From: Prochlorococcus sp. scB243_495L20
Lineage (GTDB): Bacteria > Cyanobacteriota > Cyanobacteriia > PCC-6307 > Cyanobiaceae
Assembly: GCA_000634215.1 (NCBI GenBank)
Contig: JFLX01000090.1
Span: 1 to 64,000 of the forward strand
DNA: 64,000 nucleotides
Reading direction: 5' to 3'
Shown: positions 1 through 64,000 of the stretch, in pieces
Numbering within the stretch: position 1 is the first letter of the stretch
Layout of the letters: each line of letters starts with the position of its first letter
The notes under the pieces: model-generated
What the model saw: only the letters and a program-made list of their open reading frames with translations
Told to the model about the DNA's origin: nothing
Databases searched by the model: none
Program-made: the position numbers and the translations under genes

Positions 1-1
1 T

Positions 2-88
2 ATAAGCATTATTCAAAATTCTAATAAAATTGATAAAGAAAAAGCTTTTAAATTATTAAGTGATATTTATTACTTGAAATCTTGTTAA
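2..88 (+). CDS. C-terminal end of an unidentified protein (partial)
   Basis: An open frame enters from the left edge and stops with TAA at 86-88, giving the last 28 residues of a protein, which end in YYLKSC. It converges on coaD with only 8 bases between the stops. The fragment is Lys/Asn/Ile-rich like the rest of the genome and carries no motif I can name. The flanking sequence would identify it. I call it real because the frame is clean and ends neatly at the start of the next gene's territory, but this is inference. Confidence 0.5.
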   Translation: MSIIQNSNKIDKEKAFKLLSDIYYLKSC

Positions 89-96
89 TAAAAATA

Positions 97-570
97 TTAT
101 TTAAAATATTCTTTTAAATCCCTCTCAACAGAGGGGGGTACCATGTGATTAATTTCACCACCAAATTTTGCAACTTCTTTTACTAAAGAACTACTGAGAA
201 AACTATAATTTGTATTTGTCGATAAAAATATAGTTTCAATATCATTATTAAGAGATTTATTTGTATGAGCAATCTGAAGTTCATACTCAAAATCACTCAT
301 TGCTCTTAAGCCTCTAAGAATAAGATTAGCTTTAAGATCATTTGCACAATCTACAGTTAGACCAGAATAAGAAATAACTTCAATATTAGGTAAATGAGAA
401 AGAGAATTTTTTATTTGTATTATTCGTCTTTCAAGATTAAATGTTGGTGTTTTAGAAGTATTTTCTAAAACAGCAACTACTAGATTGCCAAATATTTTTT
501 CAGCTCTTTCTATTAAATCAATATGCCCGTTTGTTAAAGGATCGAATGTACCAGGATAAAGAATTTTCAT
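97..570 (-). CDS. coaD: Phosphopantetheine adenylyltransferase
   Basis: CoaD transfers AMP from ATP to 4'-phosphopantetheine, making dephospho-CoA, the penultimate step of coenzyme A synthesis in the cytosol. The 157 residues match the usual length of about 160. The nucleotidyltransferase signature [10 protein letters not shown] is at residues 7-16 (TxGH type), followed by [11 protein letters not shown] in the middle and a late [10 protein letters not shown] segment, as in the family. It starts with ATG at 570. It is divergent from the flavin reductase-like gene at 630, so the 59-base gap probably holds promoters for both. Nothing is odd about it. Confidence 0.96.
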
Positions 571-629
571 GAATTTATTATGTTCGAATAAGAAATTTAG
601 TTAAAATAAGTTTATTAGATATATCAATT

Positions 630-1118
630 ATGACATTAAATCTAGAAGCAAAAAAAATCTTATTAAGAAAAATACCTCACGGATTATTTATTTGTGGAGT
701 TAGAGACGAAGATAAAAATGAAGTGAATGGATTTACTGCTAGTTGGGTGACTCAAGGTTCCTTCACTCCTCCATTAGTCGTAATGGCTGTTAGAGCAGAA
801 GGTTCTAGTCATGAAATAATAAAGTCCACCAATAAGTTCTCATTAAATGTCCTCAAAAGTGATCAAAAGGATCTAGCAGCTGTTTTCTTTAAACCCCAAA
901 AAGCATTAGGAGGCAGATTTGAATCTGTTGAATTTAATTTAGGTGAACTTGGATTGCCTATTTTAGTTGATAGTGTTGGTGGAGTTGAATGTAATGTTGT
1001 TGGAAGTGTTATTCATGGAGACCATACAGTTTTTGTAGGAGAAGTTCAATCTGCTTATTTGAATAATGATGTTGACTCTCTAAATTTATCTTCAACTGGT
1101 TGGAATTATGGAGGTTAA
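630..1118 (+). CDS. Flavin reductase-like FMN-binding domain protein
   Basis: A 162-residue single-domain protein of the flavin reductase-like (split-barrel FMN-binding) family. Family features visible are an early stretch reading NGFTASWVTQGSF with the following PPLVVMAV, and a late GDHTVFVGEV. Such proteins bind FMN and either reduce free flavin with NAD(P)H or serve as partner domains of flavodiiron-type enzymes; the substrate cannot be told from sequence. It is followed after 9 bases by uvrC on the same strand, so the two are probably co-transcribed. No membrane segment or signal peptide is seen. Confidence 0.88.
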   Translation: MTLNLEAKKILLRKIPHGLFICGVRDEDKNEVNGFTASWVTQGSFTPPLVVMAVRAEGSSHEIIKSTNKFSLNVLKSDQKDLAAVFFKPQKALGGRFESVEFNLGELGLPILVDSVGGVECNVVGSVIHGDHTVFVGEVQSAYLNNDVDSLNLSSTGWNYGG

Positions 1119-1127
1119 TCTTTATAT

Positions 1128-3086
1128 ATGAGTAATTCATCTATAGAAACAATAGATAACAAATATAATTTTAAAATTGAATATAAATTAATCAATAATA
1201 AAGAATTACTAAAATCAAGATTATCCGAAATTCCAAAGTCATCTGGATGCTATCTTTTTAAAGATATAGATAATAATTTACTTTATATTGGTAAATCTAA
1301 AAAGCTACGCAGTAGAGTTAGTAGTTATTTTAATAATTTTTCAGATTTAACTCCAAGATTAAGTTTGATGGTTCGTCAAATAACTGAGATAGAAATTATA
1401 GTTACAGATAGCGAATATGAAGCACTAAATTTAGAGTCAAATTTAATAAAAACAAACAAACCATACTTTAATATTCTTTTAAAGGATGATAAGAAATATC
1501 CATATCTTTGCATAACCTGGAGTGAAAAATATCCTCGAATATTTATTACAAGAAGAAGAAGAAATAGAAATAATTTAGATAGATATTATGGACCTTATGT
1601 AGATGTCGGGTTATTAAGGAGAACATTATTTACGATAAAAAAAATATTTCCACTTAGACAAAGGCCAAGGCCAGTCTATAAAGATAGAACTTGTTTGAAT
1701 TATTCAATAGGAAGATGTCCAGGTGTTTGCCAAGAAGTAATATCATCCGACGATTATAAAAAAATAATGAAACAAGTATCTATGATATTTCAAGGAAGGA
1801 ATGATGACTTAGAAATATTTTTACAAAAAAAAATGTTGCAATTTTCAAATGATTTAGATTATGAAAATGCAGCAAAAATAAGGGACCAAATTTCAGGTTT
1901 AAAATTATTAACTGAATCACAAAAAATATCAATACCTGATTCTTTAATTAATAGAGATATCTTAGGAATAGTTTCAGAAAAAAATGTAGCTAGTATACAA
2001 ATTTTCCAAATGAGATCTGGTAAACTTATTGGAAGAATTGGCTATAGTCAAAAATTAAATAATGAAGATGAAAATCTTATTTTACAAAAGGTATTAGAAG
2101 AGCATTATATGAATGTTGAAGCCGTAGAAATACCATCAGAAATTCTTATTCAATATAACCTTCCAAAACAAGCAACCATAGAGGATTGGTTAACGGAGCT
2201 AAGAAAAAAGAAAGTAAAAATCTTAATCCCAAAAAGAAATAAAAAACATGAAACTGTAGAAATGGTTTTAAAGAATGCGAAATTGGAATTAGACAGAATA
2301 TTAAATGGGATACAAGATAATGAATCATCAATTGAGGATCTTGCCCAAATACTAGAATTAAGCGAGCAACCTAAAAGAATTGAAGGTTATGATATTAGCC
2401 ATATTCAAGGTAGTGACCCTGTAGCATCACAAGTCGTTTTTATTGATGGGATTCCTTCTAAACAACATTATAGGAAATATAAAATTAAAGATCCAAACGT
2501 TTTTGTAGGACATAGTGATGATTTTGCTTCGATATATGAAGTAATACATAGAAGGTTTAAAAAATGGTCAAGATTTAAAAAAAGCGGAGGGGATTTTTCA
2601 ATATTAAATGATAAAACGAATAGTAAATTAGACAATGAACTTCTATCAGATTGGCCAGATTTAATAATGATTGATGGAGGAAAAGGACAGTTAAATGCAG
2701 CTATTAAAGCATTAAAAGAATTAAATCTTGAGGAAGAAGTAACTATATGTTCATTAGCAAAAAAAAATGAAGAAATATTTATTCCAGGATTTACAAAGTC
2801 TCTTGACACTGATGAAAATCAAAAAGGAGTTCTTCTATTAAGAAGGGTAAGAGATGAAGCACATAGATTTGCATTATCTTTTCACAGAGACAAAAGATCT
2901 AAGAGAATGAATAGATCTCAATTATCCCAAATCAGTGGATTAGGACCATCAAGAATAAGAGAATTGCTTGAGCATTTTAAATCAATAGACGCGATAAGAA
3001 TAGCTAGTAAAGAGGATTTATCAAAAGTTAAAGGACTTGGAAAAAATTCAGTAAATGATATATATGAGTATTTTAACGAGTTATAA
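1128..3086 (+). CDS. uvrC: Excinuclease ABC subunit C
   Basis: UvrC makes both incisions around a DNA lesion in nucleotide excision repair, recruited by UvrB. The 652 residues show the expected order: a GIY-YIG nuclease domain (SGCYLF at about 39-44, YIGKSK at 53-58), a UVR/UvrB-contact motif around residues 235-260 (DLDYENAAKIRDQI), the RNase H-like second nuclease domain (EGYDISHIQGSDPVAS near 420 and LIMIDGGKGQLNAA near 510), and a helix-hairpin-helix tail (ISGLGPSRIRELL and VKGLGKNSVNDI). It has an ATG start and lies 9 bases after the flavin reductase-like gene. Shadow frames on the other strand have no family features. Confidence 0.97.
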   Translation: MSNSSIETIDNKYNFKIEYKLINNKELLKSRLSEIPKSSGCYLFKDIDNNLLYIGKSKKLRSRVSSYFNNFSDLTPRLSLMVRQITEIEIIVTDSEYEALNLESNLIKTNKPYFNILLKDDKKYPYLCITWSEKYPRIFITRRRRNRNNLDRYYGPYVDVGLLRRTLFTIKKIFPLRQRPRPVYKDRTCLNYSIGRCPGVCQEVISSDDYKKIMKQVSMIFQGRNDDLEIFLQKKMLQFSNDLDYENAAKIRDQISGLKLLTESQKISIPDSLINRDILGIVSEKNVASIQIFQMRSGKLIGRIGYSQKLNNEDENLILQKVLEEHYMNVEAVEIPSEILIQYNLPKQATIEDWLTELRKKKVKILIPKRNKKHETVEMVLKNAKLELDRILNGIQDNESSIEDLAQILELSEQPKRIEGYDISHIQGSDPVASQVVFIDGIPSKQHYRKYKIKDPNVFVGHSDDFASIYEVIHRRFKKWSRFKKSGGDFSILNDKTNSKLDNELLSDWPDLIMIDGGKGQLNAAIKALKELNLEEEVTICSLAKKNEEIFIPGFTKSLDTDENQKGVLLLRRVRDEAHRFALSFHRDKRSKRMNRSQLSQISGLGPSRIRELLEHFKSIDAIRIASKEDLSKVKGLGKNSVNDIYEYFNEL

Positions 3087-3174
3087 ATATTAATTAATTT
3101 TTGAAAAATAGATTTCTTGATATTGTTAAATATAACTATATTAAAAATATATATTTTTAAATTAATCTAGTAAT

Positions 3175-3741
3175 TTGGCAGCTGAAGCATATCTCTGGTT
3201 TAAATCACTTCACATTATGGGTGTAATAGTTTGGTTTGCGGGACTTTTTTATTTAGTAAGACTTTTTATATACCATGAAGAATCTAAAAATATGGATAAT
3301 GAATTAAAAATTGCCTTTAATAAACAATACACCTTAATGGAAAAAAGGCTGGCAAATATAATCACGACACCTGGGATGATATTAGCTTTAAGTATGGCTA
3401 TATGCATGGTTATTATGCAACCAAGTTGGTTAAGTGAGAAGTGGTTGCAAATTAAAATTTCTTTTGTTTTAGCATTAGTAATTTATCATTCTTATTGTTA
3501 TAAAATAATGGATTCATTACAAAATGGCACTTCAACCATTTCAGCAAAAAACCTTAGATTATTAAATGAATTGCCTACTTTATTATTATTTATAATTGTA
3601 CTTTTAGTTATTTTTAAAAATAATTTTCCAACTAGTGTTGCTACATGGAGCGTAGTTGGACTAATTATTTTCATGTTGGCTTCAATACAATTATATGCAA
3701 AAATTAGAAAGAAAAATGAGAATTCATTAAGTAATGAATAG
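3175..3741 (+). CDS. hemJ: Protoporphyrinogen IX oxidase, HemJ type (UPF0093)
   Basis: HemJ oxidises protoporphyrinogen IX to protoporphyrin IX, the last step shared by heme and chlorophyll synthesis, and is an integral membrane protein that carries heme. The start of the 188-residue protein is typical of the family (WFKSLHIMGVIVWFAGLFYL), with the conserved His at residue 13, a MEKRLANIITTPGM segment near 64, and four or so hydrophobic helices. The start is TTG at 3175; no ATG with a similar N-terminus exists. Its stop overlaps the PHP gene start by 8 bases, implying translational coupling. The extra helix at the C-terminus makes it a little longer than many family members. Confidence 0.92.
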   Translation: MAAEAYLWFKSLHIMGVIVWFAGLFYLVRLFIYHEESKNMDNELKIAFNKQYTLMEKRLANIITTPGMILALSMAICMVIMQPSWLSEKWLQIKISFVLALVIYHSYCYKIMDSLQNGTSTISAKNLRLLNELPTLLLFIIVLLVIFKNNFPTSVATWSVVGLIIFMLASIQLYAKIRKKNENSLSNE

Positions 3742-4381
3742 GGAAGACTTAGTAAAATTAACTTCTAATATTAATAAAAATAGTTGTCCTAAAAATATTA
3801 ATTTTCACTGTCATACAAAATTTAGTGATGGAAGTCTAGAACCATATGAACTTTTAGAACAAGCTTATAAAAATAATTTAAAATTTTTATCAATAACCGA
3901 TCATCATACAATTAAAGCTCATGAATATATAAAAAAAAATAATATACTCAAAAATTATCCTAAAGATTCTTTTACCTTAATTTCAGGAATAGAAATTAAT
4001 TGTTTGATTCTAGGATGTTTAGTACATGTAATTGGATTGGGAATAGATATAAAAAGTAAATATCTAAATCCATACATTCTTGGAGAGTCACCAATAGGTA
4101 ATGATTTAAATATTAAATCAGTTATTAAAGCAATAAATTTAGCTGGTGGTTTATCATTTCTTGCACATCCAGCGAGATACAGGATTCCCTTTTATAAATT
4201 AATTCCAGAGGCCAAAATACAAGGTATTGATGGAATAGAGGTTTGGTACGATTATGAACTTAATGAAGAATGGAATCCTAGTTTATTTGTATGTTCAGAA
4301 ATAGATAAATTAGCAGATAAATATTCAATGCTAAAAACATGCGGAACAGATAGTCACGGACTTTCGCTATTAGGTAGATAA
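3734..4381 (+). CDS. PHP-domain metal-dependent phosphoesterase
   Basis: A 215-residue protein with the N-terminal PHP signature: HCH at residues 25-27, SDGS shortly after, and TDHHT near 55-59. Later metal ligands are likely in GIEIN, in FLAHPAR and in GTDSHG at the very end. PHP proteins hydrolyse phosphoester bonds, for example nucleoside 3',5'-bisphosphates or 5'-nucleotide ends, using a cluster of metal ions. All ligands for a catalytic site seem present, so it is probably active; the substrate is unknown. It overlaps hemJ by 8 bases and converges on cobN, with one base between the stops. Confidence 0.87.
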   Translation: MNREDLVKLTSNINKNSCPKNINFHCHTKFSDGSLEPYELLEQAYKNNLKFLSITDHHTIKAHEYIKKNNILKNYPKDSFTLISGIEINCLILGCLVHVIGLGIDIKSKYLNPYILGESPIGNDLNIKSVIKAINLAGGLSFLAHPARYRIPFYKLIPEAKIQGIDGIEVWYDYELNEEWNPSLFVCSEIDKLADKYSMLKTCGTDSHGLSLLGR

Positions 4382-4382
4382 T

Positions 4383-7300
4383 TCAGAATTCGTTTTTTTC
4401 TATGATTGAATCAGTATTAATAATTATGTTCTTTAAATTTTCAATGACATCTGATGAACAATTATTCCACATTTTTCTATTGACAATTTCAAGAAATCTT
4501 TGTGCAATATCTCTTAAAGCCCATGGATTATTCTCTAGAAAGAAATTCTTAAGATCCAGATCACATAACCATGATTTATAAACTTCCTCATAACACCAAT
4601 CTGAGACTACTTCAGTAGAAGCATCAAAAGCATATAAGTAATCTAGTGTAGCTGAAAATTCAAAAGCTCCCTTATAACCATTATCCTTCATTCCATTTAT
4701 CCATTTAGGGTTAAGTATTCTTGATATAACAACTTTATTAATTTCATCTTGCAATTTTGATATTTTAGACAATCCAAATTTTGATAAATCACCATGATAC
4801 ATTTCAGGTAATTTACCGCTCAATTTTTTTACTGCTGAAGATAATCCGCCCTGAAACTGATAATAATCATCAGAATCTAAAATATCATGTTCCTTATTAT
4901 CTTGGTTATGAACAACTAACTGCACATTTTTAAGAGCATTTTCTAGTGATTTTTTATCCTCTATAGGTTCAAGATTATCACTGTAAATCCACTTACTCCA
5001 ATTAAGAAAAGATTCTCCAAAATCATCAATATTATCCCAATTAGAATTTGAAATTAGTTCTTGCAGACCAGCTCCATATGAACCTGGCGCTGACCCAAAT
5101 ATACGATTAATTGAATCACCTTCCCTTAATGCCCCAGCAAGATGGTTAAATTTATCATCCTCATTAAGATTAGAAACAAGATTTATTGCTTTAGAAGTTA
5201 ATTTAACTAACTGTGGAAATGCATCTCTAAACATTCCCGAAATCCTTAAAGTAACATCAACCCTTGGTCTTTCGAGAACAGATAAAGGAATAATTTCTAG
5301 ATCAACTACCCTTCTTGAAGGCCCATCCCAAATAGGCTGTACTCCTAATAAATATAGTATTTGACAAATGTCTTCACCACCATTTCTCATTGTGGATGTT
5401 GCCCATACAGAAATTGCTATATTTGTTAAATCTTCTCCATTATCTTGTTTGTATAAATCAAGTATTTGTGAAGCGGACTGACAACCAACACTCCATGCTG
5501 ATTCAGTTGGCAGTCCTCTCGAATCAACTGAAAAGAAATTTTTACCAGTGGGTAAAGTTTCAGTTTTACCTCTCGTAGGGGCTCCAGATGGACCACTTTT
5601 TACATATTGTCCATTTAATGAATTAATAAATGATAATTTCTCATTATATGAAGAATTAATGATTGGATATAGAATCTCTTTTTTTAATAATAAAAAATAC
5701 TTATTATGTTTTTTTTCATTAAAGAAATAGTCTATTATTTTCTGATTTTTATATTTTTCTAGATTTTTTATATTGGTATTCTTTTTGTAAAAAAACAAAT
5801 ATATTAAATACTTTGCTTGTTGTTCCAAAAAATCAATAGCCATTCTAAAGTTTAGAATGTTTTTGTTGGAAAAAGTCAATAATATATTTTTATCCTTTTC
5901 ACTTAAAATTTGATCATATTGATTTGTCCAAGGATTTAAATCTAGTTTTAAATGTTTTGCTATGTATTGAATAACACCAATTCGGTTTGCATTTGGTACT
6001 CTTGCAATACACAAGAATAAATTTATTTCATTAATGTCATTCTGCCGATTGCCAAAAATATGCAAACCTGTCCTAATTTGAGATTCTTTAATTTTGCAAA
6101 GAAAGGAATCAATTTCCTCTATTTGATTATTTTTATTCTTTAAAGTAATTTCGATAAAATCTTTTTTAATTAATTCAAAAATGGATTTTTCTATTATTTC
6201 AATCCGATTAGAATTTAATAATTTTGCTTCAAAATATTCGTCTAAATAATTTTCTAATATTGAATATTTTCCATATAATTCTGACCTATCTAAAGGAGGG
6301 GTTAAATGATCAATAATTGTTGCAGCAGTTCTTCTTTTAGCTTGGGATCCTTCTCCAGGATCATTTACGATAAAGGGATATATGTTTGGTATTGCCGGAC
6401 AAATAATATTTGGAAAACATTTATTGCTTAAACCTATAGATTTACCAGGTAACCATTCAACAGTCCCATGTTTACCAATATGGCACATAGCATTTGCATT
6501 AAAAACTTTTTCAATCCAAAAATATTGTGCTAAATATCTATGGGGAGGTGGAAGATCGGGAGAATGAATATCTCTATCAGTGAAAGCGTCATAACCTCGT
6601 TGCGGTTGAATCAATAATGTTATTTTTCCAAATCTAATACCATTTATTGAGAAACCTTTATTATCTAGATCGATCGCATCGGATGGTTTACCCCAACGAC
6701 TAACAATAATATTTTTGGGATCAAGTTCTAAATAATTCCAATATTTTAAATATTCACTAAGTGGTAAGTAATCTAATGGTTTATTATTTTGAGATTCAAT
6801 ATCATTAGTTCTAGTTTTTATAAGCATTGACATTAATTCCGAAGAATCTTGAGGATAATTACAAGATCCAAGGTCATAACCTTCTTCTTTTAACCAATTA
6901 AGAATATTTATTATTGAAGATGGTGTGTTTAGACCAACGCCATTACCGATTCTTCCGTTCTTTACTGGATAATTACTTATAACTAAACAAATTCTTTTAT
7001 CAAAATTATTAAGTTTCTGAAGTTTCACATAATTTGTTGCAAATTTTGAAATCCATTGAATACCTACTTGATCAGCTTTGTAACTAGTTATTTCACTATA
7101 CAAAGTATTGTTTTTAGAAATAATTTCTTTAAATGCTGAAGGACAGGTAGTAATTCTTCCATCAAATTCGGGAATAATTATTTGCATTAATAAATCAGAT
7201 GAATTCATTCCAATAGATGAATTTAACCACTTTTTTCTTGATCTATTAGAAGAAAGAAGTTGTAAAATTGGAATTTTAAGAGAAGTAAAAATATTTGTTG

Positions 7301-8120
7301 ATTTTTCAATTAAATCTTTATTTTTGATTTGAGATGAAGAAAATGAAGTTGTGGTAATTATTAGTTTAATATTTTCTTTTTTGAAAATGTCTATTAATTT
7401 CTTCTGAATAATATGATCTTTTAGTGTTGAAATAAAAAATGTTTTAGGCGATAGTCCGCATTTTCTTAATTGCAAGTTAAGTTTTTCGTTTACTTCAATT
7501 TCATCAGCCAAAAAAAGTGATTTATAGGATATTATTCCTATCTTTTCGCCTTTTTCATTTTTCCAATCATATAAATAGGGATCTGCATAAAAAGTAATAT
7601 TCAAAAAATCATCAGGAATTAATTTTCCATCTAGAACTAAATAATTTAAACAATTAAGAAACTTTCTATAATTATCCAGTCCTCCAGATCTTAGTAATCT
7701 AGAAATATTTAATGCAATATTTTTATCTATACTACTTATTTCACATAAGGAAATTTCCTGATCAATGGTACCTGATAGGATTACTAACTTCCTTTTTTTA
7801 TTAACTGCTTGCCAATTTAAAAGTTGTTCAATTCCATAGTTCCATGTACCTTTATCTCCAAATATTCTAAGTACGACAACTTTTGCATAATTTATTGTTT
7901 TTAATAAATAATTATCTATTTGCGCTGAGGAATTTAAATTAGAAATTTCTAAAGCTCTTATATTATTTTTTAATGAAGCAAATTCTTTTTCTAACAATAA
8001 GTTTGATATAAGATTTAAATCAGCCTTGACACTTGTTATAAAAATAAAATCTGCAGCTGGTTGCTCAATTAAATCATCCTTATTCTTTTCATTTCCTGCT
8101 ACATTTAATATCCTGTGCAT
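4383..8120 (-). CDS. cobN: Cobaltochelatase large subunit CobN
   Basis: CobN is the large subunit of the ATP-dependent cobalt chelatase that inserts Co into the corrin ring during cobalamin (in picocyanobacteria pseudocobalamin) synthesis. The 1245-residue protein shows the CobN/ChlH core: CHIGKHGTVEWLPGKSIG around residue 550, a GSQAKRRTAATIIDHLTPP block after it, a SGPSGAPTRGKTETLPTGKN block near 840, and a C-terminal LNPKWINGMKDNGYKGA segment. It is homologous to chlH at 52740 but clearly divergent. No cobS or cobT is nearby; in cyanobacteria the AAA+ partners are thought to be the ChlI/ChlD subunits (inference). It is divergent from ilvE, 72 bases away. Confidence 0.93.
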   Translation of the reverse strand: MHRILNVAGNEKNKDDLIEQPAADFIFITSVKADLNLISNLLLEKEFASLKNNIRALEISNLNSSAQIDNYLLKTINYAKVVVLRIFGDKGTWNYGIEQLLNWQAVNKKRKLVILSGTIDQEISLCEISSIDKNIALNISRLLRSGGLDNYRKFLNCLNYLVLDGKLIPDDFLNITFYADPYLYDWKNEKGEKIGIISYKSLFLADEIEVNEKLNLQLRKCGLSPKTFFISTLKDHIIQKKLIDIFKKENIKLIITTTSFSSSQIKNKDLIEKSTNIFTSLKIPILQLLSSNRSRKKWLNSSIGMNSSDLLMQIIIPEFDGRITTCPSAFKEIISKNNTLYSEITSYKADQVGIQWISKFATNYVKLQKLNNFDKRICLVISNYPVKNGRIGNGVGLNTPSSIINILNWLKEEGYDLGSCNYPQDSSELMSMLIKTRTNDIESQNNKPLDYLPLSEYLKYWNYLELDPKNIIVSRWGKPSDAIDLDNKGFSINGIRFGKITLLIQPQRGYDAFTDRDIHSPDLPPPHRYLAQYFWIEKVFNANAMCHIGKHGTVEWLPGKSIGLSNKCFPNIICPAIPNIYPFIVNDPGEGSQAKRRTAATIIDHLTPPLDRSELYGKYSILENYLDEYFEAKLLNSNRIEIIEKSIFELIKKDFIEITLKNKNNQIEEIDSFLCKIKESQIRTGLHIFGNRQNDINEINLFLCIARVPNANRIGVIQYIAKHLKLDLNPWTNQYDQILSEKDKNILLTFSNKNILNFRMAIDFLEQQAKYLIYLFFYKKNTNIKNLEKYKNQKIIDYFFNEKKHNKYFLLLKKEILYPIINSSYNEKLSFINSLNGQYVKSGPSGAPTRGKTETLPTGKNFFSVDSRGLPTESAWSVGCQSASQILDLYKQDNGEDLTNIAISVWATSTMRNGGEDICQILYLLGVQPIWDGPSRRVVDLEIIPLSVLERPRVDVTLRISGMFRDAFPQLVKLTSKAINLVSNLNEDDKFNHLAGALREGDSINRIFGSAPGSYGAGLQELISNSNWDNIDDFGESFLNWSKWIYSDNLEPIEDKKSLENALKNVQLVVHNQDNKEHDILDSDDYYQFQGGLSSAVKKLSGKLPEMYHGDLSKFGLSKISKLQDEINKVVISRILNPKWINGMKDNGYKGAFEFSATLDYLYAFDASTEVVSDWCYEEVYKSWLCDLDLKNFFLENNPWALRDIAQRFLEIVNRKMWNNCSSDVIENLKNIIINTDSIIEKNEF

Positions 8121-8192
8121 TTTTATATATAAATAAGGTTTAGAATACGTAAGTAGGATAAAACAAGTTTACCTTAATTAAATAAATTAAAT

Positions 8193-9107
8193 ATGCATGA
8201 ATTTCTTCCATACGCCTGGTTCGAAGGTAAATGTATTCCATTTAAAGAAGCAAAAATATCAATAGCTACTCATGCACTACATTACGGCACTGCTGCATTT
8301 GGAGGAATGCGCGCGATACCTAACCCAACAAACAAAGAAGAATTCCTTTTGTTTAGAACTGATAAACATATAAAAAGATTATCTCAAAGTGCAAAATTAC
8401 TCTTAACAGAAATTTCTGAAGAATATATTTTTAAAGCCTTAGAAGAAGTTATAAAAAGAAACAAGCCAGAAAAACCTATTTATATAAGACCATTTGTATA
8501 TACAAGTGATTTAGGTATAGCGCCAAGGTTACACAATATTGAAACAGATTTCTTTATTTATTGTATTGAACTAGGAGATTATCTATCCCCAGATGGTGTT
8601 TCTTGTAGAATGAGTAGTTGGACAAGACAAGAAGATAGATCTCTCCCCTTAAGAGGAAAAATAAGTGGAGCATATATTACTAGTTCATTAGCCAAAACAG
8701 AAGCTAGTTTATCGGGTTTTGATGAAGCCCTGCTATTAAATTCAAGTGGTAAGGTAAGCGAAGCTAGTGGTATGAATTTATTTATTGTAAGGAATGGAGA
8801 CTTAATCACTCCTGGTGTCGATCAAGATATCCTTGAGGGGATTACTAGAGCTAGTGTAATTGAATTAGCAAAATCATTTGGAATAAATGTAATTGAGAGG
8901 CCTGTTGATAAAACAGAATTATTAATAGCAGATGAAGTTTTTCTAACAGGTACAGCAGCAAAAATTACACCAGTTAAAAAAATTGAATCGACTGAATTAA
9001 ATGTTGAAAGACCAATAATGAATAAATTAAAAAGTAAGCTTATAGAAATAACAGAAGGTCGTTCTCAAGACTATGATAATTGGGTAACAAGAATTTCACT
9101 GAAATAA
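8193..9107 (+). CDS. ilvE: Branched-chain amino acid aminotransferase
   Basis: A PLP-dependent fold-type IV aminotransferase that makes the last step of Leu, Ile and Val synthesis, with glutamate as amino donor. The 304 residues are standard for IlvE. Visible features are the N-terminal ALHYGTAAFGGMRAI segment, the presumed Schiff-base lysine in RGKISGAYITSS near residue 156, the KTEASLSGFDEALLLN block, the glutamate-containing VSEASGMNLF, and EVFLTGTAAKITPV near the C-terminus. ATG start. metH follows after 18 bases on the same strand, so the two may share a transcript. The related D-amino-acid transaminase and aminodeoxychorismate lyase families are less likely given the length and motifs. 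Confidence 0.93.
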   Translation: MHEFLPYAWFEGKCIPFKEAKISIATHALHYGTAAFGGMRAIPNPTNKEEFLLFRTDKHIKRLSQSAKLLLTEISEEYIFKALEEVIKRNKPEKPIYIRPFVYTSDLGIAPRLHNIETDFFIYCIELGDYLSPDGVSCRMSSWTRQEDRSLPLRGKISGAYITSSLAKTEASLSGFDEALLLNSSGKVSEASGMNLFIVRNGDLITPGVDQDILEGITRASVIELAKSFGINVIERPVDKTELLIADEVFLTGTAAKITPVKKIESTELNVERPIMNKLKSKLIEITEGRSQDYDNWVTRISLK

Positions 9108-9125
9108 ATTAATTTTTACCTAAAA

Positions 9126-12100
9126 ATGGAATCTTTCAGAACCTATCTAAATAGAGATGAAAAACCTCTAATTATTTTTGACGGAGGTACTGGAACATCA
9201 TTTCAGAACTTAAATCTCACTGCAGATGATTTTGGAGGAAAAGAATTAGAGGGATGTAATGAAAACCTTGTTTTATCATCGCCAGAAGTAGTTGAGAAGG
9301 TTCATAATTCATTTTTAGAAGCAGGTTGTCATGTTATAGAAACTAATACATTTGGAGCCACATCAATAGTTCTTGATGAATATGATATTGCGGATAAGGC
9401 TTATGAGATAAATAAAAATGCTGCATTTATAGCAAAAAAAGCTGCTGCCAAATACTCATCAGTTGATAAACCAAGGTTTGTAGCAGGTTCAATTGGCCCA
9501 ACAACTAAATTACCCACCTTAGGACATATAGATTTTGATGAATTAAAGCAATCATATAAACAACAAATTTATGGTCTTATAGATGGAGGAGTTGATCTTC
9601 TTTTGATTGAAACTTGTCAGGATGTTTTACAAATTAAATCTGCCTTATTAGCATCAAAAGAAATTCTTGAAAGTAAAAATATTGATATTCCTTTAATGGT
9701 ATCTATAACAATGGAAACAACAGGTACTATGCTTGTTGGATCTGATATTGCTTCTGCATTAACAATATTAGAGCCATTTAATATAGATATCCTTGGACTT
9801 AATTGTGCGACTGGCCCTGAGCAAATGAAGGAACATATTAAATATTTGTCTGAAAATTCTCCCTTCGCTATAAGCTGTATTCCCAATGCAGGTCTTCCTG
9901 AAAATATTGGTGGTATTGCTCACTATAGATTAAAGCCAATAGAATTAAAGATGCAGTTAATGAATTTTATATATGACTTTAATGTTCAATTAATAGGTGG
10001 ATGTTGTGGGACAACACCTGAACATATAAAATACCTCTCTTCAATAATCGATGAAATTATTGATAATGAAAGAACTAATAATAATGGGAAAAAAAATTCA
10101 AGCGGTTTTATTCCATCTGCCTCATCAATATATAACTCTGTGCCATATAAACAAGAAAATTCAATTTTGATAGTAGGAGAAAGATTAAATGCAAGTGGAT
10201 CGAAAAAGGTAAGGCAGTTATTAAATAACGACGATTGGGACGGCTTAGTTGCAATTGCCAAGCAACAACAAAAAGAAAACGCTCATGTTCTTGATGTAAA
10301 TGTCGATTATGTAGGCAGAGATGGAGTGATAGATATGAAAGAAATAACTTCAAGACTAGTTACAAATATAAATTTACCATTAATGATTGACTCTACAGAT
10401 GCTGACAAAATGGAAAGTGGATTAAAGTCAGCTGGTGGTAAATGTATTATAAATTCAACCAATTACGAAGATGGCAATGAAAGGTTTGATCAAGTTCTAA
10501 ATTTAGCCTTAGGGTACGGTTCAGGTCTTGTTGTCGGAACAATTGATGAAGATGGAATGGCAAGGAGTTCAGAAAAAAAATATAAGATCGTCAAACGAGC
10601 AATTAATAGAACAAGAGAATGTGGTTTGTCAGATTATGAGCTATTTTTTGATCCATTAGCTCTGCCAATATCTACAGGGATAGAAGAAGATAGATTAAAC
10701 GCTAAAGAAACTATTAGTGCTATATTAAAAATTCGTGAAAATTTCCCAGATATTCATATCATACTTGGGATATCAAACATTAGTTTTGGTCTTTCACCAT
10801 TATCAAGAATTAATCTAAATTCAATATTTTTAGATGAATGCATTAAAGCAGGATTAGATTCTGCTATCATCGCACCAAATAAAATTTTGCCATTATCAAA
10901 AATTTCTGAAGAAACTAAAAAGCTTTGCTTAGATTTGATTTATGATAAAAGAAAATTTGAAGATGATATTTGTATTTATGATCCATTAGTAGAATTAACA
11001 AAGGCTTTTCAAGATTTATCTATTCAAGATTTCAAAAAAGCATCTTCAGAAAATAAAAACCTAACTCTTGAAGAAAGTCTGAAAAATCATATTATTGATG
11101 GAGAAAAAATAGGATTAGAGGATCAATTAAATAAAGCGTTAAAAAAATATAAACCTCTTGAAATAATTAATACCTTTTTACTAGATGGTATGAAAGTTGT
11201 AGGAGATTTATTTGGCTCAGGTCAAATGCAATTACCATTTGTACTCCAATCCGCTGAAACAATGAAATTTGCGGTTTCAATTTTAGAACCATATATGGAA
11301 ACTGTAGATGAAAATATATCAAATGGAAAACTCTTAATTGCTACTGTCAAAGGGGACGTACATGATATTGGAAAAAATTTGGTAGATATAATACTTACAA
11401 ATAATGGTTATGACGTTATAAATCTTGGAATAAAGCAAGATGTTTCAGCAATTATAGATGCACAAAAGAAGCACAATGCAGATTGCATAGCTATGAGCGG
11501 ATTACTTGTTAAATCAACTGCATTTATGAAAGAAAATTTAGAGGCTTTTAACAATGAAGATATTAGTGTACCAGTAATATTAGGAGGCGCAGCCTTAACC
11601 CCAAAATTTGTAAATGAGGACTGCAGCAAAATATATAAAGGGAAAATATTGTACGGAAAAGATGCGTTCACTGATCTTAAATTCATGAATGAATATATGG
11701 ATAATAAAAAAAAGGGTAATTGGTCAAATACAGAGGGTTTCATAAACAATGAAGGTATAAATGTTAATTTAGCCTCACCAAAATCCAACTCTCAAGCTGT
11801 TAAAGAATCAATATCAATAAATACCAAGACTTCCAAATTAAATTTAAAAGAAAATTTTATAAGATCTAAATTTATAAATGAAGAAGAACCAATTAAAGCA
11901 CCTTTCCTAGGAACGAAAGTCTTGAACGACGTTGATATAGATTTAAATAAATTAATTTTTTATTTAGATACAAAAGCTTTATTTAGCGGACAATGGCAAA
12001 TAAAAAAAGGAAAAAGCCAAAGCGTAGATGAATACAATAACTATTTGGATTCATATGCTAAACCATTGTTAGATAAATGGTTAGAGACAATTATAGAAAA

Positions 12101-12692
12101 AAAACTTATTTCACCCAAAGCAGTTTATGGATATTTCAAGTGCGGGAGAAAAGATAATAGTATTTTCTTATTTGATAAGAAATCGTTAAATAAAATTTCC
12201 CAATTTAATTTTCCAAGACAAAAATCTGGGAATAATCTATGCATAGCTGATTTTTATTGTGATTTGAAAAATGATAAACCGATAGATATATTTCCTATGC
12301 AGGCAGTAACCATGGGCGATATTGCTAGTGAATATTCTCAAAAATTATTTAAAGAAGATAAATATAGCGATTATTTGTTATTCCATGGACTTACAGTGCA
12401 ATTAGCAGAAGCTCTAGCTGAGTATGTCCATGCATTAATTCGTATTGAATGTGGTTTTAGATCTGAAGAACCAGACAAAAATAGAGAAATACTAGCTCAA
12501 AAATATAGAGGAGCTAGATATTCTTTTGGTTATCCTGCATGTCCAAAAGTATCTGATTCAAACATACAATTATCATTGTTGGATGCAAAAAGAATAAACT
12601 TGACCATGGATGAATCTGAACAACTCCATCCAGAACAAAGTACTACAGCTATCATTTCACTACACTCAAAAGCTAAATATTTCAGCGCTTAA
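9126..12692 (+). CDS. metH: Cobalamin-dependent methionine synthase
   Basis: MetH transfers a methyl group from methyl-tetrahydrofolate through cobalamin to homocysteine. All four modules are present in 1188 residues: a homocysteine-binding barrel (zinc cysteines in GLNCATG near 224 and GGCCGT near 290), a pterin-binding barrel (VGERLNASGSKKVRQLL near 345), the cap and cobalamin-binding domains (GDVHDIGKNLVDI near 743, which supplies the axial histidine), and the AdoMet reactivation domain (RGARYSFGYPACPKVSD near 1132). Length is close to the E. coli enzyme. The enzyme consumes the cofactor whose synthesis involves the cobN and cobU genes of this window. There is no room for a riboswitch between ilvE and metH (18 bases). 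Confidence 0.97.
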   Translation: MESFRTYLNRDEKPLIIFDGGTGTSFQNLNLTADDFGGKELEGCNENLVLSSPEVVEKVHNSFLEAGCHVIETNTFGATSIVLDEYDIADKAYEINKNAAFIAKKAAAKYSSVDKPRFVAGSIGPTTKLPTLGHIDFDELKQSYKQQIYGLIDGGVDLLLIETCQDVLQIKSALLASKEILESKNIDIPLMVSITMETTGTMLVGSDIASALTILEPFNIDILGLNCATGPEQMKEHIKYLSENSPFAISCIPNAGLPENIGGIAHYRLKPIELKMQLMNFIYDFNVQLIGGCCGTTPEHIKYLSSIIDEIIDNERTNNNGKKNSSGFIPSASSIYNSVPYKQENSILIVGERLNASGSKKVRQLLNNDDWDGLVAIAKQQQKENAHVLDVNVDYVGRDGVIDMKEITSRLVTNINLPLMIDSTDADKMESGLKSAGGKCIINSTNYEDGNERFDQVLNLALGYGSGLVVGTIDEDGMARSSEKKYKIVKRAINRTRECGLSDYELFFDPLALPISTGIEEDRLNAKETISAILKIRENFPDIHIILGISNISFGLSPLSRINLNSIFLDECIKAGLDSAIIAPNKILPLSKISEETKKLCLDLIYDKRKFEDDICIYDPLVELTKAFQDLSIQDFKKASSENKNLTLEESLKNHIIDGEKIGLEDQLNKALKKYKPLEIINTFLLDGMKVVGDLFGSGQMQLPFVLQSAETMKFAVSILEPYMETVDENISNGKLLIATVKGDVHDIGKNLVDIILTNNGYDVINLGIKQDVSAIIDAQKKHNADCIAMSGLLVKSTAFMKENLEAFNNEDISVPVILGGAALTPKFVNEDCSKIYKGKILYGKDAFTDLKFMNEYMDNKKKGNWSNTEGFINNEGINVNLASPKSNSQAVKESISINTKTSKLNLKENFIRSKFINEEEPIKAPFLGTKVLNDVDIDLNKLIFYLDTKALFSGQWQIKKGKSQSVDEYNNYLDSYAKPLLDKWLETIIEKKLISPKAVYGYFKCGRKDNSIFLFDKKSLNKISQFNFPRQKSGNNLCIADFYCDLKNDKPIDIFPMQAVTMGDIASEYSQKLFKEDKYSDYLLFHGLTVQLAEALAEYVHALIRIECGFRSEEPDKNREILAQKYRGARYSFGYPACPKVSDSNIQLSLLDAKRINLTMDESEQLHPEQSTTAIISLHSKAKYFSA

Positions 12693-12701
12693 GCTTAATT
12701 T

Positions 12702-12920
12702 TTAGTTGTTTTCTAAATATTCAATAATTTCTTCCTGTAGTTCTTCCATTGTTTCATTATCACCCAGATCAAGTCCCTCACCCGCGGCATCCTGTGTTAA
12801 CTCAAGATAATATGAAGCACCATCACTAGATAAAAATTCTAATGCGGAAGTTTCATCACTATCTTTAAAAGCTTCATAAAGAGCTTTAAATGCAATGTTT
12901 TCAGTAAAGTCCCAATCCAT
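12702..12920 (-). CDS. Small acidic conserved hypothetical protein
   Basis: A 72-residue, strongly acidic protein with no cysteine, signal peptide or membrane helix; the C-terminal third reads like an amphipathic helix (EELQEEIIEYLEN). I do not recognise a family. It converges on metH with 9 bases between stops and is divergent from the DUF2237 gene. A perfect Shine-Dalgarno match, AAGGAGGT, lies at 12948-12955 on this strand, but 27 bases before the ATG, which is too far for normal use. No alternative start in this frame lies closer to it. Codon use matches the neighbours, so I consider the gene real. Confidence 0.65.
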   Translation of the reverse strand: MDWDFTENIAFKALYEAFKDSDETSALEFLSSDGASYYLELTQDAAGEGLDLGDNETMEELQEEIIEYLENN

Positions 12921-13018
12921 AATGAAAAAAACCTTATTAGAATTATTACCTCCTTACCCCCCATACTCGTCAACCTTTTTTAAAGAAATGTTGGTGTTTT
13001 ATTATTATTAAAAAATCT

Positions 13019-13402
13019 ATGACCATAAATAATCAAAATCAGTTAAATGTCCTTGGAGAAGAAATTCAGATTTGTAGTTGCTCACCTATTACAGGGTGGT
13101 TCAGAGATGGATTTTGCAACTATGACAATAATGATGGAGGAAATCATTCCATATGTTGTGTAATGGATGATAATTTCCTGAAATATAGTAAATCACAAGG
13201 TAATGATTTAATAACTCCCATGCCTATTTATTCCTTCCCAGGATTAAAGGATGGTGATCATTGGTGTATTTGTCTTGATAGGTGGAAGCAAGCATTATTA
13301 GACGGTCTTGCACCAAAAGTCATATTAGAATCAACGAATATTGTAGTCTTAGAATCAGTACCTCTGGAAAAATTGAAAGAATATCAATTTAATAAAAAGT
13401 AA
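13019..13402 (+). CDS. DUF2237 family protein
   Basis: A 127-residue cysteine-rich protein matching the DUF2237 pattern: LNVLGEEIQICSC near the start, TGWFRDGFCNYD in the first third, the central ICCVMDDNFLKYSKSQGNDL, and GDHWCICLDRWKQAL with APKVILEST near the end. The family is widespread in bacteria and lower eukaryotes; its function is unknown. The conserved cysteines may bind metal or be redox active (inference). The start ATG is at 13019. The next gene on the same strand begins 50 bases later and may share its promoter. Confidence 0.85.
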   Translation: MTINNQNQLNVLGEEIQICSCSPITGWFRDGFCNYDNNDGGNHSICCVMDDNFLKYSKSQGNDLITPMPIYSFPGLKDGDHWCICLDRWKQALLDGLAPKVILESTNIVVLESVPLEKLKEYQFNKK

Positions 13403-13452
13403 TTATACAAGTTTATTTTTTTTTTTAAAATGATAATGATAAATTTTTTTAA

Positions 13453-14283
13453 ATGAGTTTAGAAATATATTGGAAAAAAGCATTAGAACAAACGCGATTA
13501 TCAATTGATGATGAATCATTATATCCTCTTAAAACTGATATTATTACAAGAGATTTATATGAAAAAGACGACTTCATAATTAGGAAACTCGATACTTCAA
13601 AATTTAATAAAAAAAAAATTTATGGTCCTAAGCAAAATCCATTTTGTCCTTGGGAAAAGATACTAGAAATTGATAAAATTGGGGATAATCATCAACTAAT
13701 ATTAAATAAGTACCCTATACAAAAAGGTCATATTTTACTTATTACAAATGAATGGAAACCTCAAAATGGATGGTTAGATATTAAAGATTGGAGAGCGATC
13801 CAACAAGTTAATAAAGATACTAGTGGATTATGGTTTTTCAATAGTTCTCCAATTGCGGGAGCAAGTCAACCTCACAGGCATTTTCAACTTCTGCGTAGAT
13901 CTAAAGGTGAGATATCATGCCCTAGAGAAAAGTGGTTTTTAGAGCTGAACTCATATCAAGATCTAGATAGCAAGCTTAAAAAAAATATTATTGTATCCAA
14001 ATTTAATTTTTTAGAAAATCCATCATGTCTTTTTGAATTTTACTTAGACTTGTGCAACAAATTAGGACTTGGGGACCCTATTAGTGATAAGAAACCGATA
14101 TATCCTTACAACATTTTAATAACTAATAAATGGATCGCTATTATAAAAAGAAAAAATGATCATATACATGGTTTCAGTATTAACGGTTTAGGATTTGCAG
14201 GATATCTATTAGTAACTGAAAATTCAAATATTAATTATTTAAAAAAATTTGGTCCTGAAAAACTTTTAGAAAGTTTTGTTTGA
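13453..14283 (+). CDS. ATP adenylyltransferase / Ap4A phosphorylase-like protein
   Basis: A 276-residue member of the HIT/GalT superfamily, Ap4A phosphorylase type. It carries an NPFCPWE segment near residue 63, NKYPIQKGHILLITNEW near 90-105, and the catalytic triad region SQPHRHFQLL near residue 140, where the histidines of HxHxQ form and release the nucleotidyl intermediate. A C-terminal NILITNKWIAIIKR strand matches the family. The expected reaction is phosphorolysis of diadenosine tetraphosphate to ADP and ATP, clearing a stress alarmone. It faces a small gene on the other strand, with 3 bases between the stops. Confidence 0.85.
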   Translation: MSLEIYWKKALEQTRLSIDDESLYPLKTDIITRDLYEKDDFIIRKLDTSKFNKKKIYGPKQNPFCPWEKILEIDKIGDNHQLILNKYPIQKGHILLITNEWKPQNGWLDIKDWRAIQQVNKDTSGLWFFNSSPIAGASQPHRHFQLLRRSKGEISCPREKWFLELNSYQDLDSKLKKNIIVSKFNFLENPSCLFEFYLDLCNKLGLGDPISDKKPIYPYNILITNKWIAIIKRKNDHIHGFSINGLGFAGYLLVTENSNINYLKKFGPEKLLESFV

Positions 14284-14286
14284 ATA

Positions 14287-14466
14287 CTAGCTAGTTACTT
14301 CAGCTTCCTTATCCCTGCTTATTTGGCTTTCTAGAACTTCTATAGATGCTGTCACGGAGGCAATTTTACGTTCAAGTGAATCCTTAATATAATTGAGCAT
14401 TTCTAATTTCTTATGTTGATAAAAACTCTTTTTTTCTTTAGATGACTTGTAATAACAATTAAACAT
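14287..14466 (-). CDS. Small hypothetical protein with a helical C-terminal half
   Basis: A 59-codon frame with ATG at 14464-14466 and TAG at 14287-14289. The product begins MFNCYYKSSKEKKS and then runs into a heptad-like amphipathic stretch (LERKIASVTASIEVLESQIS) that could form a short coiled coil. There is no membrane segment. It fills the gap between the Ap4A phosphorylase-like gene and the RHH/J-domain gene, ending 3 bases from its convergent neighbour. Compact fit, ATG start and amphipathic pattern suggest a real gene; the function is unknown. Confidence 0.5.
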   Translation of the reverse strand: MFNCYYKSSKEKKSFYQHKKLEMLNYIKDSLERKIASVTASIEVLESQISRDKEAEVTS

Positions 14467-14544
14467 TTTTATTTAATTATAAAAAGAAACTTAATTGACT
14501 TGTGAAATAAAAATAAATTGGTTTTAATTTAAAAACAATATTCC

Positions 14545-14592
14545 GTATGGACTTTCAATTTTTTTTTGAATAAAATTAAATAAATTCCATAC
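14545..14592. repeat. Inverted repeat in the leader of the RHH/J-domain gene
   Basis: Seven-base arms GTATGGA (14545-14551) and TCCATAC (14586-14592) enclose 34 bases with a run of nine or so T. The structure lies just upstream of the TTG start at 14610. It could be an operator for the RHH protein encoded next to it, or an RNA hairpin in the leader. The T-run inside the loop argues against a simple terminator. Confidence 0.35.
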
Positions 14593-14609
14593 TATTCAAG
14601 AAAATATTA

Positions 14610-15620
14610 TTGAATATTCCTGAAAATTTAAATAAGAAAAGAATTTCAATTGATTTACCTGAGGAACTAATTACCAGGTTTGATCAATTACGAAAAGAGT
14701 GGGGATTTAGAGCAAGAGGACCTGTAATAGAAAAGATACTTAAAGAACTTCTTCAAGAAGATGATTTACTACCTAAGAACCAACAGCAAGAAATAGACTT
14801 TAACGAGAATAAAAATAATGAAAATTTAAATATTGATGAAGATACAGCATTGGTATTAATAAAATCAGACTTAAAAAAAGAAGTTAATGAGATATCTTTG
14901 AATAAAAGATTTACAAATAACAATCAATATATAGAAAAAGCCAACTCAAACATAAGCCTTCCCAATTTTGTTGAAAAAAAAGTAAAGAATCTAAGAAGAA
15001 GTATTAATAGTGAAAAATTAAAGGAGAATATTAATGATATTCAAATTAATACAATTAAAGAAACTGAATTAATAAAATGTCGAATTGAGTTAATTAGTCA
15101 TTGGAAAACCTTATATGGATCAGTTCCTAATGATCATGTATTAGAAGCTTCGATGGATTGGTTTGCAAGGGATATATGGCCAAATCTTGATTGGACTGAA
15201 AATCTACCCTTTACGTGGAGTGCAGCCAATAAATTAATGTCAGAATTATGCCCATTTTGGATAAAGAAAAATCCATCCCTTGAAATTGTTTTATTAATGA
15301 TTGGCGTTTTAGAAGACCCTTTTGCTACATCAGATCTGATAAATAGAATACCAACACTTATGAGAAGATTTGTAAGTAGATTTAAGCGAAATAATAGATC
15401 TAATTCATTTGAAACATTGGACTCAACAATGACAGTACATGGAGCACTTAAATTATTGAATTTATCAACATCCGCAGGATCTGCTCATACGTTCCGTAAA
15501 ATTAGGGAGGCCTATAAATCAATTGCCTTAGAGACGCATCCAGATGCAGGAGGATCAACAGATCAAATGAGAAAATTAAATGAAGCGTATCAATTACTAA
15601 AAAATCTATATAGAAATTAG
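14610..15620 (+). CDS. Ribbon-helix-helix / J-domain fusion protein
   Basis: A 336-residue protein with two recognisable ends. Residues about 8-50 (KKRISIDLPEELITRFDQL, then ARGPVIEKILKELLQ) look like a CopG/Arc-type ribbon-helix-helix DNA-binding fold. Residues about 280-335 form a J-domain, with the HPD motif at about 309-311 in ALETHPDAGGSTDQMRKLNEAYQLL. Between them lies a polar linker (about 60-150) and an unfamiliar Trp-rich region (about 165-265). J-domains stimulate DnaK-type Hsp70; here a DnaK could be brought to DNA or to an RHH complex (inference). The start is TTG, chosen because no ATG precedes the RHH segment. It has no zinc finger or DnaJ substrate domain. Confidence 0.7.
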   Translation: MNIPENLNKKRISIDLPEELITRFDQLRKEWGFRARGPVIEKILKELLQEDDLLPKNQQQEIDFNENKNNENLNIDEDTALVLIKSDLKKEVNEISLNKRFTNNNQYIEKANSNISLPNFVEKKVKNLRRSINSEKLKENINDIQINTIKETELIKCRIELISHWKTLYGSVPNDHVLEASMDWFARDIWPNLDWTENLPFTWSAANKLMSELCPFWIKKNPSLEIVLLMIGVLEDPFATSDLINRIPTLMRRFVSRFKRNNRSNSFETLDSTMTVHGALKLLNLSTSAGSAHTFRKIREAYKSIALETHPDAGGSTDQMRKLNEAYQLLKNLYRN

Positions 15621-15664
15621 TATACTAATTCTCAGGTAAGACTATTTATAAGTCTACTTAATAG

Positions 15665-15676
15665 TCTCATATAAGA
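15665..15676 (-). repeat. TCTTATATGAGA-type repeat, copy 1 (reverse orientation)
   Basis: The plus strand reads TCTCATATAAGA, the reverse complement of the 12-mer found at 15800 and 16364. Together with 15800-15813 it forms a 14-base perfect inverted repeat (15663-15676 against 15800-15813). Function unknown; operator or RNA stem are both possible. Confidence 0.55.
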
Positions 15677-15799
15677 TAGATGTTAATTTAATATTTCTTA
15701 TTTTCATCAATTATTTTTATTCAATCTTAAAAAAACATTAATGATGTATAAATGAAATTAAAATAAAATTTGCTATTTAAAGAAATAATGTATAGAATT

Positions 15800-15811
15800 T
15801 CTTATATGAGA
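15800..15811 (+). repeat. TCTTATATGAGA repeat, copy 2
   Basis: Exact 12-mer, followed by CT so that 14 bases pair with copy 1. It is followed closely by further AGTCT-containing words (15821-15838), giving a dense cluster of AGACT/AGTCT motifs. Confidence 0.55.
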
Positions 15812-16033
15812 CTCAATATAAGTCTATAATTTAGTCTCAAAATAGATTAATTAGATAAATTTATTTATCAATTAAGATGAATAATATGCAAACTGCCTAT
15901 TGCCTAGGAAAAATTAAAAATTGAATAATAAAGCAAAAAAATATGTCCTTTCAATGTCCAACAAATTAACGAGGACTAGAAAGTTTTGCTATTACAAGGT
16001 TTTATATCCTTCCGTACTGCCTTAAAGACAGTA

Positions 16034-16294
16034 CTACTTAGATTGAAGCTTCTCAATGGCTGTTTGCCTATCAATACTAGGGACATCACTTAATCCATTA
16101 GCATCAAACCAAGGGGCGCTAGCCCAATCAAAACCTTCTCCAAATGTATTATCTGGTGCAGTTATATACCAGTGACATGATGCATCTGGTATGTCAACAG
16201 CACATTTTGACCAATCATCTGACCACTGAGGGACTTGAACCCACAGCATTGAAGATAGAAGTAGAGATAGTAGATTGATCATGGACTTAATCAT
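16034..16294 (-). CDS. Small secreted hypothetical protein
   Basis: An 86-residue protein. The first 20 residues (MIKSMINLLSLLLSSMLWVQ) form a short basic then hydrophobic signal sequence; there is no lipobox cysteine. The mature part is Trp/Asp-rich (SDDWSKCAVDIPDASCHWYI) with two cysteines about 8 residues apart that could form a disulphide in the periplasm. I do not recognise a family. It stands alone between two repeat-bearing intergenic regions: the same 12-base near-palindrome occurs both downstream (15.67 and 15.80 kb) and upstream (16.33 and 16.37 kb), which may regulate it. Confidence 0.6.
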   Translation of the reverse strand: MIKSMINLLSLLLSSMLWVQVPQWSDDWSKCAVDIPDASCHWYITAPDNTFGEGFDWASAPWFDANGLSDVPSIDRQTAIEKLQSK

Positions 16295-16328
16295 ACAACA
16301 TTAAATACTTTTATAGGATTATTATTTC

Positions 16329-16340
16329 TCTTATATAAGA
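16329..16340. repeat. TCTTATATAAGA perfect palindrome (variant repeat copy)
   Basis: A 12-base perfect palindrome, differing by one base from the TCTTATATGAGA repeat at 16364-16375. It lies 35 bases upstream of the minus-strand gene starting at 16294, a plausible operator position. Confidence 0.5.
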
Positions 16341-16363
16341 ATCATATATAGACTTATTTATAA

Positions 16364-16375
16364 TCTTATATGAGA
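16364..16375 (+). repeat. TCTTATATGAGA repeat, copy 3
   Basis: Exact copy of the 12-mer at 15800, located between pheT and the small secreted protein gene and preceded by AGACTTATTTATAA (about 16350-16363), which resembles the inverted repeat at 15639. Confidence 0.55.
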
Positions 16376-16387
16376 TTAGCGATACAT

Positions 16388-18838
16388 TTAATTTCTCAAT
16401 TTAGTGTTAAAACATTTTTCAACGCTAGAAATGATATTTGAATGTATTGATGTAATGTCAGAGTCCAGTAATGTTTTATCTTTATCTCTATAAGATAATC
16501 TAAATGTATAACTTATATGATCATCTCCAAATTTAGTATCTTCAAAAACATCAAGTAAATTTACATCCTCTAAAAGATTTTTTCCAGTTTTTCTTATTTG
16601 TGATGTTATTTCGCTAATTAAAAATTTCTTACTGAAAACAAAATTTATATCCCTTTCCATTTTCGGAACAATTGGGTAATGCTTATATATTGGAATCCAT
16701 TTATTTTTTCTTGTACTAGCTCCCAAGAGGTTAGAAACATTTATGTTAAATAGATAAACTTTTTTTAATGACTTCTTTTCTAATATTAGTTTGGGATGTA
16801 TTTCACCAAAATAACCTGCATCTTTGCCTTCAATAACTAATTTTGCAGTTCTGCCTGGATGAAGAAAATCAATTGAATCAATAGGTTTATCATCAATTTT
16901 TATGTTCAAAGATGATAAAGCCTCCTTTAATTTTCCTCTGGCCTGGAAATAATTAAGATCGTTATCTTTACCCGAATTTATCCATTTTCCAAATTTTTTA
17001 TTTCCATAAATCGCACCATTCAGAACTTCTTCTTGAATGAACTCAGTTTTCTTTCGAAAAACATTTCCAATTTCAAATATATAACAACTTGCTTGTCCAG
17101 CTTTTATATTACGGTTCACTATCTCCAAATGTTCTTTCCAGATATTATCTCTAAGACAGCTTGTTTCTAATAACAAAGGATTAGAAATCTTTATAAGTTT
17201 TTCATCATATTCAGGAACAAGAGAGTAGCTTATTACCTCGTTAAAACCATTTTCTATAAAACCATTTTTAACTTTTCTCAATGCCAACTGTTCTGATGAC
17301 AATTTTCCAGGCTTAATTGGATTAGGAAGTTTTAAGTCAAATCTGTCATACCCTATTAATCTTGCTATTTCTTCAATTAAATCTATTTCTCTCGTTAAAT
17401 CATGAGATCTATTTGGAATTACTGCTACATCCCAGCCATATTCTTTATTCTTTAGAGTACAACCTATGAGTGTTAATTTATCAACTATTTCATTATCAGA
17501 TAAATTTCTTTTTTCAAATTGATCATTAATAATTAATGGACCAAGAATTTTATGTATTCGATTTCTCCGTAGTTTAATAAAAATATCCTCATTACTTATT
17601 AAATTTAAATTTGAAGTATTGATGATTGGTGAATTAATAGAAAAATATTCTTCTAAAAGATTAATTGCCCTTGTTACTGCACTTATTGTATTTTTTGATG
17701 AAATCCCTTTTTCATACCTGCTGCTAGATTCTGTTCTTACTCCAGCCGCCTTGGAAGATTTTCTTATAGTCACTGGATTAAAAACAGCGCCTTCAAGGTA
17801 AATAGATGAGGTAGTATTACTTACAGAAGTCTCTAAACCGCCTATAACCCCTGCAATAGCTACAGGTTTATCACAACAAGTAATAACTGTGATATTGTCA
17901 TTTAAGTCATATTCTTTACCATCTAAGCAAATAAGGCTTTCGTGATCCTTGCCTTTCCTTACAGAAAAATCTTCTGGAGAAACTTCCTTACCAATTAAGT
18001 TTGACAATTTATCTTTATCAAACGCATGCAAAGGTTGACCTTGTTCTAATAGAATATAATTTGTCAAATCAACTAGAAGATTAATAGATTTTATACCTGA
18101 TTTTTCTATACGGTCTTTAAGCCAATTTGGCGATAATTTCTCTCCATTTACTCCATCAATGCAGCTTATTGTATAAATGCAATTAGATTCTATAGCCTCT
18201 GGACAAAGTTTAATTCCCTTAAGTAAATGAATATTGTATTTATGGTTTAATTCTGGAAAATTTAAGGTGGATTCTAAAAGAGCAGAAATTTCACGGGCTA
18301 TACCCACAACAGACATTCCATCAGGTCTATTAGCTGTAATGGCTAAATCGTATATAAAATCATTTAATTGAAGCAAGTCAGACCCTGGAGTGCCCAATTC
18401 ATGTTTTAGTGCCAAACCTTCATCAATGATCTCTATCCCTTCGCTAGAGTCCTCTAAACCCAGTTCCTGCAGTGAACAAATCATTCCTTCACTCGTGACA
18501 CCTCTAATTTCACTTCTTTTAATAGTTAAATCAACTGCATTTAATTTCGCGCCGACAGTAGCAACATAAACATAAATATTTGGTTTAATATTGCGCGCAC
18601 CACAGATAATTTGTAAATTCTTTGAATTACCAATATCGACTTGGCAAATTGAAAGTTTGTCAGATCCTTCGTGTTTTAAAACAGATAATACCTTTCCTAA
18701 AACAACACCATTTACATTTTTTGAACAATCTTCTAATGATTCAACCTCAAATCCACCAATAGATAATTTCTCAGAGAGATCTTCAGGAGTAGAAGTAATT
18801 TCTACTAAATTTTTCAACCAATTTTGAGAAACTTTCAT
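16388..18838 (-). CDS. pheT: Phenylalanyl-tRNA synthetase beta subunit
   Basis: PheT forms the alpha2-beta2 PheRS with PheS and contributes tRNA binding and editing. The 816 residues show the usual order: an N-terminal EMAP/tRNA-binding-like domain (GVVLGKVLSVLKHEGSDKLS near 44 and QIICGARNI near 75), the B3/B4 editing domain (ITANRPDGMSVVGIAREISA near 167), the B5 domain with the acidic EIDLIEEIARLIGYDRF, a synthetase-like core, and a C-terminal ferredoxin-fold anticodon-binding domain (YPIVPKMERDINFVF near 725). ATG start. It is divergent from rpmG, with about 100 bases between. pheS is not in the window. Confidence 0.97.
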   Translation of the reverse strand: MKVSQNWLKNLVEITSTPEDLSEKLSIGGFEVESLEDCSKNVNGVVLGKVLSVLKHEGSDKLSICQVDIGNSKNLQIICGARNIKPNIYVYVATVGAKLNAVDLTIKRSEIRGVTSEGMICSLQELGLEDSSEGIEIIDEGLALKHELGTPGSDLLQLNDFIYDLAITANRPDGMSVVGIAREISALLESTLNFPELNHKYNIHLLKGIKLCPEAIESNCIYTISCIDGVNGEKLSPNWLKDRIEKSGIKSINLLVDLTNYILLEQGQPLHAFDKDKLSNLIGKEVSPEDFSVRKGKDHESLICLDGKEYDLNDNITVITCCDKPVAIAGVIGGLETSVSNTTSSIYLEGAVFNPVTIRKSSKAAGVRTESSSRYEKGISSKNTISAVTRAINLLEEYFSINSPIINTSNLNLISNEDIFIKLRRNRIHKILGPLIINDQFEKRNLSDNEIVDKLTLIGCTLKNKEYGWDVAVIPNRSHDLTREIDLIEEIARLIGYDRFDLKLPNPIKPGKLSSEQLALRKVKNGFIENGFNEVISYSLVPEYDEKLIKISNPLLLETSCLRDNIWKEHLEIVNRNIKAGQASCYIFEIGNVFRKKTEFIQEEVLNGAIYGNKKFGKWINSGKDNDLNYFQARGKLKEALSSLNIKIDDKPIDSIDFLHPGRTAKLVIEGKDAGYFGEIHPKLILEKKSLKKVYLFNINVSNLLGASTRKNKWIPIYKHYPIVPKMERDINFVFSKKFLISEITSQIRKTGKNLLEDVNLLDVFEDTKFGDDHISYTFRLSYRDKDKTLLDSDITSIHSNIISSVEKCFNTKLRN

Positions 18839-18939
18839 ATATATTTTTTAATCAATGATGATAAAGGAAATTAGTATATCTTCAAAAAAGTTTGTTGAAG
18901 ATGTACAATAGAAAATTATACAATAAAGTATTAATTAAA

Positions 18940-19134
18940 ATGGCTAAAAAAGGGACAAGAGTTGTAGTGACCCTGGAATGTACTGAAGCTAGGACAAGCA
19001 CAGATCCTAAGAGATCAAATGGTGTCTCAAGATATACTACTGAAAAGAATCGTAGAAATACAACAGAAAGATTAGAACTAAAAAAGTTTAATCCTCATTT
19101 AAATAGAATGACAATTCACAAAGAAATTAAGTAA
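18940..19134 (+). CDS. rpmG: 50S ribosomal protein L33
   Basis: A 64-residue basic protein, a component of the large ribosomal subunit. [18 protein letters not shown] at the start and the [19 protein letters not shown] block are diagnostic; the zinc cysteine pairs of some L33 paralogues are absent, which is normal for this type. The frame is open upstream to a TTG at 18892, but I chose the ATG at 18940 because it gives the family N-terminus. rpsR follows after 17 bases and then an RNB-family exoribonuclease gene, forming a small translation/RNA decay operon. Confidence 0.96.
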
Positions 19135-19151
19135 TCAAATCAAATTAAATC

Positions 19152-19373
19152 ATGCCTAATTCAATTTTCAAAAAACAATTATCACCTATCAAACCAGGAG
19201 ATCCTATTGACTATAAGGATGTAGAACTACTAAAAAAGTTCATAACTGAGAGGGGCAAAATCCTACCAAGACGAATGACAGGTTTAACCTCTAAGCAACA
19301 AAGAGATCTCACATTAGCTGTTAAGAGAGCCAGAATTGTAGCTCTTTTACCCTTTGTAAATCCTGAAGGATAA
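19152..19373 (+). CDS. rpsR: 30S ribosomal protein S18
   Basis: A 73-residue small-subunit protein that binds the platform with S6. The core [20 protein letters not shown] followed by [15 protein letters not shown] and the [11 protein letters not shown] tail are characteristic. ATG start, 17 bases after rpmG. The downstream RNB exoribonuclease gene starts 45 bases after the stop on the same strand. Confidence 0.97.
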
Positions 19374-19418
19374 TTTCATATTGAAAATAGTTAGCACTAT
19401 AATTAATATTTCAAATAT

Positions 19419-20603
19419 TTGAAAGATTTAACTGATTTAAAAACATATATTATTGACTCTGATGATCCACATGAGGTTGATGATGCTATTTCATTAGAAA
19501 TAAAAGAAGGAAATAAAAAAAATTTATGGATACATATTAGTAATCCATGCAAACTCTTTTTGCATGACTCTAATGTTGATTTAAATGCAAGAAAGAGAAA
19601 TAGCAGTTTATATTTAATTGATCAATATGTCCCAATGCTTCCTAAAGATATTATTGAAAAGGCAAATCTAGCTCAAAATAAAGTTTCAGAAACTATTAGT
19701 GCAGCAATAGAATTCAATGAGGATGGATCAATAAATAAATATGAAATAACTGAAGCAATAATAAAACCAAAATATCAATTAACATATGAAGATGCAAATG
19801 AAATATTAGAAATAGAACCCAAAGAAGAAATAGAATTAATTGAGATAAAAAAATTATTAGAAAAAAGTATTAAATTTAGAAAGAAACAAGGAGCAATTAT
19901 TTTTGAAAGTCCTAATAATAAAATTAAATTATATGAGGATAAGATTATACTAACCAAATTAGAGAAGACAATATCACAAATTATAATTGCAGAATCAATG
20001 ATATTAATGGGTTATGTAACAAGTTTATTTATAAATAAATATGATTTAGCGGCTGCATTTAGGATTCAAAAAATAAACTGCAATCCATCTGAAATACTCA
20101 ATAGATATAATGATAGTGATATTAAATATATAATATTAAAACAATATATGGGAAGAAGTTACATAACTACTAAGCCAGGAATCCATGAATCATTAGGCCT
20201 TAAAATGTATGTACAATGCACATCACCATTACGAAGATATCTTGATTTGATTATACAAAGGCAAGTCTATAACAAAATTAATAATTACGAAGTTCTTAGT
20301 AAAGATTTAGTCTCTAAGATTATTGATTATTCAAAAAATAGACAATCTGAAAATTATAATATATTTAAAAATGATAAATTTAAGTATTTAAAATTATTTT
20401 TTAAGAACGAAAAAAAAGATTTTTATAAAATTATATTCGTTAAGTGGATTAATCATAAAAAAAATATTGCTTTAGTTTATTTTCCAGATTATTCACTAGA
20501 AATACTTATTACTCTTTTTGTATCAATAGAAATATACAGTAATAAAATATATAAAGTTAAATATATTATAAATGATAGTAATCTTTTAGAATTTATTTAT
20601 TAA
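19419..20603 (+). CDS. Short RNB-family exoribonuclease (RNase II/R-like), catalytic motif intact
   Basis: A 394-residue protein that is essentially an RNB catalytic domain. The metal-binding cluster DSDDPHEVDDAI at residues 13-24 has the aspartates needed for hydrolysis, WIHISNP follows, VPMLPKDIIEKANLAQ is present near 80, and CTSPLRRYLDLIIQRQ near 267 gives the conserved arginines. There is no cold-shock or proper S1 domain, so it is much shorter than RNase II (about 640) or RNase R (over 700). RNB enzymes degrade RNA 3' to 5'. Start TTG at 19419. A second, degenerate RNB protein is encoded at 35223-37445. Confidence 0.87.
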   Translation: MKDLTDLKTYIIDSDDPHEVDDAISLEIKEGNKKNLWIHISNPCKLFLHDSNVDLNARKRNSSLYLIDQYVPMLPKDIIEKANLAQNKVSETISAAIEFNEDGSINKYEITEAIIKPKYQLTYEDANEILEIEPKEEIELIEIKKLLEKSIKFRKKQGAIIFESPNNKIKLYEDKIILTKLEKTISQIIIAESMILMGYVTSLFINKYDLAAAFRIQKINCNPSEILNRYNDSDIKYIILKQYMGRSYITTKPGIHESLGLKMYVQCTSPLRRYLDLIIQRQVYNKINNYEVLSKDLVSKIIDYSKNRQSENYNIFKNDKFKYLKLFFKNEKKDFYKIIFVKWINHKKNIALVYFPDYSLEILITLFVSIEIYSNKIYKVKYIINDSNLLEFIY

Positions 20604-20671
20604 TAAGATAATCAATATAATGGGTTGTTATTAGTTTAAAAAATATCTGTTAGTATAAATAAAAAAGCTTT

Positions 20672-22216
20672 ATGACTTTTGTCATTACTACACCTTTATA
20701 CTATGTTAATGATAAACCTCATCTAGGAAGTGTATATACAACAATAATTTGTGACTCAATAGCTAGGTATAAAAGGCTTGCAGGTGAAGAAGTTATTTTC
20801 ATCACTGGTGTTGATGAACATGGTTTAAAAATACAAAGAACAGCTAATGAAAAGGGTATTGCTCCAAAATCACATTGTGATGAAATCTCAGAAGTCTTTA
20901 ATAATAATTGGAAAGATTGGAATATATCCTTTGACAAATTTATAAGAACAAGCTCAAAAAATCATGAATTTGTTGTTAATGAATTTTATGAAAGAGTAAA
21001 AGCATCAGATGATATCTATATGGGAGTTCAAAAAGGTTGGTACTGTGTCGGTTGCGAAGAATTTAAAGATAATCCAGAAAATTCATCAACATACAAATGC
21101 CCTATACATCAAAAAAATCTAGAATGGAAAAATGAAGAGAATCTCTTTTTTAGGCTTTCAAAATATCAAAAAAATATCGAGAAAATAATCAACGAACCTT
21201 CTTTTATAGAGCCAATAGAAAGAAAGAATGAAATTATAAATTTTGTTTCAAGAGGTTTAAAAGATTTTTCAATTTCAAGAACAAATGTTACATGGGGAAT
21301 TCCTGTCCCTGGTTACGATAACCATACCTTTTATGTGTGGTTTGATGCTCTACTTGGATATGTAAGTGCCATTAGTTGTGATGAGACAGAACATTCATTG
21401 GATAAATCAATTAATGGAGGATGGCCAGCTGATGTTCATTTAATTGGTAAGGATATTCTGAGATTCCATGCTGTATATTGGCCTGCAATGCTCATTTCTG
21501 CCAAAATGAAAGTTCCTAAGAAGGTTTTTGGGCACGGATTTCTTACAAGAGAGGGGCAAAAAATGGGTAAAAGCTTAGGAAATGTACTCGACCCTAATTT
21601 ATTGCTTACAAAATATGGAAATGATCCTGTAAGGTGGTACCTCATTAAAGACATATCATTAGGAAATGATGGAGATTTTCAAGATAAAAGATTTGTTGAC
21701 ATCATCAATAATGACTTAGCTAATACAATTGGTAATTTATTAAATAGAACATTATCTATGTCTAGAAAATGGTTTGATAATAAAGTACCAAATAATGAAA
21801 AAATTTTAAGTGAAAATAAATTAGAGAATCATGCCAAAACTGCAGTTGAAAACTATATTTATAACTTTGATAACTACAAATTAGATTTAGCAGCTAATGA
21901 AGTACTTAGCCTAGCAATTAATACAAATTTGTATTTAAATGATAATCAGCCATGGCTGCTAATAAAAGAGAAAGATAATCTACCTCTAGTTAAAGAAATT
22001 ATTTATAACGTTTTAGAAAGTACCAGAATAATAGGATTATTATTACTACCTTTATTGCCCGAATTATCTATAAAAATTAATGAACAACTTGGCTCTATAT
22101 ACAGAGAGGAAATTTCCTGGAAAAAACAATTAATTTGGGGATTATTAGTTAGCAACTCAAGTCTTCCCAAACCCACTCCAATCATAAATAAACTTGAGTA
22201 TGAGCAAAAATTATAG
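20672..22216 (+). CDS. metG: Methionyl-tRNA synthetase
   Basis: A class I synthetase of 514 residues that charges tRNA-Met. The HIGH equivalent HLGS is at residues 17-20 (TTPLYYVNDKPHLGS) and the KMSKS equivalent KMGKS near 297 (EGQKMGKSLGNV). A zinc-knuckle insertion near 125-145 has CVGC and CPIH. The C-terminal dimerisation (EMAP-like) domain found in some bacteria is absent, a known variant. ATG start at 20672. The stop overlaps the start of the downstream lipoprotein gene by about 17 bases. Confidence 0.96.
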   Translation: MTFVITTPLYYVNDKPHLGSVYTTIICDSIARYKRLAGEEVIFITGVDEHGLKIQRTANEKGIAPKSHCDEISEVFNNNWKDWNISFDKFIRTSSKNHEFVVNEFYERVKASDDIYMGVQKGWYCVGCEEFKDNPENSSTYKCPIHQKNLEWKNEENLFFRLSKYQKNIEKIINEPSFIEPIERKNEIINFVSRGLKDFSISRTNVTWGIPVPGYDNHTFYVWFDALLGYVSAISCDETEHSLDKSINGGWPADVHLIGKDILRFHAVYWPAMLISAKMKVPKKVFGHGFLTREGQKMGKSLGNVLDPNLLLTKYGNDPVRWYLIKDISLGNDGDFQDKRFVDIINNDLANTIGNLLNRTLSMSRKWFDNKVPNNEKILSENKLENHAKTAVENYIYNFDNYKLDLAANEVLSLAINTNLYLNDNQPWLLIKEKDNLPLVKEIIYNVLESTRIIGLLLLPLLPELSIKINEQLGSIYREEISWKKQLIWGLLVSNSSLPKPTPIINKLEYEQKL

Positions 22217-22823
22217 ATTAATAATCTTCCTTACATTATTTATTCTTGGTTGCGCTCCAAGTGTAATTGATGAAAATAAAGTTATCCAAAAAATAGACAG
22301 TTTAGATATGACTATATTCTCTAAAAGTGGAGATAAAATATATTCTATTACCAGTCCAAATTCAAGTTATGACAATATTGAATTAAAATTCGAATTAAAA
22401 AAACCTATTATTAATATTATTAATGGGAAAGAAACTAAATATATTATTAGTTCAGATGAATCTACATTATCAGACAATAATAAACTCTTGAAATTGAAAG
22501 GGAATGTTAAATTAAAAACTTTAAAAAAGAATGAAGATGTCATAAATGCTGATAATTTTATTTGGAATATAGAAAATACTAACTATCTATTAGAGGGAAA
22601 TATAAGATTTGAAAATCAAAATATCATCTTAAATTCAGGAAAAGCCATATTGGGTTCAGATAACATTATTGAATTTTTTAATCCAGTAAAATATATAATT
22701 AAAGATGAAAAAAACGAAAATAAATATGAAATAAACTCAGAAAATGCTTTCTATAATTTAAATACTGAATCAGTAAGCTTTGAAGCAAAAGAAAAAAGAG
22801 TTAAATCAATAATATATTTTTAA
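22200..22823 (+). CDS. LptC-like lipopolysaccharide export lipoprotein
   Basis: A 207-residue protein with an N-terminal lipoprotein signal ending in FILGC (Cys 18), then a beta-rich region with repeated short strands (TKYIISSDESTLSDNNKLLKLKGNVKLKT, described here as a jellyroll-like repeat around residues 80-115). This pattern of 'term-destroying' alternation of D/N turns and K/L strands, with YLLEGNIRFENQN later, is typical of LptC (DUF1239), which passes LPS from LptBFG to LptA. I chose ATG 22200 rather than the TTG at 22194 because it gives a cleaner signal peptide. It overlaps metG by 17 bases and meets a convergent gene with a 4-base overlap. LptC assignment is moderately sure. Confidence 0.7.
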   Translation: MSKNYRLIIFLTLFILGCAPSVIDENKVIQKIDSLDMTIFSKSGDKIYSITSPNSSYDNIELKFELKKPIINIINGKETKYIISSDESTLSDNNKLLKLKGNVKLKTLKKNEDVINADNFIWNIENTNYLLEGNIRFENQNIILNSGKAILGSDNIIEFFNPVKYIIKDEKNENKYEINSENAFYNLNTESVSFEAKEKRVKSIIYF

Positions 22824-23446
22824 ATTTTATTTTTTGAGAAAATATTATTAATTTTTTTGGACCAGTTATTAATCCATTTTTCATCAGACTTTGTAAAACA
22901 CTTAGCACTCCAGCCTCCTATCAATATGAAAGCCTTATTATTTATAGGTACAACTAAAATAGATGGGATTTCAGCGCAAAAATTATAAAATTCATCTCTT
23001 CCAGGGTAAAATTTAGTGTTTGCCAATGATATTAATTTCATATCTTTAATAGATCTCAGACAAGTTTCCCCAGGTTTAAAATCATTACTTGAAGTGATAC
23101 CCCTCCTCAATATATTAACGCCATCATTGTGGATTAATATTGCAGCTGCTGCCGTAGAAGTTAATATCGCTTCAGAACCCCATGCAAGTTCATCAATAAC
23201 TTCATCCGGCATGTTTTTATCGAAGAGAAACATATTTTCTCCTTTTAAAACAGCTTTCTCACCAGCTATGGGTTGGAATTGTTTAAATAAAAAACCTATC
23301 AAAATAATAATTAACGAAGCTATTGCAGCTAACACTTGTGCTCTTTCAAGCTCAGGAGTGATTGTTTCTATTGAAATGAAATTTGCTATCTGAAAAATAA
23401 AGAGTATTGCACCGACTGATATTAATGATTTCCCATTGAATCCCAT
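22820..23446 (-). CDS. Cofactor assembly of complex C subunit B (CCB2/CCB4-like)
   Basis: A 208-residue membrane protein with two N-terminal helices (about 8-24 and 38-55) and a soluble part starting KGENMFLFDKNMPDEVIDELAWGSEAILT. This matches the CCB2/CCB4 type family (DUF2930) of cyanobacteria and plastids, which help attach the extra c-type heme (heme c_i, also c_n) to cytochrome b6 of the b6f complex. It acts in the thylakoid or plasma membrane. ATG start at 23446. Its stop overlaps the LptC-like gene end by 4 bases (convergent). Confidence 0.72.
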   Translation of the reverse strand: MGFNGKSLISVGAILFIFQIANFISIETITPELERAQVLAAIASLIIILIGFLFKQFQPIAGEKAVLKGENMFLFDKNMPDEVIDELAWGSEAILTSTAAAAILIHNDGVNILRRGITSSNDFKPGETCLRSIKDMKLISLANTKFYPGRDEFYNFCAEIPSILVVPINNKAFILIGGWSAKCFTKSDEKWINNWSKKINNIFSKNKI

Positions 23447-23557
23447 ATTTTAAATATGTTATTTCTAATTAAATTATGCAAATATTATATTGTTTAGTAG
23501 ATTTAAAATTACTCAAACATATGGTTTTTAATATATAATTAACCAAAACCTCTCAAA

Positions 23558-23869
23558 ATGAACCTAAACATCAATAAATATATACTTTCCCTTATCTTTA
23601 CTGGGTTTATTTTTATTCTTATCCCTTCGACTACATACGCTAATGAGATTAATACTATAAATAAATATTTTGGTATTACTCAACAGAAGACTGTTATAAA
23701 TTACGAAAAAAGTCAGCCCTCATCTATTGACAACCCTGTAGTGGATCCAAATTTTAACACTATGAGATCAAAAGATACTGAGAGTTCAACTGCTACTTAT
23801 ATAGTTATAGGTTTGTTAATTGCTGCAACAATTATTCCTCTAGCAACATGGTGGTATTTCTCTAAATAA
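23558..23869 (+). CDS. Small exported single-pass membrane hypothetical protein
   Basis: A 103-residue protein with an N-terminal signal (hydrophobic residues about 9-27, ending STTYANE, a good signal peptidase site), a polar middle (about 30-75), and a C-terminal hydrophobic helix (about 80-98, TYIVIGLLIAATIIPLATWW). The mature protein is predicted to be membrane-anchored with its polar part in the periplasm or lumen. I do not recognise a family. It precedes cobU by 10 bases and could be in the same transcript, but there is no functional link visible. Confidence 0.6.
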   Translation: MNLNINKYILSLIFTGFIFILIPSTTYANEINTINKYFGITQQKTVINYEKSQPSSIDNPVVDPNFNTMRSKDTESSTATYIVIGLLIAATIIPLATWWYFSK

Positions 23870-23879
23870 TAGAGAATTT

Positions 23880-24440
23880 ATGAATGCCAAGGTTTTAAAT
23901 ATTAATGAATATTCATCTCATATAGTTTTAATTACAGGGGGGACAAAGAGTGGGAAAAGTGAATTCGCGGAGCATCTTGCAAAGGAGGTAGAAAAATTAT
24001 CATATGTTGCCTTATCTGAAAACAATTTGGATGATAAAGAATGGCAAGATAAAATTAATTTACATCGAAAAAGAAGACCAAAAGATTGGAAATTAATAGA
24101 AACGACAGATCTATTAAATACATTAAGGAATGAAGAAGGTCCATTATTAATAGATTCTATTGGGGGATTCGTTATGAAAAGTATTGGCAAGGAACAAAAT
24201 GAATGGTCAACAAAAATGAATTTACTTATAAGTCTCTTAATGAAAAGAAAAAGCATAACAATTATTGTTGGAGAACAAGTAGGTTGGAGTTTGGTATCTG
24301 AATATAAAATTGGTAATACATATATTGAGAGAATCGGCGAACTTCAAAAGAGAATAACCAAAATATCAAAAGATAATTGGCTGGCCATAAACGGCAGAGC
24401 AATCAAAATAGATGAAATAAGTATTGAAATACCTATTTAA
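23880..24440 (+). CDS. cobU: Adenosylcobinamide kinase / guanylyltransferase
   Basis: CobU (CobP) phosphorylates adenosylcobinamide and then attaches GMP, activating it for nucleotide loop assembly in cobalamin synthesis and salvage. The 186 residues begin with a P-loop, TGGTKSGKSEFAE at 19-31, followed by RRPKDWKLIETTDLL (the conserved RP-x-W block; the family usually has a histidine before it, here HRKRRPKDW) and PLLIDSIGGFV as the Walker B-like strand. A late IIVGEQVGWSLVSE region matches the family's EVG motif. trmL follows after 2 bases. With cobN it supports de novo corrinoid synthesis. Confidence 0.9.
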   Translation: MNAKVLNINEYSSHIVLITGGTKSGKSEFAEHLAKEVEKLSYVALSENNLDDKEWQDKINLHRKRRPKDWKLIETTDLLNTLRNEEGPLLIDSIGGFVMKSIGKEQNEWSTKMNLLISLLMKRKSITIIVGEQVGWSLVSEYKIGNTYIERIGELQKRITKISKDNWLAINGRAIKIDEISIEIPI

Positions 24441-24442
24441 AA

Positions 24443-24925
24443 TTGGAAGTCGCTCTTTTTGAACCTAGAATCCCACAAAATACTGGTAATATTGCCAGAT
24501 CATGTGCTGCATTTAATATACCTTTAAATCTTATAGAGCCCTTGGGTTTTAAACTAGAAGATAAATATTTAAAAAGAGCAGGTTTAGACTATTGGCCTTT
24601 AGTTACTGTTAATCAGTATGAGAATTTTGAAAAATTTTTTGCTTCAAAATCAACAAAAAGAATAATTTCTTTTAGTAAAAAAAATGGATTATATTTGAAG
24701 GATTTTAAATTCAAGCAAGATGATATTTTGCTATTTGGGAGAGAAGATTTAGGATTACCCGAATCCATTATTGATAAAAGCGACTTTTTAATATCAATAT
24801 TTATGCCGAATATACAGACTGGAAACAATGATCAAAAAGGTGTTAGAAGTCTAAACCTTTCTGTAGCATGCGGAATTGCTATATATGAGGCCCACAAACA
24901 AATAAATTTTAAAAATGGTAATTAA
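24443..24925 (+). CDS. trmL: tRNA (cytidine/uridine-34 2'-O)-methyltransferase
   Basis: A 160-residue SPOUT (knotted) methyltransferase of the TrmL/YibK type, which uses AdoMet to methylate the ribose of the wobble base in tRNA-Leu isoacceptors. Family motifs are VALFEPRIPQNTGNIARSCAA at the N-terminus, LLFGREDLGLP near 95, IFMPN near 118, and VRSLNLSVACGIAIYEA at the end, forming the knot. The start is TTG at 24443, placed 2 bases after cobU; no ATG is upstream in frame. A tRNA gene begins 29 bases after its stop. Confidence 0.9.
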   Translation: MEVALFEPRIPQNTGNIARSCAAFNIPLNLIEPLGFKLEDKYLKRAGLDYWPLVTVNQYENFEKFFASKSTKRIISFSKKNGLYLKDFKFKQDDILLFGREDLGLPESIIDKSDFLISIFMPNIQTGNNDQKGVRSLNLSVACGIAIYEAHKQINFKNGN

Positions 24926-24954
24926 GTACAACCAATGCCTTACAATATTCCCAT

Positions 24955-25028
<74 letters not shown>

Positions 25029-25095
25029 TTATCAATACTTTTCAATTGAAGAACATAGGTGAAATTTTAATTTAATTAAACTATCAAAGACAATA

Positions 25096-25383
25096 ATGGT
25101 TAATTCACTCGGCACAGTCTTAGATCCAAAAAAATCTAAAGCAAAATATCCAGAAGCAAGAGTTATAGTTCTTGATGACAATTTTAATACTTTTCAGCAT
25201 GTCGCAAATTGTCTTTTAACAATAATCCCAAGCATTAGTGGACAAAGGGCATGGGATCTAACAATTAAAGTTGACAAGACAGGATCTGCAGAGGTGTGGA
25301 GAGGTAATCTTGAACAAGCAGAGCTATATCATGAGCAACTATCCAACAAAGGATTAACAATGGCTCCAATTGAGAAAACATAA
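25096..25383 (+). CDS. clpS: ATP-dependent Clp protease adaptor
   Basis: ClpS binds substrates with destabilising N-terminal residues and hands them to ClpC/ClpA-ClpP. The 95-residue protein has the expected core: RVIVLDDNFNTFQHV near 24-38 (the DDxxNT segment that holds the N-degron) and a C-terminal AEVWRGNLEQAELYHEQL helix near 65-82. The conserved His of the Clp-contact region appears in HVANCLLTIIP. ATG start. The DUF1651 gene follows 11 bases later. Confidence 0.93.
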   Translation: MVNSLGTVLDPKKSKAKYPEARVIVLDDNFNTFQHVANCLLTIIPSISGQRAWDLTIKVDKTGSAEVWRGNLEQAELYHEQLSNKGLTMAPIEKT

Positions 25384-25394
25384 AATAAGTAAGA

Positions 25395-25646
25395 TTGACA
25401 GAAAATTTTTGGCTTATAAATTCAAATCGTTCAAGGGTTAAAAGGTTTTCAAAGAATAATCAAAATAAAGATAAATTTTTTGAATATATGTTTATTGACT
25501 CTGGAAGAATTCTTGGTGTTTTGGGAAAAGAACCACCTCTTATGACAACCAGAGAAGAACTTAAAGTTGATAAAGCTAGAGATGAATGGAGAAAGTTAAT
25601 CGCGCATGGTTGGAGGAGAACCAAACCAGTTTGGGAAGACTATTAG
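25395..25646 (+). CDS. DUF1651 family protein
   Basis: An 83-residue protein of the DUF1651 family, found mainly in Prochlorococcus and marine Synechococcus and often present in several copies. Diagnostic parts are ENFWLINSNRSRVKRF at the start, MTTREELKVDKARDEWRKL in the middle and the ending GWRRTKPVW. It starts with TTG at 25395, 11 bases after clpS. Function unknown; soluble, no signal peptide. It marks the left border of a stretch rich in tiny genes. Confidence 0.85.
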   Translation: MTENFWLINSNRSRVKRFSKNNQNKDKFFEYMFIDSGRILGVLGKEPPLMTTREELKVDKARDEWRKLIAHGWRRTKPVWEDY

Positions 25647-25774
25647 TAACCAATATTATTACTAGGATTAGTTATATAAATTATGAGATTTAGGACGTAG
25701 TTAGCGGGTAAATTTAATGGCTTCAAAAGTAACAAAGCCATTCCTTGAGTCACATTAAATTCTTTATTTTTCAT
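25643..25774 (-). CDS. Possible small protein, 43 codons
   Basis: A minus-strand frame from ATG at 25772-25774 to TAA at 25643-25645, overlapping the end of the DUF1651 gene by 4 bases. The product begins MKNKEFNVTQGMALLLLK and has a hydrophobic middle (about 24-36). Short convergent overlaps of this kind are common in this islet, but there is no other support. It may be chance in AT-rich DNA. Confidence 0.25.
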   Translation of the reverse strand: MKNKEFNVTQGMALLLLKPLNLPANYVLNLIIYITNPSNNIGY

Positions 25775-25998
25775 AAATCATAAGGTCTCATTTTAATTAT
25801 AAAAAGACTGTCAAATACAAACTAAAAATACTGAAAAAAAGATACATAAGCATTTATTGATTATGAATTTTCAAGATATCTAATTTCTAAAACTTACTTT
25901 AAAAAATAATAAATTTAAGGTTACTTGTTATTTTTTTTTAACAAAAAAATCTAAGTTATAATGAATTAATCCCTACTATTTAATACTTATAAATACCA
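25775..25998. other. AT-rich non-coding stretch
   Basis: No gene is seen here. Near its right end a TATAAT box at about 25957-25962 could be the -10 element for the small membrane protein gene that starts at 25999. Confidence 0.4.
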
Positions 25999-26148
25999 AT
26001 GAAGTATCTCATCTCAAGCAAAAGATCAATAGCTTTATTTGGTATTGGAATAGTTGCTATAAGTATAGGATTAATATCCAAAAAAGTAATTAACTATCCA
26101 GCTGGAGGATGTATGAAAGGTACTCAAGCAATAACTTTTAATATCTAG
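25999..26148 (+). CDS. Small single-pass membrane protein, 49 residues
   Basis: ATG at 25999, TAG at 26146-26148. The product has a basic N-terminus (MKYLISSKRS), one hydrophobic helix (residues about 11-26) and a short polar tail with NYPAGGCMKGTQ. The positive-inside rule suggests the N-terminus faces the cytosol. A TATAAT sequence about 37 bases upstream of the start is a plausible promoter element. No family recognised; it resembles the many tiny membrane proteins seen in Prochlorococcus islets. Confidence 0.5.
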   Translation: MKYLISSKRSIALFGIGIVAISIGLISKKVINYPAGGCMKGTQAITFNI

Positions 26149-26171
26149 CCATTAATCATCTTACATTTTCC

Positions 26172-26560
26172 TTAATTCTTAAATCCAGTCAACTTTGATA
26201 ACTCTTTTAGTGAAAGTGTACCTAAAATTAGTTTTCCATTTATTTCCCATGTGGGAAACCCTTTAATTTTTTTATCAATGCATAATTGAGTTTGACTGTT
26301 TATGCCATCTCTTGCACATTCAACTACATTAAGTTCTCTATAAGCTTGCTTACCAAATAATTCACTTTGATTAAGGCAATTAGGACACCAATATGCTGAA
26401 TATTTAACTACACCATTATCTTTAGGTATTTTGCCAACTCGATTGAATCCTTAGTGCTTTCTGAGGAGACTATAAGTTCTCTCTGCTTATTTAAGTGGAA
26501 GCTATTTACAACATTTGAGAAAGGAAGCAAAATTAATAGTGGGATTAATAAGTGTTTCAT
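26172..26560 (-). pseudogene. Thioredoxin-like exported protein, interrupted by a frameshift
   Basis: Two frames together encode a thioredoxin-like protein of about 129 residues. The first (ATG at 26558-26560) gives a signal peptide, MKHLLIPLLILLPFSNVVNS, then SSESTKDSIELAKYLK and stops shortly after. The second continues with DNGVVKYSAYWCPNCLNQ, a CxxC active site, then GFPTWEING and LGTLSLKELSKLTGF. The frames join if one A is added to the short A-run around 26420-26424. The pattern matches the thioredoxin domain fused to cyanobacterial VKOR-type proteins, which form disulphides in exported proteins. It may be a true pseudogene, a sequencing error or a slippage site. Confidence 0.75.
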
Positions 26561-26709
26561 TTATTTACTACTTTTCCTCCATATTTTCTTACTACCTTAT
26601 CAAGCAAAATTCGTATATCTTTATTTTTAAGTTTCTCTATTTGCTGAAGATTTTCAAGAAGATCACATATTTGATCCTGTGTATCTTCATTAAATTCACT
26701 TACTGCCAT
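26557..26709 (-). CDS. Small hypothetical protein coupled to the thioredoxin-like gene
   Basis: A 50-residue protein from ATG at 26707-26709. Its TGA stop overlaps the ATG of the thioredoxin-like gene (ATGA at 26557-26560), a classic sign of translational coupling. The sequence is charged and probably helical (DQICDLLENLQQIEKLKNK, then VVRKYGGKVV). No membrane segment. The exact overlap makes this more than a chance frame. Function unknown. Confidence 0.6.
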   Translation of the reverse strand: MAVSEFNEDTQDQICDLLENLQQIEKLKNKDIRILLDKVVRKYGGKVVNK

Positions 26710-26798
26710 TTATATTTAGAGTTTTTACAATCCAATTTTAAATCAAAAGTAAATTTACATACTTATTGTATTTATATTTTTTTATTGCTATTTTTTTA

Positions 26799-26848
26799 AA
26801 GCGGGCTAAGGTTCATATCTCCACGAGGATTTAGTCCGCTTAATTTTT
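26799..26848 (+). terminator. Strong hairpin followed by T-run; terminator or small structured RNA
   Basis: Arms AAGCGGGCTAA (26799-26809) and TTAGTCCGCTT (26831-26841) pair over 11 positions with one G-U, making an unusually GC-rich stem for this genome. The 21-base loop could form a small inner hairpin. TAATTTTT follows, so on the plus strand it resembles an intrinsic terminator, yet no plus-strand gene ends nearby (the last one stops at 26148). It could also protect or end transcripts read from the other side. Confidence 0.55.
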
Positions 26849-26963
26849 AAAGATTCAATTTATATTGGATCCTTATTTAAGAAATTGATTAGAAATATTA
26901 AAAAATATTTATCTCTGTTTAATTTCTAAATTCCATTGAAAAGCATTCTTATATAAATATTAA

Positions 26964-26976
26964 TAGTGTGACACTA
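26964..26976. promoter_or_regulatory. Palindrome TAGTGTGACACTA next to the RHH gene stop
   Basis: A perfect 6+1+6 palindrome, one base beyond the stop codon of the RHH gene. Its 11-base core AGTGTGACACT is repeated exactly at 27358-27368 in the promoter of the same gene. It is probably a binding site for the RHH protein (inference). Confidence 0.5.
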
Positions 26977-26977
26977 T

Positions 26978-27343
26978 TTATTCAATAATGTGGTTATTTC
27001 GCTTCATAACTTTCTTAAAATATTTAAACTCAATAAATTCATGCATCATTTTGATATCATCAGATAATACTTTTTTATTAACTGCATATTCGTCCACATT
27101 AAGTGAAGAAATTTTATTTTCAGAAAATATTTCGTGATCAAAAGAAAAGTTTATAAAATCCCTATTGTTTTTCTGATTTTGACCATAAGATTCATTTAAC
27201 ACTCCTCGAGACCTTAACGCTTCCTCAACCAATAAACCTGTGACTTTTGACTGACTAAACTCATTAGCTGTGCACAATTTTTCAATAATTTCATGCACTT
27301 CTTCACTTGGCAAAAAACCAATTCTTTTCCTCGGAGAGGGCAT
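26978..27343 (-). CDS. Ribbon-helix-helix-type DNA-binding protein
   Basis: A 121-residue protein whose first 50 residues look like a ribbon-helix-helix fold: a short strand (RKRIGFLPS), a helix (EEVHEIIEKLCTANEF) and a second helix (SKVTGLLVEEALRSRG). The rest is polar and may mediate oligomerisation. RHH dimers bind short palindromes, and the gene is bracketed by copies of AGTGTGACACT at both ends, with a TATAAT box (27374-27379, read on the minus strand) lying between two such sites. I infer autorepression. No toxin gene is evident, so it need not be an antitoxin. ATG start at 27343. Confidence 0.65.
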   Translation of the reverse strand: MPSPRKRIGFLPSEEVHEIIEKLCTANEFSQSKVTGLLVEEALRSRGVLNESYGQNQKNNRDFINFSFDHEIFSENKISSLNVDEYAVNKKVLSDDIKMMHEFIEFKYFKKVMKRNNHIIE

Positions 27344-27357
27344 AATTAAAAAAGATT

Positions 27358-27390
27358 AGTGTGACACTTGCACATTATAAGTGTTGCACT
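27358..27390. promoter_or_regulatory. Promoter/operator between the RHH gene and a divergent small gene
   Basis: Two palindromes, AGTGTGACACT (27358-27368) and AGTGTTGCACT (27380-27390), flank a minus-strand -10 box TATAAT (27374-27379). A repressor bound to both would cover the -10 box and the transcription start of the RHH gene. The same sites lie 30-60 bases before the plus-strand gene at 27420 and could control it too. Confidence 0.5.
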
Positions 27391-27419
27391 ATATTTGATT
27401 TAAGTCAACTAATTTTGCT

Positions 27420-27572
27420 ATGCATATTTTATTATTTCCTGTCGGATTTATTCTTTGGTATCTAGCTTATGAAGCAAAACCTATCATTAATGATGAAGTA
27501 ACACTTAATTGGGAAGAAAAAAATACAATTAAAAGAAATAAACTTTTAAATATAATCAACGAAAGCTTTTAA
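27420..27572 (+). CDS. Small membrane protein, 50 residues, divergent from the RHH gene
   Basis: ATG at 27420, TAA at 27570-27572. The first 17 residues (MHILLFPVGFILWYLAY) form a short hydrophobic helix; the remainder (EAKPIINDEVTLNWEEKN...) is polar. It shares an intergenic region containing paired palindromes with the RHH gene and may be its regulatory target. The stop overlaps the next minus-strand gene by 4 bases. Function unknown. Confidence 0.55.
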   Translation: MHILLFPVGFILWYLAYEAKPIINDEVTLNWEEKNTIKRNKLLNIINESF

Positions 27573-27748
27573 AATTTACTGTTAATCGATTTTGACCATT
27601 CCTTGTGCTTATTATCTAGATCTGAGATTAACTGTTTTTGATAAGTAAATTTGAGTTGATTTTCGTTAAGTGATTTTTTTGTGATAATCATCTCTTTAGA
27701 GAAAAAAATTGGAGTGTTAGAACTCCTAATTTTTTTATTGCCTTCCAT
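27569..27748 (-). CDS. Small basic hypothetical protein, 59 residues
   Basis: ATG at 27746-27748, TAA at 27569-27571. Lysine-rich, soluble, probably helical in its second half (LKFTYQKQLISDLDNKHKEW). Its end overlaps the end of the convergent gene at 27420-27572 by 4 bases. No recognised motif. Codon use and neat fit support it, but without homologues it stays tentative. Confidence 0.45.
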   Translation of the reverse strand: MEGNKKIRSSNTPIFFSKEMIITKKSLNENQLKFTYQKQLISDLDNKHKEWSKSINSKF

Positions 27749-27910
27749 ATAATGAATTTATCTATTTTTTTATATGACTTAAAAGGTTATAGTCTCAATA
27801 TTTTTATATTATTTTTATATTTCCTTCATATGTGTTTTTAGCAAGTTTGTAAAAAAAAATTAGTTTATTAAATAATAAAGGCTATATTTAAACAAAATAT
27901 ATGTTTTATC

Positions 27911-28084
27911 ATGAATCTAAAGGAGAGAGGGATTACTGTTGGAGATTTACTAATAATTCTAATAATAATAATCACTTCTACAATATTAATTAAATCATTT
28001 AGCAAGGATAAGAAAACAACACTTAATTATAGTAATCAAGAGCAAGTTTCTTATAAGGAAAATAACTATCAAAAATTTATTTGA
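27911..28084 (+). CDS. Small membrane protein with prepilin-like N-terminus
   Basis: A 57-residue protein. The N-terminus MNLKERG, followed by ITVGD and a long aliphatic stretch (LLIILIIIITSTILI), looks like a type IV prepilin leader: a short charged segment ending in Gly 7, then a hydrophobic helix. The residue at +5 after the glycine is Asp where pilins usually have Glu. The tail (residues about 32-57) is polar. It could be a pilin-like minor subunit or simply a one-helix membrane protein. I recall similar short sequences in other Prochlorococcus genomes, but cannot verify this here. ATG start at 27911; possible extended -10 GGCTATATT about 30 bases upstream. Confidence 0.6.
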   Translation: MNLKERGITVGDLLIILIIIITSTILIKSFSKDKKTTLNYSNQEQVSYKENNYQKFI

Positions 28085-28194
28085 ATAGCTTATATAAATT
28101 ATTTATAAAACTCTTATTTAATTGAATTAACTATTAAGTATCTATTATGTAAATTTCAAGAATTAATAATTATCAAAAAATGAGTTTCTGTATT

Positions 28195-28371
28195 TTAAAT
28201 ATTTTGATTAAATGATTTAGAACTTTCCCATTTCAAGTTATCCTTTAAATCATTGATATCATTTGATATTGAAACTAAATTAACCATTTGAAGAATTTGA
28301 CTTTTATTTAGTCTATTAATAACAATAAGTTTATTAAGCATTTCTAAAACAGATTTATCATTAATATTCAT
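28195..28371 (-). CDS. Small hypothetical protein, 58 residues
   Basis: ATG at 28369-28371, TAA at 28195-28197. Asn/Leu/Ile-rich and predicted helical (VLEMLNKLIVINRLNKSQIL), without a clear membrane helix. It ends with a polar KWESSKSFNQNI tail. No motif recognised; it stands alone between two plus-strand genes. The length and amphipathic pattern are compatible with a real small protein. Confidence 0.4.
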   Translation of the reverse strand: MNINDKSVLEMLNKLIVINRLNKSQILQMVNLVSISNDINDLKDNLKWESSKSFNQNI

Positions 28372-28555
28372 TATTTGTATAAAAAGCTATGATCCTACAA
28401 TTCAAATATTTTATATTGTAATTTTAAAATTTCATTATATTTTTTATGCTAAATATAAAAAATATTTATAAAATCATCAAAAATAAAACTTTTACTTATA
28501 TGAAAATATCTTAAGCTCAGTTTCTTATAAATTCGTTTATTGTAAAAAGAAAAAA

Positions 28556-28726
28556 ATGAAAAAAAACTCCAAGAAAGATTACCTTAATAGAGATGAAGTT
28601 AATGAAATGATTGAATCAGCTTTAAGGAGACATAATAGAAGATCTACAATAATATCAAGCGTACTTGGCTGGATCTTAATTGGAGGTTATTCGTTTGGAC
28701 TTTTTCAAGCAGTTCAAAATGTCTAA
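28556..28726 (+). CDS. Small single-pass membrane protein, 56 residues
   Basis: ATG at 28556, TAA at 28724-28726. The N-terminal half is charged (KKDYLNRDEVNEMIESALRR), then RRHNRRS leads into one hydrophobic helix (about 31-50, TIISSVLGWILIGGYSFGLF). The arginines before the helix place the N-terminus in the cytosol. GC content and codon use are closer to housekeeping genes than the surrounding islet, and I believe it is a conserved picocyanobacterial protein (recognition, not verified). Function unknown. Confidence 0.6.
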   Translation: MKKNSKKDYLNRDEVNEMIESALRRHNRRSTIISSVLGWILIGGYSFGLFQAVQNV

Positions 28727-28789
28727 TTAATCTCAACATTAAATAAGAACTTCCTAAATGATAAATTAATATAAGACTAATAATTTTTT

Positions 28790-29011
28790 ATGAGGGAATA
28801 TATTAAGGCAAATCTTACAGTGATAAGAAAATATTTAAAAAAACGAAAAAAGTATACATCAAAATTAAATAATGCTTCGATAATGGAAGAATTCAAAGAA
28901 TGGAGCAAAGATCCATTACCTGAAACAGAATCAATATGGACTTTACCTGACTTAACGAGTAATGAAAGGCTAAAAAATTTTTGTCGCTCAATTAAGAAGG
29001 AAATAAGATAA
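28790..29011 (+). CDS. Hypothetical protein, 73 residues, basic
   Basis: A soluble, Lys-rich protein. The first 30 residues are strongly basic (VIRKYLKKRKKYTSK) and could bind nucleic acid; the second half reads MEEFKEWSKDPLPETESIWTL and ends in RLKNFCRSIKKEIR. No recognised domain. It converges on the small membrane gene at 29016 with 4 bases between the stops. ATG start at 28790. Confidence 0.5.
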   Translation: MREYIKANLTVIRKYLKKRKKYTSKLNNASIMEEFKEWSKDPLPETESIWTLPDLTSNERLKNFCRSIKKEIR

Positions 29012-29015
29012 GTTT

Positions 29016-29174
29016 TTAACTACCTAGTTGTATATGATTTACCTTTAAATAAAAATAACCCGCAAATCCAACTATATTCAAAATTAAAACGAAAATCCAA
29101 GCTCCAATTGGCTGATTAGAATCAAATTTTTTTATTTTAACTTTTTCCTTTAGTCTTTCAATATATTTAGCCAT
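29016..29174 (-). CDS. Small single-pass membrane protein, 52 residues
   Basis: ATG at 29172-29174, TAA at 29016-29018. A basic N-terminal part (MAKYIERLKEKVKIKKFDSN) precedes one hydrophobic helix (about 23-43, IGAWIFVLILNIVGFAGYF) and a short tail. Similar in design to the 56-residue protein at 28556. No family recognised. Confidence 0.5.
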   Translation of the reverse strand: MAKYIERLKEKVKIKKFDSNQPIGAWIFVLILNIVGFAGYFYLKVNHIQLGS

Positions 29175-29252
29175 AATTAAAAATATTAAAAAGAATATTT
29201 CTAATTATAGAGAGTTAAATTTTAAGGAATCTTAAATAAAATAAAATTTCTT

Positions 29253-29378
29253 TTAATTTGAATTTTTATTGTCAAGTCTGTTAATGGGATATTTAATTAA
29301 CTCCTTTTTTAGATTTTTTAAAAGTTTATTATGATTCAAAATTGTAAATTTCCTAGTAAAGGAATAATGCCATTTCAT
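29253..29378 (-). CDS. Possible small basic protein, 41 residues
   Basis: ATG at 29376-29378, TAA at 29253-29255. The product begins MKWHYSFTRKFTILNHNK and is rich in Lys and Asn. It lies in the 300-base gap before the peroxiredoxin gene, reading away from it. No other support; a chance frame is quite possible. Confidence 0.33.
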   Translation of the reverse strand: MKWHYSFTRKFTILNHNKLLKNLKKELIKYPINRLDNKNSN

Positions 29379-29418
29379 TGAATAAAAAAAAAACTTGCTA
29401 ATTCATTATTAATAAAAT

Positions 29419-29445
29419 TATAATACTTATTACGGTCAAAAAGAC
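29419..29445 (+). promoter_or_regulatory. Promoter -10 box and leader hairpin of the peroxiredoxin gene
   Basis: TATAAT at 29419-29424 is a consensus -10 box, putting the transcript start near 29431. The start of the message would then contain GGTC-AAAAA-GACC (29433-29445), a small hairpin in the 5' leader that could stabilise the RNA. The coding start is at 29476. No clear -35 box is seen, which is usual in this group. Confidence 0.5.
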
Positions 29446-29475
29446 CATACATAATTTAAATAAGGACAAATTTTC

Positions 29476-30060
29476 ATGAGCTTAAAAGTAGGCCAAGAAG
29501 CACCAAACTTTAGTGCTACCGCAGTATATGATCAAGAGTTTAAGGAGATTACACTTTCAGGTCTAAGAGGTAAATGGGTTGTTCTATTCTTTTACCCTCT
29601 AGATTTTACATTTGTATGTCCAACTGAAATCACAGCATTTAGTGATAGATACCAAGATTTCTCGGCACTTAATACGGAAATACTTGGTGTATCAGTTGAT
29701 AGCAAGCACTGTCATTTGGCTTGGATACAAACCCCAAGAAATGAAGGTGGTATAGGTGATATTAACTATCCGTTAGTTTCTGACTTAAAAAGAGAAATTT
29801 GCCAGGCTTACAATGTTCTAAATGATGATGGGGAGGCTGATAGAGGTTTATTTCTTATCAATCCCGAAGGAGTAGTTATGCATACGACTGTTAACAAGGC
29901 TCCTGTAGGTAGAAATGTTGATGAAACGCTAAGGATTCTTCAAGGCTATCAATACGTTGCGGCGAACCCCGATGAAGTGTGTCCAGCAAACTGGACCCCC
30001 GGGGAGAAAACAATGTTAGAGGACCCAAAAGGTAGTAAGGAATATTTTTCTGCGCTATAG
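29476..30060 (+). CDS. 2-Cys peroxiredoxin
   Basis: A typical 2-Cys peroxiredoxin (AhpC/Tsa family, 194 residues) that reduces hydrogen peroxide and alkyl hydroperoxides with electrons from thioredoxin. The peroxidatic cysteine is Cys 48 in [11 protein letters not shown]; the resolving cysteine is Cys 169 in [17 protein letters not shown] segment and a C-terminal EYF correspond to the GGLG and YF motifs of hyperoxidation-sensitive enzymes. It has its own promoter and ends near a strong hairpin (30130-30156). It is the first housekeeping gene to the right of the small-gene islet. ATG start. Confidence 0.95.
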
Positions 30061-30075
30061 GAGAATTAGAAACAT

Positions 30076-30828
30076 TTAAGTAAGTAATGAGTAGTAAATA
30101 CTTATAAAAAAATAAAAAATAAATATATTCAAAAAGGGGATAACATCCTCTTTTTGAGGTTTGTGTACAATCCAATCGCTCAAATTAGTTTTATATGATA
30201 AAAAGGACCACGTATAAAAAGAAATTTCTATTGCGACTAGGATAAAAAGATTAATTAAATTTAGGTCATTTAAACCAAAATATCTATAAATATGAAACTG
30301 ATCATCAACACTCATATTAATAATTTGAAGATGCCAAAGATAGAGAGAAATCAAAATAAAATTTACCAATATTATTTTTTTTAAAAGAAACCTAGATTTC
30401 TTAAAAATTAATAGGATAGAAATTAAAAATATGAAAAAACATAACTGTGGAATATCCGGATTTGGGACATTAATTCCTTCAAGAAATAGATTAATTATAA
30501 GATCAAAATTTATATATATATAATCAGCTATTAAGAAAGAGAGAAATATTAAATTTATTGCTACTAAGAATAATAATCTTTTTCCTTTAATTATTTTTTT
30601 ACTATGGATTTTATCCTTAATAAAACTATAATCTGTATAGTTATTTAAAGAGTTTATATACACCAAAGATGGACATATTGCTCCGCTCAAATAGTAAAGG
30701 ATTAAATAAAAGGAAATATCATTAATATTGAGTGAATACAAATTAAACCATTGTTTTTGTACAAATGGAAGAATAAGTAAAAATGAAAGTTTAACAAATA
30801 ACTTCGTTGTATTGTTTTTAATTATCAA
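30076..30828 (-). CDS. Cyanobacterial polytopic membrane protein of unknown function
   Basis: A 250-residue hydrophobic protein with about six or seven membrane helices, for example residues 10-24, 34-55, 88-108, 126-160 and 190-212. Loops contain NYTDYSFIKDKIHSKK and NVPNPDIPQ. I do not recognise a defined family. The last helix-like segment (DVIPFLNIFIFYFFISIYYS) is encoded across a bidirectional terminator hairpin at 30130-30156, so the C-terminus may be a read-through extension. It lies downstream of ftsH-like gene on the same strand, 32 bases away, and converges on the peroxiredoxin gene. Confidence 0.65.
   Translation of the reverse strand: MIIKNNTTKLFVKLSFLLILPFVQKQWFNLYSLNINDISFYLILYYLSGAICPSLVYINSLNNYTDYSFIKDKIHSKKIIKGKRLLFLVAINLIFLSFLIADYIYINFDLIINLFLEGINVPNPDIPQLCFFIFLISILLIFKKSRFLLKKIILVNFILISLYLWHLQIINMSVDDQFHIYRYFGLNDLNLINLFILVAIEISFYTWSFLSYKTNLSDWIVHKPQKEDVIPFLNIFIFYFFISIYYSLLT
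30130..30156. terminator. Bidirectional intrinsic terminator inside the end of a coding region
   Basis: A 12-base-pair stem with one G-U pair and a 3-base AAC loop: the arms run from C30130 and to G30156. The A5 run in the left arm and the T5 run in the right arm let it act as a terminator in both directions (GGGGAT/ATCCTC then TTTTT). It sits 70 bases after the peroxiredoxin stop and within the 3' end of the convergent membrane protein gene. Confidence 0.7.
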
Positions 30829-30860
30829 GAAAATATTTTTTTTAATTTAAAGCAATTAAA

Positions 30861-32615
30861 TCAAACTTTCAACAATTTTGAAGTTGTTAATTTAAAAACT
30901 TTTTTATCTATAGTTTCTTGATTTAAAAGTATATCAACTAATTTATCCAGTAAGACTCTATTTTTTTTCAATATTTTTATTGAATTATTTAATGAAATTT
31001 TAGAAATATTTATGATTTCATTATCTATTCTAGAACTGGTATTTTCTGCTATAAGAGGCTTTCTTCTAAATAATCCATCTCCTAAATACATTTCATTATT
31101 ATCAGAATCCATTGAAATTGGTCCAATAATTGAAAATCCATATTTTGTAACCATTTCCCTTACGATATTTGTCGCATAAGAGATATCGTTTATGGAGCAT
31201 TGTGTAATTTCACCTTCACCAAAAACTATCGTTTCTGCTGCTCTTCCAGCTAGAGCAATTTCAATTTTTGAAAATAATAATTTTTTTGAAATCAATCCAC
31301 TAGAAATTACATCTTCATCAGGGCATATTTTTGTATATCCTCCTATGGATCCAGATCTAGGTAAAATCGTAATTTTATCAACTGATTCAATTCCATTTCT
31401 CACAGCAGATACAATTGCTCTACCTACTTCGTTATAAGCAATAATTTTTTTCATATTAGGAGAAGTTATTAATGAGCTTCTCAGGCCAATGGTAATTTTA
31501 TCAAGAGCATTTTCTATATGAAGATCATTGATTAATTTAGATTCGTCTCTTGCACAGTGAATAGCACTCTCGTTCATCAAGTTTGCAAGATCTGCTCCCG
31601 AAAATCCGACTGTTCTAGAAGCCCAATATCCTAAGTCAACATCGCTTGAAAGTGGTTTGGAAAGAGAGTGAACTGAAAGAATTTTTTTTCTTCCATCTAA
31701 ATCTGGAAGCATTACTTCAATTTTCCTATCAAATCTACCTGGTCTTAATAATGCTGCATCCAAAATATCTGGTCTATTTGTTGCTGCTAAAACAATAATC
31801 CCAGAATTATCAGCAAAACCATCTAATTCAGTTAGAAGCTGATTAAGGGTTTGTTCTCTTTCATCATTTCCACCTCCGATCCCAGACCCTCTTTGCCTAC
31901 CAATGGAATCAATTTCATCAATAAAAATTATACAAGGAGATTTTTCCTTAGCCTTAGAGAACAGATCACGAACTCGGCTTGCTCCAACACCAACAAAAAG
32001 TTCTACAAACTCTGAAGCCGATATTGAGAGAAAAGGTACTCCTGATTCACCAGCAATTGCTTTAGCTAATAATGTTTTTCCTGTCCCTGGTGGGCCTATT
32101 AGGAGAACTCCCTTAGGAACTTTCGCTCCAAGATTTTCAAATTTCTTTGGTTCTTTCAAAAATGTTATTACCTCTTTTAATTCCTCTGCGGCTTCAGGGA
32201 CGCCAGCTACATCGTCGAATCTCGTTTCTACATCATCAATAGTTACAAATTTAGATTGATTTTTGGTAAAACCAAAAGCTCTGGAGGCCAATTTTGATGA
32301 ACTCCTCAAGATTAAGACTATAGCTAATATGAAAATTAGGAAAAGACTTATTGAAGCGAATGAATTAGCAGCTGAGGCTTCTTTTCTACTATTGTTAATA
32401 GTTAGATCTACCTTATTTTCAGTAGCCTTTTCAAGGATTAATTGATCGTTGTAAAGGATAGGTATTTTAAATTTATCTCCATTTTTATACAGAACATCAA
32501 TTTCTCTCTCCCTTGGATAGAAGAATATTGATTCTATTTTCCCCGTCTCTATATCTTCTAGAAGATCCGAATAACTTGATTTAGAATCTGAATATGAGAA
32601 TTTTGATCTAAACAC
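30861..32615 (-). CDS. FtsH-like AAA protein without protease motif (pseudoprotease)
   Basis: A 584-residue FtsH homologue. The AAA module is intact: Walker A GPPGTGKT at 174-181, Walker B IIFIDEID at 229-236, and the second region of homology [20 protein letters not shown] at 278-297. In the protease domain the zinc motif HExxH is replaced by NEVGR (residues 395-399), so both zinc histidines are lost, while the later [13 protein letters not shown] block and an Asp in the third-ligand region remain. Only one membrane helix (about 88-104) is present; the normal first helix is missing and an in-frame stop lies just before the GTG start. Similar inactive FtsHi proteins in chloroplasts form ATP-driven motor complexes. 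The likely role is unfolding or assembly without proteolysis, perhaps with active FtsH subunits (inference). Confidence 0.9.
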
Positions 32616-32746
32616 TAATCTTTATAAGTGATTAATAAAGCATATATGCTTATTTAAAAAATTGACGTATATAAACAAAATATACTCAAAAGTTTTGGAG
32701 ATAACCAGTTAAAGGTTATATTATTATATGGAAATAAAGAAACAGA

Positions 32747-32914
32747 ATGGCTGTACCAAAGAAGAAAAAATCAAAGAGCAAAAGGAACCAAAGGCACGCT
32801 GTTTGGAAAGGAAAAGCAGCAATAGCAGCTCAAAAAGCTATATCTTTAGGTAAATCAGTTTTAACTGGGAAAGCTCAAGGATTTGTTTATCCTATTGAGG
32901 AAGAAGAAGAGTAG
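32747..32914 (+). CDS. rpmF: 50S ribosomal protein L32
   Basis: A 55-residue basic large-subunit protein. [20 protein letters not shown] is the family N-terminus; the later [15 protein letters not shown] tail is acidic, as in cyanobacterial L32. ATG at 32747, TAG at 32912-32914. It is too short for most gene finders' cut-offs but unmistakable. It is divergent from the ftsH-like gene and converges on the Ycf20-like gene with 3 bases between stops. Confidence 0.95.
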
Positions 32915-32917
32915 CTT

Positions 32918-33244
32918 TTAAGATCCTAATTTAAATGCTTCAAGTATAACGGCATAAATTGCACCAATTCTTAATTTATCAACTACGGTCCATAGATAAT
33001 AAAACTTTGAACTTGCGGCAGGTTTAATTCTTATAATGATTTCAATAAAAATAATGATTATTGGGACCATTATTAACTCATTTTTACCTTCAGATATAAA
33101 TTTTGTAATAAAATTTGCGAACAAAAAATAACCTGTCAAAACAGAAATTAGACCAATAGATTTTGTTCTCCAAGTATCACTTAGAAAACCAAAAAATAAA
33201 TTATTTAACTGGTAGGTAATTCTTGAAAAATTAGTTTTTTGCAT
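32918..33244 (-). CDS. Ycf20-like protein (DUF565)
   Basis: A 108-residue membrane protein matching DUF565/Ycf20: an amphipathic start with LNNLFFGFLSDTWRTKSIGLIS, then two hydrophobic helices (about 27-46 and 58-72), followed by KFYYLWTVVDKLRIGAIYAVILEAFKLGS. Ycf20 homologues in algae influence non-photochemical quenching; the biochemical role is unknown. It overlaps the HAD hydrolase gene by 14 bases, implying a shared transcript (psb30-like, HAD, ycf20-like). Confidence 0.85.
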   Translation of the reverse strand: MQKTNFSRITYQLNNLFFGFLSDTWRTKSIGLISVLTGYFLFANFITKFISEGKNELIMVPIIIIFIEIIIRIKPAASSKFYYLWTVVDKLRIGAIYAVILEAFKLGS

Positions 33245-33995
33245 TACTAAAAGACACTAAATAATCACTTAGAAAGTTATAGTCAATGTATGATTTTTTT
33301 AGTTTAGGGCCTTTGATTACATTTGCCACATTATTCTGATCACCAAGACTGTCTAAAATACAATCTAATTTAATATTTTCCTCAATAACAATTGGGATAT
33401 TTGAAGGGACAAAAATTGTTGGCAAGTTAGCTGCCAAGGAAGATTTCAATCCTGGATTGGAGTCTTCAAAAACAATTGAGTTGTTTTTGTTTATACCACT
33501 TAGTTGGACAGCCTTTAAATATGGCAATGGATTTGGTTTCTTTAATTCAACGTCTTCGCTTGAAATAATGAACTCAAAAGGGTTCAAGCCATTAAAAAGA
33601 TAATCAACAAGAAGATTGGCTTGAATTCTTGAACTTGAAGTAACAATAAATTGTCTTACTTTTTTTCTATGTAATTCATTTATTAATCTAAAAACACCAG
33701 TTTTCAAGGTAACGCAATTTTTTTTTATAATTTCTAAATAATGAAACTGCTTTGTTTCATGAATTTTGAGAATTAAATCTTCCGAGAAATTATCATTATT
33801 AAATTTAGCGTAATAAGCAATCCTATTTTTGCCCCCATTTATCTTCAGAAGTTTTATGTATGTATTAGTATCCCAATTCCAATCAATGCCAAGGTCATTA
33901 AAAGCATTATTAAAAGCAGGTAAATGGGCCTCTAATTCTGTATTTGCAATAGTCCCATCTAAATCCCAATAAACACCCTCCAGATAAGTCACCAA
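33231..33995 (-). CDS. HAD-superfamily phosphatase (CbbY/phosphoglycolate phosphatase-like)
   Basis: A 254-residue HAD hydrolase, subfamily IA. Motif I is YWDLDGTIANTE (nucleophile Asp of DxDGT) at about 9-19, motif II FIVTSSSR near 117, motif III lysine in ELKKPNPLPY near 150, and motif IV VFEDSNPGLKSS near 172. A helical cap follows motif I. Substrates of this group include phosphoglycolate and sugar phosphates; sequence does not decide. It is followed by the Ycf20-like gene with a 14-base overlap and preceded by the Psb30-like gene with a 12-base gap. Confidence 0.88.
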   Translation of the reverse strand: MVTYLEGVYWDLDGTIANTELEAHLPAFNNAFNDLGIDWNWDTNTYIKLLKINGGKNRIAYYAKFNNDNFSEDLILKIHETKQFHYLEIIKKNCVTLKTGVFRLINELHRKKVRQFIVTSSSRIQANLLVDYLFNGLNPFEFIISSEDVELKKPNPLPYLKAVQLSGINKNNSIVFEDSNPGLKSSLAANLPTIFVPSNIPIVIEENIKLDCILDSLGDQNNVANVIKGPKLKKSYIDYNFLSDYLVSFSNAKN

Positions 33996-34007
33996 AAAGA
34001 ATTTCTT

Positions 34008-34085
34008 TTATTTACGGTAAAAAACAAGAGCAATTATTGCTGGTCCTGCTAACGCAACTACAGCCAAAGGAATAAGTGTTGCCAT
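34008..34085 (-). CDS. psb30: Probable photosystem II protein Psb30 (Ycf12)
   Basis: A 25-residue single-helix protein, MATLIPLAVVALAGPAIIAL ending VFYRK. The ALAGPAIIAL core followed by a basic end matches the pattern I know for Psb30/Ycf12 (…GPxxIxLLxxRR…), a small subunit near cytochrome b559 in photosystem II. ATG at 34083-34085, TAA at 34008-34010. Other single-helix subunits (PsbM, PsbT, PsaM, PetL, PetM) have different cores. The shortness of the sequence limits certainty. It is the first gene of the minus-strand group with the HAD and Ycf20-like genes. Confidence 0.55.
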   Translation of the reverse strand: MATLIPLAVVALAGPAIIALVFYRK

Positions 34086-34167
34086 GATTAATGAATATGT
34101 TTTGTGATACTATTTTTACAAATAAATGATGAAACTGTACTGATACGTTACAAGATTGAATTAAATT

Positions 34168-34515
34168 ATGAAATCATGGACATGTATAGAAAATTGTGGA
34201 GCTTGTTGTAAATTCGACTTGAACGAAAGAAGCGATTTGGCTAACAAACTTAACAAAGAAGATATAGTTTTGATAAATTCGATGACGGCTAAAGACGGTT
34301 GGTGTAAAAACCTGGACAGAGAAAATAAAAAATGCTTAATTTATGAAACAAGACCACATTTTTGCCGTGTAAGTGAATTTTCAACTTCATTTAAAGGATA
34401 TTTTAAATCTGGTGATAAATTTTTGATAGATTGCTGCAAACAACATATTTCATCAAATTATGGATACCAAAGTAAAGAGATGAAATCTTTTAGAATTGCT
34501 GTTTCAGGAAAATGA
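34168..34515 (+). CDS. YkgJ-type cysteine cluster protein
   Basis: A 115-residue protein of the YkgJ/UPF0153 family with a Cys-rich metal-binding site: CIENCGACC at residues 6-14, then LDRENKKCLIYETRPHFCRV near 50-70, and CC near 91. Such proteins are thought to bind zinc or an iron-sulphur cluster. The function is unknown. Its stop overlaps the ATG of the next gene (ATGA at 34512-34515), coupling it to the UPF0016 transporter pair. This could mean a role in metal homeostasis (inference). Confidence 0.83.
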   Translation: MKSWTCIENCGACCKFDLNERSDLANKLNKEDIVLINSMTAKDGWCKNLDRENKKCLIYETRPHFCRVSEFSTSFKGYFKSGDKFLIDCCKQHISSNYGYQSKEMKSFRIAVSGK

Positions 34516-34838
34516 ATAGTAAATTAGACAAAAAAGAAAACAATCTAGAAAAAAGTTTTTTTTCAATATTTATAACAACTTTTACAACAATTTTTATTGC
34601 TGAACTTGGCGATAAAACTCAGATAGCAACATTAATGCTTTCTGCCGAATCGGGCAGGCCAATAGTTGTGTTTCTTGGAAGTTCTCTAGCATTAATAAGC
34701 TCTAGCATAGTAGGAGTTCTTATTGGTAAATGGGTATCAAAAAAAATATCTCCTAGCAAATTTGCTTTATCTACTGGTACTTTAATGATATTGATAAGTA
34801 TATTTTTAGCTTATGAAACCTTCAAAAAATATTTATAA
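34512..34838 (+). CDS. UPF0016 (GDT1/TMEM165) half-transporter, first of a pair
   Basis: A 108-residue membrane protein with one copy of the family motif, ELGDKTQ at 31-37, and three hydrophobic helices. Full-length UPF0016 proteins have two such halves in one chain; cyanobacterial members (Mnx/PAM71) export manganese from the cytosol into the thylakoid or periplasm. Here the two halves are separate tandem genes, so a heterodimer is expected. Start overlaps the YkgJ-type gene (ATGA) and the stop abuts the ATG of the second half. Confidence 0.88.
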   Translation: MNSKLDKKENNLEKSFFSIFITTFTTIFIAELGDKTQIATLMLSAESGRPIVVFLGSSLALISSSIVGVLIGKWVSKKISPSKFALSTGTLMILISIFLAYETFKKYL

Positions 34839-35150
34839 ATGGTTTTAAGTTTATTACTATCAACATTTCTAACCGTTTTCATAGCTGAATTAGGTGACAA
34901 AACTCAACTAGCTACTTTAACTATAAGCGGCACTTCAAATAAACCATTAGCAGTTTTTTTAGGATCTTCTTCAGCACTTGTTTTTGCAAGTTTACTAGGA
35001 GCTTTAACAGGTGGGTCTATTTCAGGTTTTTTACCCGAAGTAGTTCTTAAGTCAATAGCGTCCATTACATTTTTCATCATTGGTATAAGGCTTTTTATCA
35101 ACTCTTTCACCATCGAAAAAGAAGAAAAAGAAGAGAAAGAAAATAATTAG
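34839..35150 (+). CDS. UPF0016 (GDT1/TMEM165) half-transporter, second of a pair
   Basis: A 103-residue protein with ELGDKTQ at 17-23 and the same three-helix layout; the tail is a charged KEEKEEKENN. It begins immediately after the stop of the first half (no gap). The two halves align with each other (FIAELGDKTQ, then VFLGSS), showing descent from a duplicated unit. The expected function is manganese or calcium transport by the heteromer. Confidence 0.88.
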   Translation: MVLSLLLSTFLTVFIAELGDKTQLATLTISGTSNKPLAVFLGSSSALVFASLLGALTGGSISGFLPEVVLKSIASITFFIIGIRLFINSFTIEKEEKEEKENN

Positions 35151-35222
35151 TTTTAAGCTTGGATAATAAGGTGTAATAATGAAGTGTATACCCCTAAATT
35201 AATTAATAATTTCATTTAGATC

Positions 35223-37445
35223 ATGTTCACATCATCTTCAATAATTGATAATCTTAATCAGTCAGAAGGATTAGAATATAAAAAATTATGCAGATTATTA
35301 AAAATTACAAAGAAATCTGATAAGGATAAATTAGATATTGCTTTAACAGCTCTAGAAAAACTTGAAATAATTAATAAAAATGAAAATGATGAATATACTT
35401 GCATAAAGGATAATGATCATCTTGTCGCCAAAATAAGATGTAGTAGCAAAGGCTATTGCTTTGCTGTAAGAGGAAAAGACAAAGAAGATATCTACATTAA
35501 AGAAAATCTACTCAACTATGCATGGAATGGAGATAAAGTTTTAGTAAGGATAATAAAAGAGGGATATAGAAGAAGATCACCTGAAGGAATAGTTGATTGT
35601 ATTCTTGAAAGATCAAATCAAATACTTCTTTCTAAAGTAGAAATAATAAACAATGATGTATATGCAATCCCAATAGACGATAGGATCCTTTCTAAAATTA
35701 AACTTCCAAGAGAGAATATAAAATACACTTTCAATCCAGACAATAAGAATATAGTAAAAGTTGAGATTGATAGATTCCCTATAGGTCAAGAAGAAGGACT
35801 AGGTCATGTGATACAAGAACTAAAACTAAACAATAACGAAGACTATGATACAGACTTTGTTTTATCTAAAAGCAATATCGTCAATTCATATAATTTAAAT
35901 GATATTGAATCAAAAAAAATAGAACAAAGGGAGAGGATAGACCTTACAGATAAAAACTCTTATTTGTTCAAAAGTTGGAATTCTAATAATTCTCCAATGC
36001 TCCCAATGATTCAAATAGATCAGGGGGAAAATAAAAGTACTAAATTATGGATACATACAAATAACCTTGCAGAAAGAGTAGACCTAAATAGTAAAAAATC
36101 TCTAGAAATATTATTTAAAGGATTTGAATCATTACCCTTATTAAATGATTGGCAAAACTACCTTAGTGAAGCAATAAGAAATGATTCTGAATTTAAAGTT
36201 GGTGAGAAGAATGAAGCGATAAGCCTCTGTGTGCATATAAATAGTGATAATGAAATAATTGATTGGTCATTTCATCTTACTTTAGTTAAATGCACTCTTA
36301 ATGTTGGAAGTGATCATACTGAAGCGCTTCTATCTAGAAAAAGTAAATCAAGGATTACCTCTCGGCTATTAAAACCTATAAAGGAATATATCGACGATTT
36401 AGATAAAATACTTGAAATTTCATGTTCATTAAGACAAAAACATCTTTTGGAGGGTAAGGTTGAGATTCCTGCACCACTTAATAAAATTGAGTCACTTGAA
36501 GAATTTTTTATTCACAATCCAGCTGAATATTCAAAAGGATATTTTGAATCATTAAATAAAGAAGATTGCCAAACTTATCTTTCACCAATATTATATGAAG
36601 CTAATTTAATATGGTTCAAACATTCAAATCAATATGGCTTAAAAAGCGCCGGACATCTTTCAAATGGAATAGATTTTGTTAATGCAAATGAAATCATCAA
36701 ATATTCAGAATTTATTGATAATGATATAGAGCTTAATGAAGATGGCAATTTGACATTTAGTCAAGTAATTAAATTATGTGGTGATGATAATAAAAAAAGA
36801 ATCTTACATAAACTTCTAATTAATGAATTTAAGGACAATGAAATAAGGTTGATATCTAAAGATACTGATAATAATGAATCAGAAAAATTATTTATTTCAC
36901 CATGGACAATTCCTGGATTTGACTTTACTAATCTTATTAACCAGTACTGTATTTTTAATATGATAATAAATGGTAAGAAATCAAAGAAAAATAATATTAA
37001 TACTATCAATATATCGGAAAGTAATTCATTAGACCTAGTAAATTGGGATATATTTAATTCAACAATTTCAAAAAATCTAGACATATTATTTAACAAGTTT
37101 GTGATAGATAAACTTAATGAATTCAAGTACAAAGTTAACCAATATAAATCTAATATGATAAATATAAAAAAAGTAAGAAAAGCAGAAAAATTACTAGATA
37201 ATATTTATAGTGGGTTTATTTTATCAGTGCAAACATATGGTTTCTTTGTTGAGATATCAGAACTAAATGTAGAGGGTTTAGTACACGTAAGCACTCTTAA
37301 TAATGATTGGTATGAATACAGGTCAAGGCAAAATCTATTAATTGGAAGAAAATCTAAAAAATCATATAAAGTTGGAGATCAAATAGAAGTAAAAATAATA
37401 AAAGTCGATATTCTTAAATATCAGATTGATTTAGAATTAACATAA
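35223..37445 (+). CDS. RNB-family protein with degenerate catalytic site
   Basis: A 740-residue protein laid out like RNase R/RNase II: an N-terminal helical/winged region (1-65), OB-like cold-shock segments (about 70-200), an RNB domain (about 245-640), and a C-terminal S1 domain (about 655-738, SGFILSVQTYGFFVEISE and GLVHVSTLNNDWYEY). The aspartate cluster of active RNB domains is missing: where it should be, the sequence reads MLPMIQIDQGENK, near residue 257, followed directly by LWIHTNNLAERVDLN. The arginine-bearing TSPIRRY block is also degenerate (FNSTISKNLDIL, near 611). It is probably an RNA-binding protein without nuclease activity. An intact short paralogue is encoded at 19419-20603. 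Confidence 0.8.
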   Translation: MFTSSSIIDNLNQSEGLEYKKLCRLLKITKKSDKDKLDIALTALEKLEIINKNENDEYTCIKDNDHLVAKIRCSSKGYCFAVRGKDKEDIYIKENLLNYAWNGDKVLVRIIKEGYRRRSPEGIVDCILERSNQILLSKVEIINNDVYAIPIDDRILSKIKLPRENIKYTFNPDNKNIVKVEIDRFPIGQEEGLGHVIQELKLNNNEDYDTDFVLSKSNIVNSYNLNDIESKKIEQRERIDLTDKNSYLFKSWNSNNSPMLPMIQIDQGENKSTKLWIHTNNLAERVDLNSKKSLEILFKGFESLPLLNDWQNYLSEAIRNDSEFKVGEKNEAISLCVHINSDNEIIDWSFHLTLVKCTLNVGSDHTEALLSRKSKSRITSRLLKPIKEYIDDLDKILEISCSLRQKHLLEGKVEIPAPLNKIESLEEFFIHNPAEYSKGYFESLNKEDCQTYLSPILYEANLIWFKHSNQYGLKSAGHLSNGIDFVNANEIIKYSEFIDNDIELNEDGNLTFSQVIKLCGDDNKKRILHKLLINEFKDNEIRLISKDTDNNESEKLFISPWTIPGFDFTNLINQYCIFNMIINGKKSKKNNINTINISESNSLDLVNWDIFNSTISKNLDILFNKFVIDKLNEFKYKVNQYKSNMINIKKVRKAEKLLDNIYSGFILSVQTYGFFVEISELNVEGLVHVSTLNNDWYEYRSRQNLLIGRKSKKSYKVGDQIEVKIIKVDILKYQIDLELT

Positions 37446-37511
37446 ATAAATTTTTACAAAATATATTATGGAAATATTCACCAAAAAAATTTAAGTTAAC
37501 TTTTAATAATC

Positions 37512-37955
37512 ATGTATAAGAAAAAATATTTACTTTTTACTCTCTTTTTTATAATAATTTTTCAAATTTTATTATATACAAATAATAATCAGAAAACTTC
37601 ATTTAGATACTTTAAATGGACCCTCCAAGAAGTAAGTATAGGTAAGTTAATCAGTATTTCGTTTTTTTCTGGTTTATTTGTAAGCACTTTATTAAATACA
37701 ACAATTACTAGTAATAGTTTCAGAAAAAAAACTTTCGAAAATGTGGAAGATGATTTTGTTTCTAATAAAAATGAGGAAGAAATAGAACCAAACGTTGAGA
37801 TGCCGCCACAAAGGGATATTAGAGAAACTCAACCAACAATTTCTGTTAACTACAGAGTAGTCAAAAATATGAATGATAATAATTTTAAAAAAGATCAAAG
37901 TTATTCAAATCAAGATATTAAAGATGACTGGGATAATGCTGATAGTGATTGGTAG
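37512..37955 (+). CDS. Two-helix membrane protein, possibly LapA-like
   Basis: A 147-residue protein with two N-terminal membrane helices (about 5-23 and 43-62) and a long acidic cytosolic tail (EEEIEPNVEMPPQRD, ending DDWDNADSDW). The helix pair with the intervening EVSIGKLISISFFSGLF resembles the DUF1049/LapA layout, but similarity is weak. The gene lies alone between the RNB-like gene and the DUF2996 gene. ATG start. Confidence 0.6.
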   Translation: MYKKKYLLFTLFFIIIFQILLYTNNNQKTSFRYFKWTLQEVSIGKLISISFFSGLFVSTLLNTTITSNSFRKKTFENVEDDFVSNKNEEEIEPNVEMPPQRDIRETQPTISVNYRVVKNMNDNNFKKDQSYSNQDIKDDWDNADSDW

Positions 37956-38015
37956 AAAAATAAATTAATTTAAAAAATGTTTTTTTAATTTATAATGGAA
38001 TAAATAGTTATTTTT

Positions 38016-38582
38016 ATGGAAGAAAATTTTGACAAAAATAATGAATTTAATAAAGAAATATCTGACAACACTACTAAATCAAACTCTGAAGAAATAAAAG
38101 GACCTAAATCAGAAAAAGTAATCAATATGGATTTAAATAATGCTGATTCTGGTACTAAAGTTGTTATAAAAAATGAAATTAATACTCCAGAAAAACCTAT
38201 AACAAAACCAAAAAAAGAACTCCCAGTAGAGAAAAAGCCTTTCCAAGAATTTATTAACATCCACCTAATTCCTTCACTTACTGAGGAAATTAATCAAAGA
38301 GGATTAGAAATAAACAATATTAACCTCACTAACACAAATAGACCTATTGCTGGAGATAAATGTTGGGTAATAAATTGTGAAATTAAAGATACATGTAACT
38401 TTTGGTTATCCTTTGAGAAGGATGACATTAGTTCTTTAAAAAGTATTTCTTTATCAAAACCTAATCAACAACCCAGTATTATCGAATCCTTTCTTATTGA
38501 CGAAAAAAGAATTACCCTAAAATTAATAATTTCAAGAGTACTTCAAAGATTGAATGGGCAAAAGTTAATAGGAGTTAATTAG
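38016..38582 (+). CDS. DUF2996 family protein
   Basis: A 188-residue protein. The first 75 residues are a low-complexity, charged region (Lys/Glu/Asn/Pro) and the DUF2996 domain follows (PFQEFINIHLIPSLTEEINQ, then CWVINCEIKD, FWLSFEKDDISSLKSISLS and LKLIISRVLQRLNGQKLIGVN). The family is confined to cyanobacteria and plastid-bearing organisms and has no established function. ATG start at 38016. It precedes acsF by 80 bases on the same strand. Confidence 0.83.
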   Translation: MEENFDKNNEFNKEISDNTTKSNSEEIKGPKSEKVINMDLNNADSGTKVVIKNEINTPEKPITKPKKELPVEKKPFQEFINIHLIPSLTEEINQRGLEINNINLTNTNRPIAGDKCWVINCEIKDTCNFWLSFEKDDISSLKSISLSKPNQQPSIIESFLIDEKRITLKLIISRVLQRLNGQKLIGVN

Positions 38583-38662
38583 AAAAACAATAACACCAAG
38601 TTAACTTTTCCCTCGAAAATACAAATCATAGTAAATAATAGTATTAATAAACCGAATAAAAA

Positions 38663-39835
38663 ATGGCTCAATCAACTGTTGAATCAAAAAATAAAAAAGA
38701 TATTAATAATGGAAAGATACCAGCAAAAGAAACAATTTTGTCCCCAAGATTCTATACAACAGACTTTGAGGCTATGGAAAATATGGATTTATCAATAAAC
38801 GAGGAGGAATTGGAAGCTATTTGTGAGGAATTTAGGAAAGATTACAATAGACATCATTTTGTAAGAAATAGTGAATTTGAAGGCGCTGCAGAAAAATTAG
38901 ATCCTGAGACAAGAGAGCTTTTTGTTGATTTTCTCGAGGGAAGTTGTACATCAGAATTTTCAGGTTTTTTACTTTACAAGGAACTTAGTAAGAGAATTAA
39001 AGTCAAAAACCCTCTACTTGCTGAATGTTTTGCCCATATGGCCAGAGATGAAGCTAGACATGCAGGTTTTTTAAATAAATCAATGAGTGACTTTGGACTT
39101 CAGTTAGATTTAGGTTTTTTAACAGCCAATAAAGATTACACTTATTTCCCTCCAAGAAGTATTTTTTACGCTACTTATTTATCCGAAAAAATAGGTTATT
39201 GGAGATACATAGCAATTTATAGGCATCTCGAAAAGAACCCTGATAGCAAAATTTTTCCACTATTTAATTACTTTGAAAATTGGTGTCAAGATGAAAATAG
39301 ACATGGGGATTTCTTTGACGCATTAATGAAAGCACAACCACGTACTGTTAAATCATTAAGCCAAAAAATTACCATTGGCGGCTCTACTTTCACACATCCA
39401 TTATTCGACTACTTCCATAGGTTTAGATATTTCTTGAATAATCTTCCATTAACATCCAAGTTATGGTCAAGGTTCTTTCTATTAGCTGTATTTGCAACTA
39501 TGTATGCAAGGGATTTGGGAATTAAAAAAGATTTCTACAGTTCTTTAGGTTTAGATGCCAGAGATTACGACCAGTTTGTTATTAATAAAACAAATGAAAC
39601 TGCAGCTAGAGTTTTCCCTGTAGTAATGGACGTTTATGATAAATCTTTTTATGGAAGATTAGATAAAATAGTAGAGAATAATAAGGTTCTTTCTGATATT
39701 GCAAACAGTGAGGGAAATACAGTATCTAAAACTTTTAAAAAATTACCTAAATATTTATCAAACGGTTACCAGTTATTAAGACTATACTTATTAAAACCTC
39801 TTGATAGCAAAGATTTCCAACCTTCGATTAGATAA
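38663..39835 (+). CDS. acsF: Mg-protoporphyrin IX monomethyl ester cyclase, aerobic
   Basis: AcsF is the di-iron oxygenase that closes ring E to make protochlorophyllide, with O2 and reducing power. The 390-residue protein starts with a variable Lys-rich head (1-30) then follows the family: [22 protein letters not shown] near 93, the first iron motif [12 protein letters not shown] near 128, [22 protein letters not shown] near 163 and the second motif [13 protein letters not shown] near 210. It acts at the thylakoid membrane after ChlH-containing Mg-chelatase. ATG start. Confidence 0.96.
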
Positions 39836-39866
39836 TCTTTAATACAGAGAAGATTTATAGACTCAT

Positions 39867-41288
39867 ATGCTTTCTTCACAAATCAAATCAAATGAAATTG
39901 TTTTTGGTAGTTGCAATAAAGATTTATTAGAAGAAATTATTTTCTACGGAATTGGACTTGGTGCTGATTTTGTAGAAATATTTATAGAGAATACTGACAA
40001 CTCAAGCGTGTTAGCAGAAGAAGATTTTATTACAAGTGTAAGTCCATCATTTGGAAGGGGTGCTGGCATTAGAATTTTCAAGGGAAAAAAGGATGGATTT
40101 GTAAGTACAAATGATTTAACAAAGCATGGCTTAATGAGATCGGTATCTCAGGCTATTGAGATGCTAGACATAACAAACACCAAAAGAGAACTATTTAACG
40201 GTCTAAATAAACATAGGGACTATAGTTTATCCAAGAAAAAATGGATTAATGAAGTCCCATCTATTAATGAGATAAGTGAAAAACTACTAGTTAGCACAAA
40301 GTCTTTAAAAAAAAATAATAAAATAATAACCAGGAAAGGAAGTTACTCAAGAAATCTTCAAGAAGTCATTATAGCCTCCAGTGACGGAACCTATGTCTCA
40401 GATATTAGATTGCATCAAACAGTTGGTCTCAACGTAATTGCAAGTGATGCCCAATATAGATCTAGTGGAAGTAGAAGATTTGGATCGTCAGGAATGCCTA
40501 ATGAATTTAGATTATGGGATCACGAAAAAGCAGCTAATGATGTGTTTGAAAGTTCAATGAACATGTTGTATGCAGATTATGTTGATGCAGGACAAATGCC
40601 TGTTGTATTAGCTAATAAATTTGGTGGCGTTATATTCCATGAAGCCTGTGGTCATTTACTTGAAACTACTCAAATAGAGAGAGGAACAACACCATTTGAG
40701 AATAAATTGAATGAAAAAATAGCACATGAATCTGTAACAGCAATAGATGAAGGGAAATCAGAAGGATCCTTCGGTTCATTATCAGTAGATGATGAAGGTA
40801 TGGAACCCGAAAAATCAGTTCTTATAAAAGATGGAATTTTAAAAAAATTCATATCCGATAGGGCAGGTGAATTAAGAACTGGCCATAAAAGAACAGGAAG
40901 TGGAAGAAGACAAAATTATTCTTTTGCTGCAGCTTCAAGAATGAGAAATACTTATATAGCTAAAGGTGAGCACTCTAAAGAGGATTTAATCAATAGTATT
41001 AGCGAAGGGCTTTACTGCAAATCAATGGGTGGTGGCAGTGTAGGTGCTACAGGACAATTTAATTTTGCGGTAGAAGAAGGATATCTTATTAAAAATGGAA
41101 AACTAACTAGTCCAGTAAAGGGAGCAACATTGATCGGTGAGGCTAAAGAAGTTATGCCAAAAATATCAATGTGTGGAAATGATCTCGAATTGGCCCCAGG
41201 ATTCTGTGGATCCATTAGTGGAAGTGTCAACGTAACTGTGGGCCAACCTCATATTAAGGTTGATTCAATAACTGTTGGTGGAAGATAA
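39867..41288 (+). CDS. tldD: TldD-family zinc metalloprotease subunit
   Basis: TldD and TldE form a heterodimeric metalloprotease that threads unfolded peptides into an internal chamber; in E. coli it processes microcin B17 and CcdA. This 473-residue protein has the catalytic HEACGH motif (about 258-263, IFHEACGHLLE) and the ARTTYIAKGEHSKEDL-like block as RMRNTYIAKGEHSKEDL, with GGGSVGATGQFNF before the C-terminus. The partner tldE follows after 3 bases. ATG start. Confidence 0.93.
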   Translation: MLSSQIKSNEIVFGSCNKDLLEEIIFYGIGLGADFVEIFIENTDNSSVLAEEDFITSVSPSFGRGAGIRIFKGKKDGFVSTNDLTKHGLMRSVSQAIEMLDITNTKRELFNGLNKHRDYSLSKKKWINEVPSINEISEKLLVSTKSLKKNNKIITRKGSYSRNLQEVIIASSDGTYVSDIRLHQTVGLNVIASDAQYRSSGSRRFGSSGMPNEFRLWDHEKAANDVFESSMNMLYADYVDAGQMPVVLANKFGGVIFHEACGHLLETTQIERGTTPFENKLNEKIAHESVTAIDEGKSEGSFGSLSVDDEGMEPEKSVLIKDGILKKFISDRAGELRTGHKRTGSGRRQNYSFAAASRMRNTYIAKGEHSKEDLINSISEGLYCKSMGGGSVGATGQFNFAVEEGYLIKNGKLTSPVKGATLIGEAKEVMPKISMCGNDLELAPGFCGSISGSVNVTVGQPHIKVDSITVGGR

Positions 41289-41291
41289 GAT

Positions 41292-42644
41292 ATGAATTCA
41301 AGAGAAATAACAACTCAAATCTCCAAAGCTGCAGATTTCCTAAATCTTAAAAAATGGGATTATGGAGCAAGCTTCTCTAATGATTATTCTGTGCAAGTAG
41401 ATAAAGGAGAGGCTAAACAACTTAAGGCATCACAAAAACAAATTTTAACTATAAGAGTTTGGAATCAATTTAATCTAGTTGGTATTACTACAACAAGTGA
41501 TATCAGTGAATCTGGTATTAAAAAGGCTCTTAAGCAAGCAAATATAGCTTCTGATTTCGGCAATAAGAATGAATCCACAGAATTTTCACCACTAGCGAAG
41601 GATCCTATTAAAGTTAAGGAAGTAAAAAAAAGAAATCCTGTTGGAATAAAAAAATTACTTACAGTTTTAAGAGAAGCGGAAGTAAAACTATTAGAAAGTC
41701 ATGAATCCATAAAATCTGTTCCATATAATGGTTTATCCGAGAGTTTCTTTGAGAGAGTTTATGCAAATAGTGAGGGTGCCTTTCGAAGTTATTCCAAAAG
41801 TCAAGCAGCACTATATTTATATGCAAGAGCAGAAGAGAAAAATAAGAAGCCTCGTAGTTCAGGTTCCGTAAAACTTGGATATGGAGCTGATGATATAGAT
41901 ATAGAGTCGTGTATTAAAGAGGCTTCAAATAAAACAATTTCTCATTTAAATTATTCATCTATTAAAACTGATAAATATTTAATATGTTTTTCCCCAGAGT
42001 CTTTTTTAACTATCATTAACGCCTTTAGCTCAATGTTTAATGCTAGAAGCATTTTAGATGGAGTGAGCTTATCTAATAAAAATTCTATTGGAGAGCAGCT
42101 ATCTACGGAAGCACTTAATATTTATGATGATGGTCTTCACGAAAAGAATATTTCTTCATCACCATTTGATGGAGAGGGAACACCTACCAAAAGACTATGT
42201 TTAATTAACAGAGGGAGAATTGAAAATTTTATACATTCTGAATCTACGGCAAGAATATTTAAAACGACTCCCACTGGCCACGCAGGACTAGGATCAAAAG
42301 TCTCAGTATCTCCTGATTGGATCGTAGTTGAAAAATCAGATGAAAACTTTGATCTAAAAACATCACTAGATCACTCTACTTATGAGGGAGAATTTGTTTA
42401 TATAGAAGAGTTAAATGCAATCCATGCAGGTGTAAGAGCAAGTCAAGGCTCATTTTCTCTTCCATTTGATGGATGGCTGTACAAAAACGGGAAAAAAATC
42501 TCAATTGAATCTGCCACCGTAGCAGGGGATATCAAATATCTTTTGAAAAATATAGTAAATATTGAATCAAGCCAGGAGGTAACAACAAGTGGAATTTCTC
42601 CACATATATGGGTAGATGAATTATCAATAACAGGTGACGCGTGA
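41292..42644 (+). CDS. TldE/PmbA-like subunit of the TldD/E protease
   Basis: A 450-residue homologue of TldD that lacks the zinc-binding HExxH, as expected for TldE (PmbA). It keeps the fold markers SEASENFFER-like (here GLSESFFERVYANSEG near 150), FDGEGTPTKRLCLINRGRIENF near 298 and HAGVRASQGSFSLPFDGWL near 380. It starts 3 bases after tldD, and its TGA stop overlaps the GTG start of fmt (GTGA at 42641-42644). Confidence 0.9.
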   Translation: MNSREITTQISKAADFLNLKKWDYGASFSNDYSVQVDKGEAKQLKASQKQILTIRVWNQFNLVGITTTSDISESGIKKALKQANIASDFGNKNESTEFSPLAKDPIKVKEVKKRNPVGIKKLLTVLREAEVKLLESHESIKSVPYNGLSESFFERVYANSEGAFRSYSKSQAALYLYARAEEKNKKPRSSGSVKLGYGADDIDIESCIKEASNKTISHLNYSSIKTDKYLICFSPESFLTIINAFSSMFNARSILDGVSLSNKNSIGEQLSTEALNIYDDGLHEKNISSSPFDGEGTPTKRLCLINRGRIENFIHSESTARIFKTTPTGHAGLGSKVSVSPDWIVVEKSDENFDLKTSLDHSTYEGEFVYIEELNAIHAGVRASQGSFSLPFDGWLYKNGKKISIESATVAGDIKYLLKNIVNIESSQEVTTSGISPHIWVDELSITGDA

Positions 42645-43627
42645 GAATTATATTCTGGGGAACACCTGAATATTCAATTCCTAGTCTCGATATTTTTATT
42701 AAATCTAAGCACGAGGTAATTGCAGTAGTTAGCCAACCGGATAAGAAGAGATCTAGGGGAAATAAATTAATAGCCTCACCTGTAAAAAGCATTGCTGAGA
42801 AAGAATCTATAAAAATTTATACTCCAGAAAAAATCAGAGGCAATATAGATTTTATAAATAAACTTAAATCACTTTCTTGTGATTTATTTATTGTTATAGC
42901 TTACGGGAAAATTTTACCCAAAGAGATATTGGAAATCCCAAAATTTGGTTGTTGGAACGCACATGCTTCATTACTACCAAGATGGCGTGGTGCCGCCCCA
43001 ATTCAATGGTCCCTAATAAGTGGCGATGAATTTACTGGTGTAGGAATTATGAAAATGAATGAGGGACTAGATACTGGCGACATATTGTTGGAAGAAAAAA
43101 TTAAAATTAATAATAACGATAATTTAAATACACTATCGGAAAAACTTAGTATTTTATCGGCAAAATTATTTTTAAATGCTTCATCTATAATCGAAGAAAA
43201 TATTAATAAAAATACTAATCCTCAATTAATAAAACAAAATACCCTTGGAAGAGAAATTACTTACGCAAGAATGATTGAAAAATCAGACTTTAAAGTTGAT
43301 TGGGGTAATGAGGCAATTAAAATTTCTCAAAAAATAAAAGGATTATACCCACGAACAAATACAAATTTTAGAGGTAAGAACCTTAAAATACTTAAAATCA
43401 AAGTTTTGACTAGTGATGTAATAAAAAATGAAAAATACCTTTTCATGAGCAATTATTCAAGACCAGGTATTATTCTTGCTGTAATAGAAAATGAAGGAAT
43501 TATAATTTCAACTAAAACTGATCCGATTATTTTGTTAGAAGCAAAACTTGAAGGCAAAAACATTTCTAGCAAAAAGCAATTGATTCAACAGTTAAAGCCA
43601 TCAGCAGGTGAATATCTCTCAGATTAA
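42641..43627 (+). CDS. fmt: Methionyl-tRNA formyltransferase
   Basis: Fmt adds a formyl group from 10-formyl-tetrahydrofolate to the initiator Met-tRNA. The 328-residue protein has the N-terminal FWGTPEYSIPSLD, the catalytic region NAHASLLPRWRGAAPIQW near 107-124, the conserved GIMKMNEGLDTGDIL near 143-157, and a C-terminal OB-like domain (LYPRTNTNFRGKNLKIL). It starts with GTG at 42641, overlapping tldE by 4 bases. Its stop overlaps the end of the TerC gene by 4 bases (convergent). Related to metG and metH by pathway. Confidence 0.96.
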   Translation: MRIIFWGTPEYSIPSLDIFIKSKHEVIAVVSQPDKKRSRGNKLIASPVKSIAEKESIKIYTPEKIRGNIDFINKLKSLSCDLFIVIAYGKILPKEILEIPKFGCWNAHASLLPRWRGAAPIQWSLISGDEFTGVGIMKMNEGLDTGDILLEEKIKINNNDNLNTLSEKLSILSAKLFLNASSIIEENINKNTNPQLIKQNTLGREITYARMIEKSDFKVDWGNEAIKISQKIKGLYPRTNTNFRGKNLKILKIKVLTSDVIKNEKYLFMSNYSRPGIILAVIENEGIIISTKTDPIILLEAKLEGKNISSKKQLIQQLKPSAGEYLSD

Positions 43628-44337
43628 GTTTTAGATTCTTTTTTAGAGAATCCCCAAATGAAAGCAAAAAGAATCAAAAAATAAAAATAATAGTCTGGAA
43701 GAATAGATTCTTTAATTAACGTATTTAGTAAAAGTTTAATTCCAACTATTAAAATTGCTACGTAACCGGCTGTTTCTAATCTAGAAAATATATCCAGAAG
43801 TTTTAGAAAAATCCCCGATGTAAATCTTAAGGCTAATACTCCAATCACTGCTCCAAATATAATTAATATGTATTGATCACTTATTGCTACTGCAGTAGTG
43901 ATACTGTCTATGGAAAAAGCAAAATCAGTAATTGAAAGAAGCGCTACAACCCTTAAAAACCTAAAATTATTTCTATTATTATTTGTCCCATTTTCAGCGT
44001 TTTCTATATCTGAATTTAAAAAAACATTAGAGAAGAATAAATAAATTAAATAAAAACCAGCAAAAACTCTAATAAGAATAAACTTTAAAAGAACATTAGA
44101 TAATATGATTAAAATAATTCTAAATAATAAAGATATTGTTATACCAATATTTAAGGCTCTTGACCTTAATTCTGAACTATCCAGGGATTTAGTAAGAGAA
44201 GCTAGTGCTACAGCATTGTCTGCAGATAATAATAATTCTAGAGCAATTAATATTGGTAAAAGTGTAAAGATTTCGTACCAACTGTCTACCTGATCTAGTG
44301 TGGGTATAAATGAATTTATTGCGGCGGAATCCATCAA
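43624..44337 (-). CDS. TerC-family integral membrane protein
   Basis: A 237-residue membrane protein with about seven helices and the TerC signature: ALELLLSADNAVALASL near 32-49 and, in the second half, TDFAFSIDSITTAVAIS near 135. The acidic residues in these two motifs are thought to bind metal ions; TerC relatives export manganese or, in plastids, help insert thylakoid proteins. The N-terminus is short. It is divergent from mfd and ends with a 4-base overlap on fmt. Confidence 0.87.
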   Translation of the reverse strand: MMDSAAINSFIPTLDQVDSWYEIFTLLPILIALELLLSADNAVALASLTKSLDSSELRSRALNIGITISLLFRIILIILSNVLLKFILIRVFAGFYLIYLFFSNVFLNSDIENAENGTNNNRNNFRFLRVVALLSITDFAFSIDSITTAVAISDQYILIIFGAVIGVLALRFTSGIFLKLLDIFSRLETAGYVAILIVGIKLLLNTLIKESILPDYYFYFLILFAFIWGFSKKESKT

Positions 44338-44408
44338 ATATTATTCACAATCAGTATAAAATCTAATATAATGTATCGGATATTTGTAATCAAGATTGAT
44401 AGTTATAA

Positions 44409-47400
44409 ATGAGTTTAAATACTTTAGTTGATTATGTTTCGAACTCACAAATTACTTATGAATTAATAGAAAGAATTTCAAAAAATAATGAATTAAATAT
44501 TGTTGGTTCAAGTCGATATGCAAAATCAATAATATTAGATAGCATCGCAAAAAAAGAGGAAAAAAATATATTATTAATTTGTCCTAATGTAGAAATTGCC
44601 TACAAATGGATTGGTTATTTTGAAAGTATAAATGATAAAGCAATTTTATATTATCCCCCAACAGAACATCTACCATACTCATCAATTAATAAATCCAAAG
44701 AGATTGAATTTAGTCAGCTTACTGTTTTATCCAAATTAATAAAAAAAGAGAAAAATGAACTTAATATTGTTATATCAACTGAGAGATCACTACAACCTCA
44801 TCTAATAAATAAGAACCTATTAATTGAAAACAAGTTAAATCTACAAAAAGGTGGTCAAATCGAGATTCAAGAATTAGCAAATAAACTTACTTTGCTGGGT
44901 TATACGAAGGATAATGTAACTTCAACAGAAGGATTCTGGAGTAGGAGAGGGGAAATAATAGATATTTATCCTGTCAATAATGAGTTTCCTATAAGATTAG
45001 AATTTTTTGATAATGTAATTGAGAAAATAAGAGAATATGATCCCCATACACAGAAAACATTAGAAAGTATAAATAATATTGAAATAATACAGGCTGGATT
45101 TGATTTGCTAATAAAAGATAAGTTAAATAATTTATCTAAGAACAATCTTTTTAATTCTGAAGATATAAATAAAAATAATCTTGATCGTTATTTAGGAATA
45201 ATTGAAGAAGAACCCTCAAACATAATAGATTTTATAAATAGGGAAACAATTCTTGTAATTGATGAATTAGAAGATTGTAAAAAATTTGCAAATAATTGGT
45301 ATCTAGATTCAGAAAGTAATTTTGATAATTGTACGTATGAATTAAATGAGAACCTTAAAAGTAATGACATTAATTTAGAGGTCAAACCTAATTTGCATTT
45401 AAAGTTTGACGAAATATTAAATTCACTAGTAAATTTTAATTTAATAAAATTTTATGAATTTGAATCTAAAATCAATATTGATAATAAATTTTTGCTAAAC
45501 GATAAAAGATTAAATTCATACTCTAAAAATATAGGAAAATTATCAAATGATATAAATAAAAATATAAAAAATAATGAAAAAGTATGGATATTATCAGCAC
45601 AACCATTGAGAACAAGGACTTTGCTTTATGAGCACGAATGTAATGCAAACTTCTTAGATAATCCTAATGATATTGATGATGCATATAAGTCAATTAATAA
45701 TTCAACTCCTCTAATTTTAAAAAATAAGAATAATTACGAAATCGAGGGGTTTTATCTTCCGATATGGAAAGTTGTCCTGATAACAGATAAAGAATTATTT
45801 TCACAACAATCTCTTTTTAATAATGTATTCATAAGAAGAAAAAAAAGAAGTGTCAATTCAAATATAAATGTAAATAAGATTAGTCCCGGTGATTTTATAG
45901 TTCATAAAAATCATGGAATAGGAAAGTTTTTAAAAATAGAAAAAATTAATATAACTGGAGATTCAAGAGATTATTTAGTCATTCAGTATCAAGATGGGAA
46001 GATAAGTGTTGCCGCTGATCAACTTGGTAGTGTTAACAGATATAGATCAAGCGGAAAAATAAAGCCGAAAATAAATAAATTAGGAGGGACAGAATGGGAA
46101 AAAATAAAAGAAAAAAATAAGAAACAAATCAAAAAAGTTGCTGTCGATATTCTAAAACTTTATGCAAAGAGAGAAAAATTAAAGGGTTACATTTACCCAG
46201 AAGATGGTCCTTGGCAAGATGAATTAGAGGAATCATTCCCTTATCAACCAACACCTGACCAAATTACTGCTGTAAAAGAAATAAAATCTGATATGGAAAG
46301 CAATAAGCCAATGGACAGGCTAGTTTGTGGAGATGTAGGATTTGGCAAAACAGAAGTAGCTGTTCGAGCTATTTTTAAGGCTATTACATCAGGCAAACAG
46401 GTAATATTACTAGCACCTACAACAATCCTAGCTCAGCAACATTGGAGAACAATAAGTAATAGATTTTCACCTTACCCAATAAAAGTATCATTACTAAATA
46501 GATTCAAAACCGTTAATGAAAGAAAGGAAATCTATGCAGGTTTGAAAAATAACAAAATTGATTTAGTTGTAGCAACGCACCAAATTTTAGGAAAAGAAAT
46601 AGAAATTAAAAACTTAGGCCTACTAGTTATTGATGAAGAACAAAGATTTGGAGTAAGACAAAAGGAGAAAATAAAAAAAATCAAAACCAATATAGACGTC
46701 TTAACTCTATCGGCAACTCCAATTCCAAGAACTCTTTATATGAGCTTATCTGGACTAAGACAAATGAGCTTACTAAATACTCCTCCACCATCAAGAAGAT
46801 CAATAAAAACATATTTATCTGAAATAGATATGGATGTTATAAGAACTGCAATTAATCAAGAACTTGATAGGGGAGGTCAAATTTTTTATGTTCTTCCAAG
46901 AATTTCTGATATAGATCAAGCTGTAAACAAATTAAAAAATATGTTTCCCAGCTTAAAATTTATTGTTGCTCATGGGCAAATGAACGAAACAGAGCTCGAA
47001 AATGCAATGATTGCTTTTAATAATGGGGAAGTAGATCTAATGATATGCACAACGATAATTGAAAGTGGATTAGACATCCCTAAAGTAAATACAATCATTA
47101 TTGAAGATTCACACAAATTCGGCCTTTCACAACTTTATCAACTTAGAGGAAGAGTTGGTAGAAGCGGTGTACAAGCACATGCTTGGTTATTTTATCCAAA
47201 TATAAATAAAATTAATGACGCTGCAAAACAAAGATTGAAAGCGATAAAAGACTTTTCAGAACTAGGTAGTGGATACCAACTTGCAATGAAAGATATGGAA
47301 ATAAGAGGTGTTGGTAGTTTACTAGGAGAAGAACAAAGTGGAAAGGTTAATGCTATTGGATATGATTTATATATAGAAATGCTCCATGAGGCTATTTCAG

Positions 47401-47918
47401 AAATCAGCGGGCAAGAAATACCTGAAGTTAACGACACTCAAATTGATTTACCAATAAATGCATTTATACCTGCAACATGGATATTAAACAGAGAAGAGAA
47501 GCTTGAGGCTTACAAATCTGCTACTGAATGTTCAAATAATGATGAATTAACTGAATTAGCTACAGACTGGGTAAATAGATATGGAAACTTACCCAAACCT
47601 GTTGAGTCCCTAATTATGATTATGAGACTAAAATTACTAGCTAAAAAATGTGGTTTTAATAAGATCAAGCTCAAAAAGCCAAACATCTTGATAGAGACAA
47701 AATTAAAAAATTCTACTTTTAAAATTCTTAAAAATTCTTTGGCAACTAGTATTCAAAATAAATTTAATTTTAATGAAGGCGAACAATTTTCAATAATAAC
47801 TATAAGGGGTTTAGGTGCAACTGAAATTCAAAATCAAATTGATCAACTTATATATTGGTTCGGGTCTTTTGAAAGAGAAATAAAGAATTTCGATAAAGAC
47901 CTTATAAAAAGAGAATAA
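44409..47918 (+). CDS. mfd: Transcription-repair coupling factor
   Basis: Mfd removes RNA polymerase stalled at lesions and recruits UvrA. The 1169-residue protein has the UvrB-like N-terminal part (STEGFWSRRGEIIDIYP near 175), the RNA polymerase-interacting domain (GDFIVHKNHGIGKF near 495), and a RecG-like translocase with Walker A GDVGFGKTEVA near 641, DEEQRFGV near 741, and helicase motif VI LYQLRGRVGRSG near 908. The C-terminal TRCF regulatory domain is present. Together with uvrC this window holds two members of the excision-repair pathway. ATG start. Confidence 0.96.
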   Translation: MSLNTLVDYVSNSQITYELIERISKNNELNIVGSSRYAKSIILDSIAKKEEKNILLICPNVEIAYKWIGYFESINDKAILYYPPTEHLPYSSINKSKEIEFSQLTVLSKLIKKEKNELNIVISTERSLQPHLINKNLLIENKLNLQKGGQIEIQELANKLTLLGYTKDNVTSTEGFWSRRGEIIDIYPVNNEFPIRLEFFDNVIEKIREYDPHTQKTLESINNIEIIQAGFDLLIKDKLNNLSKNNLFNSEDINKNNLDRYLGIIEEEPSNIIDFINRETILVIDELEDCKKFANNWYLDSESNFDNCTYELNENLKSNDINLEVKPNLHLKFDEILNSLVNFNLIKFYEFESKINIDNKFLLNDKRLNSYSKNIGKLSNDINKNIKNNEKVWILSAQPLRTRTLLYEHECNANFLDNPNDIDDAYKSINNSTPLILKNKNNYEIEGFYLPIWKVVLITDKELFSQQSLFNNVFIRRKKRSVNSNINVNKISPGDFIVHKNHGIGKFLKIEKINITGDSRDYLVIQYQDGKISVAADQLGSVNRYRSSGKIKPKINKLGGTEWEKIKEKNKKQIKKVAVDILKLYAKREKLKGYIYPEDGPWQDELEESFPYQPTPDQITAVKEIKSDMESNKPMDRLVCGDVGFGKTEVAVRAIFKAITSGKQVILLAPTTILAQQHWRTISNRFSPYPIKVSLLNRFKTVNERKEIYAGLKNNKIDLVVATHQILGKEIEIKNLGLLVIDEEQRFGVRQKEKIKKIKTNIDVLTLSATPIPRTLYMSLSGLRQMSLLNTPPPSRRSIKTYLSEIDMDVIRTAINQELDRGGQIFYVLPRISDIDQAVNKLKNMFPSLKFIVAHGQMNETELENAMIAFNNGEVDLMICTTIIESGLDIPKVNTIIIEDSHKFGLSQLYQLRGRVGRSGVQAHAWLFYPNINKINDAAKQRLKAIKDFSELGSGYQLAMKDMEIRGVGSLLGEEQSGKVNAIGYDLYIEMLHEAISEISGQEIPEVNDTQIDLPINAFIPATWILNREEKLEAYKSATECSNNDELTELATDWVNRYGNLPKPVESLIMIMRLKLLAKKCGFNKIKLKKPNILIETKLKNSTFKILKNSLATSIQNKFNFNEGEQFSIITIRGLGATEIQNQIDQLIYWFGSFEREIKNFDKDLIKRE

Positions 47919-47990
47919 ATTATTAAATAATTATTTAAAATCCGCGAAACAGTTTGATTTCGGTTAGCTTTATAAAAATTTATTTATTTT

Positions 47991-48152
47991 ATGGGTGAAT
48001 ATATAGACGTCGGAATCCAATCTTCCATTTTACCCTTATCAATCATTCTTTCATCAATCGCTCTAGGAATATTTGCATTATTTGGAGAAGAAACGGAAAA
48101 TGATGATGATGACTCTGATTCAGGAAGTGGTGGCCTAATGCAACCTATTTGA
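47991..48152 (+). CDS. Small membrane protein with acidic tail, 53 residues
   Basis: ATG at 47991, TGA at 48150-48152. One hydrophobic helix (about 12-31, SILPLSIILSSIALGIFALF) is followed by a strongly acidic tail (EETENDDDDSDSGSGG). The design (N-out helix, acidic end) resembles small photosystem or cytochrome complex subunits, such as those of the Psb/Pet type, but I cannot assign it. It follows mfd after 72 bases and converges on the next gene with 2 bases between stops. GC and codon use fit the chromosome. Confidence 0.6.
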   Translation: MGEYIDVGIQSSILPLSIILSSIALGIFALFGEETENDDDDSDSGSGGLMQPI

Positions 48153-48154
48153 AA

Positions 48155-48523
48155 TTATTTATAAACAATTTGTTTTGACTTTCTCTTAGATACTTTAAAT
48201 AACCTATTGAATGAACCTACCATTAAAATAAGAGCAGTAAAAGAAGATACAAAAATAAAAATTACCAAAAATATCTCATAGAAATGTGAAAAGAATTCAA
48301 TTAATAATAGAAAAGATTTATTAAATGTCGACGGTAGATTTTGTAACAGCAAATTTTTATTAGGAATTAAATAATTTATATAAACTAACAAAGCACTAAA
48401 AATAAACAAAAAGAAAGATTCAGTAAGCAGTCTTCTTTTAGATTTTCTTCTTAAATTTAATTTTTTTTTAAAAATATATTTATCAGTTTTTTTATTCAAA
48501 TTTGGGATCTTTAAATCTGCCAT
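48155..48523 (-). CDS. Two-helix hypothetical membrane protein
   Basis: A 122-residue protein. The first 32 residues are basic (KKTDKYIFKKKLNLRRKSKRR) and precede a hydrophobic helix (about 34-52); a second helix (about 83-105) ends before a basic tail (NRLFKVSKRKSKQIVYK). Both termini should face the cytosol. No recognised family. It is the last of the minus-strand group beginning at the UbiH-like gene, but separated from the DUF4335 gene by about 90 bases. Confidence 0.6.
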   Translation of the reverse strand: MADLKIPNLNKKTDKYIFKKKLNLRRKSKRRLLTESFFLFIFSALLVYINYLIPNKNLLLQNLPSTFNKSFLLLIEFFSHFYEIFLVIFIFVSSFTALILMVGSFNRLFKVSKRKSKQIVYK

Positions 48524-48611
48524 ACATCAAAGCTCAAAGAATAAATTTCAATTACTCTGAAAAGAAATTAACCTATAGTATCGTGTTTGTATTTAAGATG
48601 CTAATTGCTCT

Positions 48612-49202
48612 TTATTCAGGGTTTATCAGTTCTTTTTTTTCTATATTTTCAAAAGGACTATAAAAATAAATAAATGAAGAAGAAAATAGAATTAAAGAGC
48701 AAATTGCAATAAAAGGTGGAATAAAGACATTAAAAAATTTAACTTTATTATTTAACCCAAATCTTAATTTTTTAGGAATGTTATAGGTTATATCAGTTTT
48801 TTTAATTCTTACTTTTGGAGATTCATTTAATTGATCAAAACAATTTATGGTATCTGAAAGTAATGAATTACCAATTTTTAGAACTAAAGGCTTTACATTT
48901 GCTTTAGAGCTCTTAAGAACAATATTATGTATGTGGAGATTATCGGCTTTTATATCAATTAATTTAGACTGATATATTGGAATTTCGTTTTTGATTAAGA
49001 GATTTGAATAAATATAAAAAGCATCCATAATAGGCCCTAAATGTTCAAATTTGCCTTCAATAAGTGGTTTATCAACTATGGTTAATTTCCATTGGGAAAT
49101 TATAGATATTTGATCTTTATTTTCATTATTGGAATAATCTGGCAATCCGATTATTTCGAGACTTACTGAAGATTGATGAAATGACAATTTATTTTGGATC
49201 AT
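48612..49202 (-). CDS. DUF4335-like cyanobacterial protein
   Basis: A 196-residue protein with a soluble N-terminal domain (SVSLEIIGLPDYS, then QWKLTIVDKPLIEGKFEHLGPIMDAFY) and one hydrophobic helix near the C-terminus (about 157-178). I take it for a DUF4335 member because of the SLEI-x-GLPD start and the gene order with a DUF3038 gene, which is typical in cyanobacteria. Function unknown. It starts one base after the stop of the DUF3038 gene, so they are translated as a pair. Confidence 0.65.
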   Translation of the reverse strand: MIQNKLSFHQSSVSLEIIGLPDYSNNENKDQISIISQWKLTIVDKPLIEGKFEHLGPIMDAFYIYSNLLIKNEIPIYQSKLIDIKADNLHIHNIVLKSSKANVKPLVLKIGNSLLSDTINCFDQLNESPKVRIKKTDITYNIPKKLRFGLNNKVKFFNVFIPPFIAICSLILFSSSFIYFYSPFENIEKKELINPE

Positions 49203-49203
49203 A

Positions 49204-49728
49204 TTAAAAATCGTATAAAAAATTCTTCAACTTTTGATGACCCTTATTTGAAATACAAAAAGATAAAATAAGCAAAGATTTTATTATAATCTCACCATTT
49301 TCAGATTGATTTAAAAGCTTTTTAACTCTCATACTATCTGCATTAAATCTCTCTTTAATCAACTCAATAAATCTCTTATTAAAATCATTCCAAATAATTG
49401 AATTCTCTTTAATATCTTCTTTAGATTTAAGTATCTCTCTGATATAAGGATATAAATATTTAGACATTTCAACAGTGATTTTAATTAATGCATCGAATTG
49501 GTTTACTTTAATATTATTGTTAACATAAGATTTTCTCAATGGATTATTATTCCTTAATTTCCAAATAGTAATTTTATTTGGTAGAACATGATTTAAATTA
49601 AGTCTATTTGATAAAGCGTAAAGGGATTGAATACCATTTAAATCAATAGTTTCTAGGATTAATAATAATAAATCAAGCTTCTCTATAGATTGTCTTGATA
49701 CGTGATTTCCCTTAGTTAAATCTGTAAT
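49204..49728 (-). CDS. DUF3038-like protein with probable non-ATG start
   Basis: The open frame runs from 49737 (preceded by stop TAA at 49738-49740) to the stop at 49204. A TTG start at about 49539 would give 111 residues, but the DUF3038-like helix KLDLLLLILETIDLNGIQSLY lies upstream of it, so the true start must be earlier. No ATG, GTG or TTG exists there; ATT at 49726-49728 would give 174 residues. Either ATT is used, or a frameshift separates the start. Soluble protein of unknown function, conserved in cyanobacteria. It precedes the DUF4335 gene directly. Confidence 0.6.
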   Translation of the reverse strand: MTDLTKGNHVSRQSIEKLDLLLLILETIDLNGIQSLYALSNRLNLNHVLPNKITIWKLRNNNPLRKSYVNNNIKVNQFDALIKITVEMSKYLYPYIREILKSKEDIKENSIIWNDFNKRFIELIKERFNADSMRVKKLLNQSENGEIIIKSLLILSFCISNKGHQKLKNFLYDF

Positions 49729-49767
49729 TGTTCTCGATTAAGATATAAAAAAATTATAACAGAATTA

Positions 49768-49965
49768 TTAATCTATTTTTTGAAATAAAAATGAATATAA
49801 CTTATCTAGTTCTTCAATAGTTAGCATTCCGTAACTCCATAATAATATTGGTAATGGAGTGTTATTTTTTATAGATAATTTTATACCAAGTTCAATAGTA
49901 GATTCATCTAAACCTAATTCATTAAATAAATAAATTATCATTTCTCTAGATAAATAATTATCCAT
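49768..49965 (-). CDS. DUF2949 family protein
   Basis: A 65-residue soluble protein. The core ESTIELGIKLSIKNNTPLPILLWSYGMLTIEELDKLYSFL matches the cyanobacterial DUF2949 pattern (…GPLPMILWQYGLITLEQLD…), described here by its PLPILLWSYG block near 38-47. Function unknown. ATG start at 49965. It lies 5 bases after the stop of the UbiH-like gene on the same strand. Confidence 0.8.
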   Translation of the reverse strand: MDNYLSREMIIYLFNELGLDESTIELGIKLSIKNNTPLPILLWSYGMLTIEELDKLYSFLFQKID

Positions 49966-49970
49966 GAATT

Positions 49971-51125
49971 CTATTTAATACTTGAATAAATGAGAGATTT
50001 AGTCATTTGATTAAGGACTAATTTTCTTGTAAAAAGAAATTTATTTAAAAGAAAAAATGAAAATTTCCTTATTGGAAATAAAAAAACGTTTCGATTAGCA
50101 AAAATTGATATCAACGAGTCAGTTATAAAAATAGTGACAATAATATCTAAAATTCTGCTTGAAAAATACTTAAATTTAAAGAACATCAATTGCAATTTAG
50201 TAATATCAGTATTTTTATTAAAAAGATCATAAATAGTATTAACATCTCTCCAGCAAGTATTTAGACCCTGACCACCAACAGGATGAAATGTATGAAATGC
50301 ATCTCCTACAAAAACTAATTTTTTAAAATTTAAAACTGGTAAATTTAAGGATAATGAAACAGGAAAAATATTAAATTCGCCGATTATTTGGTCCAACTTA
50401 AATTCATTAGGCAAGATTGTTGATAAATTATCCATTAAAAAATTTTTGTCAGAATTCAACCTTTCAATTGCCTTTAATGTATTGGAAGTCCAAATTACTT
50501 GATACAAGTTTTTTTCTAAAGGTAATAATGCTAGTGGGCCTTCTTTCCTAAAAATTTCATAAGCTCGTTTCTCACAATGACCTCTAAGAGAAACTTTAAA
50601 AGTTAAACAAGACTGACTATAAGATTTTTTTATATCAACAAAATCTATGAATTTTTTATCAAGTGAGTTAGCGCCTGTTGAAAAGAATTGATAATCAAAT
50701 AATATTTTTTTACGTGACAATATCTGTGGTGTCATAAAAAAAATATTGTCATAATTGTCAATCTCTTGAAAAAATACGTTCATGAGATCCGAATGTTTAA
50801 CTACCCAGCCAATATTTTCGGCAGAAGTTATATCATCATCTAAGTCAGAAGTTGATAAATTGGTGAAAGCAGAAGTTACGCTATCTGCAATTGAAAGGGT
50901 ATCAAAGCCAAATAAAAAAGGTTCTAATTTTTTCCAAAGTCTGAATTTAGATAAAATTTTTCTTGTTGAATGAGTAATTGCATAAGTTTTATCTTTATCA
51001 ATTAATCTATCTTTTGGTAATAAATCAGTTAAAAAAATATTGCAATCAAATTTTGAAAGCGCGATTGAAAGTAATAAACCTGTGGGACCTGATCCAACGA
51101 TTTTAAAATTGAATTTGTCTTTCAT
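49971..51125 (-). CDS. UbiH/VisC-like FAD-dependent monooxygenase
   Basis: A 384-residue flavoprotein hydroxylase of the UbiH/COQ6 type. The N-terminal dinucleotide-binding site is KIVGSGPTGLLLSIALS at 7-23; a DKTYAITHSTRKIL segment is near 45; and the FAD-binding GDAFHTFHPVGGQGLNTCWRD block is near 277, which contains the usual GDAAH-like and HPxxGQGxN motifs. Such enzymes hydroxylate quinone precursors or related aromatics; a role in plastoquinone or another quinone-like compound is inference. It is the start of a minus-strand group and starts 19 bases after the stop of the gene at 51145. Confidence 0.85.
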   Translation of the reverse strand: MKDKFNFKIVGSGPTGLLLSIALSKFDCNIFLTDLLPKDRLIDKDKTYAITHSTRKILSKFRLWKKLEPFLFGFDTLSIADSVTSAFTNLSTSDLDDDITSAENIGWVVKHSDLMNVFFQEIDNYDNIFFMTPQILSRKKILFDYQFFSTGANSLDKKFIDFVDIKKSYSQSCLTFKVSLRGHCEKRAYEIFRKEGPLALLPLEKNLYQVIWTSNTLKAIERLNSDKNFLMDNLSTILPNEFKLDQIIGEFNIFPVSLSLNLPVLNFKKLVFVGDAFHTFHPVGGQGLNTCWRDVNTIYDLFNKNTDITKLQLMFFKFKYFSSRILDIIVTIFITDSLISIFANRNVFLFPIRKFSFFLLNKFLFTRKLVLNQMTKSLIYSSIK

Positions 51126-51144
51126 CGTATTATATAAGCATCAA

Positions 51145-51786
51145 TTATCTATTCAGATAAATATAGCAAATTTCCTCAAATGCCGGTCTTAATAAATAGG
51201 GGTACTCACCAACCCATAAGTTAATTTCAGGAAGCCAAGCATCGGTCAAATAAAAATCTCTGTCAAAATTACGGTTATCAGATGTTATTAAACATCTAAT
51301 ACTCGAACCAACCCTAATTTGACTATGCTTATTTTCCATAGGAAAACTTAATTTTTTCAAATAACCATCTTCATCTTCTAATTCAAGTACTAACCAAGTC
51401 CTTTTGTTTTCAATAACTTCTAATCGACCTTGCCTATTAGATTGTTCTCTTGAACTTTCAATCTTTTCTGTTTTATAAATATCTGATACATAGCCATCAA
51501 ATATAGAAAAAAATTTATATTTTCTAAATTGCAAGTTTTTTCTACTTGATTCAAGAATAGGGCCCCAGATGATATACAAAAAGAACCCTACACATAGGAA
51601 TAACCAGAAATTATTAGTTTGATCTCCAGTCGAACTAATAATTAATGAGATAAATCCACCAATTGAAGAAACTATTACTCTTTGAAGAATTTTTCTAGGA
51701 TTCCCCAAGGCGTACTTAAATTGACTTCCTGTACCAACTGCAGGAATAAGTTTTGAAATTTGACTTGAATTAATTGGAATTATCAT
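51145..51786 (-). CDS. Conserved cyanobacterial membrane protein of unknown function
   Basis: A 213-residue protein with two membrane helices (about 38-54 and 62-76) after a soluble start (SKLIPAVGTGSQFKYALGNPRKI), and a soluble C-terminal part (VIENKRTWLVLELEDEDG, then GEYPYLLRPAFEEICYIY). I recognise it as a typical cyanobacterial hypothetical, without an assigned role; names such as permease given to relatives are not supported. It starts 1 base after dapB ends, on the same strand. Confidence 0.7.
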   Translation of the reverse strand: MIIPINSSQISKLIPAVGTGSQFKYALGNPRKILQRVIVSSIGGFISLIISSTGDQTNNFWLFLCVGFFLYIIWGPILESSRKNLQFRKYKFFSIFDGYVSDIYKTEKIESSREQSNRQGRLEVIENKRTWLVLELEDEDGYLKKLSFPMENKHSQIRVGSSIRCLITSDNRNFDRDFYLTDAWLPEINLWVGEYPYLLRPAFEEICYIYLNR

Positions 51787-51787
51787 T

Positions 51788-52636
51788 TTAAAAAATCAAT
51801 TTTTCAAGTCCGTAAACTAAAGTTTCATAATTACCAATTTTTTTAATAGCCTGTAAAACTCCTGGCATATATGCCTTTCTATCAATAGTGTCATGTTTGA
51901 TTGTGTAAGTTTCACCTGGAGATCCCATAATTACTAACTGATGAGCGAGTAATCCTGGTAATCGTACAGAATGTATATTAATTCCTGAATCTCTGAGCCC
52001 ACCGCGTACTCCTTTCAATGACTCAGACTCTTTTACTAAATTCTGATTAAATTTCTTTGGATATTCTTCAATCATTTCTGCAGTTTTTATACACGTCCCA
52101 CTAGGAGAATCAGCTTTTTGATTATGATGCATCTCAATTAATTCAATATTGTCGTAAAACTTTGCAGCTACAGATGCCGCCTGCTGAAGAAGCACCATAC
52201 CTACTGAAAAATTAGGAATTATTGCACAACCAACCGATGCTTTCTGGGCAAAAACAGACAAATCTTTTATTTGCGAAGGGCTTAGACCTGTAGTTCCTAC
52301 TACTGGTGATACCCCATATGCAATAGCTGATCTGGTATTTTCATATACAGAATCAGGATGAGTAAAATCAACCAAAACAGGTTTGATTTTTTCATTTCTA
52401 TAAATTTGACTAATGGAACATAAAGTCCCTTCAAAATCATTTGAAACAAAAACATCACAATTTTTTACCTTCAATAATTCAGAAATATTTGAGCCATTGT
52501 TCTTTTCTTTTGTGTCGATTGCTGCGACAAGTTCACAATCTGTAGAATTTAATACAGTATTAACAACTTCACTACCCATTCTGCCTAAAGCTCCGGAAAC
52601 TAGTACTGGTATGGGTTTTTTAGAATTTTCAATCAT
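51788..52636 (-). CDS. dapB: 4-hydroxy-tetrahydrodipicolinate reductase
   Basis: DapB reduces the dapA product with NAD(P)H in the lysine and diaminopimelate pathway. The 282-residue protein shows the NAD-binding [11 protein letters not shown] at 15-25, [14 protein letters not shown] near 98, VGTTGLSP near 121, and the catalytic [12 protein letters not shown] near 161-172. ATG start at 52636. It is divergent from chlH, with about 100 bases between. Two genes downstream follow on the same strand. Confidence 0.96.
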
Positions 52637-52739
52637 TTTTTTTTAAAAAAATTTTTTTAAAGGTTGTTACACGCTATTTATATTGCACACAATAACGTCT
52701 TTTCATTCGTAGGCTGGTAGAAATACTTAAAGAAAATCA

Positions 52740-55700
52740 ATGTTTACGCAGGTCCGCTCAGCAAACCGCAGAGTATCTCCTGTTGAGGATAACAAACACA
52801 AAGTTGTAATAAAAGCAGTTTATGTTGTCCTTGAGCCACAATACCAAAATTCCTTAACAGAAGCTGCAAAGTCAATAAATAAAATGAATGGGCCTATAGG
52901 CATAGACCTTAGTGGCTATCTTATCGAAGAACTTAGGAATGATAGTAATTTTGAAGATTTTAAAGAAGATATAGCTAATGCAGATATATTCGTAGCTTCT
53001 CTAATTTTCATCGAAGACCTCGCTCAAAAAGTGGTTGATGCAGTATCTCCATATAAAGACAAACTAAAAGCATCAATAGTTTTCCCCTCCATGCCAGAGG
53101 TAATGAGATTAAATAAGTTAGGTTCATTTAGCATGGCCCAACTTGGTCAATCTAAAAGCATTATTGGAGATTTAATAAAAAAGAAAAAAGAATCTGATGG
53201 AGCAAGTTTCCAAGATTCAATGTTGAAGTTATTAAATACACTACCTTCAATACTTAAATATCTACCAGTAGAAAAAGCTCAAGATGCTAGAACATTTATT
53301 CTGAGTTTTCAGTACTGGTTAGGTGGTACCACTGAGAACTTAAAAAACTTCTTGTTAATGATTTCTGAAAAGTATGCCGTTTCAGAGATCATAAAAGATC
53401 AAATAGAAGAATTCAAAATTCAAGACCCAGAAACATTCCCTGATTTAGGAATTTGGCATCCTCTTGCTCCTTGCATGTTTGAAAGTCTTAAAGAATATCA
53501 AAATTGGGAAAATAATAGGAAAGATATAAATCCTAAAGATGACAAAACTCCAACAATAGGTTTAGTGCTTCAAAGGAGTCATATCGTTACGGGTGATGAT
53601 GCTCATTACGTTGCTGTTATTCAAGAATTGGAATACAGAGGTGCGAGAGTACTACCTATTTTTTGTGGAGGTCTAGATTTTTCTAAACCAGTTAATGAAT
53701 TTTATTATGATTCCATAAATAAGGATCAACCTATAGTAGACGGAGTTGTATCTCTAACAGGATTTGCACTTGTTGGTGGGCCAGCACGACAAGATCATCC
53801 TAAAGCTATTGAAGCCCTACAAAGGTTAAACAGACCATATATGGTTGCACTTCCATTAGTCTTCCAAACCACACAAGAATGGGAAGACAGTGATCTAGGG
53901 TTACACCCAGTTCAGGTAGCACTTCAAATTGCAATTCCAGAACTTGATGGTGCTATTGAACCTATTATTCTCTCAGGTCGTGATGATGCTACAGGTAAGG
54001 CGCATACGCTCCAAGATCGAGTTGATGTAATAGCTGAAAGAGCCATAAAATGGTCAACTTTAAGAGTTAAATCAAGAAAGGATAAAAAATTAGCCATCAC
54101 AGTATTTAGTTTTCCACCAGACAAAGGAAATGTTGGTACAGCAGCATACTTAAATGTTTTCGGTTCAATTTACAGAGTACTCCTTGAAATGAAATCGAAA
54201 GGATATCAAATAGATGAACTTCCAAGTAATTCAAAAGAATTAATGGAAAAAGTAATTAATAACCCTGAAGCAATGGACGGCTCTCCCGAGTTAAATATTG
54301 CTCATAAAATGTCAGTAAAAGAATACGAAGAGTTCACACCATATTCACAAAGACTTGAAGAGAATTGGGGTAAACCTCCTGGAAATCTAAATAGTGACGG
54401 ACAAAATTTACTTATTTATGGAAAACATTTTGGAAATGTTTTTATAGGTGTACAACCTACATTCGGTTACGAAGGTGATCCGATGAGGTTGCTTTATTCA
54501 AGAAGTGCAAGTCCTCATCACGGTTTTGCCGCTTATTACACCTATGTAGAAAAAATCTGGGGTGCTGATGCTGTTCTTCATTTTGGAACTCACGGATCAC
54601 TCGAATTTATGCCTGGTAAACAGATGGGCATGAGTGAAACATGCTATCCGGATTCTCTCATTGGATCATTACCAAATTTGTATTACTATGCTGCTAATAA
54701 TCCTTCTGAAGCAACAATCGCGAAAAGAAGAGGTTACGCCTCAACAATTAGCTATCTAACTCCTCCAGCAGAAAATGCAGGACTCTACAAAGGACTTAAA
54801 GAACTAAGCGAACTTGTTGGTTCTTATCAACAATTAAGAGAAAATAGTAGGGGTATTCAAATAGTTAATGCAATAGTCGAGACTTCTAAACAATGTAATC
54901 TTGACAAAGATGTTGAGCTCCCTTCAAAAGATGTGGAAGATCTCTCAATTGATGAAAGAGATTTATTTGTTGGTAATATCTACAAACAGTTGATGGAAAT
55001 TGAAAGTAGATTGTTACCTTGCGGTCTTCATACTATTGGAGAAGCTCCAACAGCAGAAGAAGCAGTCGCAACTCTTGTAAATATTGCATCATTAGAGAGA
55101 GAGCAAGAGGGATTAAGATCTCTTCCTGGATTGCTAGCTGAATCCATGGGGCTGAATATTGAACAAATTTATGATGGTAATAATAAAGGTGAACTTAAAT
55201 TTGTAGAGCTAAATGAAAAAATCATAAAGACAGCAAGAGAGTCTATTTTTGCGATGGTCAACTCTTTAAAAATTGTTAATGGCAGAGTTTATTTAGAAAA
55301 ATCACTTCTTTCCAAGTTGTTTGACTTCCTTAAAGTATTTGGTTTGAATTTACCTACTCCTTGGCTAAGGGTCTGTAACTTAAATGGATTTAATGAAGTT
55401 AACCAGAAGGAATTAAATAAATTATTTGATTACTTACTTTTCTGTTTGGAACAGGTCTGTGCAGATAAAGAAATGGATAGCCTCATTAAAGCATTAGATG
55501 GAAATTATGTTTTACCTGGACCAGGTGGAGATCCTATACGAAATCCAGGTGTTTTACCCAGTGGTAAAAATATTCATGCACTTGATCCACAATCAATCCC
55601 TACTACAGCAGCAGTAGCTGCTGCAAAGTCAGTTGTTGACAAATTAATTGAGAGACAAAAGGAAGAGCAAGGGACTTGGCCTGAAACAATTGCTTGTGTT

Positions 55701-56750
55701 TTATGGGGTACTGATAACATCAAAACTTATGGAGAATCACTTGCTCAAATCTTATGGTTTGTTGGTGTAAAACCAAAACCAGATTCTGTTGGAAGAATCA
55801 ACAAATTAGAATTAATCCCTTTAGAAGAATTAGGTAGGCCAAGGATAGATGTAGTCGTTAACTGCTCAGGAGTTTTTAGAGATTTATTCATAAATCAGAT
55901 GGCATTAATAGATCAGGCGGTCAAATTAGCGGCTGAGGCGGATGAACCATTGGAATCTAATTTTGTAAGGAAACATTCACTAGAACAAGCAGAAAAAGAA
56001 GGAACCTCTATCAGAGAAGCCTCAGCGAGAGTATTCTCTAATGCAAGTGGAAGCTACAGTTCAAATGTTAATTTAGCTGTAGAAAACTCAACTTGGGAGG
56101 AAGAAAATGAATTACAAGAAATGTATTTATCACGCAAAACATATGCTTTTAATGCTGATAATCCAGGTGAGATGAATCAAAAAAGAGAGGTATTTGAGTC
56201 AGTAATGAAAACAGCAGATGTTACATTTCAAAACCTTGATTCCTCAGAGATTTCATTAACAGATGTAAGTCATTATTTTGATTCAGATCCAACAAAATTG
56301 ATTAAGACACTTAGAGATGACGGAAAAGAACCAAGTAGCTATATAGCAGACACTACTACATCTAATGCTCAAGTTAGAACACTTGGAGAAACCATCAGAT
56401 TAGACTCAAGGACAAAACTTTTAAATCCTAAGTGGTATGAAGGTATGCTTAAATCTGGTTATGAAGGAGTTAGAGAACTTTCTAACAGGCTTAATTACAC
56501 TCTTGGTTGGAGTGCGACAAGTGGTCAAGTAGATAATTTTGTATATGAAGAAACTAATGAAACATTTATAAATGACGAAGAGATGAGGAAAAGATTAATG
56601 GACCTTAATCCTAATAGTTTCAGAAGAATTGTTGGAACTTTACTAGAAGTTAATGGTAGGGGATATTGGGAAACTTCAGATGAGAATATTGAACAGTTGA
56701 AAGAATTATACCAAGAGGTAGAGGATAAAATCGAAGGAGTTAAAGAATAA
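52740..56750 (+). CDS. chlH: Magnesium chelatase subunit H
   Basis: ChlH binds protoporphyrin IX and inserts Mg2+ with the ChlI/ChlD ATPase, the first committed step to chlorophyll. The 1336 residues include an N-terminal domain ([19 protein letters not shown]), the [20 protein letters not shown] block near 284, [18 protein letters not shown] near 617, [20 protein letters not shown] near 925, and [20 protein letters not shown] near 1233. It is homologous to CobN at 4383. The gene is large, ATG-initiated, and convergent with folP, 8 bases away. Together with acsF and hemJ it makes the window rich in chlorophyll synthesis genes. Confidence 0.97.
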
Positions 56751-56758
56751 TAAATTTA

Positions 56759-57613
56759 TTATTTTCTGTAAATCTTATCAGCTACTTTCAGGATTTGATA
56801 ATTTAGTTTGACGTTGTGAACCCTCACAATGTCAACGTTAAATTGAGAACAAAGACAACTTATTGCAAGCGTTCCTATATCTCTTTCTTTTGGATTTTTC
56901 TCATTCAAAATTTCTCCTATAAATCTCTTCCTAGATGCACCTATCAAAATTGGCAAATTCCATTTTTTAAATACATCTAAGTTTCTCAAGATTTCCAAAT
57001 TATGAATAATATCCTTTGAAAAACCAATCCCAGGATCAACTATTATATTTCCTTCAGATATATTTTTTTCTAAGGCATTTTTTATTAAATTATCAAGAGA
57101 GCACTTAACATCACTCAATACATTCTGGTAATTAGAGAGTTGATTCATATTTTGACTATTACCACGACTATGAGTTATGACGAATGGACAGTTGAATTTT
57201 GATACAACATCCAAAATTTTTATATCTCTTCTTCCTCCCGTGACATCATTTATCCAGTTAGCACCATTTAAAAGAGCTTCGTAAGCTACTTCAGAATTAA
57301 AAGTATCAATAGAAATTAAAACATCTGGAAATTCAGATTTTATTAATTTTAGATATGGGATCAATCTTTTTATTTCTTTACTTGATCCAACTTCTTCGGC
57401 CCCAGGTCTAGTACTTTGAGCACCAAGATCAATAACATCAACACCATTACTCAAGAAATGGTCTACTTGATCTATAACTTTTTTTGAAGAGTTTAATTCT
57501 CCACCATCACTAAATGAATCAGGAGTTAAATTAATAACTCCCATAATTGAAGTTTTTTGGCCCCACCCTTTTGGCCATGGATTTTTCTTATTGATAATTT
57601 GCAATTCTAGCAA
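56759..57613 (-). CDS. folP: Dihydropteroate synthase
   Basis: FolP condenses 6-hydroxymethyl-dihydropterin pyrophosphate with p-aminobenzoate to dihydropteroate in folate synthesis. The 284 residues carry [17 protein letters not shown] near 23-39, [17 protein letters not shown] near 58, SIDTFN near 100, NDVTGG near 121, DPGIGFSKD near 192 and GASRKRFIG near 224. The start overlaps the end of tpiA by 26 bases on the same strand. Its product folate feeds metH and fmt. Confidence 0.95.
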
Positions 57614-58313
57614 AACTATTCGGATCTAATGAAGCCCCTCCAACTAACACCCCATCAATATCACTCATTGACATAATTTCGTCAATGTTATTAGGTTTAA
57701 CAGATCCACCATATTGAATAATTACATCATCAAAACCTATTAATTTCCGAATCAAAGAACATATCTTATTAGCGTCTTCTGCCTCACATGTTTTACCAGT
57801 ACCAATAGCCCATATTGGTTCATAGGCAACAATTAAATTAGATGGATCTGTATTTTCTAATCCTTGTTCAACCTGTCTAGTAATAACTCTAACAGCTTCT
57901 CCTCTCTCTCTTTGTTCTAATGTTTCTCCTACACAAACTATTGGAGTAAGTCCACTAGATTGAGCAAAAACTGCTCTTTTATTAATTTGTTCATCACTTT
58001 CACTAAAATATTTTCTTGGTTCACTATGTCCAACGATTGCATATGAGACACCATGTTCAAGAAGCATTTTTGGAGATATTTCTGCGGTAAATGCCCCTTG
58101 ATCTTCCCAATGAATATTTTGACTAGAAATATCTAAATAATCAAAATCAGAATGATCCGAAAAGGTTGAAATAGCTGTAAAAGGTGGAGCAATAACAATT
58201 TTACGATCGTCTTTTATATTTTTTATTAAGGGAATAAACTTTTCTAAATAGGATTTAGCCTCGGCACAAGTCATGTGCATTTTCCAATTACCAGCAATTA
58301 CAGATTTTCTCAA
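57588..58313 (-). CDS. tpiA: Triosephosphate isomerase
   Basis: TpiA interconverts dihydroxyacetone phosphate and glyceraldehyde-3-phosphate in the Calvin cycle and glycolysis. The 241-residue barrel has AGNWKMHM at 7-14 (Asn and Lys of the active site), [13 protein letters not shown] near 90 (catalytic His), [14 protein letters not shown] near 160 (catalytic Glu), and YGGSVKPNN near 208. The 3' end overlaps the start of folP by 26 bases. ATG start at 58313. Confidence 0.97.
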
Positions 58314-58365
58314 AATACTATCTCCAAGAAAAATATACTAATACAAAGTGAGTTGAATAAGCTAA

Positions 58366-58542
58366 CTATTCAAAAATTAATTCATTTTTTAGAAATATTA
58401 CTTTATCTCCCCTGTTTAACTTCCTCCCTCTCCTAGTCTCAATTACACCATTAACCTTAACAGAGCCCGATTTAATAAAAATTTTTGCTTCGCCACCAGA
58501 AGATACCAAATTTTTCCATTTTAAGAATTGATCCAATTTCAT
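58366..58542 (-). CDS. S4-domain RNA-binding protein (YaaA/RlbA type)
   Basis: A 58-residue S4 domain protein: KLDQFLKWKNLVSSGGEAK at 2-20, then IFIKSGSVKVNGVIETRRGR and KLNRGDKVIF, the RNA-binding core seen in ribosomal S4, pseudouridine synthases and the small YaaA/RlbA proteins. Likely role is ribosome or RNA binding. ATG at 58540-58542, TAG at 58366-58368. It is too short for many gene finders. It lies between tpiA and the ABC exporter, reading away from the exporter. Confidence 0.85.
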   Translation of the reverse strand: MKLDQFLKWKNLVSSGGEAKIFIKSGSVKVNGVIETRRGRKLNRGDKVIFLKNELIFE

Positions 58543-58600
58543 TGTTTTTTATACCTAAAGATATTGATAAAGTAGGATAAACAATTAAATATATAATAAC

Positions 58601-60307
58601 TTGAGACTAATACCACCAGTCAGATCATATTCAAATAGGTTTATCAAGGGTTTTATATGCATGCTTATCTACGTAGCTTGTTGGCCTTTATTAGCTTATT
58701 TAGCTGGAAACTTAATCCCAGCAATTGGGTCAGGTGATCTTTCAAAAGTTTCTAGCATAATAATCAAGTCTTTATTTGTATTTTTAGTTCAGAAAACTGC
58801 TCAATTTGGACAGGATGTATTCATAGCAAAACCATCTTTAGAAATTAGTGAAGTGATGAGAGGAAATTTATTTAGAAGAATTCAAAAAATAAAGATGAAT
58901 TCCGTTGAAAATATTTCAGCCGGAGACATCACATATAGACTTACAGAAGATGCTGACAGGGTAAGCGAAGTTATTTATAAAACAGCTCAAGATACTATTC
59001 CATGCACTTTACAGTTATTAGCGGTAATAATCTATATGTTTTATTTAGACTGGTCATTAACAGTGTCAACATTCGTTTTAGCACCATTGATTATTCTTTC
59101 AGTTAATAGTTTTGGGAGAAGAGTTTTAAAAGCATCCGAAAAAAGTCAAGAATCAACAAGTAATTTAGCAGGATTAATAGGTGAATCTATAAATGGAATG
59201 TCCACTATAAGAGCTTTTGCTGCAGAAAATTGGATTGAGAAAAGATTCTATAAAAGATTAAGTACAAATAAAAAAGCAAAATATAAAACATTAAAATTAC
59301 TTGCATTTCAACATCCAGTTGTAGGATTTGTTGAAGCATTTGGAATATTAGCAATATTAGGTTTAGGAGCCGCAAGAATAAATCTAGGTCTTCTAACAAG
59401 CGAAGAATTTAGTAGTTTTTTTGCAGCAATATTAATGCTTATTGATCCAATAAGCCATGTAAGTACAAATTTCAATGACTATAAACAGGCAGAAGCCTCA
59501 ATAAAAAGGTTGAAAAATATAAATCAAGAACCTGTCGAAGATGATAAAAAGAATTTACGAAGGATATCCAATTGTGAAGGCAAGATAAGCTTCAAGAAAG
59601 TAAATTTCGCTTACAAAAAAGATAATCAAGTACTTAAAAATATCAATTTAGAAATTAAAAGAGGTGAAGTCACAGCATTTGTTGGGGCTTCTGGAGCTGG
59701 TAAAAGTACAATGTTGGCTTTGATTTTAAAGTTTATTACTCCAAATAATGGAGACATTTTTATAGATGATAAAAATCTCAAAATATTAAATACAAAAGAT
59801 ATTAGAAAAAACATTGCATTAGTACAACAACAGCCTTTTTTGTTTTCAGGAACAATTATTGATGTTATAAGAATGGGCAGAAATTTCACCAAAGAAGAAG
59901 TTATAGAATCAGCAAGAAAAGCAAACGCTCACAACTTCATTCAAAAGCTTCCTGAGAAATATGAAACTGAGATAACTGAAAGAGGATCAAATTTCTCAGG
60001 TGGTCAGATCCAGAGAATAGCAATTGCAAGAGCAATACTCGGGAACCCCTCAATTCTTCTTTTAGATGAGGCTACAAGTGCGTTAGATGCAGAATCAGAA
60101 TTTGAAGTGCAGAAAGGACTTAATAGAGCTATGAAAGATAGAACAGTTATTGTTATTGCTCATAGATTAGCCACTACTCAAGAGGCCAATAAAATAGTTG
60201 TTTTCGATAAAGGTGAAATTATTGAAGTTGGCAAACACATTGATTTAATAAATAAACCTGGAATTTATAAAGAATTATGTGAAAAACAATTGATTAAAAT
60301 ATTATAG
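58601..60307 (+). CDS. ABC exporter half-transporter (fused membrane and ATPase domains)
   Basis: A 568-residue half-size ABC exporter (MsbA/MDR type) with six membrane helices (residues about 1-300) and a C-terminal ATPase domain: Walker A GASGAGKST near 364-372, Q-loop QQQPFLFSG near 410, signature FSGGQIQR near 465-472, Walker B ILLLDEAT near 485-492, and the H-loop IAHRLATT near 523. It should act as a homodimer exporting a lipid, peptide or drug; the substrate is unknown. The start is TTG at 58601, which fits the helix before RSYSNRFIKGF. It is divergent from the S4 gene. Confidence 0.9.
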   Translation: MRLIPPVRSYSNRFIKGFICMLIYVACWPLLAYLAGNLIPAIGSGDLSKVSSIIIKSLFVFLVQKTAQFGQDVFIAKPSLEISEVMRGNLFRRIQKIKMNSVENISAGDITYRLTEDADRVSEVIYKTAQDTIPCTLQLLAVIIYMFYLDWSLTVSTFVLAPLIILSVNSFGRRVLKASEKSQESTSNLAGLIGESINGMSTIRAFAAENWIEKRFYKRLSTNKKAKYKTLKLLAFQHPVVGFVEAFGILAILGLGAARINLGLLTSEEFSSFFAAILMLIDPISHVSTNFNDYKQAEASIKRLKNINQEPVEDDKKNLRRISNCEGKISFKKVNFAYKKDNQVLKNINLEIKRGEVTAFVGASGAGKSTMLALILKFITPNNGDIFIDDKNLKILNTKDIRKNIALVQQQPFLFSGTIIDVIRMGRNFTKEEVIESARKANAHNFIQKLPEKYETEITERGSNFSGGQIQRIAIARAILGNPSILLLDEATSALDAESEFEVQKGLNRAMKDRTVIVIAHRLATTQEANKIVVFDKGEIIEVGKHIDLINKPGIYKELCEKQLIKIL

Positions 60308-60337
60308 TTCTATTTTATTTGTTAAAAAAGTAAATCC

Positions 60338-60556
60338 ATGAGCGAAAGCACCAATGACTCTTCAAATCCAGTTTTAACCTTTGAAGGCAAAAAATATTTA
60401 ATTAATGAACTTTCTAATGAAATAAAAGAATCTTTAAAAGTACTGCAAATAGCGGAGACACAACTTAAGATGCATCAAGATACTCTCAAATTGCTTTCAA
60501 TTAGTCGAAATTCTTTAGTTAATCAATTAAGAGAAAAACTAAAAAACTTAGAATAA
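60338..60556 (+). CDS. DUF6447 family protein
   Basis: A 72-residue soluble protein matching the DUF6447 pattern: VLTFEGKKYLINELSNEIKE near 12-31 and a helical continuation with AETQLKMHQDTLKLLSISRNSL. The family occurs mainly in marine bacteria and cyanobacteria; I know of no assigned function. The start ATG is 31 bases after the ABC exporter on the same strand. It converges on carB, 4 bases between the stops. Confidence 0.72.
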   Translation: MSESTNDSSNPVLTFEGKKYLINELSNEIKESLKVLQIAETQLKMHQDTLKLLSISRNSLVNQLREKLKNLE

Positions 60557-60560
60557 ATTT

Positions 60561-63500
60561 TTAATAATTATGGATTTCCTGTAGAGAGTAAGTATTAATT
60601 CTATTAAATTGCAAAGCTTTGATTGCCTTAATGGCTGCCTTGGCTCCAGGAATAGTTGTAAAAGTTGGAATATTATATTCTAAAGCGGCACGTCTTAAAT
60701 AAGCATCATCATGAAGAGCCTGGGAGTCAATTGGAGTATTAATTATTAATTGAACAAGTCCCGAACGAATTAGGTCCTCAATATTTGGTCTTCCTTCATG
60801 AACTTTTTGAACTTCTTCAACTTGAATTCCTAAATTACCCAAATACGCAGCTGTACCTTTTGTTGCGATTAATTTAAATCCTAAAATCAAAAGTTCTTTA
60901 GCAATTTCCTCAAGATTTTTTTTATCTAAATCATTTGTAGACAAAAAAGCTACTCCATCTGAAGGTACACCATTACCTGCTGCCAATTCCGACTTGGCAT
61001 ATGCAATTCCAAAATCTTTAGCTAAACCCATTACTTCTCCAGTAGATTTCATTTCAGGGCCAAGTAATGTATCAGATCCAGGAAATCGTTTAAAAGGTAG
61101 AACGGCCTCTTTTACAGCCTGAAATTTTGGAAAAAATTCATCTGTAAAATTAAGATCTTCTAATGTAAAACCTTGCATTAACAGGGTAGCTAATTTTGCA
61201 ACTGGTTTACCTATAGCTTTTGAAACAAATGGAACTGTCCTGGATGCTCTTGGATTTGCTTCAAGAATAAATAATTTACTATCTTTATTATTTGTATTTA
61301 TTACTGCAAATTGCAAATTAATCAAACCAACAACATTTAACCTTTTTGCAATTAATCTAGTCCAGTTCCTCACATTTTCTTTTGTAGATGTTGAAAGAGA
61401 AATGGATGGTAAGCAACAAGCTGAATCTCCTGAATGAATTCCTGCAGGTTCCACATGTTCCATTAGGCCAGCAATTACAACCGACCCCTTTGAATCGCAT
61501 AAAGCATCAACATCTATCTCAATTGCATTATTCAAATACTGATCAAGAAGGATTGGATGATCAGGCGATACCTTTACTGCTTCGGAGATGTATCTTGATA
61601 ATTCATCCTCATCTTTAACAATTTCCATTGCCCTTCCACCTAAAACATAAGAGGGTCTTACAACCAAGGGGAATCCTATATTTTTTGCAACTAATTCTGC
61701 TTCATTTTGATTACGTGCAATACCGTTTAAAGGTTGTCTTATACTTAATTCATCAAGAATTTTGGTAAATTCCTCTCTATCTTCTGCTAAATCGATAGAT
61801 ATTGGAGAAGTTCCAAGAATTTTTGAGCCAGTTCTGATCCCATCATTAGAATTAAGCCATTCAAATAAAGGTAATGATAATTTTAATGGAGTTTGACCTC
61901 CAAATTGAACAATCAAACCATAGGGCTTTTCAGCTTCTATTATGTTGAGCACATCTTCCAAAGTTACAGGCTCAAAATATAAAATATCGCTAGTGTCGTA
62001 ATCTGTTGATACAGTTTCAGGGTTACTATTAACCATTATTGTTTTATAACCATTTGTAGAAGATTGATATGATGCATGACAACAACAGTAATCAAATTCT
62101 ATTCCCTGACCAATTCTGTTTGGACCTCCTCCTAAAATCATAATTTTTTTTGATTTACTATTTTCTGAAATCTCGCTATCAAAAATTTGAGACTTAAGAT
62201 TAATGAAAGATTCTTCGTAAGTTGAATAATGATAAGGAGTGGAGGATGAGAATTCTGCTGAACAAGTATCAACAGTTTTATAAATTGGAATTATATTAAG
62301 TTTTTTTCTATATCTTCTTACTTGAAAAAACTCAGAATTAGTTAACTTTGCTATCTGTTGATCTGAAAAGCCTAGTTGTTTAGCATGTAGCATCAAATCC
62401 CTATCTAGATTATAAAGTTCTTTATCTTTCAAAAAATCATTTTCAAAATTAAAGATATTACGTAATTTTTCTATAAACCATAAATCTATATTTGTAACTT
62501 CTTGGATATAAGTATTAGTTTTCCCAAGCTGCATAGCTTTTTTAATTAGGAGAATTCTTTCAGGTGTGGGGTTTCTTAAACTATTTTTAATTTGATTCTC
62601 ATTTTTAAATTCATCTTGTGAATCACATTCCCACCCAAAAACACCTACTTCTAATGACCTTAATGCTTTCTGAAATGATTCTTCAAAAGAACGACCTATT
62701 GCCATTGACTCACCAACAGATTTCATGGCAGTGCTTAAAGTATTAGAAGAGCCTTTAAACTTTTCAAAAGCAAATCTTGGGATCTTAGTAACTACGTAAT
62801 CAATTGATGGCTCAAAACATGCAGGTGTTTTTTTTGTAATGTCATTAATAATCTCATCAAGTGTATAACCAACAGATAATAAGGCTGCAATCTTAGCTAT
62901 AGGAAATCCAGTTGCTTTACTCGCTAAAGCAGAGGATCTACTCACACGGGGATTCATTTCTATGACAATTACTTCTCCATTAGATGGATTTATTGCAAAT
63001 TGAATATTACTGCCTCCAGTTTCAACTCCTACCTCTCTAATAATTTTCAATGACAAATCCCTTAATCTCTGATACTCCTTATCTGTTAAAGTCTGTGCAG
63101 GAGCTACAGTAATCGAGTCTCCAGTGTGGACACCCATTGGGTCTAAATTTTCAATACTGCAAACTATTACTACATTGTCAGCAGTGTCTCTCATTACCTC
63201 TAGTTCAAACTCTTTCCATCCAATAAGTGATTTTTCAATTAATATTTGTTTACTTGGACTTTCCTCTAAACCTGATTTACACAACTCGAAAAATTCTTCA
63301 AGGTTAAAAGCAATCCCACCACCTACTCCACCTAATGTAAATGCAGGCCTAATGATAAGAGGAAAAGAATTAATTTTTTTGGATACCTCTGTAGCTTCAT
63401 CTAGATTAGAAGCGATACCAGAAGGACAAACATTTACATTTATTTTCTCCATCGATTCTTTAAACAATTTTCTATCTTCAGCTTTATTTATAGCTTTCAA

Positions 63501-63857
63501 ATCAGCTCCGATTAATTCAATATTATTTTGCTTTAAAAAATCTGACTCTGATAATTTAACCGCAAGATTCAAAGCGGTTTGACCTCCCATAGTGGGAAGG
63601 ATCGCATCAGGTTTTTCTCTTAAAATGATCTGAGAAACAATTTTAGGAGTCAATGGTTCAATATATGTTTTGCTTGCGATCTCAGGATCAGTCATTATTG
63701 ATGCTGGATTTGAATTTATTAATACAATTTCATAACCAGCATTTCTTAAAGCTTTGCAAGCTTGAGTGCCAGAGTAATCAAATTCGCATGCTTGTCCTAT
63801 AACAATCGGTCCCGAACCTAGAATAAGAATTTTTTTTAGATCACCTCTTTGAGGCAT
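60561..63857 (-). CDS. carB: Carbamoyl phosphate synthase large subunit
   Basis: CarB makes carbamoyl phosphate from bicarbonate, ATP and ammonia supplied by CarA, for arginine and pyrimidines. The 1098 residues contain two homologous ATP-grasp halves: the first with [19 protein letters not shown] near 14 and [14 protein letters not shown] near 170, the second with [15 protein letters not shown] near 573 and [14 protein letters not shown] near 725, and an MGS-like allosteric domain at the end ([18 protein letters not shown] near 966). ATG start at 63857. carA is not in the window. Confidence 0.97.
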
Positions 63858-63965
63858 AATTTAAACCCTTCATTTATCACATGCTACTTATAAATCGTCA
63901 GATGTTAATCAACTTACTTGAAAAGCAACATTTGTTTCTATAGTATTGAAAGAAATTAATATTTT

Positions 63966-64000
63966 ATGAGCGAACTTCAGCGACTTAAAAATTTGTTGCC
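63966..64000 (+). CDS. Start of an unidentified gene (truncated by the window)
   Basis: An ATG at 63966 opens a frame that reads MSELQRLKNLLP and leaves the window. It is divergent from carB, with about 108 bases between. The short N-terminus does not allow identification; I infer a gene from the frame and position. Confidence 0.4.
   Translation, partial: MSELQRLKNLL

Follow-up and report, generated by a model that had tools for sequence, protein, structure and literature searches.

A Prochlorococcus FtsH1-type homologue with a complete AAA motor and a lost zinc site, encoded next to a truncated UPF0182 gene

The analysed window, a stretch of 64,000 nucleotides of Prochlorococcus sp. scB243_495L20 DNA (contig JFLX01000090.1), contains a gene for an FtsH homologue that, judged by its residues, is not an FtsH protease. 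The AAA module of FtsH, with the Walker A and Walker B motifs, the pore, and the arginine fingers, is present, and so is the M41 domain (PF01434; fold match of residues 129–579); however, the HExxH zinc site is replaced with NEVGR. This combination suggests that a former protease subunit has taken on a role in pulling or unfolding. The initial annotation had described an FtsH homologue with an intact motor and a lost protease motif; its residue numbers are exact, and the sequence confirms that NEVGR at residues 395–399 removes both zinc histidines. The features of the locus are as follows.

30861–32615, minus strand: pseudoprotease FtsH, assigned to the cyanobacterial FtsH1-type branch; 584 amino acids, GTG start
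32376–32588, minus strand: FtsH_ext-like N-terminal domain, residues 10–80 (PF06480 at residues 14–72, E 7e-6)
32304–32354, minus strand: single predicted transmembrane helix, about residues 88–104 (hydropathy; helix 77–114 in the predicted model)
31491–32225, minus strand: AAA motor domain, residues 131–375 (Pfam, structural match, residue check)
32073–32096, minus strand: Walker A motif GPPGTGKT, residues 174–181 (residue check)
31908–31931, minus strand: Walker B motif IIFIDEID, residues 229–236 (residue check)
30894–31466, minus strand: M41 domain lacking the zinc site, residues 384–574 (Pfam, fold match)
31419–31433, minus strand: NEVGR in the HExxH position, residues 395–399 (sequence)
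31185–31187, minus strand: Asp477, retained, in the position of the usual third zinc ligand (alignment)
32747–32914, plus strand: divergent neighbour, presumably rpmF (ribosomal protein L32) from its protein sequence; marker of the orthologous place in other genomes
30076–30828, minus strand: co-directional hydrophobic open reading frame of 250 amino acids, TTG start; N-terminal stub of UPF0182 (locus comparison; hhalign 98.9%, E 2.9e-17)
29476–30060, plus strand: peroxiredoxin of the AhpC-TSA family; marks synteny on the opposite side (Pfam, synteny)

The Pfam scores of the window FtsH are 158.6 bits for AAA and 151.7 bits for Peptidase_M41, the cut-off of which is 29.9. Residues 291–297 form the arginine-finger motif RPGRFDR. 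The position aligned with Asp477 presumably provides the third zinc ligand in other FtsH proteins. The FtsH_ext-like domain would be located outside the cytoplasm. The protein scores 647 bits against the NCBIfam equivalog TIGR01241, above the cut-off of 600; therefore, model-based annotation would label it 'zinc metalloprotease', and the protease capacity of Prochlorococcus may be overestimated where FtsH proteins are counted in its proteomes. A comparison with the other FtsH genes of the genome, as proposed in the initial annotation, identified two, both with intact motifs (HEAGH and HEVGH). A promoter scan found fewer sites than shuffled sequences did (7 versus a mean of 17.8).

The loss of the motif is shared by the whole genus of the window, which we take to include MED4, MIT9515, and MIT9215. 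A search of 101 genomes of the genus with an orthologue threshold of more than 900 bits identified the gene in 77, including 28 of the 29 that are at least 90% complete. The exception is G098 (97% complete), and the remaining 23 genomes without an orthologue are all less than 90% complete. The motif was read in 81 proteins of the genus, 77 from this search, a few of them contig-end fragments, and four from a family sample. All have the pattern N-E-x-G-R: NEVGR in 79, NEAGR in one, and NEGGR in one. None of these proteins carries HEVGH at this site. NEVGR is nearly fixed in the window's genus but not in all Prochlorococcus, since the sister genera carry other motifs.

The sample of the family, taken as Cyanobiaceae, comprises 151 genomes, and the orthologue was read in 128 of them. 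The motif HE[IV]GH is present in 104 of the 128 and is broken in 24, six of which belong to the window's genus. The genome that we take to be MIT9313 has an intact HEIGH at this locus. Among the 23 family genomes in which no orthologue was read, some of them incomplete, five contain UPF0182 and 18 contain neither gene. One of them is G126, which is 99% complete and contains three M41 genes, none of the FtsH1-type class. Its absence from G098 and G126 indicates that the window-type gene may be dispensable.

The broken set of 99 proteins consists of the 81 from the window's genus and 18 from six sister genera, in which the FtsH frames are also full-length. The sister genera carry the motifs NEVGK, NEAGK, NEIGR, YEIGR, HEAGR, HEIGK, HQIGK, QIIGK, QQVGR, RNASK, and RESAR. 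The position of the second zinc histidine is occupied by arginine in 86 and by lysine in 13 of the 99 proteins, and by nothing else. The first histidine is retained in six, so that both are absent from 93. The glutamate of the motif (Glu396) is retained in 90 and the third-ligand aspartate in 86. The motor is nearly invariant: the lysine and threonine of Walker A, the aspartate and glutamate of Walker B, the sensor asparagine, both arginine-finger residues, and the phenylalanine and glycine of the pore are the same in all 99, and the tenth position, the pore valine, is valine in 96 and isoleucine in three. L162 (genome G103), with RNASK and an end branch of 2.7, is the broken FtsH that has diverged furthest in the tree, and its motor is complete.

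In a tree calculated from all alignment columns with paralogues included (91 rows), the 22 broken rows form one clade with an SH-aLRT support of 98, and some of them lie on long branches. The clade is retained with a support of 96 when the columns of the motif and the third ligand are removed (51 rows). It is not recovered in a tree of the AAA domain alone; however, a single clade is not rejected by those data (AU p 0.40). The trees, which contain no plant sequence, place the loss of the protease within the family of the window, with an active FtsH protease as the starting point. On the simplest reading, a single destruction of the zinc site would have occurred in the common ancestor of the window's genus and the six sister genera.

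Four classes of FtsH are resolved in the tree. The class of the window protein is sister to class B with a branch support of 100, and classes A and C are apart. This position, together with published accounts, is the basis for calling the class FtsH1-type; the class names were assigned from the class pattern and papers, with a tree that contains no Synechocystis sequence. So named, the window protein is a member of the cyanobacterial FtsH1-type branch, the sister of FtsH2. Passages of the published work describe FtsH1 and FtsH2 as products of a late cyanobacterial duplication in which FtsH1 evolved faster (PMC8047818), and equate the picocyanobacterial FtsH4, with reservation, with Synechocystis FtsH1 (PMC6300248). 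The orthologous position is marked by rpmF, which adjoins the FtsH1-type gene, divergently upstream, in all 40 family loci with long flanks. Outside the family, it adjoins the gene in L208 and was not seen near L040 or five other loci with short flanks.

FtsH usually has two N-terminal transmembrane helices, and the window protein has a single hydrophobic segment above the hydropathy threshold, around residues 85–105. As noted in the initial annotation, an in-frame stop precedes the GTG start: a TAA at 32624–32622, three codons upstream. A missed upstream start that would supply the first helix is ruled out by this stop, and also by L008 and L030, in which the frame is 29 codons longer and contains no second segment above the threshold. 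The first helix was not lost together with the protease motif. Among 43 orthologues from the family, a single segment above the same simple threshold was found in all 23 broken proteins and in 19 of the 20 active ones; in L161, the remaining active one, an open frame includes a hydrophobic stretch far upstream. This rules out the joint loss of the helix and the motif that had been implied by linking them, and indicates that the helix loss is older. Outside the family, the first segment passes the threshold in seven of 12 orthologues. The first segments of the other five appear signal-like by eye, and the threshold is therefore not very sensitive. By eye, the first segment ends in an A-x-A-like stretch in most of the 12, as would a cleavable signal. 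Provided that the ancestor carried this segment as a cleaved signal, its loss may have altered the mature topology little.

The gene is under strong purifying selection. For the 105 pairs from 15 close genomes, the dN/dS values are 0.029 for the AAA domain, 0.041 for the N-terminal domain, and 0.107 for the M41 domain; the corresponding values for a wider set of seven are 0.05, 0.094, and 0.131. Pairs of active orthologues, of which 66–69 were usable and which are more diverged with dS two to three times higher, have values of 0.032, 0.153, and 0.073. The M41 domain diverges 2.46 times faster than the AAA domain in the broken proteins, and 1.95 and 2.21 times faster in two sets of active ones. 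By these rates, the M41 domain is slightly relaxed yet still maintained. The predicted model of the window FtsH has a mean pLDDT of 77 and a pTM of 0.58. Residues 129–579 of the model match FtsH 3kds with a Z-score of 34.2 and an rmsd of 5.9 Å over 423 residues. The model also matches one chain in 8xku, a Ycf2-FtsHi motor, with a Z-score of 30.2.

Three further explanations of the broken motif can be weighed against these data. That the motif is a sequencing or assembly error, for which no point speaks beyond the fragmentation of the assembly into 143 contigs, is practically negligible, because the motif is repeated in 80 other genomes of the genus with only its third residue varying. A pseudogene decaying in a shrinking genome would fit the lost protease motif, the shortened partner gene, the long branches in some lineages, the slight relaxation of M41, and the dN/dS of 0.32 of the downstream stub. 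However, the dN/dS of the motor, 0.029 to 0.05, is close to the 0.032 of active orthologues, the gene occurs in nearly every well-completed genome of the genus, and its frame is full-length in six sister genera. The strength of purifying selection shows that the window FtsH is not a decaying gene, and this reading is highly improbable. It is similarly very unlikely that the protein is a residual or altered protease in which a metal is held by unusual ligands, at least in the forms resembling HEAGR or HEIGK. The retention of Glu396, the third-ligand aspartate, and in six proteins the first histidine, would be in keeping with such activity; however, the second histidine is replaced with arginine or lysine in every broken protein, and 93 of the 99 have neither histidine.

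The downstream neighbour had been described as a co-directional gene of an uncharacterised membrane protein. It is co-directional, but it can be identified as a truncated UPF0182. In the 11 active loci of the crown group with enough sequence (L180–L187 and L194–L196), the same position is occupied by a protein of 923–941 residues, and the two of these that were scanned both match UPF0182 (PF03699). The broken loci have an open reading frame of 249–277 residues at that position; the call in L008 begins at an internal start and gives 221 residues, and that in L006 breaks off at the locus boundary. The five broken loci of genus g56 have nothing there. Pfam found no family for the window frame and no PF03699 match for those of L163, L170, and L199. 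In a profile comparison with hhalign, 16 short frames align over 257 columns with the first ~270 residues of the long proteins at a probability of 98.9% (E 2.9e-17), versus 0.3% for one unrelated control profile with a membrane helix. The aligned part includes the S-D-W motif of UPF0182, and the C-terminal ~660 residues are missing from the stub. The dN/dS of the stub, 0.32 in 15 genomes that differ slightly from the FtsH set, indicates that it is only loosely constrained.

Genome-wide, PF03699 was detected in 95 of the 104 genomes with an active FtsH1 (five of the 95 matches are partial) and in none of the 24 in which FtsH1 is broken. Since all broken forms fall into a single clade, the co-distribution represents essentially one joint event, not 24. 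The nine active exceptions are three drafts of 62–78% completeness and six genomes of genus g9 (G108, G163, G190, G213, G232, and G248; 95–99% complete), which retain HExxH and have no UPF0182 match. UPF0182 can therefore be lost while the protease stays, which weakens its loss as the full cause of the protease loss. In basal loci such as those of G109 and G123, UPF0182 is located about 3 kb away, and in G162 it is far off. Among the papers found for UPF0182, no title points to a study of the protein itself, and COG1615 gave no matches in the literature.

The data are best accommodated, with a probability of roughly 0.6, by a model drawn from the Synechocystis system, in which the Prochlorococcus FtsH1-type subunit has become a motor without a cutting site that pairs with an active FtsH3-type subunit in a mixed hexamer. 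In Synechocystis, FtsH1 and FtsH3 are described as acting together in the plasma membrane, and the pair as essential, in the sections of PMC11287208 that deal with it. The FtsH3-type paralogue of the window genome carries HEAGH. The same holds for the genomes that we take to be MED4, SS120, and MIT9211. An FtsH3-type match, by score alone, was found in 30 of 32 genomes, with none in G245 and at most a fragment in G215. The partner reported for FtsH1 and the retention of FtsH3-type genes with HEAGH make the mixed hexamer the most suitable model. The ancestor would have been an active FtsH that already had one helix. The zinc site would then have been destroyed, with arginine or lysine placed at the second zinc histidine, while the complete ATP-driven threading motor and the folded M41 ring were kept. 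With its N-terminus outside and C-terminus inside, and one helix in the plasma membrane as in Synechocystis, the FtsH1-type subunit would contribute ATP hydrolysis, substrate choice, and unfolding, and the FtsH3-type seats would cut. The protease activity of the FtsH1 seat may have become dispensable at about the time when the adjacent UPF0182 lost its large C-terminal part, and the constant arginine or lysine may stand in for the charge of the zinc.

Alternatively, the protein may assemble into a hexamer of itself alone, or join other proteins in a complex, and function as a stand-alone membrane unfoldase or chaperone, like the FtsHi/Ycf2 motors, with no proteolytic partner. The pore motif and both arginine-finger residues, complete in all 99 proteins, would serve such a motor, and three FtsHi motor entries contain chains similar to the predicted model, with Z-scores of 26–30. 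The reported hetero-oligomers of the FtsH1 class with FtsH3 in Synechocystis (PMC11287208, in the sections concerned) and the retention of FtsH3-type genes speak against it, and this possibility is considered less likely. The sequence constraint on M41 fits either arrangement. A broader change is put forward only tentatively: in the ancestor of most Prochlorococcus, an FtsH1-type regulatory protease would have been converted into a permanent non-cutting motor subunit by a fixed positive charge, with arginine or lysine replacing the structural charge of zinc, and its operon neighbour UPF0182 would at once have been trimmed to the portion in the membrane, so that one membrane quality-control or regulatory pathway was rewired. 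Points against the favoured model are the AAA-only tree, the long branches of some broken rows, genus g9, and the absence of the gene from G098 and G126. A further point concerns the MED4 transcripts, in which, according to parts of PMC6300248, isoforms 1–3 are more evenly balanced; this suggests that the window-type isoform is weakly expressed.

The window protein shares the AAA-M41 layout of Synechocystis Slr1390 (FtsH1, the partner of FtsH3) and, judging from the class pattern of the tree, probably belongs to the same branch. It differs from the Slr1390 type in the absence of HExxH, in the arginine or lysine at the second zinc histidine, and in the absence of the N-terminal signal-like helix, which is also missing from active orthologues of the family. 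Syntenic active orthologues of the window gene occur in the same family. FtsHi proteins of plants and algae, as in the Ycf2-FtsH12-FtsHi motor, are likewise FtsH homologues with an intact motor and a lost zinc motif, and the window protein has the same combination. Unlike the plant motor, it is placed as a loss within its own family by trees without plant sequences, and a single broken gene was read per genome. The resemblance to FtsHi put forward in the initial annotation thus holds as an analogy but is not new. In the genome of locus L170, which we take to be SS120, the orthologous gene encodes NEAGK, and the three remaining FtsH proteins carry HExxH. Pseudoprotease FtsH in Prochlorococcus is already in print, since one FtsHi was listed for P. 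marinus SS120 in passages of two papers (Mishra 2019, PMC6460958; Mishra and Funk 2021, PMC8197885), and it is very likely the orthologue of the window protein. The 2019 paper covers one strain and, in its passages on FtsHi, gives neither the motif nor the origin nor the neighbours. In the literature covered by the search, which excludes most subscription papers and was represented in part, nothing was found on the extent of the loss, its single origin, the arginine or lysine rule, the FtsH1-type identity, or the UPF0182 stub in the broken lineages, which are the new points here.

Prochlorococcus is among the most abundant marine phototrophs and has shed many genes. A dead protease kept under strong selection in this organism provides a natural test of what FtsH does when it is only a motor, and of the reason for the reported essentiality of FtsH1 in Synechocystis. 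Active and dead versions that are close relatives occupy the same locus. The link to FtsH1 is a first lead to the role of UPF0182, a family without known function.

Only three M41 genes were found in the window genome (G000), the assembly of which is rated 99.96% complete. The class that was not found is the FtsH2-type (class B), perhaps located in a gap between the 143 contigs; FtsH2-type is the subunit of photosystem II repair. The window FtsH matches 28 phage records, 27 of them with less than 60% identity, and three cover at least 80% of the query. The record of the cyanophage MaAM05 of Microcystis includes an annotated ftsH; among the remaining 'phage' records listed with an FtsH, several are short, lack annotation, and may represent host DNA. 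Elsewhere in the window, at 34512–35150, two adjacent short membrane open reading frames resemble a split pair of transporters, presumably of the UPF0016 type, and their order is preserved in many loci of relatives.
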